Source: Rickettsiales bacterium
GTDB lineage: Bacteria > Pseudomonadota > Alphaproteobacteria > Rickettsiales > UBA3002
NCBI GenBank assembly: GCA_028281385.1
Contig: JANQJY010000049.1
Location: 1 to 64,000 of the forward strand
Length of the DNA stretch: 64,000 nucleotides
Direction of reading: 5' to 3'
Positions 1 through 64,000 of the stretch are shown one piece after another (within the stretch, counting starts at the first letter, position 1; each line of letters begins with the position of its first letter). The notes under the pieces were generated by a model. The model had not been told where the DNA came from. It saw nothing but the letters and a program-made list of their open reading frames with translations, and made no database searches. The position numbers and the translations under genes are program-made.

Positions 1-34
1 GAGTGTATTCTTATTTTTGGAACAGGGTTTTAAT

Positions 35-136
35 ATGAATCACGGATTTTCCCTCGTTGAACTCTCCATCGTCCTGGTCATCCTCGGCCTGCTCACCGGT
101 GGTTGTTTAGAACCGAATAATTTATCATATAAGTAA
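35..136 (+). pseudogene. Truncated prepilin-type N-terminus
   Basis: A 33-codon reading frame starts with a class-III prepilin signal (short basic leader, then GFSLVELSIVLVILGLL), the substrate of the prepilin peptidase/methylase. After LLTGG the frame runs into unrelated codons and stops, so the globular pseudopilin domain is absent. Its first 23 residues match those of the full pseudopilin at 40483-41274 except one, yet the codons differ widely, so it is not a recent copy of that gene. Probably the remnant of a paralogous pseudopilin gene. A working 33-residue peptide is possible but less likely. Confidence 0.6.
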
Positions 137-228
137 AACCGTTTTCTTTCGTCGAATATTCTGTTTACCCTGGCTTTTGGCAGCTTTCACCCTGTGTATG
201 CTATCACCACATAATGACAAACAATCCC

Positions 229-256
229 TTGCAATTGCAATGGATAGCACTAGATT
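229..256 (+). promoter_or_regulatory. Possible peroxiredoxin promoter with palindrome
   Basis: A perfect 12-bp palindrome, TTGCAATTGCAA, covers 229-240. Its left half can serve as a -35 (TTGCAA), 16 bp before a -10-like TAGATT at 251-256. The palindrome could be an operator next to the -35. No recognised OxyR or other consensus was identified, so this is an inference from position about 75 bp upstream of the peroxiredoxin start. Confidence 0.3.
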
Positions 257-332
257 ACACCATATCTGAGTAAATTAATTGGTTTTTACTCAGGAAGTGA
301 TTGAGTGTGTTTTGTTGAAAGGAGAAAACTCT

Positions 333-935
333 ATGGGAGTATTAGTCGGCAAAAAAGCCCCGGATTTTACAGCCGCCGCCGTCATGCCGGACGGTAGCAT
401 TAATGAAGAATTCAATCTGAAGGAGTATCTTGGCGGAAAGATCGGCGTGCTGTTTTTCTGGCCGCTGGATTTCACCTTTGTCTGCCCGTCAGAGATTATC
501 GCTTTCGACAATCGCGTCGAGGAATTCAAACAGCGCGGTGCGGAACTGATCGGTGTGAGCGTTGATTCACATTTCACCCATGCGGCCTGGCGCAACACGC
601 CGGTGAATAAAGGTGGTATCGGCGAAGTCAAATTCCCGATGGTCGCTGACATTACCAAAGCCATCGCGCGCGATTATGATGTCCTGCTGAATGATTCGGT
701 CGCTTACCGCGGCACCTTCATGATCGACGGCAACGGCATCGTGCGTCATCAGATCGTCAATGATCTGCCACTCGGCCGTAACGTCGAGGAAGCAATCCGT
801 ATGATCGATGCGCTGCAATTCACCGAAGAGCATGGCGAAGTCTGCCCGGCGGGATGGCAGAAAGGCGAGACCGGCATGAAACCGACAGCGGAAGGCGTGG
901 CCTCTTACCTTGCTGAGAACGCCGCCAATCTGTAA
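333..935 (+). CDS. ahpC: Typical 2-Cys peroxiredoxin (AhpC/Prx1 family)
   Basis: A thiol peroxidase that reduces hydrogen peroxide and organic hydroperoxides in the cytoplasm. The 200-residue protein has the thioredoxin-like peroxiredoxin fold, with the peroxidatic cysteine in FTFVCPSE (about residue 51) and the resolving cysteine in EVCPAGW (about residue 171), which marks it as a typical 2-Cys enzyme. The start at 333 is chosen because GGAGAAAA lies just upstream; an in-frame upstream extension adds 18 residues that the family lacks. trxB follows 24 bp downstream on the same strand, so the pair probably acts together, with the thioredoxin system recycling the peroxiredoxin. Family call is secure; AhpC versus Tsa naming is a convention. 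Confidence 0.93.
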   Translation: MGVLVGKKAPDFTAAAVMPDGSINEEFNLKEYLGGKIGVLFFWPLDFTFVCPSEIIAFDNRVEEFKQRGAELIGVSVDSHFTHAAWRNTPVNKGGIGEVKFPMVADITKAIARDYDVLLNDSVAYRGTFMIDGNGIVRHQIVNDLPLGRNVEEAIRMIDALQFTEEHGEVCPAGWQKGETGMKPTAEGVASYLAENAANL

Positions 936-959
936 TCACCCTTATTTCGGAGCAGGATC

Positions 960-1937
960 ATGGCCAAAGAGCCGCAGACTCATAACAGTAAAGTCCTGAT
1001 TATCGGCTCAGGCTCTGCTGGCTGTACGGCGGCGATTTATGCTGCACGCGCCGGTCTTTCTCCGATTATGGTGCATGGCATGCAGCCGGGCGGTCAACTG
1101 ACTATTACCACCGAGGTCGAGAATTATCCCGGCTTTGCCGAAGTGATTCAGGGTCCGTGGTTGATGGAACAGATGGAAGCACAGGCTAAGAATGTCGGCA
1201 CAGAGATTATCCATGATGTCATTACATCGGTTGACCTATCAAAACGGCCTTTTGTCGCCAAAGGTGATTCGGGTGACAGCTATGTCGGTGATACACTGAT
1301 TATTGCCACCGGTGCCTCAGCGCGCTGGCTCGGACTTGACAGCGAAAGCAACTTCCAGAATTTCGGTGTCTCCGCCTGTGCCACCTGCGATGGGTTTTTC
1401 TTCAAGGATAAGGAAGTCGTGGTGATCGGCGGTGGCAACACTGCGGTCGAAGAAGCGCTGTTCATGGCCAATCTGGCTTCGAAAGTGACATTGATTCATC
1501 GTCGCGATTCCCTGCGTGCGGAAAAGATTCTGCAGGAGCGATTATTCAAGAATGACAAGATTTCCGTGTTATGGGATCATGTCGTTGAAGAATTTTTGGG
1601 TGAGAATGACCCGCCGAATCTGACCGGCGTGCGTGTGAAGCATGTTAAAACCGACGAGACATCTGAATTGAAAACCGACGGCGCCTTCGTCGCCATCGGT
1701 CATGACCCCAATAGCAATGTCTTCAAAAATACTGAGTTGGAAATGGATAAAGAGGGCTATCTTATCGTTACACCTGGTACAACCGCAACGAATATTCCCG
1801 GCGTTTATGCCGCTGGCGATATTCAAGATAAGATCTATCGCCAGGCTGTTACTGCCGCCGGTATGGGATGCATGGCCGCACTGGAGGCCGAAAAATTCCT
1901 TGCCGAACATGAGGATGCATCCAGCGCTGCGGCCTAA
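960..1937 (+). CDS. trxB: Thioredoxin-disulfide reductase
   Basis: An NADPH-dependent flavoprotein that reduces thioredoxin. The 325-residue protein opens with the FAD dinucleotide fold (GSGSAGCTAA, about 17-26), carries the redox-active CATC pair at about 140-143, then the NADPH fold (VIGGGNTAVEEA), and ends with the second FAD motif (GVYAAGDI). Length and domain order are normal for low-molecular-weight TrxB. It lies directly after the peroxiredoxin gene, which fits co-transcription for peroxide defence, and before a LysR regulator on the same strand. Confidence 0.96.
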   Translation: MAKEPQTHNSKVLIIGSGSAGCTAAIYAARAGLSPIMVHGMQPGGQLTITTEVENYPGFAEVIQGPWLMEQMEAQAKNVGTEIIHDVITSVDLSKRPFVAKGDSGDSYVGDTLIIATGASARWLGLDSESNFQNFGVSACATCDGFFFKDKEVVVIGGGNTAVEEALFMANLASKVTLIHRRDSLRAEKILQERLFKNDKISVLWDHVVEEFLGENDPPNLTGVRVKHVKTDETSELKTDGAFVAIGHDPNSNVFKNTELEMDKEGYLIVTPGTTATNIPGVYAAGDIQDKIYRQAVTAAGMGCMAALEAEKFLAEHEDASSAAA

Positions 1938-2013
1938 CCCTAGGGTTGCAAAAAAATCATAGCTTGGCTTTTTCCTGAAATGCTTCTATAGTGCGCTGCA
2001 ACATTATCATAAT

Positions 2014-2925
2014 ATGATCGGCACGCAGAAGATGGATTGGGACAAACTCAGAACCTTTTATACCGTCGCACAATCAAAAAGCCTGACCAAGGCGGCTGAG
2101 TCCCTGTCGATCAGCCAGTCTGCCATCAGCCGTCAGATCAGCGCCGTGGAATCCGATGTCGGCGTTACCTTGTTCCACCGCCACGCACGCGGATTATTGC
2201 TGACCGAACAGGGCGAAATCCTGTTCCGCACGGTCGCAGAAGTAGTCAACAAGCTACAAACCACCCAGAGCATTCTCGCCGAAACGTCCGAACGCCCACG
2301 CGGGCCGTTTCATATTACCGCTCCGGCAGCGATCGGCACTATCTGGCTCACGACAGTGATGAAGGAATTCACCAGCCTGTATCCTGATATTGAAGTCACG
2401 CTTTTCTGCGAAGACGAAGAGAGAGACCTGTCGATGCGTGAAGCCGATGTCGCCATCCGGTTATACCCGTCCAAACATCCCGATTTGGTGCAGAAAAAAC
2501 TCGTCTCGCTGTCGAACAGCCTTTACGCATCGAATGATTACCTACATGAATACGGCACGCCGACCAGCATCGAAGCATTAAAAAGCCATCGAATTATCAG
2601 TTTCAGCAAATCATCTCAACTCCCCTTTCCGGAAGTAAACTGGCTGCTCAATCTGCCAGAAGTAAAGAAGCTGAAAATAAAACCAATCTTTCAAACCAAC
2701 AGCTTAAACAGCATGCGCCGCGCCGTAAAAACAGGTATCGGCATTGCTGCCCTGCCGGACTATCTGATGTATCGTGCCCGTCATATCAGCCGATTGCTGC
2801 CTGATTTAAAAGCGCCGGAAACAAATGCTTATTTCGTCTATCCCGTTGAGTTAAAGAATTCCCGTCGTATTGCCGTTTTTAAAAATTTCATCACACGCAA
2901 ATTGGCCGAATATAATTTTCATTGA
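2014..2925 (+). CDS. LysR-family transcriptional regulator
   Basis: A DNA-binding regulator with an N-terminal winged helix-turn-helix (residues about 10-65, with LSISQSAISRQISAVE as the recognition region) and a C-terminal LysR substrate-binding domain starting near residue 95. Length of 303 residues is typical. A second in-frame ATG at 2032, which begins MDWDKLRTF, may be the true start because related regulators often begin there. The effector is not evident. It follows trxB by about 75 bp on the same strand, and a link to redox or thioredoxin control is plausible but inferred only from position. Confidence 0.88.
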   Translation: MIGTQKMDWDKLRTFYTVAQSKSLTKAAESLSISQSAISRQISAVESDVGVTLFHRHARGLLLTEQGEILFRTVAEVVNKLQTTQSILAETSERPRGPFHITAPAAIGTIWLTTVMKEFTSLYPDIEVTLFCEDEERDLSMREADVAIRLYPSKHPDLVQKKLVSLSNSLYASNDYLHEYGTPTSIEALKSHRIISFSKSSQLPFPEVNWLLNLPEVKKLKIKPIFQTNSLNSMRRAVKTGIGIAALPDYLMYRARHISRLLPDLKAPETNAYFVYPVELKNSRRIAVFKNFITRKLAEYNFH

Positions 2926-3064
2926 AATACAAAGATTTGAGAGGTCTTCGCCAAGATATGCATTTTTTGCAATTCACATAGATGCATTTTTCCATTGAAA
3001 AGTTAATTTAAATTAATAATATGCCGCTTCCAAATCACTTAGTCATAGCATGATATGTTGATTT

Positions 3065-3193
3065 GGTGCCAGCCTTACCGGGCTGGCCCCCGGGCCGTTT
3101 CGGCCCATTACTGCCCGATAACGCAATGTTATCGTGGCGAGTAGCCTCCCTGTTAATCTCGCCGGGCTTTGTTAAAAAGTCCGGTATTTTTTT
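3065..3193 (+). ncRNA. Candidate structured small RNA with CCUCCC loop
   Basis: The 297-bp gap between the LysR gene and the convergent aatA holds a chain of perfect hairpins. These are 3068-3074 with 3081-3087 (GCCAGCC/GGCTGGC), 3092-3097 with 3101-3106 (GGGCCG/CGGCCC), 3116-3122 with 3128-3134 (CGATAAC/GTTATCG), and 3136-3141 with 3158-3163 (GGCGAG/CTCGCC). The last encloses a 16-nt loop that displays CCTCCC, the anti-Shine-Dalgarno motif seen in loops of several alphaproteobacterial sRNAs. A U-tract terminator follows on this strand only. No reading frame fits. It does not look like 6S, SRP or RNase P RNA to me. The 5' end and promoter are not fixed. Confidence 0.6.
3162..3193 (+). terminator. 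Rho-independent terminator of candidate sRNA
   Basis: A nine-pair stem (3162-3170 with 3176-3184, one G-U pair) has a 5-nt loop and is followed by TATTTTTTT. The T-run is on the plus strand, so it ends rightward transcription from the sRNA or the LysR gene, not the leftward aatA operon. Its first two bases overlap the last two of the CCUCCC hairpin. Confidence 0.7.
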
Positions 3194-3222
3194 ACTTAAA
3201 AAGAATGTTTAGCTTTTAACCT

Positions 3223-4425
3223 TTAGCTTAACGCTGCGCAGGCTTCGGCAATACGCTCACAGGCTGTCTTAAGCGCTTCATCCGAGGTAGCATAGGAAAT
3301 GCGGAAAAAACCATCCATTCCAAAGGCGCTGCCGGCAACGGTACCAACCAACGCTTGTTCCAGCAGATAGCTGCTGAAGGCAATGCTGTCGGCAATGGTC
3401 TCTCCCAAGGGTGTTTTTTTGCCGATAAAGGCGGAACAATCGGGAAACACATAAAAAGCGCCATCCGGTTTGGCACAATGGATGCCGTCAATGGCATTCA
3501 GCTTTTCTATCACCAGATCCTGGCGTTTTTTGAATGCCGGAATCCAGTCCTTCAGAAAATCACGCGAACCGGTCAGCCCGGCCACCGCCGCTGCCTGCGA
3601 AATGGAACAGGCATTCGATGTGCTGTGCGACTGAATCGAACTGATAGCTTTAATCAGCCATTGCGGCCCAGCACCATAACCAATACGCCAGCCTGTCATG
3701 GAATAGGCTTTCGAGACGCCATTAACTGTCAGCGTTCTGTCATATAGCTCTGGCTCCACCTGCGCCGGAGTGACAAATTCAAACTCGTCATAGACCAGAT
3801 ATTCATAAATATCATCAGCCATGATCAGCACCTGCGGGTGTTGTTTCAACACATCGGTCAGTGCTTTCATTTCATCACATGTATAGCCGGCACCGGTCGG
3901 GTTGGAAGGTGAATTCAAAATTACCCAGCGGGTTTTTTCGGTGATAGCGGCTTCCAGCGCTTCCGGCTGCAGTTTAAATCCATTCTTCGCCGAAGATTCG
4001 ACAAAAACCGGTGTCCCTTCGGCAATGATCACCATATCCGGATAGGACACCCAGTAAGGCACCGGAATGATCACCTCATCACCGGGATTGACCGTTGCCA
4101 GCAACGCATTGAACAACACCTGTTTGGCACCATTGCCCACGACAATCTGTGATGGAGCATAATCCAGCCCGTTATCCGTCTTGAATTTGGCACAGACTGC
4201 CTCTTTCAGTTCCGGTGTACCTGCCGCTGCGGTATATTTGGTTTTACCATCGTGAATTGCCTTGATCGCCGCTTCCTTGATATGATCCGGCGTATCGAAA
4301 TCCGGCTCACCGGCAGCCAGCCCGATCACATCCTTTCCCGCAGCGCGCAATTCTGCCGCCTTGGCTGTTACCGCCATCGTCGGTGACGGTTTAATCGCGC
4401 TCAGGCGCTTTGCAATATCACTCAT
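3223..4425 (-). CDS. aatA: PLP-dependent aspartate aminotransferase (class I)
   Basis: Catalyses aspartate/2-oxoglutarate transamination; alphaproteobacterial members of this subgroup (AAT Ib) often also accept aromatic amino acids or prephenate. The 400-residue protein has the cofactor lysine in NGVSKAYSMTGWRIGY (about residue 237), the NSPSNPTG substrate-binding segment, and the terminal arginine region FFRISYA. The start overlaps the end of the FKBP-like gene by 8 bp, so it is probably the last gene of the rplY-pth-ychF-FKBP-aatA transcript. Substrate range cannot be settled from sequence alone. Confidence 0.92.
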   Translation of the reverse strand: MSDIAKRLSAIKPSPTMAVTAKAAELRAAGKDVIGLAAGEPDFDTPDHIKEAAIKAIHDGKTKYTAAAGTPELKEAVCAKFKTDNGLDYAPSQIVVGNGAKQVLFNALLATVNPGDEVIIPVPYWVSYPDMVIIAEGTPVFVESSAKNGFKLQPEALEAAITEKTRWVILNSPSNPTGAGYTCDEMKALTDVLKQHPQVLIMADDIYEYLVYDEFEFVTPAQVEPELYDRTLTVNGVSKAYSMTGWRIGYGAGPQWLIKAISSIQSHSTSNACSISQAAAVAGLTGSRDFLKDWIPAFKKRQDLVIEKLNAIDGIHCAKPDGAFYVFPDCSAFIGKKTPLGETIADSIAFSSYLLEQALVGTVAGSAFGMDGFFRISYATSDEALKTACERIAEACAALS

Positions 4426-5434
4426 CCAATCCTCCCGTTTCCGTGGTGATAGTTATGTCATTCTCCAGCATGTCTTCGATGACCTGATCCAGGAGGACAT
4501 CATCCACCTGTTCTTCTGTGTAGGGTATCCGCAGCAGTTCGACAATGGCAATTTCATCTCTGGGGAAAGGCAGGCCGGAATCTGTATCATTCTGATAACT
4601 CGGGGGGATCATCAATCGCCGGGCTTCCTGATATTTCATTCCGAATAATCCGCGGTCGATGCCATGACCGAATTCACCCTGACCAACCGTTGTGACAAAC
4701 GGTCCGCCTTGTACTTGCGAATCATAAAGCAACACTCCGGCGGCATTATAAAGGCGCAGGAGAAAAGCGATCTCATCCCCGCAACTGGCATGAACATGCA
4801 GACCCCGATATGGCTCGATACCTTTTACTATGGTTTCCGAAGAAAACCGCAATGTCTCATTGGCCCTCGGCGAAAGGTCTTTCAGTTCAAACAGGAATGG
4901 GACCATCGGTGCATCGACATCATCAAATTCCTTATGCGGCCAGACCAGTTTCGGCCCAAATGCAAGGAAGCGTGTGCCGCCCAGCTTCATGCCGCGCACT
5001 CCAAGTTGCCAGCTTTCACGTGTTGTCCCGTCGCCAATGATAAAGGTGATTGGTTCTTCCGGCGCCTCCGGCGACATTTGGTAATAGTCCTCAATTCCCT
5101 CTTCTCGCGCCCGCTTTTCCAAATAGGTGATTTTTACCGTGACCTGCTGACCGCACATGGCGATGTCACCAGTTCCTTCACGTATTTCTTCATAATCCAC
5201 ATCGGAAGCGAATTCCGGATCAATCACTCGATGCCAGCGGTCGATACTGAAAAACTCTTTTATTTCCGGATAGTTTTTAAGGCCGAGATCTTCTTCCTCT
5301 CCGGCGGGGGAAATACTATCCGGTGTTTTATCCTTTTCTTCCACATAACCGACAAATACCATGTAAAGAAGAAACAATCCTACCAGCCAACGTACCCAGT
5401 CCGGTGTATGTGGATCTTTTTTAAACAGTGCCAT
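4418..5434 (-). CDS. Membrane-anchored protein with two FKBP-like domains
   Basis: A 338-residue protein with one N-terminal membrane segment (about 14-31, WVRWLVGLFLLYMVFVGYV) followed by an acidic linker and a periplasmic part. Two segments resemble FKBP-type peptidyl-prolyl isomerase domains. The first, near 85-180, has QQVTVKITYL and GVRGMKLGGTRFLAF. The second, near 210-290, has DEIAFLLRLYNAAGVLLYDS and an HGIDRGLFGMKY segment. Many aromatic active-site residues of canonical FKBP are not conserved, so it may be a chaperone-like relative rather than an active isomerase. It lies 30 bp after ychF and overlaps aatA. Confidence 0.7.
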   Translation of the reverse strand: MALFKKDPHTPDWVRWLVGLFLLYMVFVGYVEEKDKTPDSISPAGEEEDLGLKNYPEIKEFFSIDRWHRVIDPEFASDVDYEEIREGTGDIAMCGQQVTVKITYLEKRAREEGIEDYYQMSPEAPEEPITFIIGDGTTRESWQLGVRGMKLGGTRFLAFGPKLVWPHKEFDDVDAPMVPFLFELKDLSPRANETLRFSSETIVKGIEPYRGLHVHASCGDEIAFLLRLYNAAGVLLYDSQVQGGPFVTTVGQGEFGHGIDRGLFGMKYQEARRLMIPPSYQNDTDSGLPFPRDEIAIVELLRIPYTEEQVDDVLLDQVIEDMLENDITITTETGGLDE

Positions 5435-5464
5435 AGAAGCACTATACCTGATGGTCGACAGAAG

Positions 5465-6565
5465 TTAAACATTGAAGCGGAAATGAAAGATATCGCCATC
5501 CCGCACTTCATACTCCTTACCTTCAAGACGCAGTTTCCCGGTTTCCTTCGCCCCGCCTTCGCCGCCACAGGCGATATATTCTTCATAGGCAACCGTTTCG
5601 GCACGAATAAAACCTTTTTCAAAATCGGTATGGATTACGCCTGCCGCTTCCGGCGCTTTTGCGCCTTTGCGTACCGTCCAGGCGCGTGCCTCCTTCGGCC
5701 CGGCAGTAAAGAAAGTGAGCAGATCAAGTAACCCATATCCTTCACGGATAATGCGCGTCAGCCCGGTTTCCTTCAATCCCAGACTTTCCAGATATTCCTG
5801 TTTTTCCTGGTCTTCCAGCCCGGCCAGTTCTTCTTCGATTTTAGCGGAAATGATTACTACCGGCGCCTGCTTTTCCGCCACCATGGCCGCCACTTTCTCA
5901 GACAACGCATTACCGCCTGCCGCAGCATCCTCCTCGACATTGCACACATACATGGCCGGTTTACTGCTCAGCAGTTGCAGCATCCTGACCTGTTTTGCCG
6001 CAAACGCATCCTTCGCCTGATAGTGATAAGCCGGTGTGCCTTCTTCCAGCAAATGGCATATCGCCTCGACAATCGGCATCAACGCCTTGGCTTCCTTATC
6101 CTGACCGCGAATCTTTTTTTCCAGATTGGCTTTGCGTTTCTCAAGGCTCTCCAGATCAGCAAGAATCAGCTCGGTCTCAATAATCTCCGCATCGCGCAAC
6201 GGATCGACCGATCCTTCCACATGCGTAATATCATCATCTTCAAAACAACGCAGCATATAGATAATCGCATCAACTTCGCGGATATGGCTCAGAAATTGAT
6301 TGCCCAGCCCTTCTCCTTTACTGGCACCGCGCACCAGCCCGGCAATATCGACAAATTCAAGCTGCGTCGGCAGAATCGCTGCCGATTTGGCCAGCACGGC
6401 AATCTTATCCAGACGCTCATCCGGCACGGCAACCCGCCCGACATTCGGCTCAATCGTACAGAAAGGATAATTCGCCGCTTCGGCCGATTGTTGCGACAGC
6501 AACGCGTTGAACAGAGTTGATTTGCCGACGTTTGGCAGACCAACAATACCACAATTAAATCCCAT
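5465..6565 (-). CDS. ychF: Redox-responsive ATPase/GTPase YchF
   Basis: An Obg-family P-loop NTPase that binds ribosomes; it prefers ATP over GTP and is linked to oxidative stress responses. The 366-residue protein has Walker A GLPNVGKST at about 8-16, the switch segment DIAGLVRGASKGEGLGNQFL, a coiled-coil insertion with two to three charged helices (about 125-160), and a C-terminal TGS domain (about 280-366, ending FHFRFNV). It begins directly after the stop of pth, the usual pth-ychF pairing. Confidence 0.96.
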   Translation of the reverse strand: MGFNCGIVGLPNVGKSTLFNALLSQQSAEAANYPFCTIEPNVGRVAVPDERLDKIAVLAKSAAILPTQLEFVDIAGLVRGASKGEGLGNQFLSHIREVDAIIYMLRCFEDDDITHVEGSVDPLRDAEIIETELILADLESLEKRKANLEKKIRGQDKEAKALMPIVEAICHLLEEGTPAYHYQAKDAFAAKQVRMLQLLSSKPAMYVCNVEEDAAAGGNALSEKVAAMVAEKQAPVVIISAKIEEELAGLEDQEKQEYLESLGLKETGLTRIIREGYGLLDLLTFFTAGPKEARAWTVRKGAKAPEAAGVIHTDFEKGFIRAETVAYEEYIACGGEGGAKETGKLRLEGKEYEVRDGDIFHFRFNV

Positions 6566-7138
6566 TTATTTCCCTCCCGACAGCAGCGCTATCTTGCTCA
6601 TAAAGGCTTCCGGCCCATCGGTAAAAAACAGCTTGATCTGCCGTGCAATATCGTCCAGCAACGGATCAATGAGGTTCCGGTCCGCTTTGGAAAAATCACT
6701 CAACACATAATTGCTGACCTGATCCTTGTCGCCGGGGTGATCGATACCGATACGCAATCGCCAATAATCCTTGCCGATATGGCAATCAATATCACGCAGT
6801 CCATTATGGCCACCATGGCCACCGCCCTGCTTTATCCGAAGTTTGCCTGTCGGCAGATCCAGTTCATCATGCATCACCAGTATTTGCTCTGGCGGAATAT
6901 CATAATAAGACGCCATTTGCCCCACTGCCCTGCCGGAGTGATTCATAAATGTTGCCGGTTTGGCAAGAAGCATTTTGTCTCCAGCCAGACGGATATCGGT
7001 ATGCTCAGCAGAAAATTTTTTCCGCCAGCCCGCATCGCCATAGCCCTCGGCCAGACGGTCCGCCAGCATAAACCCTACATTATGACGATGGTGTTGATAT
7101 TGTTTCCCGGGATTGCCAAGCCCTACCAAAAGCCACAT
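6566..7138 (-). CDS. pth: Peptidyl-tRNA hydrolase
   Basis: Releases tRNA from peptidyl-tRNA dropped by stalled ribosomes. The 190-residue protein has the N-terminal GLGNPGKQYQHHRHNVGF motif, including the catalytic histidine after the second turn, and the KPATFMNHSG and HDELDLPTGK segments with the conserved Asn and Asp. It sits between rplY and ychF on the same strand, a common bacterial order, with short gaps that imply co-transcription. Confidence 0.97.
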   Translation of the reverse strand: MWLLVGLGNPGKQYQHHRHNVGFMLADRLAEGYGDAGWRKKFSAEHTDIRLAGDKMLLAKPATFMNHSGRAVGQMASYYDIPPEQILVMHDELDLPTGKLRIKQGGGHGGHNGLRDIDCHIGKDYWRLRIGIDHPGDKDQVSNYVLSDFSKADRNLIDPLLDDIARQIKLFFTDGPEAFMSKIALLSGGK

Positions 7139-7162
7139 GGCAAACCTCTTCCCGCAAAGGCG

Positions 7163-7822
7163 TTACTCGGCCTTTTTCTCTTCTTTCTTCTCACCTTTCG
7201 TCGCTGATTCCTCACCAGCCTCAGCACCTTCTGCTGCTGCAGTCTCTTCCTCATCCTTCTTACCGCGGCCGGTAATGGCTGCCAGCGTAAAGTCACGGTC
7301 AATCGACGATTTTACGCCTTCAGGAAGGGTGACGCTGCTGATATGAACCGAATCGCCGATATTCACTTCCAACAAATCCACTTCGAGGAAAGACGGGATA
7401 TGATTGACGTTACAGACCAACTCGACATCGTGGCGGACAATATTCAGCGCACCACCGCGTTTGATGCCTTTCGAACGTTCACGGTTAATGTAACGCACCG
7501 GTACTTTCACCGTCACCGTTGATTCATCAGTAACCTTGAGGAAATCGACATGTTCCACCTTGTCCGATACCGGATGCAACTGAACATCGCGCGGCAGGAC
7601 ATGATAGCTCTCACTTCCCAGTTTGACTTCCACCAGCTTGTTGAAAAAGCCGCCTTTGAAATATTCGCGGACAACGTCTTTTTCTTCGATCGCAATCGAG
7701 ACGTTCTCTTTCAATTCACCATAGACAATCGCAGGTACTTTACCGGCACGGCGCAATGCGCGTGCAGAACCCTTGCCTGCTGTTTCCCGTTTTGCCGCTT
7801 CAAACGTAATGGCCGCTTGCAT
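7163..7822 (-). CDS. rplY: Ribosomal protein bL25, Ctc form
   Basis: A 5S rRNA-binding large-subunit protein of the long general-stress (Ctc/TL5) type. The N-terminal L25 domain covers about residues 1-95 (RETAGKGSARALRRAGKVPAIVYG) and the beta-rich TL5 C-terminal domain about 100-190. The protein ends in an acidic and lysine-rich low-complexity tail (about 190-219). Length of 219 fits the family. It heads the cluster running into pth and ychF, downstream of prs. Confidence 0.96.
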   Translation of the reverse strand: MQAAITFEAAKRETAGKGSARALRRAGKVPAIVYGELKENVSIAIEEKDVVREYFKGGFFNKLVEVKLGSESYHVLPRDVQLHPVSDKVEHVDFLKVTDESTVTVKVPVRYINRERSKGIKRGGALNIVRHDVELVCNVNHIPSFLEVDLLEVNIGDSVHISSVTLPEGVKSSIDRDFTLAAITGRGKKDEEETAAAEGAEAGEESATKGEKKEEKKAE

Positions 7823-7910
7823 GTTTCATTCTCCATTTTTTCAGAAAGGGCCGCATCTATAGCGGTTTGGCACCTATTAGTCAAATGCTAAGTGAAGGAT
7901 TTATTTACGT

Positions 7911-8846
7911 TTAATCAAACAGGCTTGAAACTGAGGTTTCGCTGCTGATGCGCTGGACTGCTTCCGCCAGCAGGGGCGCTACCGACACGACCCTGATATT
8001 CTTACATTTCCTGGTTTTTTCCGCAGGGTTGATCGTATCACTGATCACCAGCGACGACAGTTTGGAATTGGTCACTCGCTCAACCGCATTGCCTGACAGC
8101 ACCCCATGTGTGACATAAGCCGAAACACTGGAGGCTCCTCTGGACACCAGTTCCTCCGCCGCATTGCATAATGTGCCGGCGGAATCGACAATATCATCAA
8201 ACAGAATACAATGACGTCCGTCGACATCGCCGATAATATGCATCACTTCCGACACACCAGCGCGTTCGCGGCGCTTATCGACAATTGCTAGGTCGGCATT
8301 GAGACGGCTCGCCAACGCTCTAGCCCGCACCACTCCGCCAACATCGGGCGAGACAATGACCAGCTCATCCGTCTTATCAAACTGTTCTTTTATATCGGCA
8401 ATGATCACTGGCCTGGCATAAAGATGATCGAGCGGAATATCGAAAAACCCCTGAATCTGTCCGGCATGCAAGTCGATCGTCAACACCCGGTCGGCACCAG
8501 CCGAAGTAATGATATTGGCAATCAGTTTCGCGGAGATCGGCGTTCTTGGTCCGGGTTTACGGTCCTGTCTGGCATAGCCGTAATAGGGAATCACCGCCGT
8601 CACGCGCTGTGCCGAGGCACGTTTAAGCGCATCCAGACAGACCAGCAATTCCATGATATTGTCATTGGACGGATAGGAGGTGGATTGAATCAGGAACACG
8701 TCCTCTCCGCGCACATTCTCCTGAATCTCGACAAATACCTCGTCATCAGAAAAGCGGCGAATCGCTGCATTCGACAGGGGTTTGTCCAAATACACTCCCA
8801 TCGCTTCGGCAAGCGGGCGGTTACTGTTACCGGAAATAAGCTTCAT
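7911..8846 (-). CDS. prs: Ribose-phosphate pyrophosphokinase
   Basis: Makes PRPP from ribose 5-phosphate and ATP for nucleotide, histidine and tryptophan synthesis. Start 8846 gives 311 residues beginning [15 protein letters not shown], which matches the usual length and N-terminus; the longer in-frame extension adds 25 residues that are not family-like. Visible motifs are the flexible loop [17 protein letters not shown], the metal and ATP region [14 protein letters not shown], and the PRPP-binding loop [12 protein letters not shown]. It lies upstream of rplY on the same strand. Confidence 0.96.
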
Positions 8847-9069
8847 AGAAATACTCTGAATATTGTCAAACCTGCTCTTAGCATGATCCTGTGAAATGTA
8901 AATGCTCATCCGCAGGAACAAGCATGCCTGTCAGACATATTGTTTTTAGTCGTAGATGAAATAAGCAGATTAAATTTCTGAAACTCATTTATTATTTCAA
9001 AAGACATTTTAATCTGTCTTTGTTAAATTGTTGTTCACAGACCGTGCCCATGTGACAGACATGCAACAA

Positions 9070-9090
9070 GCTATGCATTTTTTGCATAGC
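9070..9090. repeat. Perfect palindromic hairpin GCTATGCA/TGCATAGC
   Basis: Eight perfect pairs around a T5 loop lie in the 464-bp gap between the divergent prs and uvrC genes. Its inner 15 bases, TATGCATTTTTTGCA, recur at 2957-2971 in the gap after the LysR gene. It has no following T-run beyond the loop, so a protein-binding site is as likely as a terminator. Confidence 0.5.
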
Positions 9091-9153
9091 ACAATTGCAT
9101 ATTCCTGATATGGAACATAGCAGACATCTGTAAAAACAATGGGTTATCTTGTC

Positions 9154-9170
9154 TGCCCAAAAATTGGGCA
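9154..9170. repeat. Inverted repeat TGCCCAA/TTGGGCA
   Basis: A seven-bp perfect stem with an AAA loop lies in the prs-uvrC gap. On the plus strand it is followed by AATGACTTTTT, a weak match to a terminator. An operator role upstream of uvrC is equally possible. Confidence 0.4.
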
Positions 9171-9231
9171 AATGACTTTTTCTGTGCTTTGTCTGGCAGA
9201 TAAATCACAGGGGTTGTTTTTATATACAGAG

Positions 9232-9240
9232 TTATCCACA
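9232..9240. promoter_or_regulatory. Perfect DnaA box TTATCCACA upstream of uvrC
   Basis: Exact match to the DnaA 9-mer TTATCCACA, about 70 bp before the uvrC start codon. A single box upstream of a DNA-repair gene may let DnaA influence its transcription. The surrounding 464-bp gap holds two hairpins but no AT-rich unwinding tract like that at 27001-27028, so it is not proposed as an origin. Confidence 0.5.
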
Positions 9241-9310
9241 GCTTTCGGGGATAGATTTGTGAGTCTTTGTATTTCTTCATTTTTATATTCATTCCCTTTA
9301 GACCATCTTT

Positions 9311-11161
9311 ATGAGCACAACACAAAAAACCGGACCGGAAGTCATTAAGGCCGCATTAGCTACCATGCCGAGCAGACCCGGTGTGTACCGTATGCTGAAC
9401 GAGGCTGGCGATGTGCTGTATGTCGGCAAGGCCAAGCACCTGAAAAATCGGGTTGCCAGCTACACCTCTTCACGGCAGCTGACGACGCGCATTCTGCAAA
9501 TGATATCGCAGACTGCCAGGCTGGAGATCGTCACCACCGAGAGCGAGGCCGAGGCACTGCTGCTGGAAGCGAATATGATCAAATCGCTTCAGCCCAAATA
9601 TAATATTCTGCTCAAGGATGATAAATCCTTTCCCCATATTCATATCGGCGCAGATCACGATTTTCCGCGTATTGAAAAACATCGCGGCGCCCGGAAAAAG
9701 AAAGGTGATTATTTCGGACCGTTCGCCTCTGTCGGCGCGGTGAATCAAACGCTGGCGATTTTGCAGAAGGCATTTCTGCTGCGTCCCTGTAGCGATACGG
9801 TATTCAGGAATCGTTCGCGCCCCTGCCTGCAATATCAGATCAAGCGCTGCTCGGCTCCCTGTGTCGGGTATATCGGTAAGGAAGACTATGCCGCACTGCT
9901 GGGTCAGGCACGGAATTTTCTCCGTGGCAAGAACCGTGAAATACAGCAGCAATTCGCCGAACAGATGCAGCGTTACAGCGATGCCATGGAATATGAAAAA
10001 GCCGCGGCGATGCGTGATCGCATTAAAGCGCTGACGCATGTGCAGCAGGAACAGGATGTGCATGCCGCCGGGCTGAAGGATGCCGATATGATCGCCTATC
10101 ACCGCGAGGGCGGATACAGTGTGGTGACGATTTTCTTTTTCCGCAGCGGCATGCATTTCGGTCATCAGTCACACTTCCCCCGCCATGCGAAGGACGCAAT
10201 GGCGGAAGATATTCTCACCGCCTTTCTCGGTCAGTTTTACCAAAATCATACCCCGCCAAAGGAGATACTGATCAATCTCGACCTGCCCGAAACGTCCCTG
10301 CTCGAAGAGGCGCTATCCCTACATCAGACATACCGCGTTACCATTCATACCCCCAAACGCGGCGATAAACATGATCTGATGCGTCAGGCCGAGGCCAATG
10401 CCAAAGCGGCTCTGCATCGCCATATTCAGGAGCGGATGACACATGACAAGCAGCTTGGGCAACTAGTGGAGATCTTTGCACTGAACGAGACTCCATCGCG
10501 CATCGAGGTCTATGACAACAGCCACCTCATGGGCCGGCATGCGCTCGGCGCGATGATCGTCGCCGGACCGGAAGGCTTTGTGAAAAAAGCCTATCGCAAA
10601 TTCAACATCAAGGATGCTTCGATCGAGCCGGGCGATGATTACGGCATGATGCGCGAAGTCTTCCGGCGGCGGTTTATCCGTCTGCAAAAGGACGATCCGG
10701 ACCATCAGAGCAGTGACTGGCCGGATCTGGTATTGATCGACGGCGGGATGGGACAACTCAATGCCGTCCGCCAGGTGTTCGAAGATCTGGGTATCACTGA
10801 TATTCCTTATGTCGCCATCGCCAAAGGGCCGGAGCGCAACGCCGGACGTGAACGTTTCTTCATGTCGGACAGACCATCTTTTCACCTACCGCCCAGTCAT
10901 CCGGCGCTCTATTACCTGCAGCAACTGCGCGACGAAGCACATCGTTTTGCTGTCGGCTCGCACCGTAAAAAACGCGCAACACATCTGAGCAAATCGTCGC
11001 TGGACGAGATTCCCGGCATCGGCCCGGCCCGCAAGCGCGCCCTGCTGCATCACTTCGGTTCCGCCGACGGCGTAGAAAAAGCTGGCCTTCACGAGCTGGA
11101 AAAGGTAGCAGGTATCAGCAGGAAAACCGCACAACAGATTTACGACTTTTATCATTCATGA
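9311..11161 (+). CDS. uvrC: Excinuclease ABC subunit C
   Basis: Nuclease subunit that makes both incisions in nucleotide excision repair. The 616-residue protein has the N-terminal GIY-YIG nuclease (PGVYRMLNEAGDVLYVGKA, about 20-40), a cysteine-rich segment, the UVR UvrB-binding motif (about 205-240, YEKAAAMRDRI), the RNase H-like C-terminal nuclease (EVYDNSHLMG, LVLIDGGMGQL) and a C-terminal helix-hairpin-helix pair (about 560-616). Its stop overlaps the pgsA start in an ATGA arrangement, so translation is probably coupled. Confidence 0.97.
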   Translation: MSTTQKTGPEVIKAALATMPSRPGVYRMLNEAGDVLYVGKAKHLKNRVASYTSSRQLTTRILQMISQTARLEIVTTESEAEALLLEANMIKSLQPKYNILLKDDKSFPHIHIGADHDFPRIEKHRGARKKKGDYFGPFASVGAVNQTLAILQKAFLLRPCSDTVFRNRSRPCLQYQIKRCSAPCVGYIGKEDYAALLGQARNFLRGKNREIQQQFAEQMQRYSDAMEYEKAAAMRDRIKALTHVQQEQDVHAAGLKDADMIAYHREGGYSVVTIFFFRSGMHFGHQSHFPRHAKDAMAEDILTAFLGQFYQNHTPPKEILINLDLPETSLLEEALSLHQTYRVTIHTPKRGDKHDLMRQAEANAKAALHRHIQERMTHDKQLGQLVEIFALNETPSRIEVYDNSHLMGRHALGAMIVAGPEGFVKKAYRKFNIKDASIEPGDDYGMMREVFRRRFIRLQKDDPDHQSSDWPDLVLIDGGMGQLNAVRQVFEDLGITDIPYVAIAKGPERNAGRERFFMSDRPSFHLPPSHPALYYLQQLRDEAHRFAVGSHRKKRATHLSKSSLDEIPGIGPARKRALLHHFGSADGVEKAGLHELEKVAGISRKTAQQIYDFYHS

Positions 11162-11700
11162 TCGCCAGAAAACATATCCCCAACCTGCTCACCTGGTCAC
11201 GTGTGGCTGTCATCCCGCTGATGGTGACGGTATGGCTGACAGCGTATGACTGTCTTGCCTTGGCACCGTTGATATTATTTGCCTATGCCGCTTTAAGCGA
11301 TTTTCTCGATGGCTATCTGGCGCGCAAATGGCAGGTTGAATCGGCCATCGGCCGTATGCTCGATCCGATTGCCGACAAATTGCTGGTCGCCACCGCCCTT
11401 ATTTTATTGCTCAGCAGCGGCCATGCCGAACTTATTCCCATCATCTGCATCATCTTTCGCGAAATATTCATCTCCGGGGTGCGCGAAGCGGTGGCGGATA
11501 AAAACGTTATTCTGCATGTCACCTTCCTCGCCAAATGCAAAACCGCAACACAGATGCTGGCCTGTTTCATTCTGCTGTTCGCCTATGGCTACGGGGATGG
11601 AACCATCACGATGATCGGCAATGGCGTATTATGGATCGCTACGGCGCTGACGCTTATTACCGGCTGGCAGTATTTCAGGGCCGCATTGAAATCACTTTAA
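11158..11700 (+). CDS. pgsA: CDP-diacylglycerol-glycerol-3-phosphate phosphatidyltransferase
   Basis: Inner-membrane enzyme that makes phosphatidylglycerophosphate, the first committed step to phosphatidylglycerol and cardiolipin. The 180-residue protein has several membrane helices and the CDP-alcohol phosphotransferase signature (D-G-x2-A-R-x8-G-x3-D-x3-D) visible as DGYLARKWQVESAIGRMLD, ending at DPIADK. It overlaps uvrC by 4 bp, as in many proteobacteria. Confidence 0.95.
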   Translation: MIARKHIPNLLTWSRVAVIPLMVTVWLTAYDCLALAPLILFAYAALSDFLDGYLARKWQVESAIGRMLDPIADKLLVATALILLLSSGHAELIPIICIIFREIFISGVREAVADKNVILHVTFLAKCKTATQMLACFILLFAYGYGDGTITMIGNGVLWIATALTLITGWQYFRAALKSL

Positions 11701-11701
11701 C

Positions 11702-12571
11702 CTATTGATGCACCAGATCGTGATAATCGGCCATGAGCTGTCTGGTGATATCACCGACGGCAAAAACATGTTCATCAACGGCACGTACCGGTGTGATCTC
11801 CGCCGCAGTGCCGGTGAGGAAAATTTCTGAGGCACGACTGACTTCTTCGGGTTTGATATGGCGCTCGACTATCCGGATATCACGCTTCCGCGCCAGTTCG
11901 ATAACGGTCTGCCGGGTAATGCCGTTGAGGAAACAATCGGGCGTGGGGGTATGTAGTTCGCCGTCAAACACCAGGAAAATATTGGCGCCGGTGGCCTCGG
12001 CAACATAGCCGCGCCAGTCGAGCATCAGCGCATCGTTGTAGCCTTCGCGTTCCGCAGCATGTTTGCTCATGGTGCAGATCATATAGAGTCCGGCCGCCTT
12101 GCTCTGACAGGGCGCGGTTTCCGGTGACGGGCGTTTCCACGAGGCGGTTTTCAGGCGGATGCCCTCCTCTTTGCTCTTGCCGTACATATTCGGCCATTCC
12201 CATGAAGCAATGGCGACATGAATGGTGTTATGCTGAGCCGAAATCGCCATCATCTCGCTGCCGCTCCAGGCAAAACGGCGAAGATAGCCGTTTTTCACGC
12301 CCTGTTTCGCTACGACTTCCAACGCTGCCTTATTCAGTTCCTCAACGCTGTAGGGAATTTTGAAATCAAGCAGTTCGGCTGACTTCACCAAACGCTCACC
12401 ATGTGCTTCGATTTTGAATACCTTGCCATTATACACACGCTCGCCCTCAAACACACAGCGACCGTAATGCAATCCGTGGCTTAGAACATGGGTCCTGGCA
12501 TCCTGCCATTCCACCATCTCGCCATTCATCCAGATGACGCCGTCGCGCTGATCAAACGGTATGATCTCCAT
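11702..12571 (-). CDS. ilvE: Branched-chain amino acid aminotransferase
   Basis: Class-IV PLP enzyme that makes leucine, isoleucine and valine from their keto acids. The 289-residue protein carries HGLHYGRCVFEGERVY near the N-terminus, the cofactor lysine in CQSKAAGLYM (about 158), and the class-IV signature around ATGANIFLV and LNGITRQTVIELA. It is the last gene of the leftward hldD-lgt-midA-pgeF-ilvE run and ends 2 bp from the convergent pgsA. D-amino-acid aminotransferase is the main alternative in this fold type, but overall motifs favour IlvE. Confidence 0.9.
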   Translation of the reverse strand: MEIIPFDQRDGVIWMNGEMVEWQDARTHVLSHGLHYGRCVFEGERVYNGKVFKIEAHGERLVKSAELLDFKIPYSVEELNKAALEVVAKQGVKNGYLRRFAWSGSEMMAISAQHNTIHVAIASWEWPNMYGKSKEEGIRLKTASWKRPSPETAPCQSKAAGLYMICTMSKHAAEREGYNDALMLDWRGYVAEATGANIFLVFDGELHTPTPDCFLNGITRQTVIELARKRDIRIVERHIKPEEVSRASEIFLTGTAAEITPVRAVDEHVFAVGDITRQLMADYHDLVHQ

Positions 12572-12586
12572 GTTACTGTTCCTATC

Positions 12587-13351
12587 TTACTCTTTTTCCT
12601 TCAGCATAATCGCCGATATCTGCCGCCCGTAATCTGCCTCGCCGCGATGCGTTGCGCGGCGATAGCTGAAAAACCGGGCCTCATCATGATAGCTATCCAT
12701 AGCAAGCAGCTCGACATCCTGCAAGCCGGATTGTGTGAGGCGATGGCGAATAAATCTTGCCAGGTCGAACAGGTAATGATCGGATTTTTGCGACGGCGTG
12801 AAGAAAGTGCCATAAAGCGTATTTTGCCCGATGAACTGCTGATAAAATTCCGGCCCGACTTCGTAACTTTCCTGCGCAATGCATGGGCCAATCGCCGCAT
12901 GGATGGCTTTCCTCTGCGCTCCAAGTGTTTCCATCGCCTCTATCGTGTTGTCCAGCACCCCACTGATCGCGCCCTTCCAGCCGGCATGGGCGACAGCAAC
13001 CACTCCTGCCCGTTCATCGGCAAACAATACCGGCCCGCAATCGGCCGTCAGCACTCCCAAAATAATGCCAGGGCGATTCGTCACCATCGCATCGGCCTGC
13101 GGCGGATCACGCATGTCCCATGTCTTATCGACGGTTATCACCTGCGGCGAATGAATCTGATAGAGTGTGACCAGCCCGGCATCGTTACCGAAATACGCCG
13201 CAACGCGTCGCCGGTTTTCCCGCACCGCCTGCGGATCGTCCGCTGATCCCGGCCCGCAATTAAGCGAGGCATAGATCCCTTCACTCACCCCGCCTTCACG
13301 GGTAAAAAAGCCGTGAGGTATGGATAGGTTCTGAGCAGTTACCGGTGTCAT
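12587..13351 (-). CDS. pgeF: YfiH/PgeF-type laccase-domain protein
   Basis: Member of the polyphenol-oxidase-like (DUF152) family; characterised members are purine nucleoside phosphorylases or correct peptidoglycan edits. The 254-residue protein shows the metal-binding residues in LTADCGPVLFAD and VAHAGWKGAISGVLD, and a third motif, AAIGPCIAQESYEVG. It overlaps the end of the midA-like gene by 1 bp. Which of the reported activities applies cannot be told from sequence. Confidence 0.9.
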   Translation of the reverse strand: MTPVTAQNLSIPHGFFTREGGVSEGIYASLNCGPGSADDPQAVRENRRRVAAYFGNDAGLVTLYQIHSPQVITVDKTWDMRDPPQADAMVTNRPGIILGVLTADCGPVLFADERAGVVAVAHAGWKGAISGVLDNTIEAMETLGAQRKAIHAAIGPCIAQESYEVGPEFYQQFIGQNTLYGTFFTPSQKSDHYLFDLARFIRHRLTQSGLQDVELLAMDSYHDEARFFSYRRATHRGEADYGRQISAIMLKEKE

Positions 13352-14418
13352 TAAAAGCCTGCCGGTACCATCTGTTTATCTGCCGTGACGGCCATCACTT
13401 TGAACAAATCGCCCATCTGCGCCGGATCAATCAGCCGTTTCAGCCCGCTGATGATTTGCGTGGCCTGATCCTCTGTTGCCGACTGCAGCAATTTATGCGC
13501 ACGCATTTCCGCACCGAGCCGTGTCAGGAATTTCCCCTGCTCCACCAGCCCATGCACACCGGCACCAGCATCAGCGGCCACCTCCATCAGGCTGGTAAAA
13601 TCGACATGCGCGGTGATATCGGCCTGGCCCGGCTCCTGAAGCACCGGATGAAACAGATGATTCTTCACCGCCTGCAGCGTATCTTTATGGCCCTCGCCGA
13701 GATAGCCGTAATCGATAATGATCGCGGCACCGCCATGCGTTTTGATATGGGTAGCCAACGTGTGCATGATCTGCTTCGCCACCGCACAGCTTTCCATCAC
13801 CGTGCCTACCTCTATGGTGCCATCACCAGTTGCCAGCGATGGGCCGCTCACCTCTTGCACAAAAACCAACCCTCCCTTTTCCTCATCCCAGTTAATCAGC
13901 CGCTCTTTCAACCCTTCTTCGGTCTGCACATGCTGACGGATCGGCAGCGCATCGAAAAACTCGTTGGCAATCACAAATAACGGTTTTCCCGGTAGTTGCT
14001 CAACCGATTCAATCCACTCAATACGTGCATGTTCATGGCGCAACCGGTGATATTGCACATTCTGCAGAGTTGGGCTGGTCTCGACCATATGGATGGTGAG
14101 ATGATCCTGAAACTCGCCGAGGCCTTGCGTTGCGCGTAGCGCATCCTGCATCAGCGTGCCGCGCCCCGGACCCAGCTCGACCAGCGCCGCCGGCCCGCCG
14201 CCGCTCTGCGCCCACATATCGGCGCACCACAGCCCCAGCAACTCACCGAATATCTGGCTGATCTCCGGTGCGGTGGTAAAATCACCCGCGACACCGAACG
14301 GGTCCCGCCTCGTATAATAGCCATGTTCGGGATGACCCAGACATAGCTCCATATAGGCGGCGACCGAGATTGGGCCGCTTTCCTTAATCCTGTCTCTTAT
14401 GATATCCAGCAAACTCAT
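13351..14418 (-). CDS. MidA/NDUFAF7-like SAM-dependent methyltransferase
   Basis: Homologue of mitochondrial NDUFAF7 (MidA), which methylates an arginine of a complex I subunit. The 355-residue protein starts with a helical segment (MELCLGHPEHGYYTRRDPFG) and has a SAM-binding loop LVELGPGRGTLMQD at about 80-93, then FFDALPIRQH and IIIDYGYLGE. It overlaps lgt by 4 bp and pgeF by 1 bp, an lgt-midA-pgeF order common in alphaproteobacteria. The methylated substrate here is inferred only by homology. Confidence 0.9.
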   Translation of the reverse strand: MSLLDIIRDRIKESGPISVAAYMELCLGHPEHGYYTRRDPFGVAGDFTTAPEISQIFGELLGLWCADMWAQSGGGPAALVELGPGRGTLMQDALRATQGLGEFQDHLTIHMVETSPTLQNVQYHRLRHEHARIEWIESVEQLPGKPLFVIANEFFDALPIRQHVQTEEGLKERLINWDEEKGGLVFVQEVSGPSLATGDGTIEVGTVMESCAVAKQIMHTLATHIKTHGGAAIIIDYGYLGEGHKDTLQAVKNHLFHPVLQEPGQADITAHVDFTSLMEVAADAGAGVHGLVEQGKFLTRLGAEMRAHKLLQSATEDQATQIISGLKRLIDPAQMGDLFKVMAVTADKQMVPAGF

Positions 14419-15233
14419 CGTGATGTTATATCAGGGTTCCGAGCCGCAAATACAAGATAGCCTCCCACCAGCAGCATCGGCACGCACAGCAGTTGCCCCA
14501 TGGTCAACGGTCCGAGAATAAAACCCAGATGCGCATCCGGCTCGCGGAACAACTCGACAAAGGCACGCGATGCACCATAGCCGATGAGAAACACGCCGCT
14601 TAACAACCCTGGCTTTTGTGCGGCATGGGTGAATTTTATCAAACCGTATAATACTGTAAACAGCAACGCCCCTTCCAGCAACGCTTCATAGAGCTGACTC
14701 GGATGACGCGGCCGCCCGTCCGTATAAGGAAAGATCACCGCCCAGGGCACATCGCTTACCCGGCCGTACAGCTCGGCATTGATGAAATTGGCCATCCGCC
14801 CGAAAAATAGCCCGACCGGCGCAGCACAGGCCACTAAATCCATCAGTTTCAAATAGCCAACCTTCTGCCAGCGCGAAAAGACATAAAATGCTCCTATCAC
14901 TCCGAGCAGCCCGCCATGAAACGACATACCACCCTTCCAGATCGCAATAATATCCTGCGGATGCGCCAGATAATAATCAGGCTTGTAAAACAATACATAG
15001 CCGAGCCTGCCACCGATAATAATGCCGATCACCGCCCACATCATCATATCTTCCAGCTGCTTCGGCGTAAGCAACGGCTCGGATTGCCGTGCGTTAAGAT
15101 GTTTGATAAAAAAATAGCCCAGAACAATTCCGCTGATATAGGCCAGCGCATACCAGCGGATCGCCACCGGCCCGATATTGACAAGCACCGGGTCAATCTC
15201 CGGAAATACAATTGCTGAAACAGACAGCACCAT
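14415..15233 (-). CDS. lgt: Prolipoprotein diacylglyceryl transferase
   Basis: Inner-membrane enzyme that moves diacylglycerol from phosphatidylglycerol to the lipobox cysteine of prolipoproteins. The 272-residue protein has seven predicted membrane segments and the Lgt signature GRMANFINAELYGRVSD (about 140-157), plus the conserved Tyr/His region WKGGMSFHGGLLG and RHPSQLYEALLEG. Its 3' end overlaps midA. The MltA protein in this window carries a lipobox and is a likely substrate. Confidence 0.96.
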   Translation of the reverse strand: MVLSVSAIVFPEIDPVLVNIGPVAIRWYALAYISGIVLGYFFIKHLNARQSEPLLTPKQLEDMMMWAVIGIIIGGRLGYVLFYKPDYYLAHPQDIIAIWKGGMSFHGGLLGVIGAFYVFSRWQKVGYLKLMDLVACAAPVGLFFGRMANFINAELYGRVSDVPWAVIFPYTDGRPRHPSQLYEALLEGALLFTVLYGLIKFTHAAQKPGLLSGVFLIGYGASRAFVELFREPDAHLGFILGPLTMGQLLCVPMLLVGGYLVFAARNPDITSR

Positions 15234-15239
15234 CAGAAC

Positions 15240-16232
15240 CTAATAATACGGGTCTTCCTTACTCAGATAATTCTGAATATAATCCTTCACCCCGTCTTCC
15301 AGTGATGTAAACTTGTCCTTGTAGCCGGCATCGCGCAGCTTCTTTATATTGGCCTTCGTGTAATACTGATATTTATCCTTCACCCCTTCGGGCATGTCGA
15401 TATAATTGATTGCCACATCTTTATCCAGCGCGCTAAAGGCAGCGTTGGCAAGATCCTCGAAACTCCGGCCCTCCCCCGTACCGAGATTGAACAGCCCCGA
15501 GACATCCGCATGATCTAAGAACCACTGGATCACCTTGACGCAATCCTTCACATAGATGAAGTCACGGATCTGAGCGCCGTCGGCATAGTCATCCCGATAG
15601 GATTTGAACAGCCGCACCGGCAGACCGGCACTGGCATGCGGATAAATTTGGCTTAGCACACTTTTCTGATCCTCTTTATGATATTCGTTCGGCCCGTAGA
15701 CATTGAAAAATTTCAATCCAACCCATTGCGGCGGCAGCTGCTCATTTTTTTCCACCACGGAAGACACAAAGCGGTCAAACAGCTGTTTGCTCCAGCCATA
15801 GGCATTTAGCGGCACCAGCTTATTGAGATAGTCCTTGGACAGATCATCATCAAATCCGGCGGAACCCTCACCATAGGTGGCCGCAGAGGATGCATAAATA
15901 AAAGGGATGTCGCGTTCGGAACACCATTGCCATAATTGTTTGGAGACGGAAAAATTATTCTCCAGAATCAAATCGACATTGGTCTCAGTGGTGGAGGAAG
16001 TTGCCCCCATATGGATCACGGCCTTTAGCCTGTCAGCGTTGGACTCCAGCCAGTAAAACATATCCATCGGCGCGATGATTTCTGAGATATGGTGTTTGCA
16101 CAGATTGCGCCACTTTTCCGTCTTACCGAAAATATCGCATACCACCGCCCGGTATTCGCCCTTATCAGCAATATGCCCGGCAATATTTGAGCCGATAAAC
16201 CCGGCCCCCCCCGTAATCAAAACGCGTTTCAT
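15240..16232 (-). CDS. hldD: ADP-glyceromanno-heptose 6-epimerase
   Basis: Converts ADP-D-glycero-D-manno-heptose to the L-glycero form for the lipopolysaccharide inner core. The 330-residue short-chain dehydrogenase-type protein has the nucleotide loop GGAGFIGSN (about 8-16), the MGATSSTTETN segment, and the catalytic Tyr-x3-Lys in NAYGWSKQLFD. FKSYRDDYADGAQIRDFIYV is typical of RfaD. It heads the leftward run into lgt, and is evidence for a heptose-bearing outer membrane. Confidence 0.93.
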   Translation of the reverse strand: MKRVLITGGAGFIGSNIAGHIADKGEYRAVVCDIFGKTEKWRNLCKHHISEIIAPMDMFYWLESNADRLKAVIHMGATSSTTETNVDLILENNFSVSKQLWQWCSERDIPFIYASSAATYGEGSAGFDDDLSKDYLNKLVPLNAYGWSKQLFDRFVSSVVEKNEQLPPQWVGLKFFNVYGPNEYHKEDQKSVLSQIYPHASAGLPVRLFKSYRDDYADGAQIRDFIYVKDCVKVIQWFLDHADVSGLFNLGTGEGRSFEDLANAAFSALDKDVAINYIDMPEGVKDKYQYYTKANIKKLRDAGYKDKFTSLEDGVKDYIQNYLSKEDPYY

Positions 16233-16341
16233 CTTACCCTCGTCACATCAAATGTTCCTATGAAGAATTGCTTGTAGTTTGCTCCAAAACCGCGTAATCG
16301 ACAAGTGCCGTTTATATGGATGTGACTATAAGGATAATAGA

Positions 16342-16647
16342 ATGAAAAAAGAAAACAGTTTTTTTGACGATTTTTCCAAGCTTATGTCCTCCGCCTCTGG
16401 GGCAATGATGGACATGAAACGCGAGATCGAGACCATTATCCACACCCAGATGGAAAGCTGGATGGATAAAATGCAACTGGTCACCCGCGAAGAGTTCGAG
16501 GCGGTAAAGGCGATGGCGGAAAAAGCACGCAAGGAAAATGTTGCACTGGCCAAACGACTGGACACGCTGGAAGGCAAAACACCTGCCAGAGCGAAGAAAC
16601 CGGCAGCGAAAAAGACAGGGCCTACTAAAGGCAAAGCAAAATCATAA
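16342..16647 (+). CDS. UbiK/BMFP-type accessory protein
   Basis: A 101-residue helical protein of the YqiC/UbiK (BMFP) family; E. coli UbiK assists ubiquinone synthesis and forms coiled-coil trimers that bind lipid. The central part, EIETIIHTQMESWMDKMQ then VTREEFEAVKAMAEKARKEN, matches the family, and the C-terminus is a lysine/alanine-rich tail (AKKPAAKKTGPTKGKAKS). Start 16342 is preferred over the upstream in-frame codon because AAGGAT lies about 7 bases before it and the protein then begins MKKENSFFDDF. Confidence 0.8.
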   Translation: MKKENSFFDDFSKLMSSASGAMMDMKREIETIIHTQMESWMDKMQLVTREEFEAVKAMAEKARKENVALAKRLDTLEGKTPARAKKPAAKKTGPTKGKAKS

Positions 16648-16799
16648 ATGTTGCGTCTTTTTCATCATACATACACAATATTTTGAAAAATTATCTATCG
16701 CATCTGCGAAAAAGATTAGATGTTGCGTCGCAAATATGTTGTAATCTAATTGAGCCGATCAGGCTTTTATCCATCCCACTTTCCAAAGGGAGCCATAAT

Positions 16800-17306
16800 A
16801 TGACTGCTACGCATTTTGATTCCTCTACATTTACCCATACCAACCCGATCGATCTCGCAGAAGAGTTGATCGAATCACGTGACTGGCTGTGTGACCGTCC
16901 TGTGGATGAAGAGTTACTGGCCGAAGTGTCCGGCGCCTGGTGTAATTACCGTATCTGGTTTACCTGGCAACCAGAATTTGAAGTGTTAAGTTTCTCCTGC
17001 GCTTTCGACACTAAATTGCCGGAAAGAAACCGTAAGCCAGTCTATCCCATGCTGGCAACCATCAATGAAAAATTGTGGCTTGGGCATTTCGATATCTGTT
17101 CGGAAGAAGGCATTATCACTTTCCGTCATTCGTCATTGCTGCGGGGCAATGCCGGTGCCAGTATTGAACAGCTGGAAGATCTGATCGACATCGCCATTGC
17201 TGAATGCGATCGCTTCTTTCCGGCTTTCCAATCGGTCATCTGGGGTGGGAACAGCTGTGAACAGGCACTGGAAATCGCTCTGATGGAGCCCGCCGGCGAA
17301 GCATGA
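16800..17306 (+). CDS. YbjN domain protein
   Basis: A 168-residue protein of the YbjN family, whose fold resembles type-III secretion chaperones; molecular function is poorly defined. Start 16800 is supported by AAAGGGAG 6-7 bases upstream and yields MTATHFDSST. The end overlaps proC by 4 bp (ATGA), so the two are probably co-translated; this YbjN-ProC-phasin neighbourhood recurs in alphaproteobacteria. The 150-bp gap before the gene holds an imperfect inverted repeat (ATTAGAT...ATCTAAT near 16710-16750) that may be regulatory. Confidence 0.82.
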   Translation: MTATHFDSSTFTHTNPIDLAEELIESRDWLCDRPVDEELLAEVSGAWCNYRIWFTWQPEFEVLSFSCAFDTKLPERNRKPVYPMLATINEKLWLGHFDICSEEGIITFRHSSLLRGNAGASIEQLEDLIDIAIAECDRFFPAFQSVIWGGNSCEQALEIALMEPAGEA

Positions 17307-18133
17307 TTTCCAAAGACCGTCCTATACTGCTCATCGGATGCGGCAATATGGGCAAGGCTCTGGTGACGGGGTGGTGTGAGTCTTATATCACCCCATCGCA
17401 TATCCATGCACTTGTCAGCAGTGAAAAAACCGCACAGGCTCTGACACAGGATATCGGTATTCACGCCTATGGTGCTTTGGAAATTATTCCGGATATCACG
17501 CCGTCCATCATTATTATTGCTGTCAAACCCGATCAGATCGCCTCTGTCGTGCCGGACATTTTCTCACGCTGGTCAGATACATCAATTCCCTATGCCTCGC
17601 TTGCTGCAGGCAAACCGCTGTCCTTTTATGAAACAATGATCGGAAAAAATCATTCGATCATTCGCATCATGCCAAATATCGCCTGCCGTATTCAACAGAG
17701 TATGAGTGTCTGTATCGAAAATCTGGCATGCCGGTTCGAGCATAAGGAACTGGTGCATCAGCTCATGTCCGCTGTCGGTAAGGTTGCCTGGCTGGACAAT
17801 GAAACGCAGATGCATGCTGCCACCGCACTGGCCGGAAGCGGTCCAGCCTTTGTCTATTATTTTGCCGAATGCCTGATAGAGGCAGGACTGAAACACGGAT
17901 TATCTCCCAAACTCTCCCAAAACATTGTCAGGCATATGCTGGCAGGCACCACCGCTCTTTCTGAGTACTCAGAAGAAGGTTTTTCGCAATTGCGAGATAG
18001 CATTACCAGCAAGGGTGGCACCACGGAAGCCGGATTGACTATATCAAAAACCCTAGGAAACCACGAGTTTTCGACAATGGTGGATGCGATGATTGATGCG
18101 TCCGTATCACGCTCGAAAGAATTTTCCACCTGA
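17303..18133 (+). CDS. proC: Pyrroline-5-carboxylate reductase
   Basis: Last step of proline synthesis, NAD(P)H-dependent reduction of pyrroline-5-carboxylate. The 276-residue protein has the Rossmann motif LLIGCGNMGKALVTGW (about 9-24), the IIIAVKPDQ segment, and the C-terminal dimer/substrate signature ATALAGSGPAFVYYFAECLI with LRDSITSKGGTTEAGL. It overlaps the YbjN gene and precedes the phasin gene by about 100 bp. Confidence 0.95.
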   Translation: MISKDRPILLIGCGNMGKALVTGWCESYITPSHIHALVSSEKTAQALTQDIGIHAYGALEIIPDITPSIIIIAVKPDQIASVVPDIFSRWSDTSIPYASLAAGKPLSFYETMIGKNHSIIRIMPNIACRIQQSMSVCIENLACRFEHKELVHQLMSAVGKVAWLDNETQMHAATALAGSGPAFVYYFAECLIEAGLKHGLSPKLSQNIVRHMLAGTTALSEYSEEGFSQLRDSITSKGGTTEAGLTISKTLGNHEFSTMVDAMIDASVSRSKEFST

Positions 18134-18156
18134 TCTTTTTGCACCGCACAAAAGCC

Positions 18157-18185
18157 TTGACTCCCTTTTTATTTCTTCCTATATT
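18157..18185 (+). promoter_or_regulatory. Sigma-70-type promoter of the phasin gene
   Basis: TTGACT at 18157-18162 and TATATT at 18180-18185 are separated by 17 bp, close to the housekeeping consensus. The phasin start codon follows about 54 bp downstream of the -10. It lies in the short gap after proC, so the phasin gene likely has its own strong promoter. Confidence 0.65.
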
Positions 18186-18238
18186 GCATTGCAGCACGCT
18201 TGTGTGATGAGAAATTTTTTGTAAATGGAGATGAATAA

Positions 18239-18697
18239 ATGACTACGAAAAATCCTTACGCTGACTATATGAAGATGTTTTCTGACTATAAGATGCCTGG
18301 TTTTGACTACAGCAAAGTAATGGCTGATTTCAAAGCCCCTGCAGTTGATTTTAACAAGGCGTTTTCCATGCAGCGCCGCAATATCGAGGCCTTCTCTGCT
18401 GCTAACCAGGCAATGACAGAGGGCGCACAAGCCATGTCCCGTCGTCAGGCAGAACTGGTTCGCCTGAATGTGGAGAAAATGCTCAAAGCCACCAAAGATA
18501 TGATGGTGAGCGGTTCACCTGAAATCAATACGTCCAAGCAGGCTGAACTGACGAATACTTTGCTTAAAAGCTCGCTGGATAGTCTGCGTGAGTTGTCCGA
18601 AATGGCGGCGAAGTCAGGTTTCGAAGCATTTGACGTGATCAATAAGCGTACCGCTGAAAGCATTGAAGAAATCAGCAGCATGACAAAAGCGGCGTAA
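18239..18697 (+). CDS. Phasin family protein
   Basis: A 152-residue, almost wholly helical protein of the phasin-like (Phasin_2) family. Phasins coat polyhydroxyalkanoate granules, but members also occur in species without a clear granule function. The N-terminus has repeated short aromatic motifs (NPYADYMKMF, YKMPGFDYSKVM), followed by an amphipathic helix bundle (about 40-150). GGAG lies 7 bases before the start. No PHA synthase is in the window, so a granule role is inferred only from family. Confidence 0.82.
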   Translation: MTTKNPYADYMKMFSDYKMPGFDYSKVMADFKAPAVDFNKAFSMQRRNIEAFSAANQAMTEGAQAMSRRQAELVRLNVEKMLKATKDMMVSGSPEINTSKQAELTNTLLKSSLDSLRELSEMAAKSGFEAFDVINKRTAESIEEISSMTKAA

Positions 18698-18720
18698 TTT
18701 CTTTTTTGCATACTGGTAAT

Positions 18721-18748
18721 AAAAGGGCGCTTTTTCGGCGCCCTTTTT
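18721..18748 (+). terminator. Rho-independent terminator after the phasin gene
   Basis: GGGCGC (18725-18730) and GCGCCC (18738-18743) pair perfectly around a 7-nt loop, flanked by A4 on the left and T5 on the right. It can end transcription from both sides and lies between the phasin gene and the convergent histidine kinase gene. Confidence 0.88.
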
Positions 18749-18761
18749 CGTTAGAATTGTT

Positions 18762-20129
18762 TTATAACACCGGTTCGTAATGTTCGGCCTGTTTCGGCAA
18801 ATGAATCACTACCCGTAATCCTTCAATCTTATTCTCTCCACGATTGATCAATTCTATCCGCCCGCCATGCGCCAGCACGACATCGCGTGCTACACTCAAT
18901 CCCAGACCCGCGCCACCGGTATCTGTGTTACGTGACGGATCAAGCCGTTTGAACGGGCGAAACACTTCCTCGTTATATTCTTCGGGGATGCCTTCTCCAT
19001 AATCATCAACAATAATATCAATGCCCTTTTTGTTTTCCCTGACAGATAATTCCGCCCGTCTGCCGTAACGAATCGCATTATCGATAATATTCTGCAAACA
19101 ACGGCGCATGGCTTTGGGACGTATGAGAATGACCGCATCTGCCTCTCCAATGATTTCTACCGCCTGGTCCTGTCTACGGTAATTTTCGACGATTGCCTTG
19201 AGATATTCCGCCAATCTGACTTCTTCTGTCGGCTCACTCCCCTCCCCCCGGGCAAAATCGAGATATTCATTAATCATATGTTCCATTTCCTCAATATCAC
19301 CCTGCATGGCCCGAAGGTCTTTTTCAGGCAATTTTGCAATGGCCAGCTGCAGTTTAAGCCGCGTCAGAGGAGTGCGTAAATCATGCGAAATACCGGCCAG
19401 CATTTCCGTGCGTGTGGCAATCTGGCGCTTGATGCGGTCCTTCATTACCATAAACGCCCGGCCTGCCTGACGAACTTCACTAGCGCCGCGCGGTCTGAAC
19501 CCCGGTATGTCCTGGCCCATGCCGAATTTCTCCGCTGCCGCCGCCAGCGAAACAATCGGCTTGATCTGATTGCGCAGAAATAGTACAGCAATCAGCATGA
19601 CGATCGCACCGGCACCGGCTATCCACATAATGAAAATATAGGTAGTCGAACTGACCAGGCGCTTTTTGGTGGTAATGAAGTGCAGCACGGCATCCTCCGC
19701 CAGTACCGAAACGCGAATATCCCGCTCTACCCCGACACGCTGAATCATAAAGGGTTCATGCAGCCGCTTTTTTAAATGATTAAAAAATTCCGGGTACGAT
19801 TCCTTGCCTTCTCCTTCTACAAATATGCTGGAGCGCGATGTATCAATCATCACCTCAATACCCATGGTGTTGCCAAATTTTTTCAGTTCCGACAGCTGAT
19901 CCGGATGCCGTCGATAGTGTGTCACCAGTAAATCAACCTCACCGGCAAAGGCGTTCGACATGTTACGCAATACGCTATCCCAGTGCCGTTCATAAAAAAT
20001 ATAAATCGCCACCAGCTGTACCAGCACGATCGGCAACACCAGAATCAGAAATGCCCGGCCAAACAGATTGGTCGGCAGAAACCGCCTGTTTTTCGGCGGG
20101 CGATCACTCTCTGGTATCATATCAGTCAT
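18762..20129 (-). CDS. EnvZ-like sensor histidine kinase
   Basis: Inner-membrane sensor kinase of 455 residues. Two membrane segments (about 24-45 and 163-186) enclose a periplasmic domain. A HAMP linker follows, then the HisKA helix with the phospho-accepting His in GISHDLRTPLTRLK (about 243-256) and the HATPase domain with N box NIIDNAIRYG, G1 DDYGEGIP and G2 GGAGLGLSVARD. It lies 2 bp after the OmpR-type regulator gene, the usual regulator-then-kinase order. The closest well-studied systems are OmpR/EnvZ and FeuPQ; the signal is unknown. Confidence 0.92.
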   Translation of the reverse strand: MTDMIPESDRPPKNRRFLPTNLFGRAFLILVLPIVLVQLVAIYIFYERHWDSVLRNMSNAFAGEVDLLVTHYRRHPDQLSELKKFGNTMGIEVMIDTSRSSIFVEGEGKESYPEFFNHLKKRLHEPFMIQRVGVERDIRVSVLAEDAVLHFITTKKRLVSSTTYIFIMWIAGAGAIVMLIAVLFLRNQIKPIVSLAAAAEKFGMGQDIPGFRPRGASEVRQAGRAFMVMKDRIKRQIATRTEMLAGISHDLRTPLTRLKLQLAIAKLPEKDLRAMQGDIEEMEHMINEYLDFARGEGSEPTEEVRLAEYLKAIVENYRRQDQAVEIIGEADAVILIRPKAMRRCLQNIIDNAIRYGRRAELSVRENKKGIDIIVDDYGEGIPEEYNEEVFRPFKRLDPSRNTDTGGAGLGLSVARDVVLAHGGRIELINRGENKIEGLRVVIHLPKQAEHYEPVL

Positions 20130-20131
20130 GG

Positions 20132-20827
20132 TCAGCCGATGGCATCCGGCTGCAACACATACCCGGCATTGCGAATAGTTTTAATGTTACGCGGCCTGCC
20201 CGGTACCTCTTCTATTTTCTTGCGCAAGCGGTTGATCTGCACATCAACACTACGTTCATTCGTCTTGCCCGCCGTAGATGTCATGCTCGCCAGTTTCTCA
20301 CGCGAAATCGGCTCACCCGATTGCTCTGCCAGAATTTTGAGCAGTTGCGCTTCGCCCGAGGTCAGATATATTTGTTCCCCAGCCTGTGTCAGCTCATTAT
20401 TGGAAAGATCGAAAACGAACTCCCCGAATATAATGCGCAGTTTTGGCACCGGCCTGTTTTCCGAGCGTTTCAGAATATTCTGTATACGCAATATCAGTTC
20501 ACGCGGCTCAAATGGTTTGACCAGATAATCCTGCGCACCGGCTTCCAGTCCGGCAATGCGGTCTTCCGCTTCGCCCATCGCGGTTAACAGCAAAATCGGC
20601 GGTTTCGGATTAGGTAAGGATGCCGCCAGCTCGAGCCCGCTTTCTCCCGGCATCATAATATCTAACACAATCAGATCAAACGTTACCATAGACAGCTTTT
20701 TGCGGGCATCCGCCGCGTTTTCCGCCATAGCGACAAAAAAACCCTGCTCCGACAGATACTGATTCAACAGTTCCCTCAGACGAACATCATCATCGACAAC
20801 AAGTATGTGTGATTGTTCCTGTTCCAT
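20132..20827 (-). CDS. OmpR-family response regulator
   Basis: A 231-residue two-domain regulator. The receiver domain (about 5-120) has the acidic pair in VVDDDVRL, the phospho-accepting Asp in DLIVLDIMMPGESGLEL (about residue 56), and Lys in YLVKPFEPREL. The C-terminal winged helix (about 135-230) ends with the RRKIEEVPGRPRNIKTIRN-type recognition helix and wing, as in OmpR. It is co-transcribed with the downstream sensor kinase. Confidence 0.93.
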   Translation of the reverse strand: MEQEQSHILVVDDDVRLRELLNQYLSEQGFFVAMAENAADARKKLSMVTFDLIVLDIMMPGESGLELAASLPNPKPPILLLTAMGEAEDRIAGLEAGAQDYLVKPFEPRELILRIQNILKRSENRPVPKLRIIFGEFVFDLSNNELTQAGEQIYLTSGEAQLLKILAEQSGEPISREKLASMTSTAGKTNERSVDVQINRLRKKIEEVPGRPRNIKTIRNAGYVLQPDAIG

Positions 20828-20833
20828 ATATCA

Positions 20834-21373
20834 CTATATCAGCGCCGTTTTTTTCAATAAAATATAAAACGCCCCATCGCCTCCATCTTTAGGCGCAGCC
20901 TGATCAAAAGCAAGAATAAAAGGGCGCAGAACTGGTTCATTCAGCCAGTGAGAAAATTGCTGCCTGAGGGCGCCCTGATTATTCTTTCCCTTGCCGGTAA
21001 TCACATGCAGCACGCGCTTTTCTCTCTGCAGGGCATCATGCATAAATTCCATCAGCGCTTCAAACGCTTCTTCCTGGGTCATACCGTGAAGGTCTATTAC
21101 TGCATCAATAGCGAGTTTTCCTTTTTTCAATCGTTCGGCCTGACGCTTTTCAACCCCGGCAAATTTCCCCTTCTCCAGCGGCGGCAGTGGTGATGGCGAG
21201 CGTTTCGGCTCCCTGTCAGGCAAGCAGGTTTCTTCTATCTTCTGCAACTGGTCGTCAGCATAGATATCTACATCGAACAGGATGTCTTCTTTCGAGATAT
21301 TATACACCGTATCGCGGCGGGTAATGAACTGCCACAGCGTCTTTTCACTTTTTGTTATGTTACGTTTGGTCAT
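20834..21373 (-). CDS. Smr domain protein
   Basis: A 179-residue protein whose C-terminal half is a stand-alone Smr (MutS2-related) domain. It has AVIDLHGMTQEEA with the LDLHG-like motif (about 92-104) and VITGKGKNNQGALRQ with the TGKG motif (about 128-142). Such domains bind or nick nucleic acids, and related SmrB/SmrA proteins act on collided ribosomes and mRNA. The N-terminal 80 residues are charged and probably flexible. It overlaps mltA by 4 bp. Confidence 0.88.
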   Translation of the reverse strand: MTKRNITKSEKTLWQFITRRDTVYNISKEDILFDVDIYADDQLQKIEETCLPDREPKRSPSPLPPLEKGKFAGVEKRQAERLKKGKLAIDAVIDLHGMTQEEAFEALMEFMHDALQREKRVLHVITGKGKNNQGALRQQFSHWLNEPVLRPFILAFDQAAPKDGGDGAFYILLKKTALI

Positions 21374-22428
21374 TTTTCCTCCGGCAGTAACACATACCAG
21401 CTCCCTTTTGCATCCTGCCCGCCAGCAAGATAGGCGGCTCTCTCTCCTGCACCGAAAAAGATATCACCGCGCAGGGTTCCCCTGATAGCACCCCCTGTAT
21501 CCAACGCAAAAAAGAGCCGGGAAAGCGCTACATCATCTACCGTTCTGGTATCAAGATATACTGGCAGCCCATAAGGCAATAATCTATTATCTACCGCCAC
21601 TGACCGATCTGGAAATAACGGAAATCCAGCAGCACCTTTTGGCATGGAATCCGCTTGTTCCAGCGTAAAAAAGACATAGGAATCATTCTGCCACATAATA
21701 TCCTTTGCCTGCTCAGGATTGGCATATAACCATTTTTTGATACTCTGCATCGTCACATTTTCCGGATCAATCCATTCCTTTTCCTTCAATATCCTTCCAA
21801 TAGACGTGTAAGGCTGTCCGTTTTTTCCGGCATATTGCAATTGCCTGACCGATCCGTCCACAAGGCGTACTCGCCCAGACCCCTGAATATGTAAAAAGAA
21901 TAAGGCAACCGGATCATCCACCCATAACAAAATATCCGCCTTGTCTTTGATAGCTCCGGTCTCTATCCGTGCACGGGCCATATAAGGCTCGTCTTCTTTC
22001 ATATCTTTGGGAAGACCGTAAACGGGAATATTATAGAGGGGCGTTTTGACAAGCGAACCACGGATTTCCGGAATAAAATACCCCGTCAACAATCCCTTTT
22101 CTTTATAGCTGCTGGTAAGTTCGTAAGGAGTAAAATGTGCCTCTATCCACTGTCTTGCATCTACAGAAGTGGAGAGCTCTTTTGCTTCCTGACAACGTGA
22201 TGTCCATACAATTTCCGAAATGGGTATACCTGCAATATCCGTTGTTTTCAGCAGATGACAGCTTTGCGAAAATAATTGGATGATTTCTTCATGCTGTTCC
22301 TCTTGCCAGCGCGGCAACTGATCATAAGAAATCTGATTAAGCACCAGTTTATCGGGAAATAATACCGTACAGCTACATAGAAAAAACAGACCGGGCAGGT
22401 ATAGACATCGTATTACCCGCCGCATCAT
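21370..22428 (-). CDS. mltA: Membrane-bound lytic transglycosylase A (MltA)
   Basis: An outer-membrane lipoprotein that cleaves peptidoglycan with formation of 1,6-anhydro-muropeptides. The 352-residue precursor has a lipobox signal peptide ending LFFLCSC (Cys about 19). MltA hallmarks are TGYFIPEIRGS, the double-psi barrel segment LFFLHIQGSGRVRL, and the 3D-type motif FALDTGGAIRGTLRGDIFFG with its catalytic aspartate. It follows the Tim44-like gene by 2 bp and overlaps smr, an order widespread in alphaproteobacteria. Confidence 0.93.
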   Translation of the reverse strand: MMRRVIRCLYLPGLFFLCSCTVLFPDKLVLNQISYDQLPRWQEEQHEEIIQLFSQSCHLLKTTDIAGIPISEIVWTSRCQEAKELSTSVDARQWIEAHFTPYELTSSYKEKGLLTGYFIPEIRGSLVKTPLYNIPVYGLPKDMKEDEPYMARARIETGAIKDKADILLWVDDPVALFFLHIQGSGRVRLVDGSVRQLQYAGKNGQPYTSIGRILKEKEWIDPENVTMQSIKKWLYANPEQAKDIMWQNDSYVFFTLEQADSMPKGAAGFPLFPDRSVAVDNRLLPYGLPVYLDTRTVDDVALSRLFFALDTGGAIRGTLRGDIFFGAGERAAYLAGGQDAKGSWYVLLPEEK

Positions 22429-22430
22429 CT

Positions 22431-23105
22431 TTATGTTTCAACGATAGTCCAGTTGGGGTTGCGGGACTTCATGTCACGTTCAAACACCCAGTCATCTTCG
22501 ATGGTTTGCGTAGCAGACGCCTGGTCTGGCAGCGTATTGCCATCCTTATCTTTTTTCACCTGCATTTGCTCACTGACAAATTTAACTGTGACTCTTGCGG
22601 TAGAACGCTTTAACTCCGCATCGCTGATTTCGGCTGACTCAACCGCCACCAGGACATTTTCAACATATTCATCCGCCTCTTCGCGTTCTTCGATCACCTG
22701 CCTGAAGGACTCAAACACCTCTTTCGACAGAAGCATTTTCAGTGTATCTCTGTCACGCTTGTTAAAGGCTTCGATGACCATGTCAAATGCCGCTTTTGCG
22801 CCTTCGAGAAATTCCTGGAAGCTGAATTGCGGATCAATCGCCTTCATTTTTCCCAACGTCTCTGCCAACCTGTCATTGTCAGAAAAGCTTGCCAGTTCGA
22901 TATCATCATCCTTTTTCTGCACCGGCGTTTTACGATCCGGCAATTGAATGACGCGCTCATTATCCGCCGCACTGCCGGTCATGTTTCTTTTTTGCGAAAA
23001 GTCATGTCCGGTTTTCTGACCCAGAATATTCCGGTAGCGCAGTAAAATAAAAATCGCGATCGCAGCAATGACGATCAAATCTCCAAAGGGTATGTTTTCC
23101 GGCAT
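22431..23105 (-). CDS. Tim44/TimA-family membrane-anchored protein
   Basis: A 224-residue protein with an N-terminal membrane helix (about 8-24, LIVIAAIAIFILLRYRNI) and a C-terminal Tim44-like domain (about 80-224, containing GAKAAFDMVIEAFNKRDRDTLKMLLSKEV). The bacterial family (TimA) is related to the mitochondrial import motor subunit Tim44 and is thought to act at the inner membrane. It is divergent from secB and co-directional with mltA-smr, the conserved alphaproteobacterial order. Confidence 0.9.
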   Translation of the reverse strand: MPENIPFGDLIVIAAIAIFILLRYRNILGQKTGHDFSQKRNMTGSAADNERVIQLPDRKTPVQKKDDDIELASFSDNDRLAETLGKMKAIDPQFSFQEFLEGAKAAFDMVIEAFNKRDRDTLKMLLSKEVFESFRQVIEEREEADEYVENVLVAVESAEISDAELKRSTARVTVKFVSEQMQVKKDKDGNTLPDQASATQTIEDDWVFERDMKSRNPNWTIVET

Positions 23106-23245
23106 TTTCCGTCCTTATCACTTCTAACGTCTAACAGTAACCTAACTATATCCGATTGTTAACAGCTTTTCTGTTTTTTCTTGGGATTCCGCCACTGCTT
23201 CTGTTAAATGAGCACGTAAATCAACCGAACAGGCAGGAACATAGG

Positions 23246-23725
23246 ATGAATGATATAGAGAATCAAGCCCAGGCGAAAAAAATGCTTTCTCTGAAAGGCC
23301 AGTATATCAAGGACTTGTCGTTTGAAAATCCCCGCGCACCTCAAAGTCTGATTGAACTGACGCAACCTCCGGGGATTGACATTAATGTTGATTTGAATGC
23401 CCAGCGGCTGCAAGAAGCCATGTTTGAGCTGACGATTTCCGTATCCGCCCGTGCTGTATATGAGAAATCAACGATCTTTCTGACCGATATTTCCTATGGT
23501 GGAATTTTTGAAGTCAGCGGCTATGCCGAAGACATGTTGGAAAGAGCGGTTTTAGTTGATTGTGCCTATTTGCTCTTCCCCTTTGCCCGCCGTGTCGTTG
23601 CAGATATTACACGTGATGGCGGATTTCCGCCACTGCAGCTTGAGCCGATCGATTTTGCCGCGCTCTATGAGCAAAATAAGGGCAATGTCGTCCGTGGCGC
23701 ACCGGAAGAGAAAAAAGTAAATTAA
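23246..23725 (+). CDS. secB: Protein-export chaperone SecB
   Basis: Cytoplasmic tetrameric chaperone that keeps precursors unfolded and hands them to SecA. The start at 23246 follows CAGGAAC and gives 159 residues, the usual length; an in-frame upstream extension is hydrophobic and not family-like. Motifs include YIKDLSFENPRAPQ near the N-terminus, the acidic ILLTDISYGGIFEV-like strand, and CAYLLFPFARRVVADITRDGG in the C-terminal half. Its last 4 bp overlap the convergent dnaQ. Confidence 0.95.
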   Translation: MNDIENQAQAKKMLSLKGQYIKDLSFENPRAPQSLIELTQPPGIDINVDLNAQRLQEAMFELTISVSARAVYEKSTIFLTDISYGGIFEVSGYAEDMLERAVLVDCAYLLFPFARRVVADITRDGGFPPLQLEPIDFAALYEQNKGNVVRGAPEEKKVN

Positions 23726-24411
23726 GCTGTTTTTTCCCACAGCGGTTCGGTTAATTCCGACAACATCTGTGTATGTAGTTTGATCTCGTCTTCGGTGGGA
23801 GGAAAGCTGCGTGCTGGAATCGTCTGTTCCTGGTGGGAAGGAAGCTCTGCCGTTATTTTTTTCTCGGTTTTTTGTTCCAGCCCCAGCCCGGTTTGACGAC
23901 CACCACGTAACTCCAGATAAACGTCTGCCAGCAGTTCCGCATCCAGCAAAGCGCCATGTTTTACCCGCGCTGACGCATCTACATTAAATTGTCGGCATAG
24001 AGCATCGAGATTGGCCGGTTGACCGGGGAACTTTCGACGTGCCATCTGCACCGTATCCAGCGCACGCTTCATCGGAATCACCGGATATCCCAGCCGCCCT
24101 AATTCCGCGTTAATGAATTTCATATCGAACTGCGCATTATGAATGACCAGTGTCGAATCCTGCAGAAATTCTAAAAAAGCATCGGCAACAGACCGGAATA
24201 ATGGTTTGTCTTTTAAAAACTCCATCGATAGCCCATGGATTTTTTCCGCCTCCTGCGGCATGTCACGTTCAGGATTGAGATAAACATGAAAATGATTCTG
24301 CGTAGCAATATGATTAATCATCTCCACACAACCAATTTCAACGATACGGTGTCCCGAATCCGGATCGAGTCCGGTGGTTTCCGTATCCAGCGATATTTCG
24401 CGTAGCGCCAT
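23722..24411 (-). CDS. dnaQ: DNA polymerase III epsilon subunit
   Basis: The 3'-5' proofreading exonuclease of the replicative polymerase. The 229-residue protein has the DEDDh motifs: Exo I SLDTETTGLDPDSG (about 7-20), Exo II VIHNAQFDMKFIN, and Exo III HGALLDAELLADVYLEL. The last 45 residues form a flexible tail ending near a short hydrophobic stretch (SELTEPLWE), consistent with the polymerase-binding segment. It follows coaE by 7 bp. Confidence 0.95.
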   Translation of the reverse strand: MALREISLDTETTGLDPDSGHRIVEIGCVEMINHIATQNHFHVYLNPERDMPQEAEKIHGLSMEFLKDKPLFRSVADAFLEFLQDSTLVIHNAQFDMKFINAELGRLGYPVIPMKRALDTVQMARRKFPGQPANLDALCRQFNVDASARVKHGALLDAELLADVYLELRGGRQTGLGLEQKTEKKITAELPSHQEQTIPARSFPPTEDEIKLHTQMLSELTEPLWEKTA

Positions 24412-24418
24412 GAAATGA

Positions 24419-25000
24419 CTATAGCGATAAGAGAAGGGTTTTCACAAGCTGCATACTATGGTTTTTCCCCAGACTTGTCGGAATAACCTTATCCGCACGG
24501 CTGTTTCGTTCCTGTGCCGTCATCTGAGAGGAACAAATCCGTCTGAACTTTTCCTCATTCATATGCTCCCGTTTTTTGGCACGTTGCCATTGCATCCATT
24601 CCGGGCAGAAAACCGCAACCGTCACATCACATAGCCTGTCTGCTCCCGTTTCAAAAAGCAGCGGAATATCCATAACCACTACCCGTCGTCTTTGCATTTG
24701 TTCCTTTCGAAGAAATAGCGTTTCCTCCTCGCGTACTTTGGGGTGAAGAATGAATTCCAACTGCTGTAATTTTTTCGGATCCTCAAAAACAATTTTTCCC
24801 AATATTTTCCGATTGATACAATCACCACCTTTTGCTTGGGGAAATAGTTCGGCAACGTCTTTTACAGCACCACCTTTCGAGCCAAGCAGTTGATGCACAC
24901 AGCAATCCGCATCAAATACCGCCGCGCCATGAAACGCAAATTGCTTTGCTACGGTGGTTTTCCCCATCGCCAGACCACCGGTCAGACCAATCACAATCAT
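24419..25000 (-). CDS. coaE: Dephospho-CoA kinase
   Basis: Last step of coenzyme A synthesis. The 193-residue protein has the P-loop LTGGLAMGKTTVAKQF (about 6-21) and the lid and CoA-binding region DIPLLFETGADRLCDVTVAV. It overlaps aroE by 4 bp, in the aroE-coaE-dnaQ order conserved near the alphaproteobacterial origin. Confidence 0.95.
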   Translation of the reverse strand: MIVIGLTGGLAMGKTTVAKQFAFHGAAVFDADCCVHQLLGSKGGAVKDVAELFPQAKGGDCINRKILGKIVFEDPKKLQQLEFILHPKVREEETLFLRKEQMQRRRVVVMDIPLLFETGADRLCDVTVAVFCPEWMQWQRAKKREHMNEEKFRRICSSQMTAQERNSRADKVIPTSLGKNHSMQLVKTLLLSL

Positions 25001-25839
25001 GCTGCCGCCTTTTCCATTATTTGCTTTACCAGCGTGTCATCGACTTGCGGCCTGATACCAAACCAGGCCTCAAATGCCGGTACGGCCTGATGTAGCAACA
25101 TGCCGATACCTGTGACGATCGGATTGCCGCACGCCTGTGCGTCTTTCAATAAATCTGTCATCAACGGCACATAGACGATATCACTCACCAGAGCATTCGC
25201 AGGCAAATATTCAAGCGACAGTTCCAATGGTGATTTTCCTGTCATCCCCAGTGATGTGGTATTAACAAGCAAGGTAGTACTTTCCAATAGCTCATGTCTG
25301 TTTTGCCAATTGCCAATTTCAATATTTTCTCCCATATCTTGTGCCAAGGCAGTGGCTTTTTCCACTGTGCGGTTGGTAAGAACAATCTGTTTCACCCCTT
25401 CTTTTTTTAACGCATAAACAATTGCCCTAGCAGCGCCACCGGCTCCCAGCACCACAGCTTTTTCCATATAAGGAGAAATATCTTTTACCGATGATTTCAG
25501 ATTCTGCATGAACCCTTGTGCATCGGTATTATCACCGAATAATGTTTTATCTTCTCTTACACTGACGGTATTTATCGCACCGATTTTCCGGGCGCTTTCA
25601 CTCAGTTCATCCATTAGTGGCAATACCGATTCTTTATGTGGAATGGTAACATTCACACCAGAAAATCTACTTGTCGCAAGAGATGTGATATAATCTTTCA
25701 ATTTTTCCGGCGGCACATCTTCTGCCATATATTCACCAGCAATGTTGTATGTATCAAGCCAGTAACGGTGAATCACAGGAGAAAGCGAATGAGCGACCGG
25801 ATGGCCGATCACTGCTGCTCTTTTTCTCTCATTAACCAT
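24997..25839 (-). CDS. aroE: Shikimate dehydrogenase
   Basis: Reduces 3-dehydroshikimate to shikimate with NADPH. The 280-residue protein has the substrate segment GHPVAHSLSPVIHRYW (about 12-27), NVTIPHKESVL with its catalytic Lys, and the NADP loop VLGAGGAARAIVYAL (about 135-149). It overlaps coaE, and its start adjoins the stop of the upstream ppsR. No separate Maf gene is seen between the two, although many alphaproteobacteria have one here. Confidence 0.95.
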   Translation of the reverse strand: MVNERKRAAVIGHPVAHSLSPVIHRYWLDTYNIAGEYMAEDVPPEKLKDYITSLATSRFSGVNVTIPHKESVLPLMDELSESARKIGAINTVSVREDKTLFGDNTDAQGFMQNLKSSVKDISPYMEKAVVLGAGGAARAIVYALKKEGVKQIVLTNRTVEKATALAQDMGENIEIGNWQNRHELLESTTLLVNTTSLGMTGKSPLELSLEYLPANALVSDIVYVPLMTDLLKDAQACGNPIVTGIGMLLHQAVPAFEAWFGIRPQVDDTLVKQIMEKAAA

Positions 25840-26663
25840 TATGTCTGTTCTCTTTTTTCCAGCTGTCTCTGACGATGCTGAATAATCATCGCAGCAGTTT
25901 CTTCCACTGACCGGCGCGTTACATCAATCATTGGCCAGCCATATTGCCGGTAGAGTTTTTTTGATGCATCGATTTCCGCCTCCACGGCATCCATATCAAT
26001 ATAATTGGTTTCCTCCTCCTGACGAAGGGCCAATAACCGCGAACGGCGAATTTCCAGCAGGCGATCCAGACTGATGGTCAATCCGATAATCAATGGCTGT
26101 TTCAAATTAAGAAGACTTTCCGGCAAGGGACAGTTCGCAACAAATGGCACATTGGCTGCCTTATAGCCCCGGTTTGCCAGATAGACACACGTAGGCGATT
26201 TGGACGTGCGCGATACGCCGACCAGCACGATATCTGCTTCTTCCAGCTCCCAATGTGCCTGCCCGTCATCATGTGTCAGAGTAAAGTCAATCGCTTCAAC
26301 ACGATGAAAATAATCTTCCGACAAATCATGCTGACTACCCGGACGATTATGTGCTTCTTCATTCAGAAAAGATGACAGTTCCCTGATGACTGGTCCCAAC
26401 ACCGGTATACAGGGAAGATTACGCTTCTGACATTCTCTACGCAGCGTTTCACGTATGGACTTATCGACCAGTGTATACATCACTACACCCGGAAACTCAT
26501 CGAGCGCAGCAATCATTTTTTCCAATTGCCCTTTGGTCCGCACCAGCGACCAGACATGTTCATGCACATTTATTTCCTCGAACTGAGCTAATGCAGCACG
26601 TGAGACACTGCTTACCGTTTCTCCCGTCGAGTCGGACACCAGATGCAGATGAAGCTGTTTCAC
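25839..26663 (-). CDS. ppsR: PPDK/PEP synthase regulatory protein (DUF299)
   Basis: Bifunctional ADP-dependent kinase and pyrophosphorylase that switches pyruvate phosphate dikinase or PEP synthase off and on. The 274-residue protein starts with the DUF299 motif HLVSDSTGETVSSVSRA (about 7-23) and has the P-loop GVSRTSKSPTCVYLANRGYK (about 152-171) and the KPLIIGLTISLDRLLEIR-like segment. It is the first gene of the leftward ppsR-aroE-coaE-dnaQ run and faces hemE across the putative origin, the same arrangement that flanks Cori in Caulobacter. Confidence 0.94.
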   Translation of the reverse strand: MKQLHLHLVSDSTGETVSSVSRAALAQFEEINVHEHVWSLVRTKGQLEKMIAALDEFPGVVMYTLVDKSIRETLRRECQKRNLPCIPVLGPVIRELSSFLNEEAHNRPGSQHDLSEDYFHRVEAIDFTLTHDDGQAHWELEEADIVLVGVSRTSKSPTCVYLANRGYKAANVPFVANCPLPESLLNLKQPLIIGLTISLDRLLEIRRSRLLALRQEEETNYIDMDAVEAEIDASKKLYRQYGWPMIDVTRRSVEETAAMIIQHRQRQLEKREQT

Positions 26664-27044
26664 TCAAAAACCCTCTCTGTGTATAGCTTGCTTATAACAC
26701 AGGATAAACAGAGGGTGTAAACAGGAATCCGTTTTTTCCTCCCCTTTCATCATCTCTTCGTCCTTTAACTTATCCACCTGTGTGAAAACGGATAATCTGT
26801 TCAGATAACAGAGAGGATATTTTCCAATCTGGAAAACTGTCTGCCTATTTATCCCTAAACGCTTTTCATCATTAACCAATAGGTTGAAAAAGCTATGCTG
26901 CCTATGTGAATGATATGTTACACAATCTGAAGATATGTGAACAGATAGAGGTATGATTTTTAATCCTCGTTACACCTAGCACCAAAATCAAATACAACCC
27001 TTTTATATTTTTTATTTATTTATTTTGATGTATGACTTCCTGCC
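26664..27044. other. Probable chromosomal replication origin (oriC)
   Basis: The 381-bp gap between divergent ppsR (DUF299) and hemE has the gene context known for the Caulobacter origin. It contains DnaA-box-like sites TTATCCACC (26770-26778, 8/9) and TTATCCCTA (26849-26857, 7/9), plus GGATAA cores at 26702-26707 and 26790-26795. An AT-only tract lies beside hemE (27001-27025, TTTTATATTTTTTATTTATTT and on), suitable as an unwinding element. Genes diverge from here: mostly leftward before, almost all rightward after to about 40 kb. No Caulobacter-type CtrA boxes (TTAA-N7-TTAA) are visible. Origin firing and hemE transcription may interact. Confidence 0.75.
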
Positions 27045-28085
27045 ATGTCGGATACAGTTTTTCTCAAAACTCTCAATAAAGAGCTGACCAGCCATATTCC
27101 TTTCTGGTTCATGCGTCAGGCAGGTCGTTACTTGCCGGAATATCAGAAAATCCGTCAGCGATTTCCGTCATTTCTGGAGTTCTGTTATTCACCGAAAGAG
27201 GCCTGTAAGGTAACCTTACAACCGATCCGCAGATTTGATATGGATGCTGCCATTCTGTTTTCCGACATACTGGTTATTCCTGATGCATTGGGACAAAAAG
27301 TTTCTTTTGTCAAAGGAGAGGGGCCACAGCTCGATGCATTGAAACATCCGAAACAGATTGAGATATTAGATGTCGATAAAGTTGAAGCACATCTTGAACC
27401 TGTCTTTGAAACGGTAAGTTTGATTCGATCTTCTCTAGATAATAAAAAAAGCCTGATTGGATTTGCCGGTGCTCCCTGGACGGTGGCATGCTATATGCTG
27501 GAAGGAAAGGGCAGCAAGGAATTTGCCGAAGCCAGAGCATTCGCTTACCTGTATCCGGATGCGTTTCAGCAGTTATTGGACAGGTTGGTGGAGGCAACAA
27601 GCCGATACCTTGTCAAACAGGTTGATGCCGGAGCTGATGCGCTGCAATTATTTGACAGCTGGGCCGGATTGGTGCCGGAACATTTATTTTCACAAGCCGT
27701 AATACAACCGACCAAAGCAATTGTGCAGCATGTTAAGTCCGTTCATCCGAAAGTGTCTGTGATTGGTTTTGCCAAGGGTGCAGGAATTCGACTGACGGAA
27801 TATGCAAAAAAGACGGGGGTGGATGCCGTTGCTATTGATGCCCAAACGCCGCGTGATTGGGCAATAGAAAATCTGGGAGGAGTCTACTGTCTGCAGGGAA
27901 ATATCGATAATGTACTGCTTGGCTGTGATAAGCAGAAAGTGATAGAAGATACACAAGCGCTTCTTGAAAAGTGGAAAGACATTCCTTTTATTGCCAATCT
28001 CGGACATGGTATCCTGCCGCATACGCCGATAGAGAATGTCGAGGCGGTGAGTGATGTGATTAGAAACTACAGAAGAGCAGTATGA
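27045..28085 (+). CDS. hemE: Uroporphyrinogen decarboxylase
   Basis: Converts uroporphyrinogen III to coproporphyrinogen III in haem synthesis. The 346-residue protein has the N-terminal signature PFWFMRQAGRYLPEY (about 20-34) with conserved Arg residues, the catalytic Asp in AILFSDILVIPDALGQ, and GFAGAPWTVACYML. No clear Shine-Dalgarno sequence precedes the start, which lies only about 17 bp beyond the AT-rich tract of the proposed origin. It overlaps hemH by 4 bp. Confidence 0.96.
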   Translation: MSDTVFLKTLNKELTSHIPFWFMRQAGRYLPEYQKIRQRFPSFLEFCYSPKEACKVTLQPIRRFDMDAAILFSDILVIPDALGQKVSFVKGEGPQLDALKHPKQIEILDVDKVEAHLEPVFETVSLIRSSLDNKKSLIGFAGAPWTVACYMLEGKGSKEFAEARAFAYLYPDAFQQLLDRLVEATSRYLVKQVDAGADALQLFDSWAGLVPEHLFSQAVIQPTKAIVQHVKSVHPKVSVIGFAKGAGIRLTEYAKKTGVDAVAIDAQTPRDWAIENLGGVYCLQGNIDNVLLGCDKQKVIEDTQALLEKWKDIPFIANLGHGILPHTPIENVEAVSDVIRNYRRAV

Positions 28086-29164
28086 GTGTAATTTCCAGTA
28101 ATAGTAAAACGGCTATTGTGTTGTTTAATCTTGGCGGGCCGGACAGTCCGGAGGCGGTAAAGCCGTTTCTGTTTAACCTGTTTAACGATAAGGCGATTAT
28201 TGGTGCGCTAAATCCGATTCGTTATATGCTGGCCAGATGGATTTCAGCCAAGCGTGCACCGATTGCGCAGGAAATCTATGCCCATATGGGTGGAAAATCA
28301 CCAATTCTGCAAAATACGCAGGCGCAGGCAGATGCATTGCGGGAGCGACTGTCAGAATGTGGGGAATGTCGTGTATTTATCTGTATGCGTTACTGGCATC
28401 CGATGAGTGATGAAGTGGTGAAGCAGGTAAAGGAGTATGCTCCGGATCACATTATTCTGTTACCGCTTTACCCGCAATTTTCAACCACGACTACAGGATC
28501 ATCACTTACGGATTGGTGCCGTGCGGCAAAACAGACAGAACTTGATATACCGACCACGACAATTTGTTGTTATCCCGTTGAAGAGGGATTCATTACGGCA
28601 GAAGCAGACTTGATTACTGAGGCCTATGAAAAAGCAAAACAGTCAGGGCCGGTCCGCCTTTTATTCTCTGCGCATGGTTTGCCGGAAAAGATTGTGAAAA
28701 AGGGTGATCCTTATCAGAAGGAAGTTGAAGCGACAACGCAGGCAATTGTTCAAAAACTGGCAATAGAAAATCTGGATTATGTCAATTGTTATCAAAGCCG
28801 GGTGGGACCGCTGAAATGGATCGGACCGTCTACCGAGGATGAAATTGCCCGTGCCGGTAAGGATGGTGTGAATATCGTATTGATACCGGTTGCCTTTGTT
28901 TCAGAACATTCTGAGACATTGGTAGAGCTGGATATTGAATATAAAGAACTAGCAGAAGAGTGTGGGGTAAAAAATTATGTCCGGGTTCCGACGGTATCGA
29001 TACATCCGGCATTTATTCAGGGACTGACTGGCCTTTGTTTGTCCATTACGGAGAAAGGATTCTACTGTCCATGGGAAGATGGCGATCAATGTGTCAAAGA
29101 TGAAACCTTGATCACCCCGAAAACACAACCTACTTCTCCTGAAAAGAAAAAGGTGGCGGCATGA
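28082..29164 (+). CDS. hemH: Ferrochelatase
   Basis: Inserts ferrous iron into protoporphyrin IX. The 360-residue protein begins VLFNLGGPDSPEAVKPFL (about 14-31), has the catalytic His in LLFSAHGLPEKIVKKGDPY (about 195-213), and NCYQSRVGPLKWIGPSTED. The C-terminus carries CPWEDGDQC followed by a polar tail. It overlaps hemE and hemJ by 4 bp each, so the three haem genes form one translationally coupled unit. Confidence 0.96.
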   Translation: MSVISSNSKTAIVLFNLGGPDSPEAVKPFLFNLFNDKAIIGALNPIRYMLARWISAKRAPIAQEIYAHMGGKSPILQNTQAQADALRERLSECGECRVFICMRYWHPMSDEVVKQVKEYAPDHIILLPLYPQFSTTTTGSSLTDWCRAAKQTELDIPTTTICCYPVEEGFITAEADLITEAYEKAKQSGPVRLLFSAHGLPEKIVKKGDPYQKEVEATTQAIVQKLAIENLDYVNCYQSRVGPLKWIGPSTEDEIARAGKDGVNIVLIPVAFVSEHSETLVELDIEYKELAEECGVKNYVRVPTVSIHPAFIQGLTGLCLSITEKGFYCPWEDGDQCVKDETLITPKTQPTSPEKKKVAA

Positions 29165-29595
29165 GTTACGAAATCGTCAAGGCATTGCATATTGTTTCCT
29201 TTATTTCCTGGATGGCAGGCATGCTTTACCTGCCGCGACTGTTTGTCTATCACGCCGGTGTGGAGGCAACCTCTGAAATGTCTGAAACCTTCAAAGTGAT
29301 GGAGCATAAGCTACTTCGTTTGATTATGACGCCGGCGATGATTGCCACCTGGATTTTCGGTATCTGGCTGATTGTAATCACGGGATATGGTGCACCCGGA
29401 ACGGGTGGATGGATTCATGTGAAGATCGTATTAGCGCTTATCCTGTCCGGCATGCACGGCATGATGGCGAAATACCGCAAAGATTTTGAACGGAATGAAA
29501 ATACAAAATCAGCGCGTTATTTCAAATGGTTCAATGAGATTCCGACGATAGTTATGGTCGCCATCGTGTTTCTTGCGGTTTTAAAGCCATTCTAA
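29161..29595 (+). CDS. hemJ: Protoporphyrinogen oxidase HemJ
   Basis: Inner-membrane enzyme (UPF0093) that oxidises protoporphyrinogen IX in bacteria without HemG or HemY. The 144-residue protein has four predicted membrane helices, the N-terminal ALHIVSFISWMAGMLYLPRL with the conserved His (about 10), and the MEHKLLRLIMTPAM and KYFKWFNEIPT-like motifs. It directly follows hemH with overlap, making substrate for it. Confidence 0.95.
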   Translation: MSYEIVKALHIVSFISWMAGMLYLPRLFVYHAGVEATSEMSETFKVMEHKLLRLIMTPAMIATWIFGIWLIVITGYGAPGTGGWIHVKIVLALILSGMHGMMAKYRKDFERNENTKSARYFKWFNEIPTIVMVAIVFLAVLKPF

Positions 29596-29621
29596 ATCAT
29601 GATGTTACATAAAAAAACTTG

Positions 29622-29649
29622 TTGACCTTTTTGATAAATAAGCTAAAGT
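29622..29649 (+). promoter_or_regulatory. Promoter of rho
   Basis: TTGACC at 29622-29627 and TAAAGT at 29644-29649 are spaced by 16 bp, a good housekeeping promoter in the 151-bp gap after hemJ. The leader it would make includes a small hairpin, CGGTC (29663-29667) with GACCG (29673-29677). Rho leaders are often autoregulated, but no specific rut element is identified here. Confidence 0.5.
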
Positions 29650-29746
29650 TTTAATCAGCCTTCGGTCAGAAAGACCGCGTCAATGGATAATTCCAACCAT
29701 TATTCAACACATTAATTTCACTCCAACAAATAAATAGGCAGTCCCC

Positions 29747-31003
29747 ATGCGACTTAGAGAATTAAAGCAGAAAAAGCCCGATGAATTACTGACCATTGCT
29801 GAAGAGCATGAAATTGAAAATGCCAGTTCCATGCTCAAGCAGGAGATGATCTTCGCTATTCTCAAGGCCATGGCCGAGAAGGATCAGGAGATTATCGGTG
29901 AAGGAGTCATCGATGTGCTGCAGGACGGGTTTGGCTTTCTGCGCTCACCAGAAGCGAATTATCTCGCCGGACCGGATGATATTTATGTCTCTCCCAGCCA
30001 GATCAAGAAGTTCGGTCTGCGTACCGGTGATACCATCGAAGGCGAAGTCCGTGCGCCGAAGGATGGTGAGCGTTATTTTGCTTTGGTCAAAGTCACCTCC
30101 ATCAACTTCGACGAGCCGGAAAAAGCCAAGCATAAGGTCGCCTTTGACAATCTCACCCCACTCTATCCGGAAGATAAGATCATCATGGAAAAGGATGATC
30201 CGACCGATAAGGATTTATCGGCACGGGTGATTGATCTGATTGCTCCGCAGGGAAACGGCCAGCGCACCCTGATCGTCGCGCCGCCACGCACCGGTAAGAC
30301 GGTGATGTTGCAGAATATCGCCCATTCGATTACTGCCAATCACCCCGAAGCGATATTGATCGTATTGCTGATTGACGAACGCCCGGAAGAAGTCACCGAT
30401 ATGGCGCGTTCAGTAAAAGGTGAAGTCGTCAGCTCGACTTTTGACGAGCCGGCACAGCGTCATGTGCAGCTGGCGGAAATGGTGATCGAAAAAGCCAAGC
30501 GCCTAGTCGAGCATAAAAAGGATGTGGTCATTCTGCTTGATTCGATTACGCGTCTGGCGCGCGCCTATAACACGGTGGTGCCGTCTTCGGGCAAGGTCTT
30601 GACCGGCGGAGTGGATGCCAATGCATTGCAGCGGCCGAAACGCTTTTTTGGTGCGGCGCGCAATATCGAGAACGGCGGATCGCTGACGATTATCGGCACC
30701 GCGCTGGTTGAGACCGGCAGCCGTATGGATGAAGTGATCTTTGAAGAATTCAAAGGTACCGGTAACTCTGAAATTATTCTTGATCGCAAACTCGCCGACA
30801 AGCGTGTGTGGCCGGCGATCGATATTACCCGTTCCGGCACGCGTAAGGAAGACATGCTCTATGATGAAGGGCAATATACCAAGGTCATGGTGCTGCGCCG
30901 CATCCTCAACCCGATGGGCACGATGGATGCGATGGAATTCCTGCTTGATAAGATGAAGGATACCAAGACCAACGACGAATTCTTCGAGCGGATGAATCGT
31001 TAA
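29747..31003 (+). CDS. rho: Transcription termination factor Rho
   Basis: Hexameric RNA-dependent ATPase that ends transcription. The 418-residue protein has the N-terminal helical and cold-shock-like RNA-binding domain ([18 protein letters not shown], about 50-67), Walker [16 protein letters not shown] (about 182-196), Walker [17 protein letters not shown], the Q loop near [16 protein letters not shown], and the R loop [19 protein letters not shown]. Domain order and length are standard. It is the last conserved gene of the hemE-hemH-hemJ-rho block here; mnmE does not follow. Confidence 0.97.
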
Positions 31004-31009
31004 CGGTCT

Positions 31010-31132
31010 TTATTTCTTAGAGATAACAAGCCATTCTCGAATATCCCCAAAAAGCATCCATCCGCCGATAATGATAAATCTGGTAAGGTTAATGGCGCAA
31101 TAGATGGTCATAATGATAAAAAGAGCCTCCAT
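31010..31132 (-). CDS. Small membrane protein, 40 residues
   Basis: A 40-codon reading frame runs opposite to rho in the rho-HTH gap. AGAGAAC lies 4-5 bases before its ATG, a fair ribosome-binding site. The peptide is mostly hydrophobic (about residues 2-28, FIIMTIYCAINLTRF then IIIGGWMLF) with a charged end (DIREWLVISKK), which fits a single-pass or hairpin membrane protein. I do not recognise a family. It is convergent with rho and ends 6 bp past the rho stop codon. Confidence 0.45.
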   Translation of the reverse strand: MEALFIIMTIYCAINLTRFIIIGGWMLFGDIREWLVISKK

Positions 31133-31227
31133 CTGTTCTCTTATAAAAAGCAACCCACATAAGCAATATCTATTGCAGCAATAGTAATTGCGTAGTGAAT
31201 TTTCGTCAATTCCATAATTTTATGATT

Positions 31228-31470
31228 ATGGATAAAAAGGAAAAGGAAGCGTTCATCCGGGCATTTATTGACACGCTGATAGAAGAGCGCAAGAAGCGTA
31301 ATTTGAGTCATGAAAAACTGGCGCAGAAAGCCGGACTGACTCGTCAAGCGATTGGAAGGCTGGAGAGTGATGTGAGTTCACCGACGCTGGTAACCTGTTA
31401 TAAACTGGCAAAAGCAATGGACCTTAAGCTGTCGGGTTTGATGCTGAAAATAGAAGAGAAACTGGGTTAG
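31228..31470 (+). CDS. Xre-family helix-turn-helix regulator
   Basis: A small DNA-binding protein (80 residues from the ATG at 31228; ATG 31222 or GTG 31195 are also in frame). The Cro/CI-type HTH spans about residues 20-70: NLSHEKLAQKAGLTRQAIGR then LESDVSSPTLVTCYKLAKAM. No effector domain is present. A second HTH reading frame follows immediately, so the pair may have been a two-gene or fused regulator. The target is unknown. Confidence 0.75.
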   Translation: MDKKEKEAFIRAFIDTLIEERKKRNLSHEKLAQKAGLTRQAIGRLESDVSSPTLVTCYKLAKAMDLKLSGLMLKIEEKLG

Positions 31471-31687
31471 CAAAATAGATACAATAAAAAACGTTAAAAA
31501 ACGGCTTGGAGCAAATATCCGAAAGCTGCGAAAGCAAAGGGGATTTTCTCAGGAATCTTTCTCATTCGAGTGCGGGTTGCATCGTACTTATACCGGTGCG
31601 ATAGAACGTGGCGAACAGAATGTGTCGATCGAAAATATTGTCAAAATCGCCAATGCCCTTGACGTGGATATTGTCGAATTATTCTGA
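31466..31687 (+). pseudogene. Second Xre-type HTH frame lacking a usual start codon
   Basis: A 73-codon open frame encodes a complete Cro/CI-type HTH domain (RLGANIRKLRKQRGFSQESF, then LHRTYTGAIERGEQNVSIEN, ending ANALDVDIVELF). It is +1 relative to the preceding HTH gene, overlaps its last bases, and is closed upstream by TAG at 31451-31453. Between that stop and the domain there is no ATG, GTG or TTG; only ATA codons (31475, 31484) are available. Either the start codon was lost, a non-canonical start is used, or a +1 frameshift fuses the two domains. Confidence 0.55.
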
Positions 31688-31724
31688 TTCTTTCCGGAAA
31701 AGCCGGAAAAGAATGCATCTTTTT
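31687..31724 (+). terminator. Rho-independent terminator before mdh
   Basis: ATTCTTTCCGG (31687-31697) pairs with CCGGAAAAGAAT (31703-31714) with one bulged base and a 5-nt loop, followed by GCATCTTTTT. It overlaps the stop codon of the second HTH frame and separates it from the mdh promoter. Confidence 0.6.
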
Positions 31725-31755
31725 GTCCCATTTGCCTAATCATTAAAGTCCTTTC

Positions 31756-32764
<1,009 letters not shown>

Positions 32765-32774
32765 GTGGAATGGT

Positions 32775-33950
32775 ATGAATATTCATGAATATCAGGCGAA
32801 GACGATTTTAAGCAAATACGGAGTAGCGGTCCCGCGCGGCGGGGTGGCCTTTACCCCGGCCGAAGCGGAGAAAGCGGCACAGGAACTGGGCGGCACCTTA
32901 TGGGTGGTCAAAGCGCAGATTCATGCGGGTGGCCGTGGTAAGGGCGGAGGTGTGAAGCTCGCCAAATCGCTCGATGAGGTGGGACAGCTTGCCAAGGAAA
33001 TGCTGGGCATGACGCTGGTGACGCACCAGACCGGACCGGAAGGAAAAGAGGTCAAACGCATCTATGTCGAGGAAGGCTCGGACATTGGCAAGGAACTTTA
33101 TTTGTCTGTGATTATCGACCGGGCAACCAGTCGCATTACTTTTATGGCGTCATCCGAAGGCGGCATGGATATTGAAGAGGTGGCGGCCAAAACGCCGGAA
33201 AAGATTATTACCACAACGATTGATCCGGCAACGGGTATTCAGCCGTTCCATGTGCGCGTGTTAGCGAAAGGGCTGGGTGTCGGCAAAGATCTGGCAAAAG
33301 ATTTCCATAATTTCGTGACAGGGCTTTATAAGGCGTTTGTCGACACCGATGCCTCGCAGATCGAAATCAATCCGCTGGTGATTACCAAGCAGAATCAGTT
33401 GCTGGCGCTTGATGCCAAATTCAATTTTGATGATAACGCGCTCTATCGCCATCCGGATATTATGGATATGCGTGATGAAGATGAAGAAGATCCGCTCGAA
33501 TTGAAAGCCGGAAAATTCGGTCTGTCTTACGTGAAGATGGACGGCAATATCGGTTGCATGGTCAACGGAGCCGGACTGGCGATGGCGACGATGGATATCA
33601 TCAAGCTCTATGGCGGTGAGCCGGCGAATTTCCTTGATGTCGGCGGTGGCGCCAATAAGGAGAAGGTGACAGAGGCTTTCAAGCTGATTCTGTCTGATCC
33701 GGCGGTGGAAGGCATCTTGGTCAATATTTTCGGTGGTATCATGCGCTGCGACATTATTGCCGAAGGCGTGATCGGTGCGGCAAAGGAAGTCAATCTGGCG
33801 ATTCCGCTAGTGGTGCGTCTGGCGGGCACCAATGTCGAGCTGGGCAAGAAGATGCTGGCAAATTCCGGCCTGTCGATCATCCCGGCGGATGATCTGGCAG
33901 ATGCCGCGGAAAAAATTGTTGGATCAGTGAAGAATAAGGAGGCAGCGTAA
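32775..33950 (+). CDS. sucC: Succinate-CoA ligase, beta subunit
   Basis: Nucleotide-binding subunit of succinyl-CoA synthetase. The 391-residue protein begins [17 protein letters not shown] and has an ATP-grasp fold ([20 protein letters not shown], about 44-63) and the C-terminal ligase domain with [14 protein letters not shown] and [15 protein letters not shown]. Its stop codon overlaps the start of sucD (TAATGG), so subunit synthesis is coupled. Confidence 0.97.
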
Positions 33951-34825
33951 TGGCGATCATGGTCACGAAAAAAACGAAAGTCGTCTGTCAGGGGTTTACT
34001 GGGCGAGAAGGCACCTATCATTCCGAACAGGCGATTGCTTACGGCACCAACATGGTCGGCGGCGTGACGCCGGGCAAGGGAGGAACGACGCATTTGGAAC
34101 TACCGGTTTTCGATACGGTGCATGAAGCCAGAGATAAAACCGGCGCCAATGCTTCCGTTATTTACGTGCCGCCGCCCTTTGCTGCCGATGCGATTCTGGA
34201 AGCTGTAGATGCTGAAATGGAGTTGGTGATTTGCATTACTGAAGGCATTCCCGTGCTCGATATGGTGAAGGTGAAACGTGCGCTGTCCAATTCCAAAACG
34301 CGTCTGGTCGGGCCGAACTGCCCGGGAGTGATTACGCCGGAGGAATGCAAGATTGGGATTATGCCGGGCCATATTCACAAAAAGGGGCGTATCGGCATTT
34401 TGTCACGTTCTGGTACATTAACTTATGAGGCGGTGGCACAAACCACAGCGGAGGGAATGGGGCAATCAACCTGTGTCGGTATCGGTGGTGATCCGGTCAA
34501 TGGCACGAATTTTACCGATGTGCTGGAAATGTTTCTGGCTGATGAAGAGACCGATGCGATTATTATGATCGGTGAGATCGGGGGCTCTGCCGAAGAGGAA
34601 GCGGCTGATTTCCTTAAATCCTCGAAAGTGAAAAAGCCGGTAGTCGGCTTTGTGGCCGGGCGCACTGCGCCTCCAGGGCGCCGTATGGGTCATGCCGGAG
34701 CGATTGTTTCCGGCGGCAAGGGCGGTGCGGAAGACAAGATCGAAGCCATGCGCTCTGCTGGAATCCATGTGGCGGATTCTCCGGCGGCGCTGGGCAAAAC
34801 CATGGCGGAAGCACTGGCGGCGTAG
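33950..34825 (+). CDS. sucD: Succinate-CoA ligase, alpha subunit
   Basis: CoA-binding subunit carrying the phosphohistidine. The 291-residue protein has the CoA-binding fold ([20 protein letters not shown], about 11-30), [16 protein letters not shown], and the phospho-His region [21 protein letters not shown] (about 243-263, His about 248). A second ATG at 33959 is a possible start. It directly follows sucC. Confidence 0.97.
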
Positions 34826-34900
34826 CGATTTTACTTGGCTTTCGCCGAGAGCTCCGCTACACACGGTCAAAAGAAGAATATACAGGGACGGTTAGTCTTT

Positions 34901-37783
34901 ATGGCCAACGAAACGGAACAAACCTCGTATCTTTACGGCGCTAACAGCGTGTTCGTGGAAGAGTTGTTTCAGCGCTATCTAGCCAATCCTTCCTCGGTTG
35001 ACCCAAGCTGGCAGCGCTTTTTTTCCGATATGGACGGTAGTGCACAGGAAAAGGCCAGCTGGGCGAAAGAAATCAGTGCCGTTGTCGGTCAGCATGACGT
35101 TGAGGCGTTGGAAGCTTCTCAAAAAGCGGCGAATAAGGGTGTAGCACCTGTATCCGGCGTGACACAGGATAGTGTGCGTGCGCTGATGTTGATTCATGCG
35201 CATCGTGTGCGCGGGCATCTGATGGCCGAGCTGGACCCACTGCAACTGAAAGAAAAAGACCCGCATCCGGAACTGGATCCGGCCAATTACGGCTTTACCG
35301 AGGCCGATCTGGATAAGGAAATCTTCCTTGACGGGGTGTTGGGGCTTGAAAAAGCGACGTTACGCGAGATTATTCAGATCGTACGCCAGACCTATTGTCA
35401 TCATATTGGTGTAGAATTCATGCATATTCAGTATCCGGAACAGAAAAGCTGGATACAGGAACGCGTCGAAGGCATGAGAGGTCAGCCAACGTTGACGGAC
35501 AGAGAAAAGAAAAGCCTGTTGCATTGGTTGATCGAAGTAGAGGCATTTGAAGATTTTCTACAGGTAAAATATCCCGGTATGAAACGCTTTTCCATCCAGG
35601 GAGGAGATTCAACTATTCCCGGACTGGAGGTGATTTTAGAAGTTGCTTCAGATATCGGGGTGGAGGAGATTGTCATCGGCATGCCGCATCGCGGGCGCAT
35701 GAATGTGCTGACGACAATCATGGGCAAGCCTTATTCCGAATTACTGTCGATTTTCCACGGCAATCTCGATTTTCCGGAATCTGTCGGCAGTTCCGGGGAT
35801 GTGAAATATCATCTGGGCGCATCGCAGGATCGCACCATGCCCAACGGCAAGAACATGCATCTGTCGCTGACGGCCAACCCGTCACATCTCGAGGCAGTCA
35901 ATCCGGTGGTGTGTGGCAAGGTGCGTGCCAAGCAGGACCAGTTGGGAGATGAAACGAAATCAAAGGTCATGGGGTTGACGCTGCATGGCGATGCTGCTTT
36001 TGCCGGACAGGGCTCAGTGGCGGAAACGCTGGCGCTGAGCGAGTTGCGCGGGCATCGCACCGGTGGGACGGTGCATGTGATTGTCAATAATCAGATCGGT
36101 TTTACCACCAGTCCGCATTTCTCGCGTTTTACGCCCTACCCGTCTGATGTGGCGAAAATGGTGCAGGCGCCGATCTTTCACGTCAATGGCGATGATGTCG
36201 AAGCGGTGGCGACCTGTTGTCGCTTGGCGACGCAGTTCCGTCAACAGTTCAAACGCGATGTGGTGGTGGATATTTTTTGTTACCGTAAATATGGTCATAA
36301 TGAAGGCGATGAGCCGATGTTCACCCAGCCGAAAATGTATAAGGCCATCGCGAAACATGACTCTCCGGCACGTATTTATGCGAAAAAACTGATTGCGGAA
36401 GGATTGGTCAATCAGGCTCATGTCGATGCTGAATATAAAAAATTCAATGATCATTTTGAAGAAGCGTTTGGTGAAGGGGAGAATTTCATTCCCAATAAGG
36501 CCAACTGGCTAGAGGGCAAATGGTCAAGCATCAGCCGGCCGGAACAGGGAGTAAAGCCCGATGTCGATACTGGTGTTCCGTTGAAAAAGCTTAAGGAACT
36601 GGGCGATGCTATTACGGAAATTCCGCAGGGATTTACGGCAAATCGCAAACTGGTGCGCATTTTTAAAGCCAAGCGTGAGGCGATTCAGTCTGGCAAAGAG
36701 TTGGATTGGTCGGCGGCTGAGGGGCTGGCCTTTGCGTCTCTTTTGAAAGAAGGGTTTCCGGTGCGTCTTGCCGGGCAGGATTCCGAGCGCGGGACGTTCG
36801 CGCACCGCCATTCGGTGCTGACCGATCAGGAGACGGATGAGCGTTATACGCCGCTGAATCACCTTGGTGGTGAGCAGGCACACTATGAAGTCATCAACAG
36901 CGCCTTGTCGGAACTGGCGATTCTAGGATTTGAATATGGCTATTCGCTGGCCGAGCCCAATGCGCTGGTCATTTGGGAAGCGCAGTTTGGCGATTTTGCC
37001 AATGGCGCGCAGATGATCATTGATCAGTTTGTTTCTTCCGGTGAAATCAAATGGCTGCGTATGTCGGGACTGGTGATGCTGTTGCCGCATGGCTATGAAG
37101 GCCAGGGCCCCGAACATAGCTCGGCACGGCTGGAGCGCTTCCTGCAGCTGTGTGGAGAAGATAACATGCAAGTAGTCAATTGCACGACACCGGCCAATAT
37201 ATTTCATGTGTTGCGCCGTCAGCTATGCCGTAATTTCCGCAAACCGCTGATTGTCATGACGCCGAAGTCGCTGCTGCGCCACCGTTTATGCAAATCTGAT
37301 CTGAAGGAACTTGGACCGAAAACCAGTTTCAAACGCGTGATTCCGGAGATAGATAAACTGGAAGCGGATGACAAGATCAAACGCGTGATTCTGACCAGCG
37401 GAAAGGTCTATTATGATCTACTCGAAGCGCGCCGTGAGAAAAAAATGAAAGATATCGCGATTGTACGGTTGGAGCAATATTATCCATTCCCGGAAGCGGA
37501 AATAAAAGAACAGCTGAAGCGCTATAAAAATGCGGAAGTGGTGTGGGTGCAGGAAGAACCGAAAAATATGGGCGCGTGGAGTTTTGTACGTTCCTACATC
37601 GAAGTCATTATGGACGAGCTGGGCCGCGGACAGGAGCGTATTCATTATGTCGGACGGGTGAATGCAGCATCTCCGGCGGCAGGTTACCTGAGAATTCATG
37701 AAAAAGAACAGAAAGATGTGGTTAATAATGCGCTGGCGTTCAGGAAACAAAGAGCGAAGCAGCCAAAAAGAAAAGCCTCTTAG
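34901..37783 (+). CDS. sucA: 2-Oxoglutarate dehydrogenase E1 component
   Basis: Thiamine-diphosphate decarboxylase of the 2-oxoglutarate dehydrogenase complex. The 960-residue protein has the E1o N-terminal segment (YLYGANSVFVEELFQRYL), the IGMPHRGRMNVLT motif, the ThDP-binding GDAAFAGQGSVAETL region with VNNQIGFTTSP, and the C-terminal EAQFGDFANGAQMIIDQFV and LLPHGYEGQGPEHSSARLER motifs. The start at 34901 is chosen because the protein then begins MANETEQTSYLYG; the upstream in-frame extension is not family-like. The 75-bp gap after sucD has only a weak ribosome site. Confidence 0.96.
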   Translation: MANETEQTSYLYGANSVFVEELFQRYLANPSSVDPSWQRFFSDMDGSAQEKASWAKEISAVVGQHDVEALEASQKAANKGVAPVSGVTQDSVRALMLIHAHRVRGHLMAELDPLQLKEKDPHPELDPANYGFTEADLDKEIFLDGVLGLEKATLREIIQIVRQTYCHHIGVEFMHIQYPEQKSWIQERVEGMRGQPTLTDREKKSLLHWLIEVEAFEDFLQVKYPGMKRFSIQGGDSTIPGLEVILEVASDIGVEEIVIGMPHRGRMNVLTTIMGKPYSELLSIFHGNLDFPESVGSSGDVKYHLGASQDRTMPNGKNMHLSLTANPSHLEAVNPVVCGKVRAKQDQLGDETKSKVMGLTLHGDAAFAGQGSVAETLALSELRGHRTGGTVHVIVNNQIGFTTSPHFSRFTPYPSDVAKMVQAPIFHVNGDDVEAVATCCRLATQFRQQFKRDVVVDIFCYRKYGHNEGDEPMFTQPKMYKAIAKHDSPARIYAKKLIAEGLVNQAHVDAEYKKFNDHFEEAFGEGENFIPNKANWLEGKWSSISRPEQGVKPDVDTGVPLKKLKELGDAITEIPQGFTANRKLVRIFKAKREAIQSGKELDWSAAEGLAFASLLKEGFPVRLAGQDSERGTFAHRHSVLTDQETDERYTPLNHLGGEQAHYEVINSALSELAILGFEYGYSLAEPNALVIWEAQFGDFANGAQMIIDQFVSSGEIKWLRMSGLVMLLPHGYEGQGPEHSSARLERFLQLCGEDNMQVVNCTTPANIFHVLRRQLCRNFRKPLIVMTPKSLLRHRLCKSDLKELGPKTSFKRVIPEIDKLEADDKIKRVILTSGKVYYDLLEARREKKMKDIAIVRLEQYYPFPEAEIKEQLKRYKNAEVVWVQEEPKNMGAWSFVRSYIEVIMDELGRGQERIHYVGRVNAASPAAGYLRIHEKEQKDVVNNALAFRKQRAKQPKRKAS

Positions 37784-37801
37784 CACGACAGGAGAAGAGT
37801 T

Positions 37802-38986
37802 ATGTCAGGAGAGATTATTGTTCCATCATTAGGTGAATCGGTCAGTGAAGCGACGGTTGCCAAATGGTTCAAACAGCCCGGCGATTCGGTGGACAAGGAT
37901 GAACCGATTGTCGAGTTGGAAACGGACAAAGTAACGTTGGAAGTCAATGCGCCGGAAGCGGGAGCGTTGAAGGAAATCGCCGTTAAGGTGGATGAGACGG
38001 TGGAAGTCGGTGCTGTATTGGGTAAGATTGATGTCGGAGCATCCGGCAAGGCATCGGCAGCTAAGAAAGCTTCTAAGCCTGAGAAAGCGACTTCGTCAGC
38101 GCCAGTTCCGCAACCGGCCAGCGGTAAACAGCCCGGCCCGGCAGCGGCGAAGTTACTGGCAGAGAACTCCAAGCTCAACCCTGCAACGATTCCGGCGACC
38201 GGCAAGGATGGACGCCTGACCAAGGGAGATGTGCTCAAAGCTATCGAAGGTGGTGATGGCATGGCAACGGTGCCGGCGGCTGGTCCGCGTGAAGAGCGGG
38301 TAAAAATGTCCAAACTGCGTCAGGTGATAGCCAAGCGCCTGAAGGAATCACAAAATACTGCGGCGATTCTCACCACCTTCAATGAAATCGACATGTCGAA
38401 CGTCATGGCGCTGCGTAAAGAGTATAAAGAAGATTTTGAGAAAAAGCACGGCGTACGGCTGGGCTTCATGGGCTTTTTTGTCAAGGCGGCTGTTAATGCG
38501 CTTAAGCAGATTCCCGAGGTGAACGCCTCGATTGAAGGCGATGAAATCATCTACAAGAATTATTACGATATCGGTGTCGCGGTGGGAACGCCCCAAGGGT
38601 TGGTCGTGCCGGTGATCCGTGATTGTGACCGCAAATCGCTGGCTGAGATTGAAAATGAGATTACCGAAAAAGCCATGAAGGCTCGCGAAGGCAGTTTGTC
38701 GATGGAAGAGCTGACCGGCGGATCATTTACTGTTTCGAATGGTGGGGTCTATGGTTCGCTCATGTCCACACCAATCATCAACCCGCCGCAATCGGGTATT
38801 CTCGGTATGCATAAGACCGAACAACGCCCGATCGTACTGCCGTCCGGCGAAATTGCCGCACGGCCAATGATGTATGTCGCGCTGTCTTACGATCACCGAA
38901 TTATTGACGGGCGTGAGTCGGTGACTTTCCTCGTCAAGGTCAAGGAAGCGATTGAAGATCCACGGCGTTTGTTGCTGGGACTGTAA
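37802..38986 (+). CDS. sucB: Dihydrolipoyllysine succinyltransferase (E2o)
   Basis: Core of the 2-oxoglutarate dehydrogenase complex. The 394-residue protein has one lipoyl domain (about 2-76, modified Lys in [10 protein letters not shown] near residue 43), an Ala/Pro/Lys-rich linker, a peripheral-subunit-binding domain (about 110-150, [16 protein letters not shown]), and the catalytic domain ending with the active-site His in [13 protein letters not shown] (about 366). AGGAGAAG lies before the start, 18 bp after sucA. Confidence 0.97.
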
Positions 38987-39001
38987 TATAAGGGGATCAA
39001 T

Positions 39002-40384
39002 ATGGATTATGATCTGATTGTCATTGGCGGCGGGCCGGGCGGTTATGTCGGAGCGATTCGTGCGGCGCAGCTGGGTATGAAAGTCGCCTGTGTGGAAAAA
39101 CGCGGCGCACTGGGCGGTACCTGTTTGAATGTCGGTTGTATCCCTTCCAAGGCCCTGCTGGAATCGTCGCATCATTATGAGGCGGCGAATCATGAGTTCG
39201 GGCAGCACGGCATTGAGGTGACGACCAAACTCAATCTCAAGCAGATGATGAAAAATAAGGATGAGATTGTGAAAGGACTCACCGGCGGCATCGAAATGCT
39301 GTTTCAGAAAAACAAGGTGGAATATGTCAAAGGCCATGGCACGATTACTGGTGCGAACGAAGTGACGGTCGGGAAAAAGAAACTCTCGACCAAACATATT
39401 ATGATCGCCACCGGCTCGGATGTGATGCCGCTGCCGGGCGTGAAGATTGATGAAAAGCAGATAGTCTCTTCCACTGGTGCGCTGGAGCTGAGCAAAGTGC
39501 CCAAACATCTGATCATGATCGGCGGTGGTGTCATCGGGCTGGAGCTTGGTTCGGTCTGGCGGCGTCTGGGCGCGAAAGTCACCGTGATTGAATTTATGGA
39601 CCGTATCACCCCGGGAATGGATGCAGGACTGACCAAAGAATTCCATAAGCTGCTTGAGAAACAGGGATTTGAATTCAAACTCAGCACCAAGGTTACCGGT
39701 GCAAAAAAAGATGCCAAAGGCGTCACCCTGACGATGGAACCTGCCAGCGGCGGCAAAAGGGAAACGATGAAGGCCGATGTGGTGCTGGTCTCGATCGGAC
39801 GCAGGCCGTATACGGATAAGCTGGGGCTGGATAAGGTCGGGATTGAGACCGATAAGCGCGGCTTTATTCCGGTCAATGAGCAGTGGCAGACCTCGGTGCC
39901 GGGTATTTACGCCATCGGCGATGTGATTGTCGGGCCGATGCTGGCGCATAAGGCCGAAGAAGAAGGCGTGGCCGTTGCCGAGATACTCGCCGGACAGCAT
40001 GGCCATGTGAATTACAATGTTATTCCGAGTGTGATCTATACCTGGCCGGAGGTGGCGTCCGTCGGGCAGACCGAGGAACAACTGAAAGAGGCCGGTATCG
40101 ATTACAAGGCCGGAAAATTTAGTTTCATGGCGAATTCACGCGCACGTGCAACGTTGCAGACGGATGGTTTTGTGAAAATTCTGTCCGATAAAATCACCGA
40201 TCAGGTGCTGGGTGTGCATATTATCGGTCCGCAGGCCGGCGATCTGATCCATGAATGCTGCGTTGCGATGGAGTTTGGCGCCAGCGCCGAGGATATTGCG
40301 CGCACCTGTCATGCCCATCCGACCCTGAGCGAGGCGGTCAAAGAGGCGGCGCTGGCCGTCGATAAACGCCAGATTCACAGTTGA
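39002..40384 (+). CDS. lpdA: Dihydrolipoyl dehydrogenase
   Basis: E3 flavoprotein that reoxidises the lipoyl group with NAD. The 460-residue protein has the FAD loop [17 protein letters not shown], the redox pair in [16 protein letters not shown] (about 38-53), the NAD loop [15 protein letters not shown], and the C-terminal catalytic His-Glu in [12 protein letters not shown]. It ends the TCA operon, 15 bp after sucB. Confidence 0.97.
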
Positions 40385-40460
40385 CGGGTTCGAGTTAAGG
40401 CGCATCGCGCCTTTACGAACCCGTCATCCTCGGGCGAACGCAGTGAGGCCCGGGAATCTT
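40383..40460 (+). terminator. Large palindromic element after lpdA
   Basis: GACGGGTTCG (40383-40392) pairs with CGAACCCGTC (40416-40425), and an inner near-perfect stem (40395-40403 with 40407-40415) extends the hairpin. A second GC-rich stem follows (CCTCGGGC near 40429 with GGCCCGGG near 40447). There is no T-run. The tail, with CGGGAATCTTG, resembles dispersed palindromic intergenic repeats common in alphaproteobacteria, so it may be both operon end and repeat copy. Confidence 0.5.
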
Positions 40461-40482
40461 GTGCCACTTGCCGGAACATTTA

Positions 40483-41274
40483 TTAGAATCCGCCATTGAA
40501 GAAAATCGGGCACGCTCTAGCGTTTAAGTCCAAATTATAAAGTGACGTGACAGGGTCATTTGTGGTGGTGCAGTCGGGCGCAAGGATCCATCCCTGCTTT
40601 GGCGCGGTGACCTTGCCGGTGGCCGGATTGCCGTCATCAAGCTTGCTATCGATATTCCACGCTTCCTGAGGGGTTAAAATGTCCCGTACCGGCTCCGGGG
40701 GGCTATCGAAATCGCGGGTCAGTTCTATCAGGTGCCACTCACCCAGTGTGAACCAGCCAGGATGAGCGACCGTCATGTTTAACCAGGCGACATTAAAATG
40801 GGTATTTGCCAGTTTGCCGGCCAGTGCATTTTCACCGCCAATACGATTGTTATTGCCAGAGATTACGTGTGTGCCGGTATAGCTGCCTTCCACCAGCCCG
40901 GCATTGGCTAGATGCTGCCACAACCGGCCCCGTTCGTGGGGTCCGGTACCGGTGTATCCTTTGTGGATATCGCCATCTCCGTTGCCGTTGCAGGTTGGCT
41001 TGCCGGAGGATTCGCTTAAATAGCAGGTATCGTCATTCCCGGTGGTGCCTGCCTCAATACCCCAGAAATCGGTGGCATTGGGCATATCGCCGGGCAGGGC
41101 GAGATATCTATCGCGGAAGGTATGAATAGCAGTTTGGATTTGGGTAAGCTGGGTCGTCACACTACGTAATTCGGCAGCGCGTATGAGGTTTTGTCCTGTC
41201 AGAATGCCGCCTGTGAGCAGTCCCAGGATGACGAGCACAATGCTTAGCTCGACCAGTGAAAATCCATGATGCAT
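40483..41274 (-). CDS. Pseudopilin-like protein with prepilin signal
   Basis: A 263-residue protein with a class-III prepilin leader (GFSLVELSIVLVILGLL, cleavage expected before the Phe at residue 5, Glu at position +5), then a long N-terminal helix ending ALPGDMPNATDFWG, and a globular part with several cysteines. It belongs with type II secretion or type IV pilin-like proteins exported and processed by PilD. No other pilus or secretion genes adjoin it. A strong ribosome site, GAGGAGGG, lies 7 bases before the start and is inside a structured leader. A truncated paralogue lies at 35-136. Confidence 0.85.
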   Translation of the reverse strand: MHHGFSLVELSIVLVILGLLTGGILTGQNLIRAAELRSVTTQLTQIQTAIHTFRDRYLALPGDMPNATDFWGIEAGTTGNDDTCYLSESSGKPTCNGNGDGDIHKGYTGTGPHERGRLWQHLANAGLVEGSYTGTHVISGNNNRIGGENALAGKLANTHFNVAWLNMTVAHPGWFTLGEWHLIELTRDFDSPPEPVRDILTPQEAWNIDSKLDDGNPATGKVTAPKQGWILAPDCTTTNDPVTSLYNLDLNARACPIFFNGGF

Positions 41275-41280
41275 GGTAAA

Positions 41281-41430
41281 ACCCTCCTCGATAAATGGTG
41301 ATCGGGGAGTTCGAAAAACCCACTATAGGAAGGTTCCCGCTGGTCTTTAGGGCAAGCCTTGGACATGCACCAACGGCTCCCCGACCATACGAACAGTCGA
41401 GGAGTACGGATAACGGTGTACTAACCGCCT
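41281..41430 (-). ncRNA. Structured leader RNA upstream of pseudopilin (6S-like or cis-regulatory)
   Basis: In minus-strand sense, P1 (41404-41396, CTCCTCGAC) can pair with P2 (41386-41377, GGTCGGGGAG) or, perfectly over 8 bp, with the ribosome site of the pseudopilin gene (41291-41284). P2 can instead pair over 10 bp with P3 (41310-41301 region, CTCCCCGATC). Two further hairpins sit inside the P2-P3 stem. Mismatches are G-U only in this strand. With P1 closing on the ribosome site the shape is a rod with an internal bulge, and TGTTCG and CCTAAAG segments recall 6S RNA; the short 5' side of the central bulge argues against 6S. The 5' end is a guess. Confidence 0.5.
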
Positions 41431-41765
41431 ATAATGAGAGGTTTCGACGCCCCAAAATGACTCTTGTCATTTCAGGGGAAAGTGTAGCAAAAAAATGTAG
41501 ACGATACAAGCAGCCTTACGGTTGAAGAGGCAGGTTTGTTACTGCAGTAAACGACGGGTAGTGAGCAGAATACTGTTTCCAGGCTTTTTCATGCTTGTTG
41601 CATTGCGTCATAGTCTCGCGTTGCGAATTCGCGCCGCACCTAATCTAAGCTATTGTCTTATATATAAAAGAATGTTGCTGCATCTGCGAGGTGCAATTGC
41701 AGCATGCGCATGTTGCGCTGCCGTAAAAATGCCAGCTTTTACAAGGGCCTGCACCGGCTGCATGG

Positions 41766-41771
41766 TATAAT
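41766..41771 (+). promoter_or_regulatory. Extended -10 promoter of the DUF378 gene
   Basis: TGGTATAAT gives a perfect TATAAT with the upstream TG of an extended -10 element, 29 bp before the start codon. No good -35 is present, as usual for extended -10 promoters. AAAGGAG follows as the ribosome site. A second TATAATGAGAGG copy lies at 41430-41441, inside the structured-leader region. Confidence 0.55.
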
Positions 41772-41799
41772 GAGAGGGTAACAACAAAGGAGACTTGTT

Positions 41800-42006
41800 A
41801 TGAAACTTTTTCACATTATGAGCTTACTGCTGGTGTTGATCGGCGGTATTAACTGGGGCCTGGTGGGTCTGGTGGACCTTAACCTTGTTGGCACCATGTT
41901 TGGCGACGGTATTTTGACGACCATCGTTTATCTGTTGGTCACCATATCGACGCTGTATCATGTATTCCCAATGATAATCAATCACTTCTCGGATACGGTA
42001 TCCTAG
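41800..42006 (+). CDS. DUF378 small membrane protein
   Basis: A 68-residue protein of the DUF378 (YuzA-like) family. It has two membrane helices, LLLVLIGGINWGLVGLV (about 6-24, with the family motif GGINWGLVG) and LTTIVYLLVTISTLYHVF (about 38-56). Function is unknown. AAAGGAG precedes the start, and a strong terminator follows, so it is probably a single-gene transcript. Confidence 0.88.
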   Translation: MKLFHIMSLLLVLIGGINWGLVGLVDLNLVGTMFGDGILTTIVYLLVTISTLYHVFPMIINHFSDTVS

Positions 42007-42020
42007 AAGAACAACTTTGA

Positions 42021-42047
42021 AAGCCTCCGATTCGGAGGCTTTTTTTT
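42021..42047 (+). terminator. Rho-independent terminator after the DUF378 gene
   Basis: AAGCCTCCGA and TCGGAGGCTT (42021-42041) form a perfect stem with a tight loop, followed by a run of T to 42047. It lies just before the 3' end of the convergent icd gene. Confidence 0.9.
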
Positions 42048-42059
42048 GGCGTCAATATA

Positions 42060-43289
42060 TCACGCCGCGTCTTTCAGGCCCATTTCCTTACGCAGCGCAT
42101 CATCGATCTTGTCCATAAAGGCTTCGGTGTTAAGCCAGGGTTGATTATTGCCGACCAGCAGCGCCAGATCCTTGGTCATATGGCCAGCTTCCACCGTCCC
42201 GATAATCGCTTTTTCAAGTATGTTGGCAAAAGCCACGACATCTTCGGTGTTGTCAAACTGACCACGATAGCGCAGCCCCTGTGTCCAGGCGAAAATGGAT
42301 GCGATGGGGTTGGTCGAGGTTTCGTTCCCTTTTTGATGCTCGCGGTAATGGCGCGTCACCGTACCATGTGCGGCCTCGGTCTCGACCGTATGGCCATCCG
42401 GCGTAAGCAGGACGGAGGTCATCAGCCCCAGCGAGCCAAAGCCTTGTGCCACGACATCGGATTGCACGTCACCATCATAATTCTTACAGGCCCAGACAAA
42501 TCCACCCTTGGATTTAATCGCATAGGCGACCAGATCATCGATCAGCCGGTGTTCGTAATAGAGTCCTTTCGCGTCAAATTGCTCCTTGAATTCGTCGTCG
42601 AATATGCGCTGAAACGTATCTTTAAACTTTCCGTCATATTGTTTCATGATGGTATTTTTAGTCGATAAGAAGACCGGGTAATTCTCCTTCAGCCCGTAAT
42701 TGAAGCAGGCGCGGGCGAATCCTTCGATTGATTCGACAAGATTATACATGCCCATTGCCACACCCTCGCCCGGAAAGTCATAAATTTTCTGAGTAATGGA
42801 CGCCGAGCCGTCCTTGGGAGTGAAGGTAAAGGTCAGCGTACCCGGTTTGTCGATGACCATATCCGTTGCACGGTACTGATCACCAAAGGCATGACGACCA
42901 ACGATAATCGGCTTTTCCCAGCCCGGCACGTAACGCGGAATATTGCCGATGATAATAGGCGCGCGGAAAATCGTGCCGCCGAGGATATTGCGGATTGTCC
43001 CATTGGGGGATTTCCACATTTTTTTCAGTTTGAATTCCTCTACCCGTGCCTCGTCAGGTGTAATCGTTGCGCATTTAATACCGACGCCATATGTCTGAAT
43101 CGCATGAGCAGCATCGATGGTGATCTGGTCATCTGTTGCGTCACGTTTTTGAATCGACAGGTCGTAATATTTCAGGTCAATGTCGAGATAAGGCAGGATA
43201 AGCTTGTCTTTGATCATCTGCCAGATGATGCGCGTCATCTCGTCACCATCCAGTTCAACGACCGGAGTTTTTACCTCTATTTTTGTCAT
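42060..43289 (-). CDS. icd: NADP-dependent isocitrate dehydrogenase
   Basis: Oxidative decarboxylation of isocitrate to 2-oxoglutarate. The 409-residue protein is of the eukaryote-like type II group usual in alphaproteobacteria: [18 protein letters not shown] (about 10-27), [19 protein letters not shown] with the phosphate/isocitrate-binding Ser and Arg, and [26 protein letters not shown] lies before the start. It is not part of the mdh-suc operon and points the other way. Confidence 0.96.
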
Positions 43290-43390
43290 GAATGCTCCTG
43301 CAGTGAATCACTATTCATTATGCCGGAGAAAGAGAAAAAAAGCCAGCGTAACTCAAGTAAAACTGCGGGATTAGTCGTGCAGTGCAACAT

Positions 43391-43421
43391 AAAAAAACCT
43401 GCTTAAAAAAAGCAGGTTTTT
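43391..43421 (-). terminator. Rho-independent terminator after csp
   Basis: AACCTGCTT (43396-43404) and AAGCAGGTT (43410-43418) form a perfect 9-bp stem. On the minus strand a T7 run follows, so it ends the cold-shock gene transcript; the plus-strand side also has T5, so it may work both ways. Confidence 0.88.
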
Positions 43422-43432
43422 ACATAAAATGC

Positions 43433-43648
43433 TTACGCGGCAGTATCGATCAACTGAATATTGGCAGCGGCTTCTTTGCCACGGCTTTCTTCAATCTCGT
43501 AGCTGACCTTCTGGCCTTCATCTAGCTGTGCAAGGCCAGACTTTTCAATCGCGCTGATATGAACGAATACATCGCTCTGGCCCTCATCGGGGGTGATAAA
43601 TCCATATCCCTTGGTCGGGTTGAACCATTTGACGGTACCTGTTGCCAT
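43433..43648 (-). CDS. CspA-family cold-shock protein
   Basis: A 71-residue OB-fold nucleic-acid chaperone. Start 43648 gives [20 protein letters not shown], containing the RNP1 motif KGYGFI, followed by RNP2 DVFVHISAI. The upstream in-frame extension of 13 residues is not part of the family. CAGGAGAG lies 7 bases before this start. It has its own terminator. Confidence 0.95.
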
Positions 43649-43832
43649 TATTAACTCTCCTGGCGTTAGTCTAAAATCTACACTCATACTATCTGGAAGA
43701 TTTTTCTCCTCACAAAAAGCATAAATGCAATGTGGAAGGGTTTTGTAGGTCAGCCGGGCGAAAAAAGCAAATAATTAATTTTGTTGCGATTGAATAGCCG
43801 ATAGATAAGAGTTTGTTCATTTGAGGAATGAA

Positions 43833-44756
43833 ATGAGAAAAGCTACACAATTTCCGGATTTTTTTGTTATCGGCGCGCAGAAATGCGGCACCTCGTCTTT
43901 ATGTGCCATGCTCGAGGCGCATCCGCAAATTGTCTTTTCCGTGCCCAAGGAACCGCTGTTTCTGTCCCGTGATGAAGTGCCACTGCATCCGCATTTTTTC
44001 GCCACCGACCCTTCCGGCTGGGACAGGCATGACTGGCAGGAAAAAGCAGAAGCCCTGCTGGAAGAGTATCGCGCCTGCTTCCCGGAAGCCAAAGAGGGAC
44101 AACAGGTTGGTGAGGGGTCGACCAGCTATTTTCCCTCTCGAGTGGCGCCGATGCGAATTCACCATTACCGGCCCGATGCCAAACTGATTCTGCTGCTGCG
44201 TCATCCGGTCGCACGGGCTTACAGCGCCTATTGGCACCATGTGCGTCATGGCACTGCCATTCATTCCTTTGCGGGTCATTTGCGCTATGAAAATGGCATG
44301 ATACTGGAAATGGGCCATTATGCCGAGCATCTGGCACGCTGGCAGCATTATTTCCCGAAAGAGCAGATGTATGTCGCAAGTTACGAACGATTTGTGCGTG
44401 AACCGTTGGTGGTTTTTAAAGATATCTGTGATTTTTTGACTATTGAATCCACCGAGCCATCTCATATTAGTCACAGCAATCGTGGTTCTGTGCCCCGTTT
44501 TCTGCGATTACAGCTGATGATCAATTGGTTGCGGCGGATGGAGGGAAATCGCATGTCGGCTGTCCGGCATAATGATGATCATCACGTATCTGTTATCCTT
44601 CGGCTACTGAATTGCCTGTCACGGTGGAACCTGTGCGAAACCCCTCCCCCGCCGATGAATACGGCGCTGGAGCAACGGTTGAACCGCTATTTCTGTCAGG
44701 CCAACGCCGGGCTGGATAAATTGGCCGACAAGGAGATGACAAAAGAGTGGTGGTGA
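43833..44756 (+). CDS. Sulfotransferase domain protein
   Basis: A 307-residue PAPS-dependent sulfotransferase-type protein. The 5'-phosphosulfate loop is IGAQKCGTSSLCAMLEAHP (about 13-31) and the 3'-phosphate motif is RHPVARAYSAYWH (about 126-138), both placed as in heparan or Nod-factor type sulfotransferases. The acceptor is not predictable. ATG 43833 is chosen over TTG 43821 because GAGGA sits 6 bases before it. It stands alone, next to the mobile region, and may be acquired. Confidence 0.85.
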   Translation: MRKATQFPDFFVIGAQKCGTSSLCAMLEAHPQIVFSVPKEPLFLSRDEVPLHPHFFATDPSGWDRHDWQEKAEALLEEYRACFPEAKEGQQVGEGSTSYFPSRVAPMRIHHYRPDAKLILLLRHPVARAYSAYWHHVRHGTAIHSFAGHLRYENGMILEMGHYAEHLARWQHYFPKEQMYVASYERFVREPLVVFKDICDFLTIESTEPSHISHSNRGSVPRFLRLQLMINWLRRMEGNRMSAVRHNDDHHVSVILRLLNCLSRWNLCETPPPPMNTALEQRLNRYFCQANAGLDKLADKEMTKEWW

Positions 44757-44775
44757 AGCCGATTTCAATTGCTAA

Positions 44776-44892
44776 TGCTATTTCCACTATTCGATTCTGC
44801 AAATGCTTCCCAGCAACATTACCCGGCGCGAAGTCGTCGCTATCGAAGATTTATACAAAGAAAAGCCTGGTGCTAAAGCTATGGGCTTGATG
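44776..44892 (+). pseudogene. Remnant of a GIY-YIG protein C-terminus
   Basis: In the frame closed by TAA at 44773, the translation YSILQMLPSNITRREVVAIE and then DLYKEKPGAKAMGL aligns with the last 40 residues of the GIY-YIG protein at 52243-53049 (YSILQTLPSNIT and following). No start or nuclease core precedes it. It lies about 600 bp outside the left end of the integrated element, so it records an older or related element at the same place. Confidence 0.75.
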
Positions 44893-45438
44893 CTACCTGA
44901 GTTTCTTAAGATGCTTTTCGAGTTGCTCTTCTATCTGATAAAGGCGTAGCACAGGTGATTTGAGTTCTTTTGACTCGCGCGCAGCATAGGTACGCAACTC
45001 GGATAAGCACTCTTGAAACATTGCGTTGATGATAAGTTCTAGCTCGACACCAAATTCTTTTTGAAGAGTCGTTTTAATCTGCTCCACATCGCGCAGTTGA
45101 TTATGTTTTGCCCCCGTCCCTTGATTTTTTACAATCGGCGACCACAGCATAAAGTGTTTCTGATAATCGGCGAAGTATGCGTTCGCGTATTGGATGTCTT
45201 TTCTGAACTTTCTGATAAATCGGTCTACATTATCCGGTTGCCTGTTCTTAACGTACTGCAGACCCGTTATGAGGTGAATTGCCACTTCACAGACATAGAC
45301 GATCTTTTCTTTGGCGTTGATACCAACTACATCGATTTCTCCCTGCACATCGGGCGTATATAAATTATACTCCACAAAATCGCAGCCTTTTATAATCTTT
45401 AGGTATTCCCCCGCTATTTCTTCGCCAATATTGTGCAT
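44893..45438 (-). CDS. Restriction-endonuclease-fold protein, unrecognised
   Basis: A 181-residue protein. Near residues 25-50 it has GEIDVVGINAKEKIVYVCEV, a layout (Asp, then Glu-x-Val/Lys-like strand) that resembles PD-(D/E)XK nucleases such as Mrr or HJR, although the last motif reads EVA rather than ExK, so activity is uncertain. The C-terminal half is helical with charged residues. ATG 45438 follows AGGA by 6 bases and is preferred over TTG 45465. It lies between the GIY-YIG remnant and the broken tRNA, a typical place for cargo of an earlier element. Confidence 0.5.
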   Translation of the reverse strand: MHNIGEEIAGEYLKIIKGCDFVEYNLYTPDVQGEIDVVGINAKEKIVYVCEVAIHLITGLQYVKNRQPDNVDRFIRKFRKDIQYANAYFADYQKHFMLWSPIVKNQGTGAKHNQLRDVEQIKTTLQKEFGVELELIINAMFQECLSELRTYAARESKELKSPVLRLYQIEEQLEKHLKKLR

Positions 45439-45468
45439 GTTAATCCTAACGTTTGTAATACCCAAATC

Positions 45469-45514
45469 TGGCGTCCCCGAGAGGATTCGAACCTCCGACC
45501 CTCAGATTAGGAAT
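45469..45514 (-). tRNA. 3' half of the split host tRNA-Arg(CCT)
   Basis: Minus-strand sequence from the anticodon loop ATTCCTAAT through the variable region, T arm (GGAGG-TTCGAAT-CCTCT), acceptor 3' strand CGGGGAC, discriminator G and encoded CCA. Its 5' half is missing here and lies at 55217-55256. The acceptor CGGGGAC pairs exactly with the GTCCCCG found there. The element begins at the anticodon loop, so this gene cannot make tRNA in its present form. Confidence 0.92.
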
Positions 45515-45537
45515 GGCCAGCCGGTAGCTATACACGC

Positions 45538-45552
45538 TTATAGCGTCTTTTT
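45538..45552 (+). repeat. 15-bp repeat, inverted copy at integrase 3' end
   Basis: TTATAGCGTCTTTTT here is the exact reverse complement of 48835-48849, which overlaps the integrase stop codon. It lies about 24 bp inside the left core. This pair may mark a past inversion of the 45.5-48.8 kb segment, or integrase or excisionase binding sites. Confidence 0.6.
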
Positions 45553-45633
45553 AAATCCCTCGCAATACCAGGCGGTTTAAAAGATAAGGTTGGCTGCGGG
45601 TTTTACCCGATTATAGGGCCTTTTTAACTCTCG

Positions 45634-45653
45634 ACCTTGCTATCGCCTTGCTA
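45634..45653 (+). repeat. 20-bp element-end repeat, left copy
   Basis: ACCTTGCTATCGCCTTGCTA, made of two CCTTGCTA 8-mers spaced by TCG. An identical 20-mer lies at 55125-55144 near the right end. Distances to the cores are about 120 bp (left) and 72 bp (right). This arrangement fits arm-type binding sites for the integrase. Confidence 0.7.
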
Positions 45654-45714
45654 CCGAGGTTGTTGAAGAAATAGCAGGTGGTAAGATTCCACCCACTACT
45701 CTTTCTGTGCAGGC

Positions 45715-45858
45715 TTATTTCTTTTTGTTTGGCCGCTGCGTTAATGCCGAGGCTGCAGCTGTTTTTGCTGCCTTACTGCTCTTAGGGTTACGCAACACCT
45801 TTGATGCTGCTGTACCAGCTTTCTTGCCTGTTTTTTCGCAACTACGTTTTTTAGTCAT
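45715..45858 (-). CDS. Small lysine-rich protein, 47 residues
   Basis: A 47-residue basic protein (MTKKRSCEKTGKKAGTAASK to start, ending NKKK) rich in Lys, Ala and Ser. AAGGAGCAC lies before the start, and its ATG overlaps the TGA of the 90-residue gene (ATGA), so the pair is probably co-translated. I have the impression that similar small proteins recur in proteobacterial accessory regions, but I do not know a function. Nucleic-acid binding is plausible from charge. Confidence 0.7.
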   Translation of the reverse strand: MTKKRSCEKTGKKAGTAASKVLRNPKSSKAAKTAAASALTQRPNKKK

Positions 45859-46127
45859 GATAGTGCTCCTTCCTTAATGATATATTCTTGCCACGGAATT
45901 GCGGCAGGATGAATGTGTGACAGGAATTGGACTATATCCTTCCTGCCATAATATCTGGGACGCCCGCAGCTTTCTGCCATTAGAATGATGGGCATGTACC
46001 CAAATACAGCTTGCAGTGATAAGATCATATCTTCTGCCTGGCGGTTATTATTAAGGATATGCGGTTTAACCACTGCAATGGCAAACGTCACTCCTTGTTC
46101 ACGTATAACGGCACCTTGTATTCTCAT
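45855..46127 (-). CDS. Hypothetical 90-residue protein
   Basis: Start 46127 is chosen because GAGGAGG lies 5-6 bases before it; the longer frame overlaps the upstream gene. The translation (MRIQGAVIREQGVTFAIAVV, FGYMPIILMAES, then PRYYGRKDIVQFLSHIHPAA) looks like a compact alpha/beta domain. I do not recognise the family. It lies 11 bp after the GIY-YIG gene and overlaps the lysine-rich gene, so the three form one unit. Confidence 0.7.
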   Translation of the reverse strand: MRIQGAVIREQGVTFAIAVVKPHILNNNRQAEDMILSLQAVFGYMPIILMAESCGRPRYYGRKDIVQFLSHIHPAAIPWQEYIIKEGALS

Positions 46128-46138
46128 GCTATCCTCCT

Positions 46139-46462
46139 CTATCTCGAGCCACATGGCGGGTTAAACTGAGTACGTAAATGTTGTTCAATTCGTAGCCGGT
46201 CTTGCTGGTTCGGAACGTAGATCACGGCAACACCGAGCTGCTTATAGCCCTGTGCCTTCCATTGCGACTTTCTATCGTGATTTTCTACCCTTGACCGAAC
46301 GGCTTGAGATTCACCAACATCAAGAACAATCTCCCAATTCGACGAATTTCGCCCTAAAATGACATACACACCGCTTTGATCGCGGAGGTGTCCAGTGGAT
46401 AAGTATGGTCCCTCACATTTTATGCCAGCAAGGGTAATGGCATCTGACAATATCGTATTCAC
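46139..46462 (-). CDS. GIY-YIG-like nuclease domain protein
   Basis: A small (about 107 residues from GTG 46462) protein with the pattern GVYVILGRNSSNWEIVLDVG followed by ESQAVRSRVENH. This resembles a GIY-YIG core in which the second motif reads DVGES, and IEQHLRTQFNPPCG fits the C-terminal Glu helix. GTG 46462 follows AAAGGAT at 7 bases; GTG 46534 gives a longer form without a ribosome site. It starts the three-gene GIY-YIG/90-residue/47-residue unit. Whether it cuts DNA is not known. Confidence 0.6.
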   Translation of the reverse strand: MNTILSDAITLAGIKCEGPYLSTGHLRDQSGVYVILGRNSSNWEIVLDVGESQAVRSRVENHDRKSQWKAQGYKQLGVAVIYVPNQQDRLRIEQHLRTQFNPPCGSR

Positions 46463-46602
46463 TACGCTATCCTTTTCTGAAATTAACAGAGGCAAAATTA
46501 ACTTTACCTTCAGACAAGGATTGCTAGAATACACGTGCTAAGGTGAGCGTTCCTTGCGAAGGCTTACAATGGGGAATGTGGCCTCGTCCCATTCCCCATA
46601 AT

Positions 46603-47139
46603 CTAAATATCGTGTTTGATCATAATTTCCCTCCTAATTTCTGCTGCTTCGTAAGATACACCAAAATCATCGCTGATTTCTTCTATGTCATGATACTCTC
46701 GCACCAATTTTGTTGGCATAAGTAGAAAGCTCGCGAACGTGTTTGCCTGCCATTCAGGATCTTTATATGCAGGCACTCGATCTGTTGTTGCCCTGTTTAA
46801 TGCTAGCCGTTCATCTGAATGAAGAATTAAGTGACCTATTTCATGCGTTAAAGTGTAACGATCACGGCCATTGCCAGCGCATGCCCCTTCGTACACATCT
46901 TCTCGTAGGCATATAGTGGGTTCTCCTACTATTTTTCTTCCTTCCTCTCCACGCATCTCCCGTTCAGTTAGTATGCGAAGGTGATAGCCTTCTATAACCT
47001 CTGGCAATACAAACTCTGCAATCTCAACAATCGGCAATCGTGGTTTCTCGCCTACAGGAAGCATTGAACGAAATCGCTCAGTGATCCCTGCTATCTTTGC
47101 ACGACTAAGAGGCAGTGCCTCTAGTGCTAATTTACTCAT
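46603..47139 (-). CDS. ImmA/IrrE-family metallopeptidase
   Basis: A 178-residue protein with the zinc motif in LTHEIGHLILHSDE (HEIGH, about residues 99-103), placing it in the ImmA/IrrE (DUF955) family. In ICEBs1 the ImmA protease cleaves the Xre repressor ImmR to induce the element. It overlaps the upstream Xre gene by 8 bp, the same pairing, which suggests control of element excision or a toxin-antitoxin-like function. Confidence 0.9.
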   Translation of the reverse strand: MSKLALEALPLSRAKIAGITERFRSMLPVGEKPRLPIVEIAEFVLPEVIEGYHLRILTEREMRGEEGRKIVGEPTICLREDVYEGACAGNGRDRYTLTHEIGHLILHSDERLALNRATTDRVPAYKDPEWQANTFASFLLMPTKLVREYHDIEEISDDFGVSYEAAEIRREIMIKHDI

Positions 47140-47494
47140 TTTCCTTTTCCTCCCCTCCCAGAATCGTCTTTATCGCATCAAGCTGTTCTGCATTTAATTT
47201 ATCAAACCCACGCGCGAGGGCTGCTATGCACTCTCCATCGTCAAGAGGATTGTGTTTAAGCATCGCCTCGTTTTTCGACATTAAGGCCTTATCTTCGAGT
47301 TTTACTTGCTGATCTTTTGATAATTTATAATGTTTCGTTATTTTCTTTATCAAGTCATCTGGGATGTCGCGCTTACCTGTTTCAATTGCGGATAGGTAAG
47401 ATGATGAAATGTTTGCTGCCTCAGCCATATCCTTTAGAAGAATACCCTCTTCTAATCGCAACCTTCGCAGCTCTTTTCCAAATTCAGTTAACAT
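47132..47494 (-). CDS. Xre-family repressor paired with ImmA
   Basis: A 120-residue regulator with an N-terminal Cro/CI HTH (LKDMAEAANISSSYLSAIET, about 20-39) and a helical C-terminus. Start 47494 follows GGGAGGT by about 6 bases. It is divergent from the integrase gene across a 160-bp gap that should contain the control region for both. It probably represses the element and is the likely target of the ImmA-like peptidase encoded next to it. Confidence 0.88.
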   Translation of the reverse strand: MLTEFGKELRRLRLEEGILLKDMAEAANISSSYLSAIETGKRDIPDDLIKKITKHYKLSKDQQVKLEDKALMSKNEAMLKHNPLDDGECIAALARGFDKLNAEQLDAIKTILGGEEKENE

Positions 47495-47654
47495 GGCAGT
47501 ACCTCCCTGATTTTGGATTACAGTAACACAAGCGCCACGGAAGATCAACAAAGATTGAAAAGAAATCAACAAATTTGTGGATCGCAAATTGTTTTCCTTG
47601 CTTTCTCAGAGAGATACGCAATAATTCTTCTTAGAAACAGAAGATTAGAACCCG

Positions 47655-48836
47655 ATGCCGACCATTAAAATTACCAAGCGTGAAGTAGATGCGATACCGT
47701 ATGCCGAATACGACAAGCAGCAATTCTATTGGGATACCGAGCTAAAGGGCTTTGGCCTGCGTGTCGGGCATAAATCCAAAACCTTTATCGTCCAGCGCGA
47801 CATAAATGGCAAAACCAAACGCACCACCATTGGTCGCTTTGACCCATGGACCGTCGAACAAGCGCGCACCGAAGCGCGGGAAATATTAATACAGATGGGC
47901 AAGGGCATCGATATTGCCGCAGAAAAGCGCAAAGCTGCCGCCCAGTCGATCACGCTGACAGAAGCATGGGCGTTGCATAAAGAAGCGATGAAACGGAAAA
48001 ATGCGTCGCCCAACACCATTGCCGATTATGACCGCGCAGTGAACACCCATCTGGCTAAATGGAAGAACCGCAACCTTGTCGATATTACGCGTGCAGAGGT
48101 AAAAGAAATGCACAGCACCATTGGCAAAACAGGTGGCTACGGCGCAAACGGTATTATGCGTTGCTTCCGTGCCATCTATAACACCGCGATGAAGGACAAT
48201 GAGTTTTTGCCACCCAACCCCTGCATCGCCATCCAGTGGTTTAAGGAATATCGCCGGCAGGAACCTATCTCTGATAATAAACTGAAAGATTGGTACAAGC
48301 TGGTGCAAACCATCCCTAACACTGCACGGCGTGACTACCACCTGTTTGTAATTTTTACTGGACTACGCCGTACCGATGCCTGCACCATCAAATGGGCAGA
48401 CATTGATATGAAGGCCGGAACATTGCATCGGCCTAATCCGAAGGGCGGTAAGGAACGTGCCTTTACCATTCCACTACCCGATGTGTGTTTAGAGATATTG
48501 GAGCGGAGAAAGGAAGAAAACGCCATTCTCTACGGTAAGCGCTGTCCGTGGGTATTCGCTACCACAAATCGCAATGGTGAAGTGATTGCCATGCGTGATC
48601 CCAAAGAAACCAAGCGTGGTCTGCCATCGTCACACCGATTGCGCGATACCTATACCACAGCCTGCAACAGCGCTGGCTTGTCGGCTTATGATATTGAGGT
48701 CCTGACCAACCATCGTCCCGCCAACAACAGTGTAACGGCTGGCTATATCAGCCAAAGCATTGACCATTTGCGAAAACAGCAGCAGAAAGTAGCCGATTAT
48801 TTGAAGGGGAAAATGGGCTGGAATAAAACGGTATAA
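47655..48836 (+). CDS. Tyrosine-type integrase
   Basis: A 393-residue phage-type integrase that should catalyse integration at the tRNA anticodon loop. The N-terminal part (about 1-85, LKGFGLRVGHKSKTFIVQR) is the DUF4102-like arm-binding domain, then a SAM-like core-binding domain (about 100-185). The catalytic domain has Arg in FTGLRRTDACTIKW, His-x2-Arg in SSHRLRDTY, a further His in LTNHRP, and the tyrosine in TAGYISQS. The gene points away from the left end rather than toward it, and its 3' end carries the 15-bp inverted copy of 45538-45552. Confidence 0.93.
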   Translation: MPTIKITKREVDAIPYAEYDKQQFYWDTELKGFGLRVGHKSKTFIVQRDINGKTKRTTIGRFDPWTVEQARTEAREILIQMGKGIDIAAEKRKAAAQSITLTEAWALHKEAMKRKNASPNTIADYDRAVNTHLAKWKNRNLVDITRAEVKEMHSTIGKTGGYGANGIMRCFRAIYNTAMKDNEFLPPNPCIAIQWFKEYRRQEPISDNKLKDWYKLVQTIPNTARRDYHLFVIFTGLRRTDACTIKWADIDMKAGTLHRPNPKGGKERAFTIPLPDVCLEILERRKEENAILYGKRCPWVFATTNRNGEVIAMRDPKETKRGLPSSHRLRDTYTTACNSAGLSAYDIEVLTNHRPANNSVTAGYISQSIDHLRKQQQKVADYLKGKMGWNKTV

Positions 48837-48849
48837 AAAGACGCTATAA
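48835..48849 (+). repeat. 15-bp repeat, inverted copy of 45538-45552
   Basis: AAAAAGACGCTATAA overlaps the integrase stop codon and is the exact reverse complement of the left-end copy. Confidence 0.6.
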
Positions 48850-48944
48850 CAGTTTAGTAACATGCTGTAATATTGAAATTATTATGCTCTATTGCGCTTG
48901 ACTTCTCTTGAGTTTATTGGCATATAGATAGGGTTGGTAGAGCG

Positions 48945-49070
48945 ATCCACCATTAGGTGTGAGGTGACCATTTGCCCGGTGCAGTCCGGGGGCCAACCGG
49001 TGGGGATTGAAGAGCGTGGGAAATCCCCTTAAAGCAAACGGCACGTGCCATTCTTAGTGATGGTCAGACC
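48945..49070 (+). ncRNA. C4-like antisense RNA
   Basis: In the 343-bp gap between the integrase and the AlpA-like gene, TTTGCCCGGTGCAGTCCGGG then GGCC forms the hairpin CCCGG (48975-48979)/CCGGG (48986-48990). CCACC (about 48947-48951) can close on GGTGG (48999-49003), and GGGGATT (49002-49008) can pair with AATCCCC (49022-49028). Sequence and position, ahead of a P4-type primase operon, recall the C4/CI immunity RNAs of P1, P7 and P4, which block translation or cause early termination of the replication operon. TGACCAT (48966 region) is complementary to ATGGTCA downstream (about 49060). Confidence 0.55.
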
Positions 49071-49075
49071 CGCCG

Positions 49076-49114
49076 CCGACACAGTTTTGTTTTATTAAAC
49101 AATGCTAGTGTCGG
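49076..49114 (+). repeat. Hairpin CCGACAC/GTGTCGG after the C4-like RNA
   Basis: A perfect 7-bp stem (49076-49082 with 49108-49114) with a 25-nt AT-rich loop. No T-run follows, so it is either the 3' boundary of the C4-like RNA or a binding site. Confidence 0.5.
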
Positions 49115-49142
49115 TGCTTCTCTCAATTAATATGTCTGAATG

Positions 49143-49175
49143 AACTCCTGATGCTAGCTCTAACTATAAGGAGTT
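49143..49175 (+). promoter_or_regulatory. Hairpin sequestering the AlpA ribosome site
   Basis: AACTCCT (49143-49149) pairs perfectly with AGGAGTT (49169-49175), which is the ribosome-binding site of the AlpA-like gene, 4 bases before its ATG. In the folded form translation would be blocked, a natural control point for antisense immunity or leader coupling. Confidence 0.6.
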
Positions 49176-49179
49176 AGTA

Positions 49180-49467
49180 ATGTCTAAGATTAATGACAAC
49201 ATGGCTCATGTCATCGAGCAGTGTATAGATAATGCACTTAAAAAACTTTTCTCTCATGATTTTGCATACCCGGAATACTTTGACACTAAACGGGCTGCTG
49301 CCTACCTCGGCTTGAGCAAGCAACGGTTGGAAATATGGCGAGTTTCTGGAGATGGCCCCCCATACACTAAACTAGCCCAAGCCGTTCGCTACAAACGTAG
49401 CGACCTCGATGTGTTTATGGCCAAGCACCTCCGTAACAACACAACTGAGGGAGGGGCCAATGTCTAG
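49180..49467 (+). CDS. AlpA/excisionase-like HTH protein
   Basis: A 95-residue protein with a MerR-like helix-turn-helix (about 38-90): FDTKRAAAYLGLSKQRLEIW, VSGDGPPYTKLAQAVRY, KRSDLDVFM. This is the AlpA/Xis-type domain that in P4-like elements controls excision or early transcription. Its 3' end overlaps the primase gene by 8 bp. The ribosome site is hidden in a hairpin. Confidence 0.85.
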   Translation: MSKINDNMAHVIEQCIDNALKKLFSHDFAYPEYFDTKRAAAYLGLSKQRLEIWRVSGDGPPYTKLAQAVRYKRSDLDVFMAKHLRNNTTEGGANV

Positions 49468-51676
49468 AGATATTATTGCCGATGCAAAAGCATACACCGA
49501 AGCCGGACTCTCTGTTTTTCCTCTACGAGAACGCAGTAAAGAACCGTTTGGCAAATGGAAAGAGTATGATGCTAAGGCCGATGATTACGGGAGCTTTAAT
49601 AGCGCTAGTAACATCGGCGTTAAATTAGGTGAGCCAAGTGGCGGCTTAATTGATATCGATTGTGACTGGGAGACTTTTAGTCTGCTGGCAAGTAAGTTTT
49701 TAGCACATTTGCCCAGTTTTGGTCGTGCATCCTCTCGCCACAGCCATCGTGTGTTTTTTGCCAATGAATCGGATAATTTTAAAACGGTGCAGTTAAAGCT
49801 CCCGTCTGTATGTAAAGATGACCCGCGGTTGCCTACCGAACACACTCTATGTGTGGCAGAATTTCGGGGGACAGGCGCTTACACCATGTTTCCGCGCTCG
49901 GTGCATCCTAACGGGGAAGAGCTAGCGTGGGAAACACCAGATGGTGCAATGCCGGAAATCCCCACTTTTGCATATGACGCTATTTTAAAGCATGTTCGTG
50001 TCTTGGCGTTTTTATCGGTTATACTGCAATGCTATCCGGGAAAAGGATCGCGTGATGAAATGCACTTTAAATTGGCTGGTGTTTTAGCGCGCGCAGGTGC
50101 CCCTTCCGATGAGATTGATCGCATTAACCTGACATTGGCTAAATTAGCGAAAGACGACGAAGCAGAAATGCGCGCTAAGGGACAAGATGCCGTTGCTCGC
50201 GTAAATGCGGGTGAGCCTGTGGCAAGTATGGCCTCGCTAATTGAAACGTTAGGCCTGCCTGATGCCTGCATCGCCTGCTTTAATGGCTGGCTTGGTATTT
50301 CGGGATCACATGACGATAAGGTGCGTGCACACCCCTCTATGCCATATCCTACTGCCGAACAATTTCGCCAAAGCAAATATCCCGATGCCATGCACCATAA
50401 CGGCAGTTATCTGGTCTATGATGGCGCAAGTTATCGGGAGTATGAGGATGATACCGTTAGGTCGACCCTGTATAAATATCTTGCGAAGGCCGTCTATGAG
50501 CATGACGGGGTCCTTGTACCGTACAATCCGAATGCAGCAAGGGTGAGTAATGTGATTGATTCGTTTAAAGGCATTATGCATCGCTCGACCGGATTATACC
50601 AGCCGCCATGCTGGCTCAAGAGCATGGAAGGTCTACCGCCTGCAAATGAGATCGTCGCCTGCCAGAATGGCTTGCTACATTTGCCTACAGGTGAATTGTT
50701 ACCGCCAACACCTAACTTTTTTACACGTAATGCGCTGGGATTTGATTATGACCCTGGTGCACCGCTACCAAAAAAGTTTAGAGCGTTTCTTGATGACATA
50801 TGGCCTAACGACAGCGATTCGATAGGCGTCTTGCAGGAAATGTTTGGTTATCTGCTGGTAGCAGATACATCGCAGCAGAAGATTTTTCTGATCGTTGGCC
50901 CCCCTAGATCGGGCAAAGGCACGTTAATTCGTGTTCTGACGAAACTTGTGGGCGAGCATAACACCGTGGCACCCAGTCTAAACTCGCTAAGTAGCGATTT
51001 TGGGATGCAAGGGCTGATCGGTAAGCTGATGGCAACGGTGAGCGATGTTCGCATTAGCAACAAAGCAAATGCCACAGCTATATCGGAAAATCTACTGCGC
51101 ATCTCCGGCGAAGATAAGGTCGAGGTAAATCGCAAATATAAGAACGCATGGGAGGGGTATCTGAAAGTGCGTTTTGTGATTATGACCAACGAAGTCCCAC
51201 AATTCGCCGATAACAGTGGTGCATTAGCCAAGCGGTTTGTACCGTTAGTGATGCGCCATAGCTTTTTCGGTAAAGAAAACCCAAACCTGACCAATGAGCT
51301 GCTTGAAGAATTGCCTGGAATCCTGAACTGGGCAATCGAGGGGTGGCGGCGATTAAATGAGCGTGGGCATTTTGTGGTGCCTGAGTCTGCCACTGAATTA
51401 GTCGATAGTTTGACGACACTGGCCTCGCCTATATCGGCATTTGTGGCTGAATGCTGCGAACAGGGAAGCGGCTATACTGTCCGAAAAGAGGCTTTATATG
51501 AGATTTGGTGTAAATGGTGTATAACAGAAGGCGATATGCGTCCCGGCACATCAGCCACCTTCGGTCGCAATTTGATGTCGCTGGGCGGTATCGACACCGA
51601 CCGCGAAACGGGTGGGGAAAGAAAGAACCTCTACACCGGCATTAAACTGAAGGATAATCCTTACGATGCGTCTTAA
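49460..51676 (+). CDS. P4-type primase-helicase (PrimPol + D5-like)
   Basis: A 738-residue replication protein. The N-terminal PrimPol domain (about 8-180) has AYTEAGLSVFPLRERSKEP and the catalytic LIDIDCDWE (about 72-80). The C-terminal part is the D5_N region plus SF3 helicase of the P4 alpha-protein type, with Walker A VGPPRSGKGTLIRVL (about 478-492), the B motif near TVSDVRIS, and the C motif VIMTNEVPQF. Start 49460 follows GGAGGGG. It should drive autonomous replication of the excised element from a nearby origin. Confidence 0.93.
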   Translation: MSRDIIADAKAYTEAGLSVFPLRERSKEPFGKWKEYDAKADDYGSFNSASNIGVKLGEPSGGLIDIDCDWETFSLLASKFLAHLPSFGRASSRHSHRVFFANESDNFKTVQLKLPSVCKDDPRLPTEHTLCVAEFRGTGAYTMFPRSVHPNGEELAWETPDGAMPEIPTFAYDAILKHVRVLAFLSVILQCYPGKGSRDEMHFKLAGVLARAGAPSDEIDRINLTLAKLAKDDEAEMRAKGQDAVARVNAGEPVASMASLIETLGLPDACIACFNGWLGISGSHDDKVRAHPSMPYPTAEQFRQSKYPDAMHHNGSYLVYDGASYREYEDDTVRSTLYKYLAKAVYEHDGVLVPYNPNAARVSNVIDSFKGIMHRSTGLYQPPCWLKSMEGLPPANEIVACQNGLLHLPTGELLPPTPNFFTRNALGFDYDPGAPLPKKFRAFLDDIWPNDSDSIGVLQEMFGYLLVADTSQQKIFLIVGPPRSGKGTLIRVLTKLVGEHNTVAPSLNSLSSDFGMQGLIGKLMATVSDVRISNKANATAISENLLRISGEDKVEVNRKYKNAWEGYLKVRFVIMTNEVPQFADNSGALAKRFVPLVMRHSFFGKENPNLTNELLEELPGILNWAIEGWRRLNERGHFVVPESATELVDSLTTLASPISAFVAECCEQGSGYTVRKEALYEIWCKWCITEGDMRPGTSATFGRNLMSLGGIDTDRETGGERKNLYTGIKLKDNPYDAS

Positions 51677-51683
51677 TTACCCG

Positions 51684-51787
51684 TCCTAGTTGTCTTGGTA
51701 AAATGCTTATTGTTTCGATTGCCAATTATGAATGTAATATTCGGTAAAAAGCGAGAGTAGAATAAGAAATTACCGGGACAACTAGGA
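51684..51787. repeat. 18-bp inverted repeat after the primase gene
   Basis: TCCTAGTTGTCTTGGTAA (51684-51701) and TTACCGGGACAACTAGGA (51770-51787) are complementary at 16 of 18 positions around a 68-bp spacer. It begins 8 bp after the primase stop. It may be a replication-origin or cis-repeat region element of the kind P4-type initiators bind. Confidence 0.6.
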
Positions 51788-51810
51788 CCCCTCCTTCTTG
51801 CAATTCCAAA

Positions 51811-51828
51811 GAATGTGATGAATGTGAT
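51811..51828 (+). repeat. Tandem GAATGTGAT 9-mers
   Basis: Two directly adjacent copies of GAATGTGAT lie in the 566-bp stretch after the primase gene, close to the large inverted repeat. They may be iteron-like sites for the primase-helicase. Further on (51840-51960) there are alternating CGCGCACGGGCGCGATG and CATCACGCGCGGGATG segments. Confidence 0.45.
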
Positions 51829-51918
51829 AATTTTCTTATCGCGCACGGGCGCGATGAGGCGATTTAGAATTGAAACGATTGAAATTTTTATCCTTATGCA
51901 TACGCGCATGTGAAGAAC

Positions 51919-52155
51919 ATGAAGATTTCTTCATCACGCGCGGGATGCACGTCTTGTTTTTTTCTACCATCCTGCCCACCCCCGCATCTTCGCGTTGACA
52001 CTCTCCGATATGAGCGTATCTTTCTAGCTAGAGCTATCGAAGGTAGCTTTGGGGCTTCAAACCTCATCTGGGCGGCTGACATCAGCCGTAATGATGTCGC
52101 CTTTTCGACCTTATGGCCGGGAGGCGACAATGTATGTCCAATGCCTCGCGGCTAA
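51919..52155 (+). CDS. Possible Ash-like small protein
   Basis: A 78-codon frame whose second half (FLARAIEGSFGASNLIWAA, then LWPGGDNVCPM) recalls the Ash/Icd-like small proteins of P4-type elements, which occur near the primase. The first half is unremarkable and the ribosome site is weak. A GTG at 51910 is an alternative start. It could instead be a leader region with overlapping short frames. Confidence 0.35.
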   Translation: MKISSSRAGCTSCFFLPSCPPPHLRVDTLRYERIFLARAIEGSFGASNLIWAADISRNDVAFSTLWPGGDNVCPMPRG

Positions 52156-52242
52156 AGATTGTCGCGATCATCCCAGATGATTTTGAACTCCCGGCTACCA
52201 GTCTTAGGGCTGGTGGTCGCTTGTTTAGATACGGAGAAAAGA

Positions 52243-53049
52243 ATGATCACGCTACAGGAAATACTGAATCTAAAAACTGACCGATTTCACAACGCTAAAG
52301 TAAAGCTAGTGCGACACAAAGACAGTCGCGCCGAATACCGCGATCTGATACGCAACAGGTCGGGACTCCTGGAATATCAACGAGAACAGGCCAAGGCGGT
52401 TTTTAAGGGGTGTAGCTACATTATCGCCTTTGTTGGGCTTGAGAGACGCCGCTCTGTCCTTTTCGGCGTGTTTTCTGTCGATGGCGTGACCCAACGCGAC
52501 GGTATGTATTATTATGACCTGACCCATCTGCCTGAATGCGCTGACCTTGAGAACCGCATCATAATTGATTGGGGTGGTAGTGCACAGGCATGGCACCAAT
52601 GGTATGATGCGCAATCGAAAGAGGTGGTTGAGATATTACCAGCGGGCTACCTCGGCAACTTTCCTGGGCTGCTGGATTTTGTGCTGGATTACGATGAATT
52701 GAAGCGGCTGATCGACAATCCCGAAGCGAACCATGATTGGAAGCATCACCTCTCTGCTGTTAACGGTATCTACCTGATCCTCGATACCCAAACCGGCATG
52801 CAGTATATCGGTTCTGCCAACGGTAAAGAAGGCATCTGGCAGCGCTGGGGCGAGTATGCAGCCAGCAAACATGGTGGCAATAAAGAGTTAATAGCATCGC
52901 TGGAGACTGACCCAAACTATCAGCGACACTTCCGCTATTCGATCCTGCAAACACTTCCCAGTAACATTACAAAAACCGAAATTGATAAGATCGAAAGCCT
53001 TTATAAAAAGAAATTTGGTTCCAAGGCACACGGGCTGAATAGGAATTAA
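52243..53049 (+). CDS. GIY-YIG nuclease-domain protein
   Basis: A 268-residue protein. The N-terminal 165 residues form a domain I do not recognise (ITLQEILNLKTDRFHNAKVK, YIIAFVGLERRRSVLFGVF). The C-terminal part is a GIY-YIG nuclease: GIYLILDTQTGMQYIGSANG (about 178-197), IWQRWGEYAA with the conserved Arg, and a Glu helix near KTEIDKIESLYKKKFG. Start 52243 follows GGAG by 7 bases. A remnant of a homologue lies just outside the element at 44776-44892. A role in defence or interference with competing phage DNA is plausible but inferred. Confidence 0.85.
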   Translation: MITLQEILNLKTDRFHNAKVKLVRHKDSRAEYRDLIRNRSGLLEYQREQAKAVFKGCSYIIAFVGLERRRSVLFGVFSVDGVTQRDGMYYYDLTHLPECADLENRIIIDWGGSAQAWHQWYDAQSKEVVEILPAGYLGNFPGLLDFVLDYDELKRLIDNPEANHDWKHHLSAVNGIYLILDTQTGMQYIGSANGKEGIWQRWGEYAASKHGGNKELIASLETDPNYQRHFRYSILQTLPSNITKTEIDKIESLYKKKFGSKAHGLNRN

Positions 53050-53069
53050 TAAGCTCTGGTAGAACTTAT

Positions 53070-53390
53070 TTAATAAGTGCCTGTAGCTTTGCGCGTATCT
53101 ATCTCTTCTGCAGCTATTTTAATTGCCTCATCAAAAACACTGTCTTCAATTGTATCGCCATCAAGTAGTGCATCAACAATTAAGCTCGCAAGTGATTCGC
53201 TTGTGATGGCTCGGTCATGGTCTAAAAAATAATCACCCGCAGCTTTACGCGCATTTATCTCTTCTGCAGCTATCTCAATAGCAAAACTAGCATCTTTGTT
53301 TTTCATCATATCAGCTTCTATAATTCTTTTAATTATCAAACTGGCCAGATTTTCGCTAGAAAGAGGCTTATTTTCTTGATCTTTACTCAT
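53070..53390 (-). CDS. Candidate immunity protein with two internal repeats
   Basis: A 106-residue acidic helical protein built from two copies of a repeat of about 42 residues: SENLASLIIKRIIEAD...IAAEEINARKAAGDY and SESLASLIVDALLDGD...IAAEEIDTRKATGTY. It is directly downstream of the MuF-type gene and overlaps it by 8 bp, the usual place of an immunity gene for a polymorphic toxin. No family recognised. The immunity role is inferred from position, size and charge. Confidence 0.6.
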   Translation of the reverse strand: MSKDQENKPLSSENLASLIIKRIIEADMMKNKDASFAIEIAAEEINARKAAGDYFLDHDRAITSESLASLIVDALLDGDTIEDSVFDEAIKIAAEEIDTRKATGTY

Positions 53391-54945
53391 AGTTCTTTCT
53401 CTGTTTTGGAAATTTTATTTTTCTATACGGCACGCCCTTAACATCTAGATCCACTGCGGGTTCTCCACTTTTTGATTTGGGGCGTTTGCCTACCCAATCA
53501 CCATTTGGCAAACGTTTTCCTTCACCTGGATAATTTTTAGGGGTATCTGGTTTGCCTCTTCCGAACTTGTCATATAGTTCGTCTGCTGCTTTCTGGCCAC
53601 CTTTTTCCTCTCGATATTCAGGACGCCTTCCCGGTCTTCCAATTGGTTTTCCACCCGGAATTATAACATCTTTTGGGTTTGGTGGTTTTCGGAAAATACT
53701 CCCCACTGCAACACCAATCCGCGCGATGCCTCCGACAACGATTCGTCCTAAGGCAGCGACACCGCCGATCAGTGCTTCCGGATAAACCGGTTCAGCGCGG
53801 CCAGATGGGTCGACCTCGCTCGGCAGGCGCGGTAGCTCTGTCAGTGGTTCAGCGTAACAGCGACAATTGAATTCTTCGCCCGGATGGCCGGTGGACGGCG
53901 GCTCATCCCACGCAAAAATTCTATCGTCATTCTCAGCATGACTGCCGCGGACTTTTTCATCATCCATCGACCGCCAGACATAATGCGTCACATCTGCTTC
54001 TCTTTGACGTATCTCACTCAGCTTACCGTTAAAGTGCAGCGCCAGCATTTCAACACGGTCGGGAATGGTCACATCCTGCCAAGTCTGTAACGCATCTTGC
54101 ATATGGTCCACTATTTGCTCACTGTTCCTACCTTGCCTGACGAGTTTATTTAGCTCTTTGTCGATAAATCTCCTTGTGCCGTTCTCGATGATATCAACCG
54201 CCAGATCGGTAAATGCATCGCTAGCTTCCGGCATGACTTCCGATTCGGAGACAATCGATTTATTCCCTAGTAACTGCCCTTGTATTTCGGCATTGATTTG
54301 CTGAATTTCCTCGGCGATGCGTCTGGCATTTTCTTTCAGAGGAAAGGCGATCTCGGGCAGCAGTTCTTCCGTCGTCATCTGGTCAAAACGCTGACGGATC
54401 GGTTGGACAATATAATCGGGCGTGTGAATGTCTGCTGTAGAGATGTTCAGGCTATTTAAAAGAGTTGCCTGCGCTTTTCGTCTGCGTTTGGCTTTATCGC
54501 GCAGCAATTCGTTATCCGTATCGGGAAGCGAGTTATGGAGAATTTCCCACAGCGCATCTTTCAGTTGCTGCTTTGCCAGTACGGTATCACCCTGGCGTTT
54601 TGCCTCAACATACGCATGTATATTGGCATAAAAATCGGTTGTTTCATCGACCAGCGCAGAATCTTCGTAATATAAAAACGCAATCGCCAATCGTTCATTG
54701 AGCAACAAATCATCCCAGATCGCGCCATACAACACCGTTTCTAGTTGGCCGTCATCGCTATCCAGTTCCTGTTTATACTGCTGCTTCTCAGTCGTTTTAG
54801 ACAAGTGCGTGCTGTGCGGCAGAAAACTGATGATTAGTTCATCACGCATCCGGTGGTAGGTTTGTATATCGTGTAATGATGTGCTGGGCTTAAGCTTGCG
54901 GGCCTCTGTCCGTAATTCCCGTATTTGTGTAACGTCATATCTCAT
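53383..54945 (-). CDS. MuF-type head protein with C-terminal toxin-like tail
   Basis: A 520-residue protein from ATG 54945. The middle part (about 290-370) is the phage Mu gpF / SPP1 gp7 minor-head domain, with VWRSMDDEKVRGSHAENDD and the signature HPGEEFNCRCYAEPL. After a Gly/Ala hydrophobic linker (about 395-420, VAALGRIVVGGIARIGVAVG) comes a basic tail of about 95 residues (PGRRPEYREEKGG, KRLPNGDWVGKRPKSKSG, VPYRKIKFPKQRKNYE). This layout is that of MuF polymorphic toxins. It is the only head-type gene in the element. The toxin activity is not identified; the partner gene follows with 8-bp overlap. Confidence 0.75.
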   Translation of the reverse strand: MRYDVTQIRELRTEARKLKPSTSLHDIQTYHRMRDELIISFLPHSTHLSKTTEKQQYKQELDSDDGQLETVLYGAIWDDLLLNERLAIAFLYYEDSALVDETTDFYANIHAYVEAKRQGDTVLAKQQLKDALWEILHNSLPDTDNELLRDKAKRRRKAQATLLNSLNISTADIHTPDYIVQPIRQRFDQMTTEELLPEIAFPLKENARRIAEEIQQINAEIQGQLLGNKSIVSESEVMPEASDAFTDLAVDIIENGTRRFIDKELNKLVRQGRNSEQIVDHMQDALQTWQDVTIPDRVEMLALHFNGKLSEIRQREADVTHYVWRSMDDEKVRGSHAENDDRIFAWDEPPSTGHPGEEFNCRCYAEPLTELPRLPSEVDPSGRAEPVYPEALIGGVAALGRIVVGGIARIGVAVGSIFRKPPNPKDVIIPGGKPIGRPGRRPEYREEKGGQKAADELYDKFGRGKPDTPKNYPGEGKRLPNGDWVGKRPKSKSGEPAVDLDVKGVPYRKIKFPKQRKNYE

Positions 54946-55031
54946 GAACGAGAGGATACATTGGAGTTGCAACGCTCGGAAGGGGCGGAATGTGACTTTT
55001 GGGGATTTTTATTAAAAGATACGCGTGAAGC

Positions 55032-55108
55032 TGGTGGTCCCGGCGGGATTCGAACCCACGGCTTCCAGATTAGGAATCTGGCACTCTATCCAGCTGAGTT
55101 ACGGGACC
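55032..55108 (-). tRNA. tRNA-Arg(CCT), intact, carried by the element
   Basis: A complete 77-nt tRNA: acceptor GGTCCCG/CGGGACC, D arm, anticodon stem CCAGA/TCTGG with loop TTCCTAA (anticodon CCT, reads AGG), T arm with GTTCGAATC, discriminator A and encoded CCA. It lies inside the element, about 108 bp from the right core. Its acceptor and T arm differ from the split host gene, but CAGATTCCTAATCTG of the anticodon stem-loop is identical. It probably restores the function lost when the element split the host gene. Confidence 0.97.
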
Positions 55109-55124
55109 AGTTTGTTGCTTCTCT

Positions 55125-55144
55125 ACCTTGCTATCGCCTTGCTA
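55125..55144 (+). repeat. 20-bp element-end repeat, right copy
   Basis: Identical to 45634-45653 (ACCTTGCTATCGCCTTGCTA), located between the intact tRNA and the right core. Probable integrase arm site. The remaining sequence to 55216 shows nothing else recognisable. Confidence 0.7.
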
Positions 55145-55216
55145 TTCCCATTTTTGCGTTTTTTATACTCTTGATTCCTAACCTACATCAAACAGTTCTG
55201 CGGCCCCAACCCTGGC

Positions 55217-55256
55217 ATTAGGAATCTGATGCTCTATCCTGCTGAGCTACGGGGAC
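55217..55256 (-). tRNA. 5' half of the split host tRNA-Arg(CCT)
   Basis: Minus-strand acceptor 5' strand GTCCCCG, D arm (GCTC-AGCAGGATA-GAGC), anticodon stem TCAGA and loop to ATTCCTAAT. After the core the sequence GCCAGGG cannot form the 3' anticodon stem, so the gene is broken. Joined to 45469-45505 it gives a perfect cloverleaf of 77 nt. The host promoter should still lie to the right (55257 on), so this half may be transcribed. Confidence 0.92.
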
Positions 55257-55436
55257 GTGATCTTTCCGTAATTTCCTCAAGATAATCAGCTATAGCCACA
55301 TCTGCCAACCAATTTAACAGGCGATTGGCTGTGTTTTGTATAATGCATGGTTTCTGTTGCGTGATTGTGAATTTCTTATGTATGTTGCAAATACATAATT
55401 ATTATGCGGTAAAAGAAAGAGCATGAGGTCATTACC

Positions 55437-56285
55437 ATGAAGCCATTGCCTAACCTCAAGGTCGGCATTGCCCAGATCGCACCGGAAAGGATGGACATTG
55501 AGTCCAATATTAAAAAGCATGAAGCCTTTATCAAAAAGGCGGCGAAAGAGGGGGTCGAGCTGCTTATATTTCCGGAACTGTCGCTGACGGGCTATGAATT
55601 TGACCAGAATTTTCCGGATCTCGCGATACCGCATGACAGTGAGCTATTGACCGGTCTTTCCAATATTGCGCCACAGATGCGTATTATCGTCGGTTTTGTC
55701 GAGGAGTCGGATTCCTCCCTGTTTTATAACTCTGCGGCAAAGCTTTACGATGGTGCGGTGGATTTCATTCATCGTAAAATCAATTTACCGACCTATGGAG
55801 ATTTATATGAAGATAAATGGTTTTCAGAAGGACGGAAAATCGAAAGCTTTATCGTCGATCACTGGCGTGCGGGAATATTGATCTGTGCCGATCTGTGGAA
55901 TCCGGCACTGGTGCATCTGGTCGCTCTGCATGGAGCGAAGCTGCTGATTGCTCCGATGAACTCCGCAGATGCAAGCGTGGACTTTGATAATCAAAGTAAC
56001 TGGAGGCGTGCCATGTCCTTTTATTCCTTCATTTACGGGATGCCTTCGATTATGGCAAACCGTGTGGGAACGGAGGGAGATAAAAAATTCTGGGGCCGCT
56101 CCTGTATTTACGGTCCGTATGGTGATTTGCTTGCGGAGGGTGCAAAATATGAAGAGGATCTGGTGATCGGGGAAATTAAATGGTCTGTCGTCAAGCGGGC
56201 CCGATTCAACCTGCCAACCCTGCGCGATGCCAATTTTTCGCTGGTGCTGAGAGAAATGAAACGGCTGGACCAGCTTCTGACATGA
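55437..56285 (+). CDS. Carbon-nitrogen hydrolase (nitrilase superfamily)
   Basis: A 282-residue amidase-type enzyme with the Glu-Lys-Cys triad visible: Glu in LLIFPELSLTGYEF (about 44), Lys in DFIHRKINLPTYGDLYED (about 110), and Cys in GILICADLWNPALVHL (about 146). Substrates of such enzymes include aliphatic amides, N-carbamoyl compounds and nitriles; none is predictable here. Its stop overlaps the start of a BCCT transporter gene, so the pair probably handles one imported compound. The 180-bp gap after the tRNA half holds no other gene. Confidence 0.9.
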   Translation: MKPLPNLKVGIAQIAPERMDIESNIKKHEAFIKKAAKEGVELLIFPELSLTGYEFDQNFPDLAIPHDSELLTGLSNIAPQMRIIVGFVEESDSSLFYNSAAKLYDGAVDFIHRKINLPTYGDLYEDKWFSEGRKIESFIVDHWRAGILICADLWNPALVHLVALHGAKLLIAPMNSADASVDFDNQSNWRRAMSFYSFIYGMPSIMANRVGTEGDKKFWGRSCIYGPYGDLLAEGAKYEEDLVIGEIKWSVVKRARFNLPTLRDANFSLVLREMKRLDQLLT

Positions 56286-57781
56286 TGAGATTCGTTCCCG
56301 CATCTCTTAAAAACCTGCTGCGCGCGCCTCAGCTGATTGTTCTGACGGTGGCGGTGCTCGGTGTGTTAATGCCCGATACGCTGGTGCGGGTGGTGGAAGA
56401 GGTGACGCTGACATTCATCGCCCATTTCGACTGGCTGATTCTGCTGGTCTCCAGTTTTTTTCTGTTTCTGTGCGTCTATATCATGTTCAGCCGTTTTGCT
56501 CCGATCACACTCGGTGAAGACGGAGAAGCGCCTCACTATGATACCTTTTCCTGGCTGGCTATGCTGTTCGCTGCCGGTATGGGTTCGGGACTGGTGTTTT
56601 GGGGTGCGGCCGAACCGATACAGCATATGTTCTATCCTCCGGATGCAACAGTGGCGGCGGGCAGCAAGGAAGCCGCTCTTCAGGCACTGCGTGTGATCGG
56701 TCTGCACTGGGCGCTGCATCCGTGGGGCATTTATGCCATGGCTGCGCTGAGCATCGCCTATTTCTGTTTCCGCAAAGACCAGCCCATGCTTCCCAGCGCG
56801 CCGATGCGCGCAGCGAAGGGAAGCAAGTGGCAGTGGCAGGAGCGCACCGTCGATGCCCTGGCGTTGCTGGCAGTGGTGTTCGGTGTTGTCGCATCGCTGG
56901 GCCAGGGGGTCTTGCAGGTGGCCAGCGGCTGGCATATGTGGATGGGGTGGGGTGCTCCGCAATGGCCCAGCTATCTGACGGTAACGGTGATCTTGAGCGG
57001 ATGTTACATGTTGTCGGCCGCTGGCGGTATCGGCAAAGGAATCAAACCGCTGAGTGATCTGAACATGATACTATGTCTGCTGCTGCTGCTGTTTGTGCTG
57101 ATCACCGGCCCGACCGTGCCGTTGTTGCAGACATTCGTGACATCCGTGGGCGACTATCTGACTCATCTTATCCCGCTGTCCTTTACGCTCCGTCAGTGGA
57201 GCGGGGGACTGGAATGGACGCAGCAATGGACCCTGACCTATTTTCTGTGGTGGATTGCCTGGGGACCGTTTGTCGGCGTATTTGTTGCCCGTATCAGTCG
57301 TGGGCGCAGCATTCGGCAGTTTCTGCTTGGTGTATTACTCGTCCCGGCGGTTTTCTCCATTTTCTGGTTTGCCGTATTGGGAGGAAACGCCTTGCTGCTG
57401 GCGATGGGTGGCGATTCGGCATTAGTGCAGACTGCGACCGCGGATTATTCCATGGCAACCTATGCCATGCTGGATCGGCTTCCTCTGGCGGAGTTAACCA
57501 AACCGCTCACGCTGATGCTGGTGTTTATTTTTCTGGTTACCAGTGCTGACAGTGCCTCTTATGTGTTGGGGATGTTCAGCGCACGCGGCGATGCCCATCC
57601 GCCCGCCAGCCTGCGGTTATTCTGGGGAGGTATCATTGCGCTGCTTCTCGGATGGACGCTGTTCACAGGAAAAGGGATTGCCATCATGCGCAGCTTTGCA
57701 GCGCTGGGTGCCATTCCCTTCATGTTTATCATGGTCTGGCAGGCAGGGTGCCTGCTGCGAAGCCTGCAGCAATCCAGGTAG
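56282..57781 (+). CDS. BCCT-family transporter
   Basis: A 499-residue inner-membrane transporter of the betaine/carnitine/choline family with about 12 helices. It has GMGSGLVFWGAAEPIQHMF (about 99-117), LHWALHPWGIYAMAALSIAY, and the signature WWIAWGPFVGVFVARISRGR followed by SIRQF. The start at 56282 gives MMRFVPASLKNLL and overlaps the amidase stop. Substrates are usually quaternary ammonium compounds taken up with sodium or protons. Pairing with an amidase suggests import and breakdown of a nitrogen compound, an inference. Confidence 0.92.
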   Translation: MMRFVPASLKNLLRAPQLIVLTVAVLGVLMPDTLVRVVEEVTLTFIAHFDWLILLVSSFFLFLCVYIMFSRFAPITLGEDGEAPHYDTFSWLAMLFAAGMGSGLVFWGAAEPIQHMFYPPDATVAAGSKEAALQALRVIGLHWALHPWGIYAMAALSIAYFCFRKDQPMLPSAPMRAAKGSKWQWQERTVDALALLAVVFGVVASLGQGVLQVASGWHMWMGWGAPQWPSYLTVTVILSGCYMLSAAGGIGKGIKPLSDLNMILCLLLLLFVLITGPTVPLLQTFVTSVGDYLTHLIPLSFTLRQWSGGLEWTQQWTLTYFLWWIAWGPFVGVFVARISRGRSIRQFLLGVLLVPAVFSIFWFAVLGGNALLLAMGGDSALVQTATADYSMATYAMLDRLPLAELTKPLTLMLVFIFLVTSADSASYVLGMFSARGDAHPPASLRLFWGGIIALLLGWTLFTGKGIAIMRSFAALGAIPFMFIMVWQAGCLLRSLQQSR

Positions 57782-57787
57782 CATTAT

Positions 57788-59131
57788 TTATGCAAGGCCT
57801 GTGGCGGGGGTACGCTGCATTGCCTGTAAATGCTCCATGACGGCATTGGCGAAGGATGTGTTCCGCTCCCGGCTTTGCTGCGGGTCGGGGCAGCGCTCAC
57901 CGGGAACCTCTTGCTCCAACACCTGCGATATATGCTCGGCAAGTGCTTTTGCTCCGAGCTTCACATCCCCGAACCGCCGGTGAATATAGGTAGCGATGAC
58001 AAATTCCTGATCACCTTTATCCAGCTTAACCAGTTCCGGGTCTTTCACCATCGTCTGTAGTCCATAACCCAGAAAAGTCAGCGTGGTTGCCAGAATCTGT
58101 GTTTTGGCGCTTGCCTGGTGTTTATCGGTCAGGCTGGAGACCAGTAGTCCGAGATTATTCACTATATGCAGCCCGGCCACCGCCTTATGCTTGTTTGGTC
58201 TCAGCCATTCACCGAAACGCGTTGTTACTGCGTTAAAGGAATCCGCTGTCTGTATGAGTGGACGCAGCACAAACTGTCCCGGCAGATTCTCAGCGTTTTC
58301 CTTGATATTCAGAGATGCCATCAGGCTCCTGCCACTCTCCTGCGGCACCAGGGCCTGCAGAGTCGTAGCGGCCACGGCTGCGAGGGCGCTCACCGTACGC
58401 GGCATGGCGCGATGCTTGCCGAACAGGGCCGAGCCTAACAGCGACAACGCCCCGGTAAATTGCATCAGGCCGGCCGCTTCCCACGGGTGACGGCGTAGAA
58501 AATGATCTATCTCGCCGGCAATGTCTTTGAGGGTCTGGCGGTTGGCGTCAAGTTCACCTGGCTCGACAACCCCTTCGCGGACGAGCGAATCCTCTACCGT
58601 ATCGATTAATTGATCTACGGTCTGGTGATACGCCTTGCCTGTGTAAAACATGGTAATAAGGTTGGAAACAAAATATAAGCCGGACAGGCTTAACTTACCG
58701 AAGTCTTTGGTTTGGTGGGCATGGTATGCCTGTAACAGATTGGCGGTTTGCCAGATGGCTCCCGCCGTCGGCCCGGCCATGGCTTGCAACTGGGCTTTGA
58801 TATCTCTTGGTATGTCGGGAATGCGTCCCTTGCCCAGCGGAGTAATGGCCAGCGCATCCCTGGTCGGCAGCAGCAGCTGTCCTTCGCGTGCAAGCATATC
58901 CGTGAGCATGTTGCGGGCTTTTTCGCTGCCTTCGTCTGTTAAAACGGACAGCCGCAATACCGGAACCGTTCCGTCGCGGCGAGTGCCTTCGCGGGCATGA
59001 AACACAGGATATCTCTGCGTGAGTTTCCGGGCATATTCTGCCAGTGCCTGCTGTGTGATGTCGCCGTCCAGTTCAATGACCGCCACATGCACCTTTTGTG
59101 CCTCATTCGAGCCAAAATCGACCTTCCGCAT
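57788..59131 (-). CDS. Unrecognised 447-residue protein
   Basis: No family recognised. The first 130 residues look like a soluble alpha/beta domain (VHVAVIELDGDITQQALAEY). From about 140 to 380 the protein is helical with several hydrophobic segments (LSLSGLYFVSNLITMFYTG, AAGLMQFTGALSLLGSALFG, ILATTLTFLGYGLQTMV), so it may associate with the membrane. A charged C-terminal part contains two cysteines (ERCPDPQQ and none nearby). It is convergent with the BCCT gene and divergent from the hydrolase gene. Codon use does not stand out by eye. Confidence 0.6.
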   Translation of the reverse strand: MRKVDFGSNEAQKVHVAVIELDGDITQQALAEYARKLTQRYPVFHAREGTRRDGTVPVLRLSVLTDEGSEKARNMLTDMLAREGQLLLPTRDALAITPLGKGRIPDIPRDIKAQLQAMAGPTAGAIWQTANLLQAYHAHQTKDFGKLSLSGLYFVSNLITMFYTGKAYHQTVDQLIDTVEDSLVREGVVEPGELDANRQTLKDIAGEIDHFLRRHPWEAAGLMQFTGALSLLGSALFGKHRAMPRTVSALAAVAATTLQALVPQESGRSLMASLNIKENAENLPGQFVLRPLIQTADSFNAVTTRFGEWLRPNKHKAVAGLHIVNNLGLLVSSLTDKHQASAKTQILATTLTFLGYGLQTMVKDPELVKLDKGDQEFVIATYIHRRFGDVKLGAKALAEHISQVLEQEVPGERCPDPQQSRERNTSFANAVMEHLQAMQRTPATGLA

Positions 59132-59341
59132 CAGCCATGGGGATGCACTAGTCGTTATTGCCTGCGTATGTTCAGGAGAATCGATAGCTTTAACCTTTCT
59201 CTATTTCTCAACTCTATCATGCTTGTATGACAATTATGTGACGGTAAAAAAACTTTATTATTCTTTGATTTTTTCCTTGCATCAGGCTGTTAAAGGTGAT
59301 TGCAGTGGGATGAGTTCAATGAAAACGAAAGAGAGAAACCA

Positions 59342-60247
59342 ATGCGTGAGGAAACGGCTTGTTTTTCCAGTGACGGATTTACATTAGACGGAAGTTTTTA
59401 TTTACCGGATGAATCGGTGGCGGCAGATGCACCTGTTGTCATTGTCTGTTCAGGCTTTACCGGGTTGAAAAATATTCATCCAGAGCGTTTCGCGCGGTTT
59501 TTCACCAGACGCGGATATGTATGCTACGGATTCGATTACCGCGGTTTTGCAAAAAGCGAAGGTGAGCGTGAAAAAGTGCTGCTGGAAGAGCAGGAGCGCG
59601 ATATTGCGAATGCCGTGGCATATGTGCGTCATCATGCCTTGGGCAAGGCGCGCCCTGTAGTATTGGCCGGCTGGGGTATGGCTGGAGGCATGATTTTTAA
59701 TGCGGCGCAACTGGTAGAGGGCATTGATGCACTGATTGCCATGAACGGTTTTTACGATGCCAGACGTGTCCAGAAAGCCGTGCGGGGAGATGCCGGCTAT
59801 GCCGAATTTCTCGACTGGATGGAAGAAGAACGCCGGCGGCTGGTCTGTGGGGGAGCGCCTGAGGGAATCGATCCGTTCCACATTTATCCGCTTGATCCGG
59901 TAAGCCGCAAATATGTGGATGAAGAACTGCGCAAAAATCCGGATTACGGCATGACGGCCGATTTCCGTTTTGCCGATTCGCTGTTGTCGTTTCATCCGGA
60001 AGGCAATCTTGAGGCATTTTCCGATATGCCGCTGCTGATTGCCCATGGTGGCGAAAATGCGTTGCATCCTCCGGCGGAGGCGGAATCTCTGCGTGCCAAA
60101 TATCCGGGGCCATGTGAACTATTTTTGCTGGAAGGCGGCGGTCATACCGAATGGATGCTCGATGAAAACCCGTTGTTCAAGATCTTCGCAGGCGCCATTG
60201 CCGAGTGGCTGGAGGGCTGTTCCTTTGCCAGGAACAAGGCAGCATAG
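59342..60247 (+). CDS. Alpha/beta-hydrolase fold protein with altered nucleophile elbow
   Basis: A 301-residue protein of the alpha/beta-hydrolase superfamily: VVIVCSGFTGLKNIHPERFA forms the oxyanion region, and GGGHTEWMLDENPLF near the end carries the expected His. At the elbow, where Gly-x-Ser-x-Gly is usual, it reads AGWGMAGGM, with Gly in place of the nucleophile. It may be non-catalytic or use another mechanism. Start 59342 follows GAGAGAAAC. It lies 15 bp before the large FAD dehydrogenase gene, so the two are probably co-transcribed. Confidence 0.8.
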   Translation: MREETACFSSDGFTLDGSFYLPDESVAADAPVVIVCSGFTGLKNIHPERFARFFTRRGYVCYGFDYRGFAKSEGEREKVLLEEQERDIANAVAYVRHHALGKARPVVLAGWGMAGGMIFNAAQLVEGIDALIAMNGFYDARRVQKAVRGDAGYAEFLDWMEEERRRLVCGGAPEGIDPFHIYPLDPVSRKYVDEELRKNPDYGMTADFRFADSLLSFHPEGNLEAFSDMPLLIAHGGENALHPPAEAESLRAKYPGPCELFLLEGGGHTEWMLDENPLFKIFAGAIAEWLEGCSFARNKAA

Positions 60248-60262
60248 GACGTAATAGGACAT

Positions 60263-63247
60263 ATGATTCCCCGGTTAAATCCGGAACAATCCCTGCCCGA
60301 ACAGCTGCAGATGTTTCTGGAGGCAGTGCGCAGTTCCGCTTTCAGCGGAGGCATTGCCGCGGATTACGCAAGCCGGTTGATCAATGCAACGGATAACAGC
60401 ATTTATCAATTATTACCGCAGGCGGTGCTGACGCCGGAAAACCACGCCGATATCGCCATCGTCATGCAATTACTCGGGCAAGAGCGTTTTCGTGATGTTG
60501 CCCTGACACCGCGCGGCGGAGGAACGGGGACCAACGGTCAGGCCCTCAATCACAGTATCATTCTTGACTGCAGCAGGAACATGCGGCGCATTATGCATTT
60601 TGATGTGCAGGCCAGGCAGGTCACGGTCGAGCCGGGCGTGATTCTGGATCAGCTCAACAGATTTCTCAGACCGCACGGCTTGTTTTTCCCACCGACGCTG
60701 TCACCGAGCAACCGGGCGACGCTCGGCGGTATGGTGGCGACGGATGCTTGCGGGAAGGGATCGCGCATTTACGGCAAAACCAGCCATTATATTGAGTCTT
60801 TGAGCCTGTATCTTCCCGGCGGTGAGAAATGGGAAATGGGCCGCTATCCGGCAGGGCAGCAGGCCCAGACATTGCTTGCGCGTGACGACAGGGTGGGAAA
60901 AATCGCCCGGACTCTCCATGACATTGCCACGGATTACCGCGACGAGATTATCGACCGCATTCCCGAGCTTAACCGTGAGTTCAGCGGTTATAACCTCGCC
61001 GCTATTTATGAGGGGGACAGCTTTACCCCCACCAGCATTATTGCCGGTTCGGAAGGAACGCTGGGCGTTATCGCCTCCATCACCCTGCGGCTGCGTCCGA
61101 TTCCTGCCTGCCGCCGGCTGGTCGCGCTGTGCTACAGGGATTTCGATGCGACTCTGCGTGCGGCGTCGCATTTGCTTTCCTTCGATCCTCTGGCGGTAGA
61201 GACGTTCGACGGGACGGTATTCCGCCTTGCCAGGGGCGATGCCGTATGGCACCGCGTGCAGGAGTTCATGCCCGCAGGAGCGCAGGCCGATCAGGTGGGC
61301 GGATGCAATCTGGTGGAATTCGTTAGCGATAATGCGAGGGAGGTTGACGATGCGGTAGCGGCGTTGCAGAAACATCCCGGCGAGGCGTTTCATGTAGCGG
61401 TGGCCGCCTCCCCCGAGGCCATCGACAGCCTGTGGGAGTTACGCAAACGCGGTGTCGGGCTGTTGGGAAATATGGAGGGGGACAAGCGCCCTGTGCCGTT
61501 TGCCGAAGATACCGCCGTACCGCCGGAGCAGCTGGCGGACTATATTGCGGACTATCGAACGTTGCTGGATGCCGAGGCTGTCGATTACGGCATGTTCGGA
61601 CATGTGGATACGGGCTGTCTGCATGTCCGTCCCGCCCTGAATCTCCGTGACCCGAAGGATGAAGCATGTATCAGACGCATCTCCGATCAGGTGGTAGCAC
61701 TGGTGAAACGCTATGGTGGACTGATGTGGGGTGAGCATGGCAAGGGTTTTCGTGCGGAATTCACCCCGGAATTTATCGGTGAGGAACTCTATGACTGCCT
61801 GCGCCGTATCAAGGCGGCATGTGATCCGTACAACCAGCTCAATCCGGGGAAGATTGCCACGGCCGCGGGAACGGAACTGGCATTGCACCGCATAGACGAG
61901 GTTCCCCTGCGGGGGCATTTCGATAAGGACATACAGGAATATGCCATCCGGTTATTTCCCAAATCGGTGGAATGCAACGGCAATGGCGCCTGTTTCAACT
62001 ATGCGCCGGAGGATGCCATGTGTCCTTCCTACAAGGCGACGGGTGACCGACGTTACTCCCCCAAAGGCCGGGCGGGATTGATGCGCGAATGGCTGCGGCA
62101 GCTTTCCCTCGCCCAATATGATTTCGCCGACGGCAATGGCAATATCTCGGCACAGGATGCGAATACAGACCATGACTTCTCGCACGCCGTTTATGACAGC
62201 ATGAAGGAATGCCTGGCCTGTAAGGCCTGTGTCGGTCAGTGTCCGATCAAGGTTGATATTCCGGATATGCGCGCGCGCTTTTTGGAACGGTATCATACGC
62301 GCTATCGCCGCCCGCTTAAGGATTATCTTATCCGCTATAGTGAAGAAGCGGGCCGGATGGCCTCCAGGGCACCGCGGTTATCCGGCCTGTTGCAGTCCCT
62401 CTTGCCCGTGCGGCTGCTTGGCCTGAGCGATCTTCCCACACCTAGCGCTCCGTCCTTTTCTCATATGGTCAAAGGCATGGAGGGTATCCGCTTTGTGGAC
62501 GCTAAGACCTCCCCGGAAGTGATGCCGGAAACAGACGGGCCTGCCGTAATGTTGGTGCAGGACGCCTATACCAGTTTTTACGACGCTTCTGTTGTGCGTG
62601 ACATTGCCTTACTGCTCAGTCATCTGGGAATGCAGGTGAATGTCGCGGCTTTTAACACCAACGGCAAGGCCCGCCATGTCAAAGGTTTTCTGGAGGATTT
62701 TCGCCGGACGGCCGGACGCAATAACGCCTATCTGCGTCATCTGGCCTCTTTTGATATGCCTATGATCGGAGTGGATGCCAGCATGACGCTTACCTATCGT
62801 CAGGAATATCCGCAGATGCTTGAGGAAAGAGGAGACTATCAGGTACAGCTGCTGCAGGAATGGCTGGCGGAACAGATAGCGAGCGGGGCGATGGAGGAAT
62901 GGAAACAATGCATCTCGGGCAGTTATTGCCTTTTCAGCCATTGCACGGAAGCGACCAGCCTGCCGCATTCGCCGAAATTATGGCAACAGATTTTTGCGCA
63001 TTTCGGACTGGAACTGAAAGCGGTTGCCACGGGCTGTTGCGGTATGGCCGGTACCTACGGGCATGAAGCCGAACATCAATCCACAAGCGAAGCACTCTAT
63101 CGCATGAGTTGGGCCGAGCCGATCAGCCGGGCCGGAGACAAAGCGTTGGTGAGCGGATTTTCCTGCCGCTGTCAGGTCAAACGCTTCGGCGGATTTCACC
63201 CGCAACATCCGGCACAGGCCCTGCTATACGCGCTCAAAACCGTATAG
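60263..63247 (+). CDS. YdiJ-like FAD-linked dehydrogenase with Fe-S domain
   Basis: A 994-residue fusion. The N-terminal part (about 40-260) is a PCMH-type FAD domain (TPRGGGTGTNGQALNHSII, GLFFPPTLSPSNRATLGGM). The middle is the D-lactate/glycolate dehydrogenase-type cap (GMFGHVDTGCLHVRP, WGEHGKGFR). The C-terminal part has a ferredoxin-like Fe-S segment with CNGNGACFNYAPEDAMCPSY and CLACKACVGQCPIKVD, then a cysteine-rich domain with ATGCCGMAGTYGHE. Domain order matches E. coli YdiJ, a D-2-hydroxyglutarate dehydrogenase. Substrate is inferred; D-lactate is the alternative. Confidence 0.9.
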   Translation: MIPRLNPEQSLPEQLQMFLEAVRSSAFSGGIAADYASRLINATDNSIYQLLPQAVLTPENHADIAIVMQLLGQERFRDVALTPRGGGTGTNGQALNHSIILDCSRNMRRIMHFDVQARQVTVEPGVILDQLNRFLRPHGLFFPPTLSPSNRATLGGMVATDACGKGSRIYGKTSHYIESLSLYLPGGEKWEMGRYPAGQQAQTLLARDDRVGKIARTLHDIATDYRDEIIDRIPELNREFSGYNLAAIYEGDSFTPTSIIAGSEGTLGVIASITLRLRPIPACRRLVALCYRDFDATLRAASHLLSFDPLAVETFDGTVFRLARGDAVWHRVQEFMPAGAQADQVGGCNLVEFVSDNAREVDDAVAALQKHPGEAFHVAVAASPEAIDSLWELRKRGVGLLGNMEGDKRPVPFAEDTAVPPEQLADYIADYRTLLDAEAVDYGMFGHVDTGCLHVRPALNLRDPKDEACIRRISDQVVALVKRYGGLMWGEHGKGFRAEFTPEFIGEELYDCLRRIKAACDPYNQLNPGKIATAAGTELALHRIDEVPLRGHFDKDIQEYAIRLFPKSVECNGNGACFNYAPEDAMCPSYKATGDRRYSPKGRAGLMREWLRQLSLAQYDFADGNGNISAQDANTDHDFSHAVYDSMKECLACKACVGQCPIKVDIPDMRARFLERYHTRYRRPLKDYLIRYSEEAGRMASRAPRLSGLLQSLLPVRLLGLSDLPTPSAPSFSHMVKGMEGIRFVDAKTSPEVMPETDGPAVMLVQDAYTSFYDASVVRDIALLLSHLGMQVNVAAFNTNGKARHVKGFLEDFRRTAGRNNAYLRHLASFDMPMIGVDASMTLTYRQEYPQMLEERGDYQVQLLQEWLAEQIASGAMEEWKQCISGSYCLFSHCTEATSLPHSPKLWQQIFAHFGLELKAVATGCCGMAGTYGHEAEHQSTSEALYRMSWAEPISRAGDKALVSGFSCRCQVKRFGGFHPQHPAQALLYALKTV

Positions 63248-64000
63248 TTCCTGCGGATTATCCACCATAATCCGTTGCAAGTTCGCCTTATCCTCCACCC
63301 AGTCGGCGAGCATATCCACCAATGCGCCGTCATTGGGCATTGGCGTGGGAATATGCGGATGCGGCCAGTCGCTCCCCCACAGCATGCGTTGCGGATTAGC
63401 CCTTACCAGAGCGCGGGCAAAGGGGGTAACATCCGTATAGGGCGCATGCTGTTCGCCGGTTATGCGGTACGCTCCGGACAGCTTTACCCAGCACCGTCCG
63501 CTTTCCACCAGCTTCAGCAGTGACGTAAATCCCGGATGGTTCAGTCCTTTATGTGTGGGCATGTGCCCCATATGATCGATCACCGCCTCTGTCGGAAGGC
63601 CGGATAAGCGCTCATACACATCGTCGAATTCGGAAACATCAATGAGATATTGGATATGCCATCCCATCGGTGCCACCCGTGCCGCGAGCCTGTTGATGAT
63701 ATCCGCCTCCACACCGCCTTTGAACAGCAGATTCACGCGAATGCCGCAAAATCCTTCGCCATGCAGTGCCGTTAATTCCTCATCGCTCACAGAAGCGTCC
63801 ACTACCGCCACCCCTCGGGCCTTATCCGTTCCGAGCGCTCTGATCGTATCACGCGTTGCCCGGTTATCCGTACCATACACGCTGGGCTGTACCACTACGC
63901 TGCGTTCAATTCCGACGGCAGCTGCCATGCGCCGGTAATCCGCCAGTAAAGCATCGCTCGGTGTGTAGCTGCGCTGGTCAGTGTAAGCATACTGCGTTTG
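63224..64000 (-). CDS. Amidohydrolase-family protein (partial)
   Basis: A TIM-barrel amidohydrolase of the Amidohydro_2 type, 258 residues seen; the frame is open to the window edge, so the N-terminus with the first metal-binding His residues lies outside. Visible segments are ERSVVVQPSVYGTDNRAT, GICIRVNLLF-like, EAVIDHMGHMPTHKG with a conserved Asp-His, CWVKLSGAYRI, and MLWGSDWPHPHIPTPMPNDG, which holds the metal-binding Asp and is typical of 2-pyrone-4,6-dicarbaxylate lactonase-like enzymes. It is convergent with and overlaps the dehydrogenase by 24 bp. Confidence 0.88.
   Translation of the reverse strand, partial: QTQYAYTDQRSYTPSDALLADYRRMAAAVGIERSVVVQPSVYGTDNRATRDTIRALGTDKARGVAVVDASVSDEELTALHGEGFCGIRVNLLFKGGVEADIINRLAARVAPMGWHIQYLIDVSEFDDVYERLSGLPTEAVIDHMGHMPTHKGLNHPGFTSLLKLVESGRCWVKLSGAYRITGEQHAPYTDVTPFARALVRANPQRMLWGSDWPHPHIPTPMPNDGALVDMLADWVEDKANLQRIMVDNPQELYGFERV

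What the first reader, a model, noticed from the sequence alone, without database searches (positions are those of the whole stretch)
3065..3193. Candidate sRNA displaying an anti-Shine-Dalgarno CCUCCC loop
Four perfect stems in a row and a terminator fill the gap after the LysR gene. The last stem loop exposes CCTCCC, which matches ribosome-binding sites. Known: several alphaproteobacterial sRNAs use CCUCC loops to repress many mRNAs. The location next to the peroxiredoxin-trxB-LysR cluster invites a stress-response role, which is inference.
Basis: partly seen in the sequence, partly recalled or inferred. Interest (0 to 1): 0.62.

Follow-up and report, generated by a model that had tools for sequence, protein, structure and literature searches.

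The report
LysR-linked CCUCCC small RNA family
The gap after the LysR gene holds a real small-RNA gene: a divergent member of a large, apparently uncatalogued family found across Alphaproteobacteria beside the same regulator (VtlR/LsrB), in the place where Rhizobium-type bacteria carry the well-studied AbcR small RNAs.

Summary
Window 3029-3192 (+) is a small-RNA gene: 5' hairpin, three further hairpins, single-stranded GCCUCCCUGUU, terminator. Folding z = -5.7; compensatory changes in relatives. A covariance model (R2) built only from other orders finds it as the sole hit in its own genome (E = 9e-6). The family (core GAAGCCUCCCUGUU) occurs in 161 of 372 sampled alphaproteobacterial genomes; no copy scanned reached an Rfam 15 cut-off (nearest SorX, mmgR/suhB).

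It sits beside a trxB-linked LysR, reciprocal best hit of a Rhizobium VtlR/LsrB. Of 80 named LysR loci, 47 carry this RNA, 11 AbcR or AbcR-like RNA, 3 end too early, 19 neither; none both. A LysR-type operator precedes the RNA in most family loci, and AbcR1 at -71/-73. mmgR genes exist elsewhere in the same genomes, so this family is distinct.

Best reading: a VtlR-activated, probably Hfq-assisted RNA that represses mRNAs by pairing CCUCCCUG to ribosome-binding sites. Corrections: the gene starts about 36 nt earlier; the fourth stem is unsupported, CCUCCC being a linker; oxidative sensing lacks support because both LsrB redox cysteines are valine here. Transcription, regulation and targets are untested.

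The parts
3029..3192 (+). small-RNA gene (5' end inferred from promoter, 3' end from terminator)
3030..3066 (+).
   Evidence: fold of 3029-3192
3068..3087 (+). hairpin P1
   Evidence: helix with 5 compensatory pairs in relatives
3092..3106 (+). hairpin P2
3108..3144 (+). hairpin P3 directly before the core; in other orders replaced by ACGUCUCCCAGACGU
   Evidence: for other orders
3141..3155 (+). conserved core GTAGCCTCCCTGTTA with single-stranded anti-Shine-Dalgarno CCUCCCUG (3145-3152)
   Evidence: identical in 6 of 6 family genomes; class form GAAGCCTCCCTGTT; unpaired probability 0.97-1.0 over CUCCCU
3161..3192 (+). Rho-independent terminator: 10-bp hairpin and U run
   Evidence: conserved with compensatory changes
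2995..3022 (+). putative promoter TTGAAA (2995-3000), 16-nt spacer, TAATAT (3017-3022)
   Evidence: sequence; TTG and TAATAT-like blocks aligned in G001, G002, G007
3003..3016 (.). perfect palindrome TTAATTTAAATTAA (TTA-N8-TAA) in the promoter spacer, possible second LysR site
   Evidence: TTA-N8-TAA also at the aligned place in G001, G002, G007; function not tested
2956..2973 (.). degenerate T-N11-A LysR-type operator ATATGCATTTTTTGCAAT, centre about -64 from the inferred start
   Evidence: exact YATGC-N7-GCATR form at this place in most family loci
2032..2925 (+). LysR-type regulator, orthologue of VtlR/LsrB (listed from an upstream ATG at 2014)
   Evidence: reciprocal best hit with Rhizobium tubonense VtlR-type protein
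960..1937 (+). trxB, thioredoxin reductase, conserved neighbour of VtlR/LsrB
   Evidence: TIGR01292 above cut-off

Best explanation
It is an independently transcribed trans-acting small RNA of about 164 nt, a divergent member of a class-wide alphaproteobacterial family linked to the VtlR/LsrB regulator. Proposed mechanism: the VtlR-type LysR protein encoded next to it binds a T-N11-A operator about 65 bp upstream of the start and activates transcription. The RNA folds into a chain of hairpins ending in a terminator with a U tail, a usual Hfq landing site. The single-stranded linker GCCUCCCUGUU pairs with purine-rich ribosome-binding sites (ACAGGGAGGC) and blocks translation of a set of mRNAs. 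Shown by computation: gene anatomy, family, genomic linkage, family-level operator, orthology of the regulator, presence of Hfq. Inferred: transcription, direction of regulation, pairing mechanism, targets.
For: Fold z = -5.65 and compensatory changes. R2, built from 43 members of other orders, finds the window RNA as the only hit in its genome, E = 9e-6, and 161 of 372 class genomes. Invariant core next to the same LysR in all five family relatives, convergent with LysR in two, so an independent unit. 47 of 80 named trxB-LysR loci carry it, 11 carry AbcR or AbcR-like RNA instead. LysR-type operator in 32 of 45 members against 0.36 in shuffles, 59-fold enriched after LysR, and at -71/-73 of AbcR1 in three Rhizobiales loci. 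Reciprocal best hits for the regulator. Core unpaired. Hfq present. Published precedent: VtlR/LsrB activates abcR1 and AbcR represses through anti-Shine-Dalgarno seeds.
Against: No transcript data. The window's own operator is degenerate, and exact in only 5 of 13 relatives from its order; in two family genomes the RNA is convergent with LysR, where the downstream operator geometry cannot be the same. Target prediction is thin: one ribosome-binding-site match in the own genome. The 5' end is inferred.
Confidence: 0.72

Rival explanations
1. It is simply a member of the known alpha-r8 (MmgR/SisA-D) or SorX families, placed beside LysR in this and related lineages.
For: Rfam's nearest models are SorX (24.9 bits here, up to 44.1 in relatives) and mmgR/suhB (up to 36); the same CCUCCCU linker plus terminator design.
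Against: All scores of scanned copies are below the curated cut-offs. mmgR genes above cut-off exist at other places in genomes that also carry the LysR-linked RNA. Core is GCCUCCCUGUU, not UUUCCUCCCU, and the neighbour is LysR, not the FGase gene.
Confidence: 0.22
2. It is the sequence orthologue of AbcR (ar15), diverged beyond recognition by descent in the same place.
For: Same slot after trxB-vtlR and never both in one locus; same operator; P3 loop of class members shows CUCCCA, the Brucella AbcR M1 motif; weak in-register R2 matches to four AbcR 3' halves.
Against: No ar15 match at E <= 10 in the window; different hairpin order and no GUUCCC motif; the weak R2 matches (13.6-16.6 bits, E 0.05-0.4) may reflect only the terminator.
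Confidence: 0.25
3. It is only the structured 3' untranslated end and terminator of the LysR mRNA.
For: Same strand and about 100 bp between the LysR stop and the inferred start; SorX is described as 3'-UTR-derived (title).
Against: Convergent with LysR in two family genomes; conserved promoter-like block upstream; class-wide conserved core far beyond what a terminator needs; copies not next to LysR exist.
Confidence: 0.06

Closest known systems
AbcR1/AbcR2 (ar15, RF02345) with VtlR/LsrB in Rhizobiales
   Same: Same place after trxB-vtlR; same LysR orthologue; same T-N11-A operator; C-rich anti-Shine-Dalgarno seed; terminator
   Different: No sequence match to the ar15 model; one seed in the window RNA rather than two; different hairpin order; regulator lacks the redox cysteines
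alpha-r8 family: MmgR, SisA-D (suhB, RF00519)
   Same: Single-stranded CCUCCCU below a hairpin, then terminator; anti-Shine-Dalgarno repression shown for SisA
   Different: Core UUUCCUCCCU, usually beside the FGase gene; separate copies above cut-off coexist with this RNA in the same genomes
SorX (RF02784) of Rhodobacter sphaeroides
   Same: Best Rfam match; shares CCUCCCUGUU and the terminator
   Different: 24.9 bits against a cut-off of 46.6; described as a 3'-UTR-derived RNA, whereas this one has its own promoter-like block beside LysR
Cuckoo / CcsR / NfeR1 RNAs with CCUCCUCCC loops (own knowledge and PMC8844928)
   Same: C-rich anti-Shine-Dalgarno seeds in Alphaproteobacteria
   Different: Seed in hairpin loops and a longer CCUCCUCCC motif; here a linker CCUCCCUG

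Membership tests
Class-wide VtlR-linked family (model R2, this study) | significant score with a model built without the window's order | tested here: met
   32.0 bits, E = 9e-6 over the whole own genome, only hit
Class-wide VtlR-linked family (model R2, this study) | adjacent to the trxB-linked VtlR/LsrB-type LysR | tested here: met
Class-wide VtlR-linked family (model R2, this study) | LysR-type operator YATGC-N7-GCATR upstream | tested here: inconclusive
   degenerate copy 2956-2973 in the window; exact in 32 of 45 members
SorX (RF02784) | curated gathering score 46.6 bits | tested here: not met
   24.9 bits
alpha-r8 / mmgR (RF00519) | curated gathering score 41 bits | tested here: not met
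   no window match at E <= 10; relatives at most 36
alpha-r8 / mmgR (RF00519) | core UUUCCUCCCU in a single-stranded stretch | tested here: not met
   window has UAGCCUCCCUG; definition from PMC12559287
alpha-r8 / mmgR (RF00519) | neighbour gene FGase in most species | tested here: not met
   neighbours are LysR and an aspartate aminotransferase-type gene
AbcR (ar15, RF02345) | curated gathering score 40 bits | tested here: not met
   no match at E <= 10; the same model rings in Rhizobiales loci
AbcR (ar15, RF02345) | motifs M1 CUCCCA in a hairpin and M2 GUUCCC between hairpins | tested here: not met
   neither in the window RNA; M1-like loop only in other orders
AbcR (ar15, RF02345) | downstream of trxB-vtlR | tested here: met
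Anti-Shine-Dalgarno repressor RNAs (functional class) | repression of mRNAs by pairing of the C-rich seed to the ribosome-binding site | not testable with these tools
   needs reporter and compensatory-mutation assays
VtlR/LsrB redox regulator | redox cysteines C144 and C273 | tested here: not met
   valine at both places (cysteines from PMC11975290)

The most novel reading that the evidence does not exclude
The VtlR/LsrB regulator plus an adjacent, VtlR-controlled anti-Shine-Dalgarno small RNA is an ancestral module of Alphaproteobacteria. Regulator, operator and C-rich seed persist while the RNA backbone turns over: the GAAGCCUCCCUGUU family in most orders, AbcR in Rhizobiales, other C-rich hairpins elsewhere. 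AbcR would be one local form of a class-wide system.
Probability: 0.5. Interest if true: 0.75.

Novelty: new variant of a known kind. Interest (0 to 1): 0.62.

Why it matters
Anti-Shine-Dalgarno RNAs such as AbcR, MmgR/SisA and SorX are studied one lineage at a time. Here one LysR orthologue group, one operator and one genomic slot tie a very common family without an Rfam model (43% of sampled alphaproteobacterial genomes) to the AbcR/VtlR system of plant symbionts and pathogens. That gives a directly testable prediction in culturable genera (Azospirillum, Thalassospira, Magnetovibrio): VtlR drives this RNA. It also conflicts with a 2025 statement that LsrB is unique to Rhizobiales, and suggests that its thiol sensing is specific to that order.

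Tried and rejected
(1) Rfam ar15 searched over 385 class genomes gave nothing anywhere, including controls; not used as evidence of absence. AbcR was confirmed directly in fetched loci instead. (2) Other CCTCCCTG sites in the own genome as paralogues: the sites viewed, including L013 and L030, show no such RNA, and R2 finds one copy only. (3) First model R1, with a long AT-rich flank, gave many low-score hits in the order; most lack the core. (4) MAFFT failed to align stem 2 and the terminator across orders, so RNAalifold on A3 kept only stem 3; covariation was measured on the six-genome alignment A1 only. (5) Targets: ACAGGGAGG-N2-9-ATG gave one site in the own genome, before a gene I read as flgD-like, and unrelated genes in relatives; no claim made. 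(6) Weak R2 matches to AbcR 3' halves were not taken as proof of homology. (7) An unsuccessful try to name the window's order from proteins of other genomes of that order. (8) Transcript support in the A. brasilense sRNA paper: nothing found for this locus in the main text.

Full report
OBSERVATION. The gap between the LysR gene (stop at 2925) and the convergent aminotransferase gene (3223-4425, minus strand) was read and folded. The plus strand folds at -68.6 kcal/mol against a shuffled mean of -46.3 (z = -5.65, 0 of 200); the minus strand is weaker. Stems at 3068-3087, 3092-3106 and 3108-3144 and a terminator at 3161-3192 are there. In the favoured fold CCUCCC lies in a linker, 97-100% unpaired. 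Upstream is a promoter-like pair TTGAAA-16-TAATAT; a start near 3029 opens the RNA with one more 8-bp hairpin. The start site is inferred.

FAMILY-LEVEL CONSERVATION. The 181-bp region matched five other genomes of the same family over the core at E <= 0.01, besides two short hits without it. All five share GTAGCCTCCCTGTTA with hairpins before and a terminator after. In all five the same LysR gene is next door; in two (G001, G008) the RNA gene is convergent with LysR, so it is an independent unit. On the six-sequence alignment the structure has 87% standard pairs and 13 of 29 pairs with compensatory changes; 0 of 500 shuffles do as well, and slid controls fall to 28-46%. Caveat: the structure was derived from these sequences, which inflates the cells-paired measure.

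CLASS-WIDE FAMILY. A 15-mer search with one mismatch across 385 class genomes gave 41 positive genomes, dominated by the variant GAAGCCTCCCTGTTA. About a dozen of the inspected hits look like coding or chance matches; the rest have the same anatomy: hairpins, then ACGTCTCCCAGACGT or similar, then the core, then a strong terminator. A scan of the genome collection with an alignment of the LysR proteins gave 80 loci with record titles, among them Azospirillum, Thalassospira, Magnetovibrio, Reyranella, Kiloniella, Rhizobium and Mesorhizobium. From 43 of these, all outside the window's family as far as the tools tell, model R2 was built. R2 finds the window RNA at 32 bits, as the only hit in the whole 2.15-Mb genome, E = 9e-6, and hits 161 of 372 class genomes at E <= 0.001.

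GENOMIC SLOT. In the 80 loci, 47 have the core downstream of LysR (median 227 nt), 11 have AbcR or an AbcR-like RNA, 3 contigs end too early, and 19 have neither; none has both. The set was chosen by LysR similarity, not at random. Rfam confirms ar15 above cut-off in seven Rhizobiales-type loci. Some of the 19 still have a LysR-type operator and another C-rich hairpin, e.g. L148, L133 and L138. The Rhizobium tubonense VtlR-type protein has one match in the window's genome, the window LysR (46%), and the window LysR has its best match in that Rhizobium genome at the vtlR locus (283 bits, next 106). The order trxB-vtlR-abcR1-abcR2 in Agrobacterium, and the statement that trxB-vtlR is conserved in the class, are published (PMC7486931).

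OPERATOR. Between LysR and the RNA most loci hold YATGC-N7-GCATR, a T-N11-A dyad typical of LysR proteins: 32 of 45 members against a shuffled mean of 0.36; 42 sites in 27 kb after LysR against 16 in 616 kb elsewhere. The published VtlR box GCAT-N3-TG-N3-T reads as the right half plus flank and is exact in several loci (L104, L119, L163, L165). The same dyad lies at -71 to -73 of the first ar15 copy in L164, L177 and L175. The window has only a degenerate copy (2956-2973, centre about -64); five of 13 relatives from its order have an exact one. A general TGCA-N6-8-TGCA pattern is not enriched in the window. Regulation by VtlR is thus strong for the family and weaker for this genome.

RELATION TO KNOWN FAMILIES. 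Rfam 15 gives SorX at 24.9 bits for the window (cut-off 46.6) and up to 44.1 for relatives; mmgR/suhB up to 36 (cut-off 41). None of the copies scanned passes. Above-cut-off mmgR genes lie at other places in genomes that also have the R2 RNA, so the LysR-linked RNA is not their mmgR. Rfam puts ar15 and suhB in one clan; a deep common origin of these CCUCCC RNAs is possible and was not tested by a tree. Copies with core GACGCCTCCCTGTT in L228, L229, L231 and L234, found by R2 away from LysR, may be a second group.

MECHANISM. Repression through CCUCCC seeds at ribosome-binding sites is shown by experiment for SisA and AbcR. The window genome has Hfq. Predicted targets are thin: an 11-bp match before a gene I read as flgD-like (duplex -23 kcal/mol), plus two complements of 13-14 nt with no gene start next to them, which could be sponges like CrfA, or chance. 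The redox cysteines of LsrB (C144, C273) are Cys in the two Rhizobium sequences and Val in the window LysR and the other six aligned, so a peroxide signal cannot be assumed.

LITERATURE CHECK. The held library was searched for AbcR, VtlR, LsrB, SorX, mmgR and related terms. No description of a VtlR-linked RNA outside Rhizobiales was found, but key subscription papers (e.g. Sheehan 2015) are not held, so novelty is provisional. A 2025 paper calls LsrB unique to Rhizobiales on a small sample; the present orthology data disagree.

VERDICT. A real small-RNA gene, well conserved, part of a large and apparently uncatalogued family of a known kind; transcription, regulation and targets remain to be shown.

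Noticed in passing
window 2032-2925; alignment A4: The VtlR/LsrB orthologue here and in six other sequences from outside Rhizobium has valine where Agrobacterium LsrB has its redox cysteines C144 and C273; a 2025 paper calls LsrB unique to Rhizobiales, which the reciprocal best hits contradict.
   Followed up: partly
L017 (own genome C16, about 15143-15156) and L035 (own genome C94, about 4637-4649): 14-nt and 13-nt perfect complements of the RNA core (GATTAACAGGGAGG, ATTAACAGGGAGG) without an adjacent gene start; the first lies just before a terminator-like hairpin. Possible sponge RNAs like CrfA, or chance.
   Followed up: partly
L025/L274 (own genome C62:8590-8605, minus): AACAGGGAGGC at the ribosome-binding site of a gene read by eye as flgD-like: 11-bp complement to the core, the only such site in the own genome.
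   Followed up: partly
L133, L138, L148, L151, L130, L114 (after LysR): Loci without the core carry other C-rich hairpins or CCTCCC-plus-terminator elements in the same place, several with the operator: possibly further unrelated RNA types in the slot.
   Followed up: partly
L228, L229, L231, L234, L235: R2 also finds copies, some as close tandem pairs, with core GACGCCTCCCTGTT and no LysR nearby, possibly a second SorX-like family.
   Followed up: no
L117, L121, L174, L169, L178: Second or partial extra copies of the RNA near the same LysR gene.
   Followed up: no
window genome G000 and its order: The order contains many single-contig genomes of 0.9-1.6 Mb; two stretches sampled have 27-33% G+C against 50% in the window. 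This would fit Rickettsiales with the window from an environmental family, but it was not established; alpha-r8 RNAs are reported absent from Rickettsiales.
   Followed up: partly

What the first reader, a model, noticed from the sequence alone, without database searches (positions are those of the whole stretch)
41281..41430. Pseudopilin leader RNA with mutually exclusive stems that can hide the ribosome site
Seen: P1 (CTCCTCGAC) can pair with P2 (GTCGGGGAG) or with the ribosome site (TCGAGGAG), and P2 can pair with P3 (CTCCCCGATC). The non-Watson-Crick positions are G-U only in the pseudopilin sense strand, which argues for function in that RNA. This is the layout of a two-state translational switch. 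The same sequence also folds as a rod closed by P1 and the ribosome site, with TGTTCG and CCTAAAG segments recalling 6S RNA. Either way, a 6S-like RNA ending in the ribosome site of a pilin gene, or a new riboswitch-like leader, would be notable.
Basis: partly seen in the sequence, partly recalled or inferred. Interest (0 to 1): 0.78.

Follow-up and report, generated by a model that had tools for sequence, protein, structure and literature searches.

The report
Unlisted pseudoknotted RNA switch before genes
The stretch before this pilin-like gene is one of at least 23 copies in its genome of a large, intricately knotted RNA that is absent from the public RNA catalogue and found across alphaproteobacteria, their plasmids and phages, and whose conserved strands look built to hide or expose the ribosome-docking site of the next gene.

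Summary
From a promoter at 41481-41509, the pilin mRNA (minus strand) begins with a ~180-nt leader: hairpin HP0, hairpin H1 whose loop pairs with 3' sequence (PKa), long helix b, a second loop pseudoknot (PKc), the P1/P2 hairpin, hairpin C with an invariant internal loop (AUGUNCA/AAAG), then P3 and the ribosome site. It recurs 23 times in this genome and in 51 of 122 sampled genera of its order, elsewhere in Alphaproteobacteria, on plasmids and viral contigs, and in Acidobacteria. Covariation is very strong (96% paired; 1050 two-sided changes against 308 in shuffles). P1.P2, P2.P3 and P3.P4 each co-evolve although they exclude one another. P3 (CUCCC) is an anti-Shine-Dalgarno strand, and downstream genes are enriched for GGGAG/GGGG ribosome sites (40% against 8%). 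Best reading: a translational strand-exchange switch, an orphan riboswitch candidate; trigger and sign unknown. It is not 6S: the genome has its own 6S elsewhere, and no Rfam family matches. Downstream genes are eclectic: pilins, serine recombinases, TraM- and RovC/DUF2285-type regulators, phage cargo, small membrane proteins. No experiment was available.

The parts
41504..41509 (-). -35 hexamer TTGTAT (spacer 17)
   Evidence: in homologs, strong sigma70-like sites sit at a fixed place upstream (40 of 49 with the -10 end 26-30 nt before H1)
41481..41486 (-). -10 hexamer TACACT; predicted transcript start ~41474
41455..41472 (-). HP0, variable 5' hairpin AAATGAC/GTCATTT
   Evidence: within/between swap z -23
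41438..41453 (-). H1 hairpin GGGG..CCTC
   Evidence: 4 of 4 pairs with two-sided changes
41442..41447 (-). PKa 5' strand TCGAAA in the H1 loop
   Evidence: 6 of 6 pairs with two-sided changes, 96% paired; swap z -22
41428..41437 (-). helix b 5' strand TCATTATAGG
   Evidence: swap z -38
41413..41428 (-). H2 hairpin GCGG..CCGT; loop 41418-41422 (AGTAC) pairs with 41403-41407 (GTACT), pseudoknot PKc
   Evidence: swap z -11 (H2) and -18 (PKc)
41396..41404 (-). P1, anti-Shine-Dalgarno-like CTCCTCGAC
   Evidence: pairs P2, swap z -11
41377..41386 (-). P2, Shine-Dalgarno mimic GGTCGGGGAG; pairs P1 or P3
   Evidence: P2.P3 98.4% paired, 5 of 10 pairs with two-sided changes
41337..41376 (-). hairpin C with invariant internal loop AUGUNCA / AAAG, candidate sensing or tertiary-contact site
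   Evidence: 8 of 8 outer pairs with two-sided changes; invariant loop letters
41330..41335 (-). d5 strand AACCTT, pairs GGTT just 3' of b3
   Evidence: swap z -10, 95% of sequences
41320..41329 (-). helix b 3' strand CCTATAGTGG
41311..41316 (-). PKa 3' strand TTTCGA
41296..41309 (-). P3 switching strand CTCCCCGATCACCA; pairs P2 or P4/ribosome site
41283..41292 (-). P4 = ribosome-binding site ATCGAGGAGG
   Evidence: P3-downstream swap z -13.8
40483..41274 (-). type IV pilin-like (pseudopilin) gene under the leader
   Evidence: Pfam N_methyl, E 3e-5
52051..52200 (+). second copy of the RNA, in a prophage-like block
   Evidence: 67.2 bits with R1, 80.9 bits with R2
52243..53049 (+). GIY-YIG domain gene after the second copy

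Best explanation
The element is the 5' leader of the pilin mRNA and a member of a widespread cis-regulatory RNA class that I find in no catalogue. SHOWN by comparison: a covarying multi-pseudoknot fold; a promoter at a fixed place just upstream; a position a median of about 50 nt before a start codon; three mutually exclusive, co-evolving pairings P1.P2, P2.P3 and P3.P4/ribosome site. INFERRED: the RNA switches by strand exchange. When the pseudoknotted core forms, PKa and helix b bring P3 to P2; P2.P3 forms and the ribosome site is free (ON). When it does not, P2 pairs P1, and P3 (CUCCC, an anti-Shine-Dalgarno) pairs the ribosome site or P4 next to it (OFF). A trigger that binds or stabilises the core, most likely at the invariant AUGUNCA/AAAG internal loop of hairpin C, sets the balance. 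The sign (folded = ON) is about 60:40. The trigger, whether a small molecule, an RNA, a protein or a physical cue, is unknown.
For: Covariation: 36 pairs, 107 sequences, 96.3% paired, 33 pairs with two-sided changes, 1050 such cells against 308 in shuffles and 98-191 in slid controls. P2.P3: 98.4% paired, 31 two-sided cells against 5.9. Swap test on 96 non-redundant copies: every helix including PKa, PKc, b, d, P1.P2 and P2.P3 pairs better within than between sequences, 0 of 2000 permutations. P3 with downstream 70 nt: z -13.8. Ribosome sites GGGAG/GGGG: 31 of 77 against 79 of 958 gene starts under one rule; given any Shine-Dalgarno 52% against 21%, p 2e-6. Promoter fixed 28 nt before H1. A start codon a median of 53 nt downstream in 252 of 261 unique copies. 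Copies: 23 in own genome, 87 of 263 genomes of the order, 48 of 385 of the class, 21 of 23 of one Rickettsia-like genus.
Against: No expression or probing data. The window's own P3.P4 is imperfect (-10.9 kcal/mol, one C.A). P2 and P3 cores are nearly invariant, so support for their exchange comes from flanking positions. Start codons were called by rule, not annotation. Downstream genes are too varied to name a ligand. The anti-Shine-Dalgarno enrichment cannot tell ON from OFF for the folded state.
Confidence: 0.72

Rival explanations
1. The same leader, but sensing a protein, a small RNA or a physical cue rather than a metabolite: a factor-gated leader, not a riboswitch.
For: Downstream genes are eclectic, unlike most metabolite riboswitches, and many lie on mobile elements.
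Against: Invariant unpaired letters concentrate in one internal loop within an elaborate pseudoknotted fold, which resembles ligand aptamers; second-messenger riboswitches are also eclectic (own knowledge).
Confidence: 0.35
2. A mobile or selfish RNA element (MITE-like, or an attachment site for integrases) that happens to land before genes and carries a promoter.
For: Many similar copies in one genome; some sit beside integrases (L008, L009, L016); some copies share ~100 nt of further non-coding DNA (L361, L366, L368).
Against: Copies are oriented and spaced relative to start codons, have matching ribosome sites, recur before the same small-protein families in distant orders, and preserve structure while primary sequence diverges.
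Confidence: 0.1
3. A 6S-like RNA ending in the pilin ribosome site.
For: Superficial TGTTCG and CCTAAAG segments and a rod-like non-pseudoknotted fold of the + strand.
Against: No 6S match at any threshold; the genome has a canonical 6S on another contig, as do Rickettsia-like genomes that also carry this RNA.
Confidence: 0.01
4. A constitutive structured standby or stability leader that boosts translation without switching.
For: Strong structure directly before the ribosome site, dedicated promoter.
Against: Three mutually exclusive pairings all co-evolve; a static leader would need only one.
Confidence: 0.12

Closest known systems
Translational riboswitches with an anti-Shine-Dalgarno strand (general logic)
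   Same: 5' leader; competing helices; an anti-SD strand that is either sequestered or pairs the ribosome site; conserved unpaired core letters
   Different: No known aptamer: no Rfam match; several pseudoknots; ligand unknown; eclectic genes
c-di-GMP riboswitches (GEMM-I/II), as a regulon type
   Same: From own knowledge: many copies per genome before eclectic genes including pilins and phage genes; one copy here precedes a PAS-GGDEF gene
   Different: No match to the Rfam models; only one GGDEF gene among 110 downstream proteins
6S RNA (RF00013)
   Same: Length and a few short letter strings
   Different: CM does not match; separate 6S gene present; pseudoknotted fold; co-directional ribosome-site linkage
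sRNA-Xcc1 (RF02221)
   Same: Best sub-threshold Rfam hit on the element (21.2 bits, gathering score 53, E 0.49), aligned over P2 to P3
   Different: Far below threshold; 88 nt; reported as an intergenic sRNA of Xanthomonas (PMC2996969)
R. conorii Rc_sR3/Rc_sR33 repeated leader-like RNAs (PMC5105140)
   Same: Two near-identical transcribed RNAs in Rickettsia, one called a riboswitch, ligand unknown
   Different: Could not be matched: no copy at the corresponding places in a genome of similar size, but R. conorii itself could not be searched

Membership tests
6S RNA | Scores above the Rfam RF00013 gathering threshold | tested here: not met
   No hit
6S RNA | Only candidate 6S in its genome | tested here: not met
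   True 6S at C86:3203-3362, 64.7 bits
Any Rfam 15 family | Match at gathering score | tested here: not met
   Window plus 15 other members; also none on the element at E<=1 in five members
Riboswitch | Conserved covarying structure in a 5' leader upstream of a start codon | tested here: met
Riboswitch | Alternative pairing that can mask the ribosome site or a terminator | tested here: met
   P3 with ribosome site/P4, swap z -13.8; SD enrichment
Riboswitch | Direct, specific binding of a metabolite or ion | not testable with these tools
   Needs in-line probing; no ligand inferred
Rho-independent transcription-attenuation leader | Terminator hairpin with U-run before the gene | tested here: not met
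   None between P3 and the start codon in the window; other copies were only read by eye
MITE / mobile repeat | Target-site duplications, empty sites | not tested
   Not searched

The most novel reading that the evidence does not exclude
A large orphan riboswitch class, so far unlisted, that spread through Alphaproteobacteria with phages, plasmids and integrative elements and gives a chromosomal regulon (here pilins) and mobile-element cargo, recombinases and conjugation anti-activators one shared signal-controlled translation switch.
Probability: 0.5. Interest if true: 0.92.

Novelty: new variant of a known kind. Interest (0 to 1): 0.86.

Why it matters
An RNA of this size and complexity, with up to 23 copies per genome, in genera such as Rickettsia (identified from contig lengths) and Agrobacterium including a Ti plasmid, is missing from Rfam and from the discovery surveys I could read. 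It points to an unknown signal that coordinates surface proteins, recombinases and conjugation regulators, and it makes the ligand question directly testable with short in-vitro RNAs.

Tried and rejected
6S assignment. sRNA-Xcc1 link: sub-threshold, chance-level hit. tmRNA or tRNA-like 3' ACCA end: considered by eye because of GATCACCA, dropped because ACCA belongs to the P3.P4 hairpin and varies in some copies. attC / integron recombination site: same four-arm layout considered, dropped for lack of recombination core sites and because the arms covary with ribosome sites. Matching to R. conorii Rc_sR3/33/28/30 (PMC5105140): no copy at the corresponding coordinates of the 1.27-Mb genome G072, R. 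conorii itself not available, so undecided. Phage GenBank records by blastn: none, although viral contigs hold it. Naming the ligand from downstream genes: no dominant function. Literature searches gave no description of the motif; subscription papers and preprints were not searchable.

Full report
What was checked. P1 can pair P2 (-17.2 kcal/mol) or the ribosome site (-14.7); P2 can pair P3 (-21.3); P3 can also pair the ribosome site (-10.9). The leader folds better than all shuffles, z -3.4. Rfam shows nothing at the gathering score in the window except a tRNA, and only noise on the element. The genome's 6S is elsewhere, so the 6S reading is refuted.

The element is multi-copy. A DNA search with the leader found 14 places in the window's own genome and matches in 10 relatives, one of which (L012) proved to be a chance match inside a coding gene. 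The model R2 raises the count to 23 in the genome, two of them in the window: 41296-41453 (-) and 52051-52200 (+). The genome also has at least 29 pilin-like paralogs, and many copies precede them, but others precede 36-aa membrane peptides and other genes, and in relatives serine recombinases.

Anatomy. Alignment of the copies shows a fixed order: variable hairpin HP0; hairpin H1 whose loop UNNNAA pairs UUNNNA just before P3 (PKa); helix b; hairpin H2 whose loop pairs the stretch before P1 (PKc); P1/P2; hairpin C with invariant AUGUNCA and AAAG; short stem d around b3; PKa 3' strand; P3; then P4 or the ribosome site. PKa, PKc and d/b are pseudoknots.

Is it more than chance? On 107 sequences the non-exclusive helices are 96.3% paired, 33 of 36 pairs show two-sided changes, and there are 1050 two-sided cells against 308 in shuffles and 98-191 when partners are slid. 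Because those counts depend on the alignment, I also used a test that depends on it less: pair each sequence's 5' strand with its own and with other sequences' 3' strands. Own pairing is better for every helix in 96 copies that share less than 80% identity: b z -38, C -30, PKa -22, PKc -18, P2.P3 -12, P1.P2 -11, H2 -11, d -10, H1 -9; no permutation of 2000 reached the observed mean. HP0 gives z -23.

The switch. P1.P2, P2.P3 and P3.P4 cannot coexist on the same strands, yet each co-evolves: P2.P3 is 98.4% paired with five of ten pairs changing on both sides, and P3 with the 70 nt downstream gives z -13.8. By eye, GATCACCA is followed by TGGTGATC in several copies, GACTACCA by TGGTAGTC in L009 and AACCACCA by TGGTGGTT in L087. 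P3 begins CUCCC, an anti-Shine-Dalgarno, and the genes behind the RNA use GGGAG or GGGG ribosome sites in 31 of 77 cases against 79 of 958 other gene starts in the same DNA under the same rule; among starts with any Shine-Dalgarno, 52% against 21%, odds ratio 4.0, p 2e-6 (one search had a less strict background). I read this as translational strand exchange. Which state is ON is inferred, not shown.

Transcription. Sigma70-like sites (score 9 or more in a 12-letter match with a half-point spacing bonus) occur upstream in 28% of copies against 2% of distal control DNA, and 40 of 49 have their -10 end 26-30 nt before H1. So the RNA probably starts at HP0; in the window the weaker site TTGTAT-17-TACACT gives a start near 41474.

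Spread. Order: 87 of 263 genomes, 51 of 122 genera. Class: 48 of 385 genomes. Phylum: 23 of 349 genomes, eight outside the class. A degenerate pattern found it in 28 viral contigs, 27 strongly confirmed, and in more than 116 named genome stretches, nearly all confirmed, including Rhizobium, Agrobacterium vitis and its plasmid pTiCG78, Microvirga, Methylobacterium, Paracoccus, and Acidobacteria such as Granulicella and Terriglobus. Plasmids of Bosea, Paracoccus, Ketogulonicigenium and Shinella carry it.

Genes behind it. 252 of 261 unique copies have an ORF start, median 53 nt away. The proteins are eclectic: resolvase-domain-like proteins in Rickettsiaceae-like genomes (28; profile link to serine recombinases 74% probability), a small membrane protein family in Rhizobiales (18), 59-aa coils (14), pilins (10), RovC/DUF2285-type regulators (5), outer-membrane proteins, XRE regulators, TraM, GGDEF, phage GtrB- and Sie-like proteins, and mostly unknowns. 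Two small-protein families recur behind the RNA in different orders (one link strong, one weak), which argues for a functional link rather than chance landing.

Limits. Everything is comparative. The trigger is unknown; 'riboswitch' is a working label. The model was trained on copies from the window's relatives, so distant members are under-counted. Literature access was partial.

Noticed in passing
49409-55108: Prophage-like block: phage primase (49409-51676), head-morphogenesis protein (53383-54972), tRNA-Arg at 55032-55108; it holds the second RNA copy at 52051-52200 before a GIY-YIG protein.
   Followed up: partly
own genome, L361, L366, L368: Three copies of the RNA share about 100 nt of further non-coding DNA past P4 (CGGGAGGGGACGTGAATAGAAGACTCAC and variants), a larger dispersed repeat.
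   Followed up: no
own genome (G000), whole: At least 29 pilin-like paralogs of this one pseudopilin in a 2.15-Mb genome, with similar expansions in relatives.
   Followed up: no
L008/L079 (G008:C2), L016, L009: Copies next to integrase-like genes; in L008 the 3' end (P3) is replaced by other sequence near the contig end, possibly an integration point or an assembly break.
   Followed up: no
L283, L332 (Bosea plasmids): The RNA lies upstream of quorum-sensing genes: a TraM-like anti-activator (L283) and acyl-homoserine-lactone synthases.
   Followed up: partly
L084, L101, L088, L103 and others (Rickettsiaceae-like genomes): A family of ~140-aa proteins behind the RNA looks like serine-recombinase N-terminal domains without the rest of the enzyme.
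   Followed up: partly
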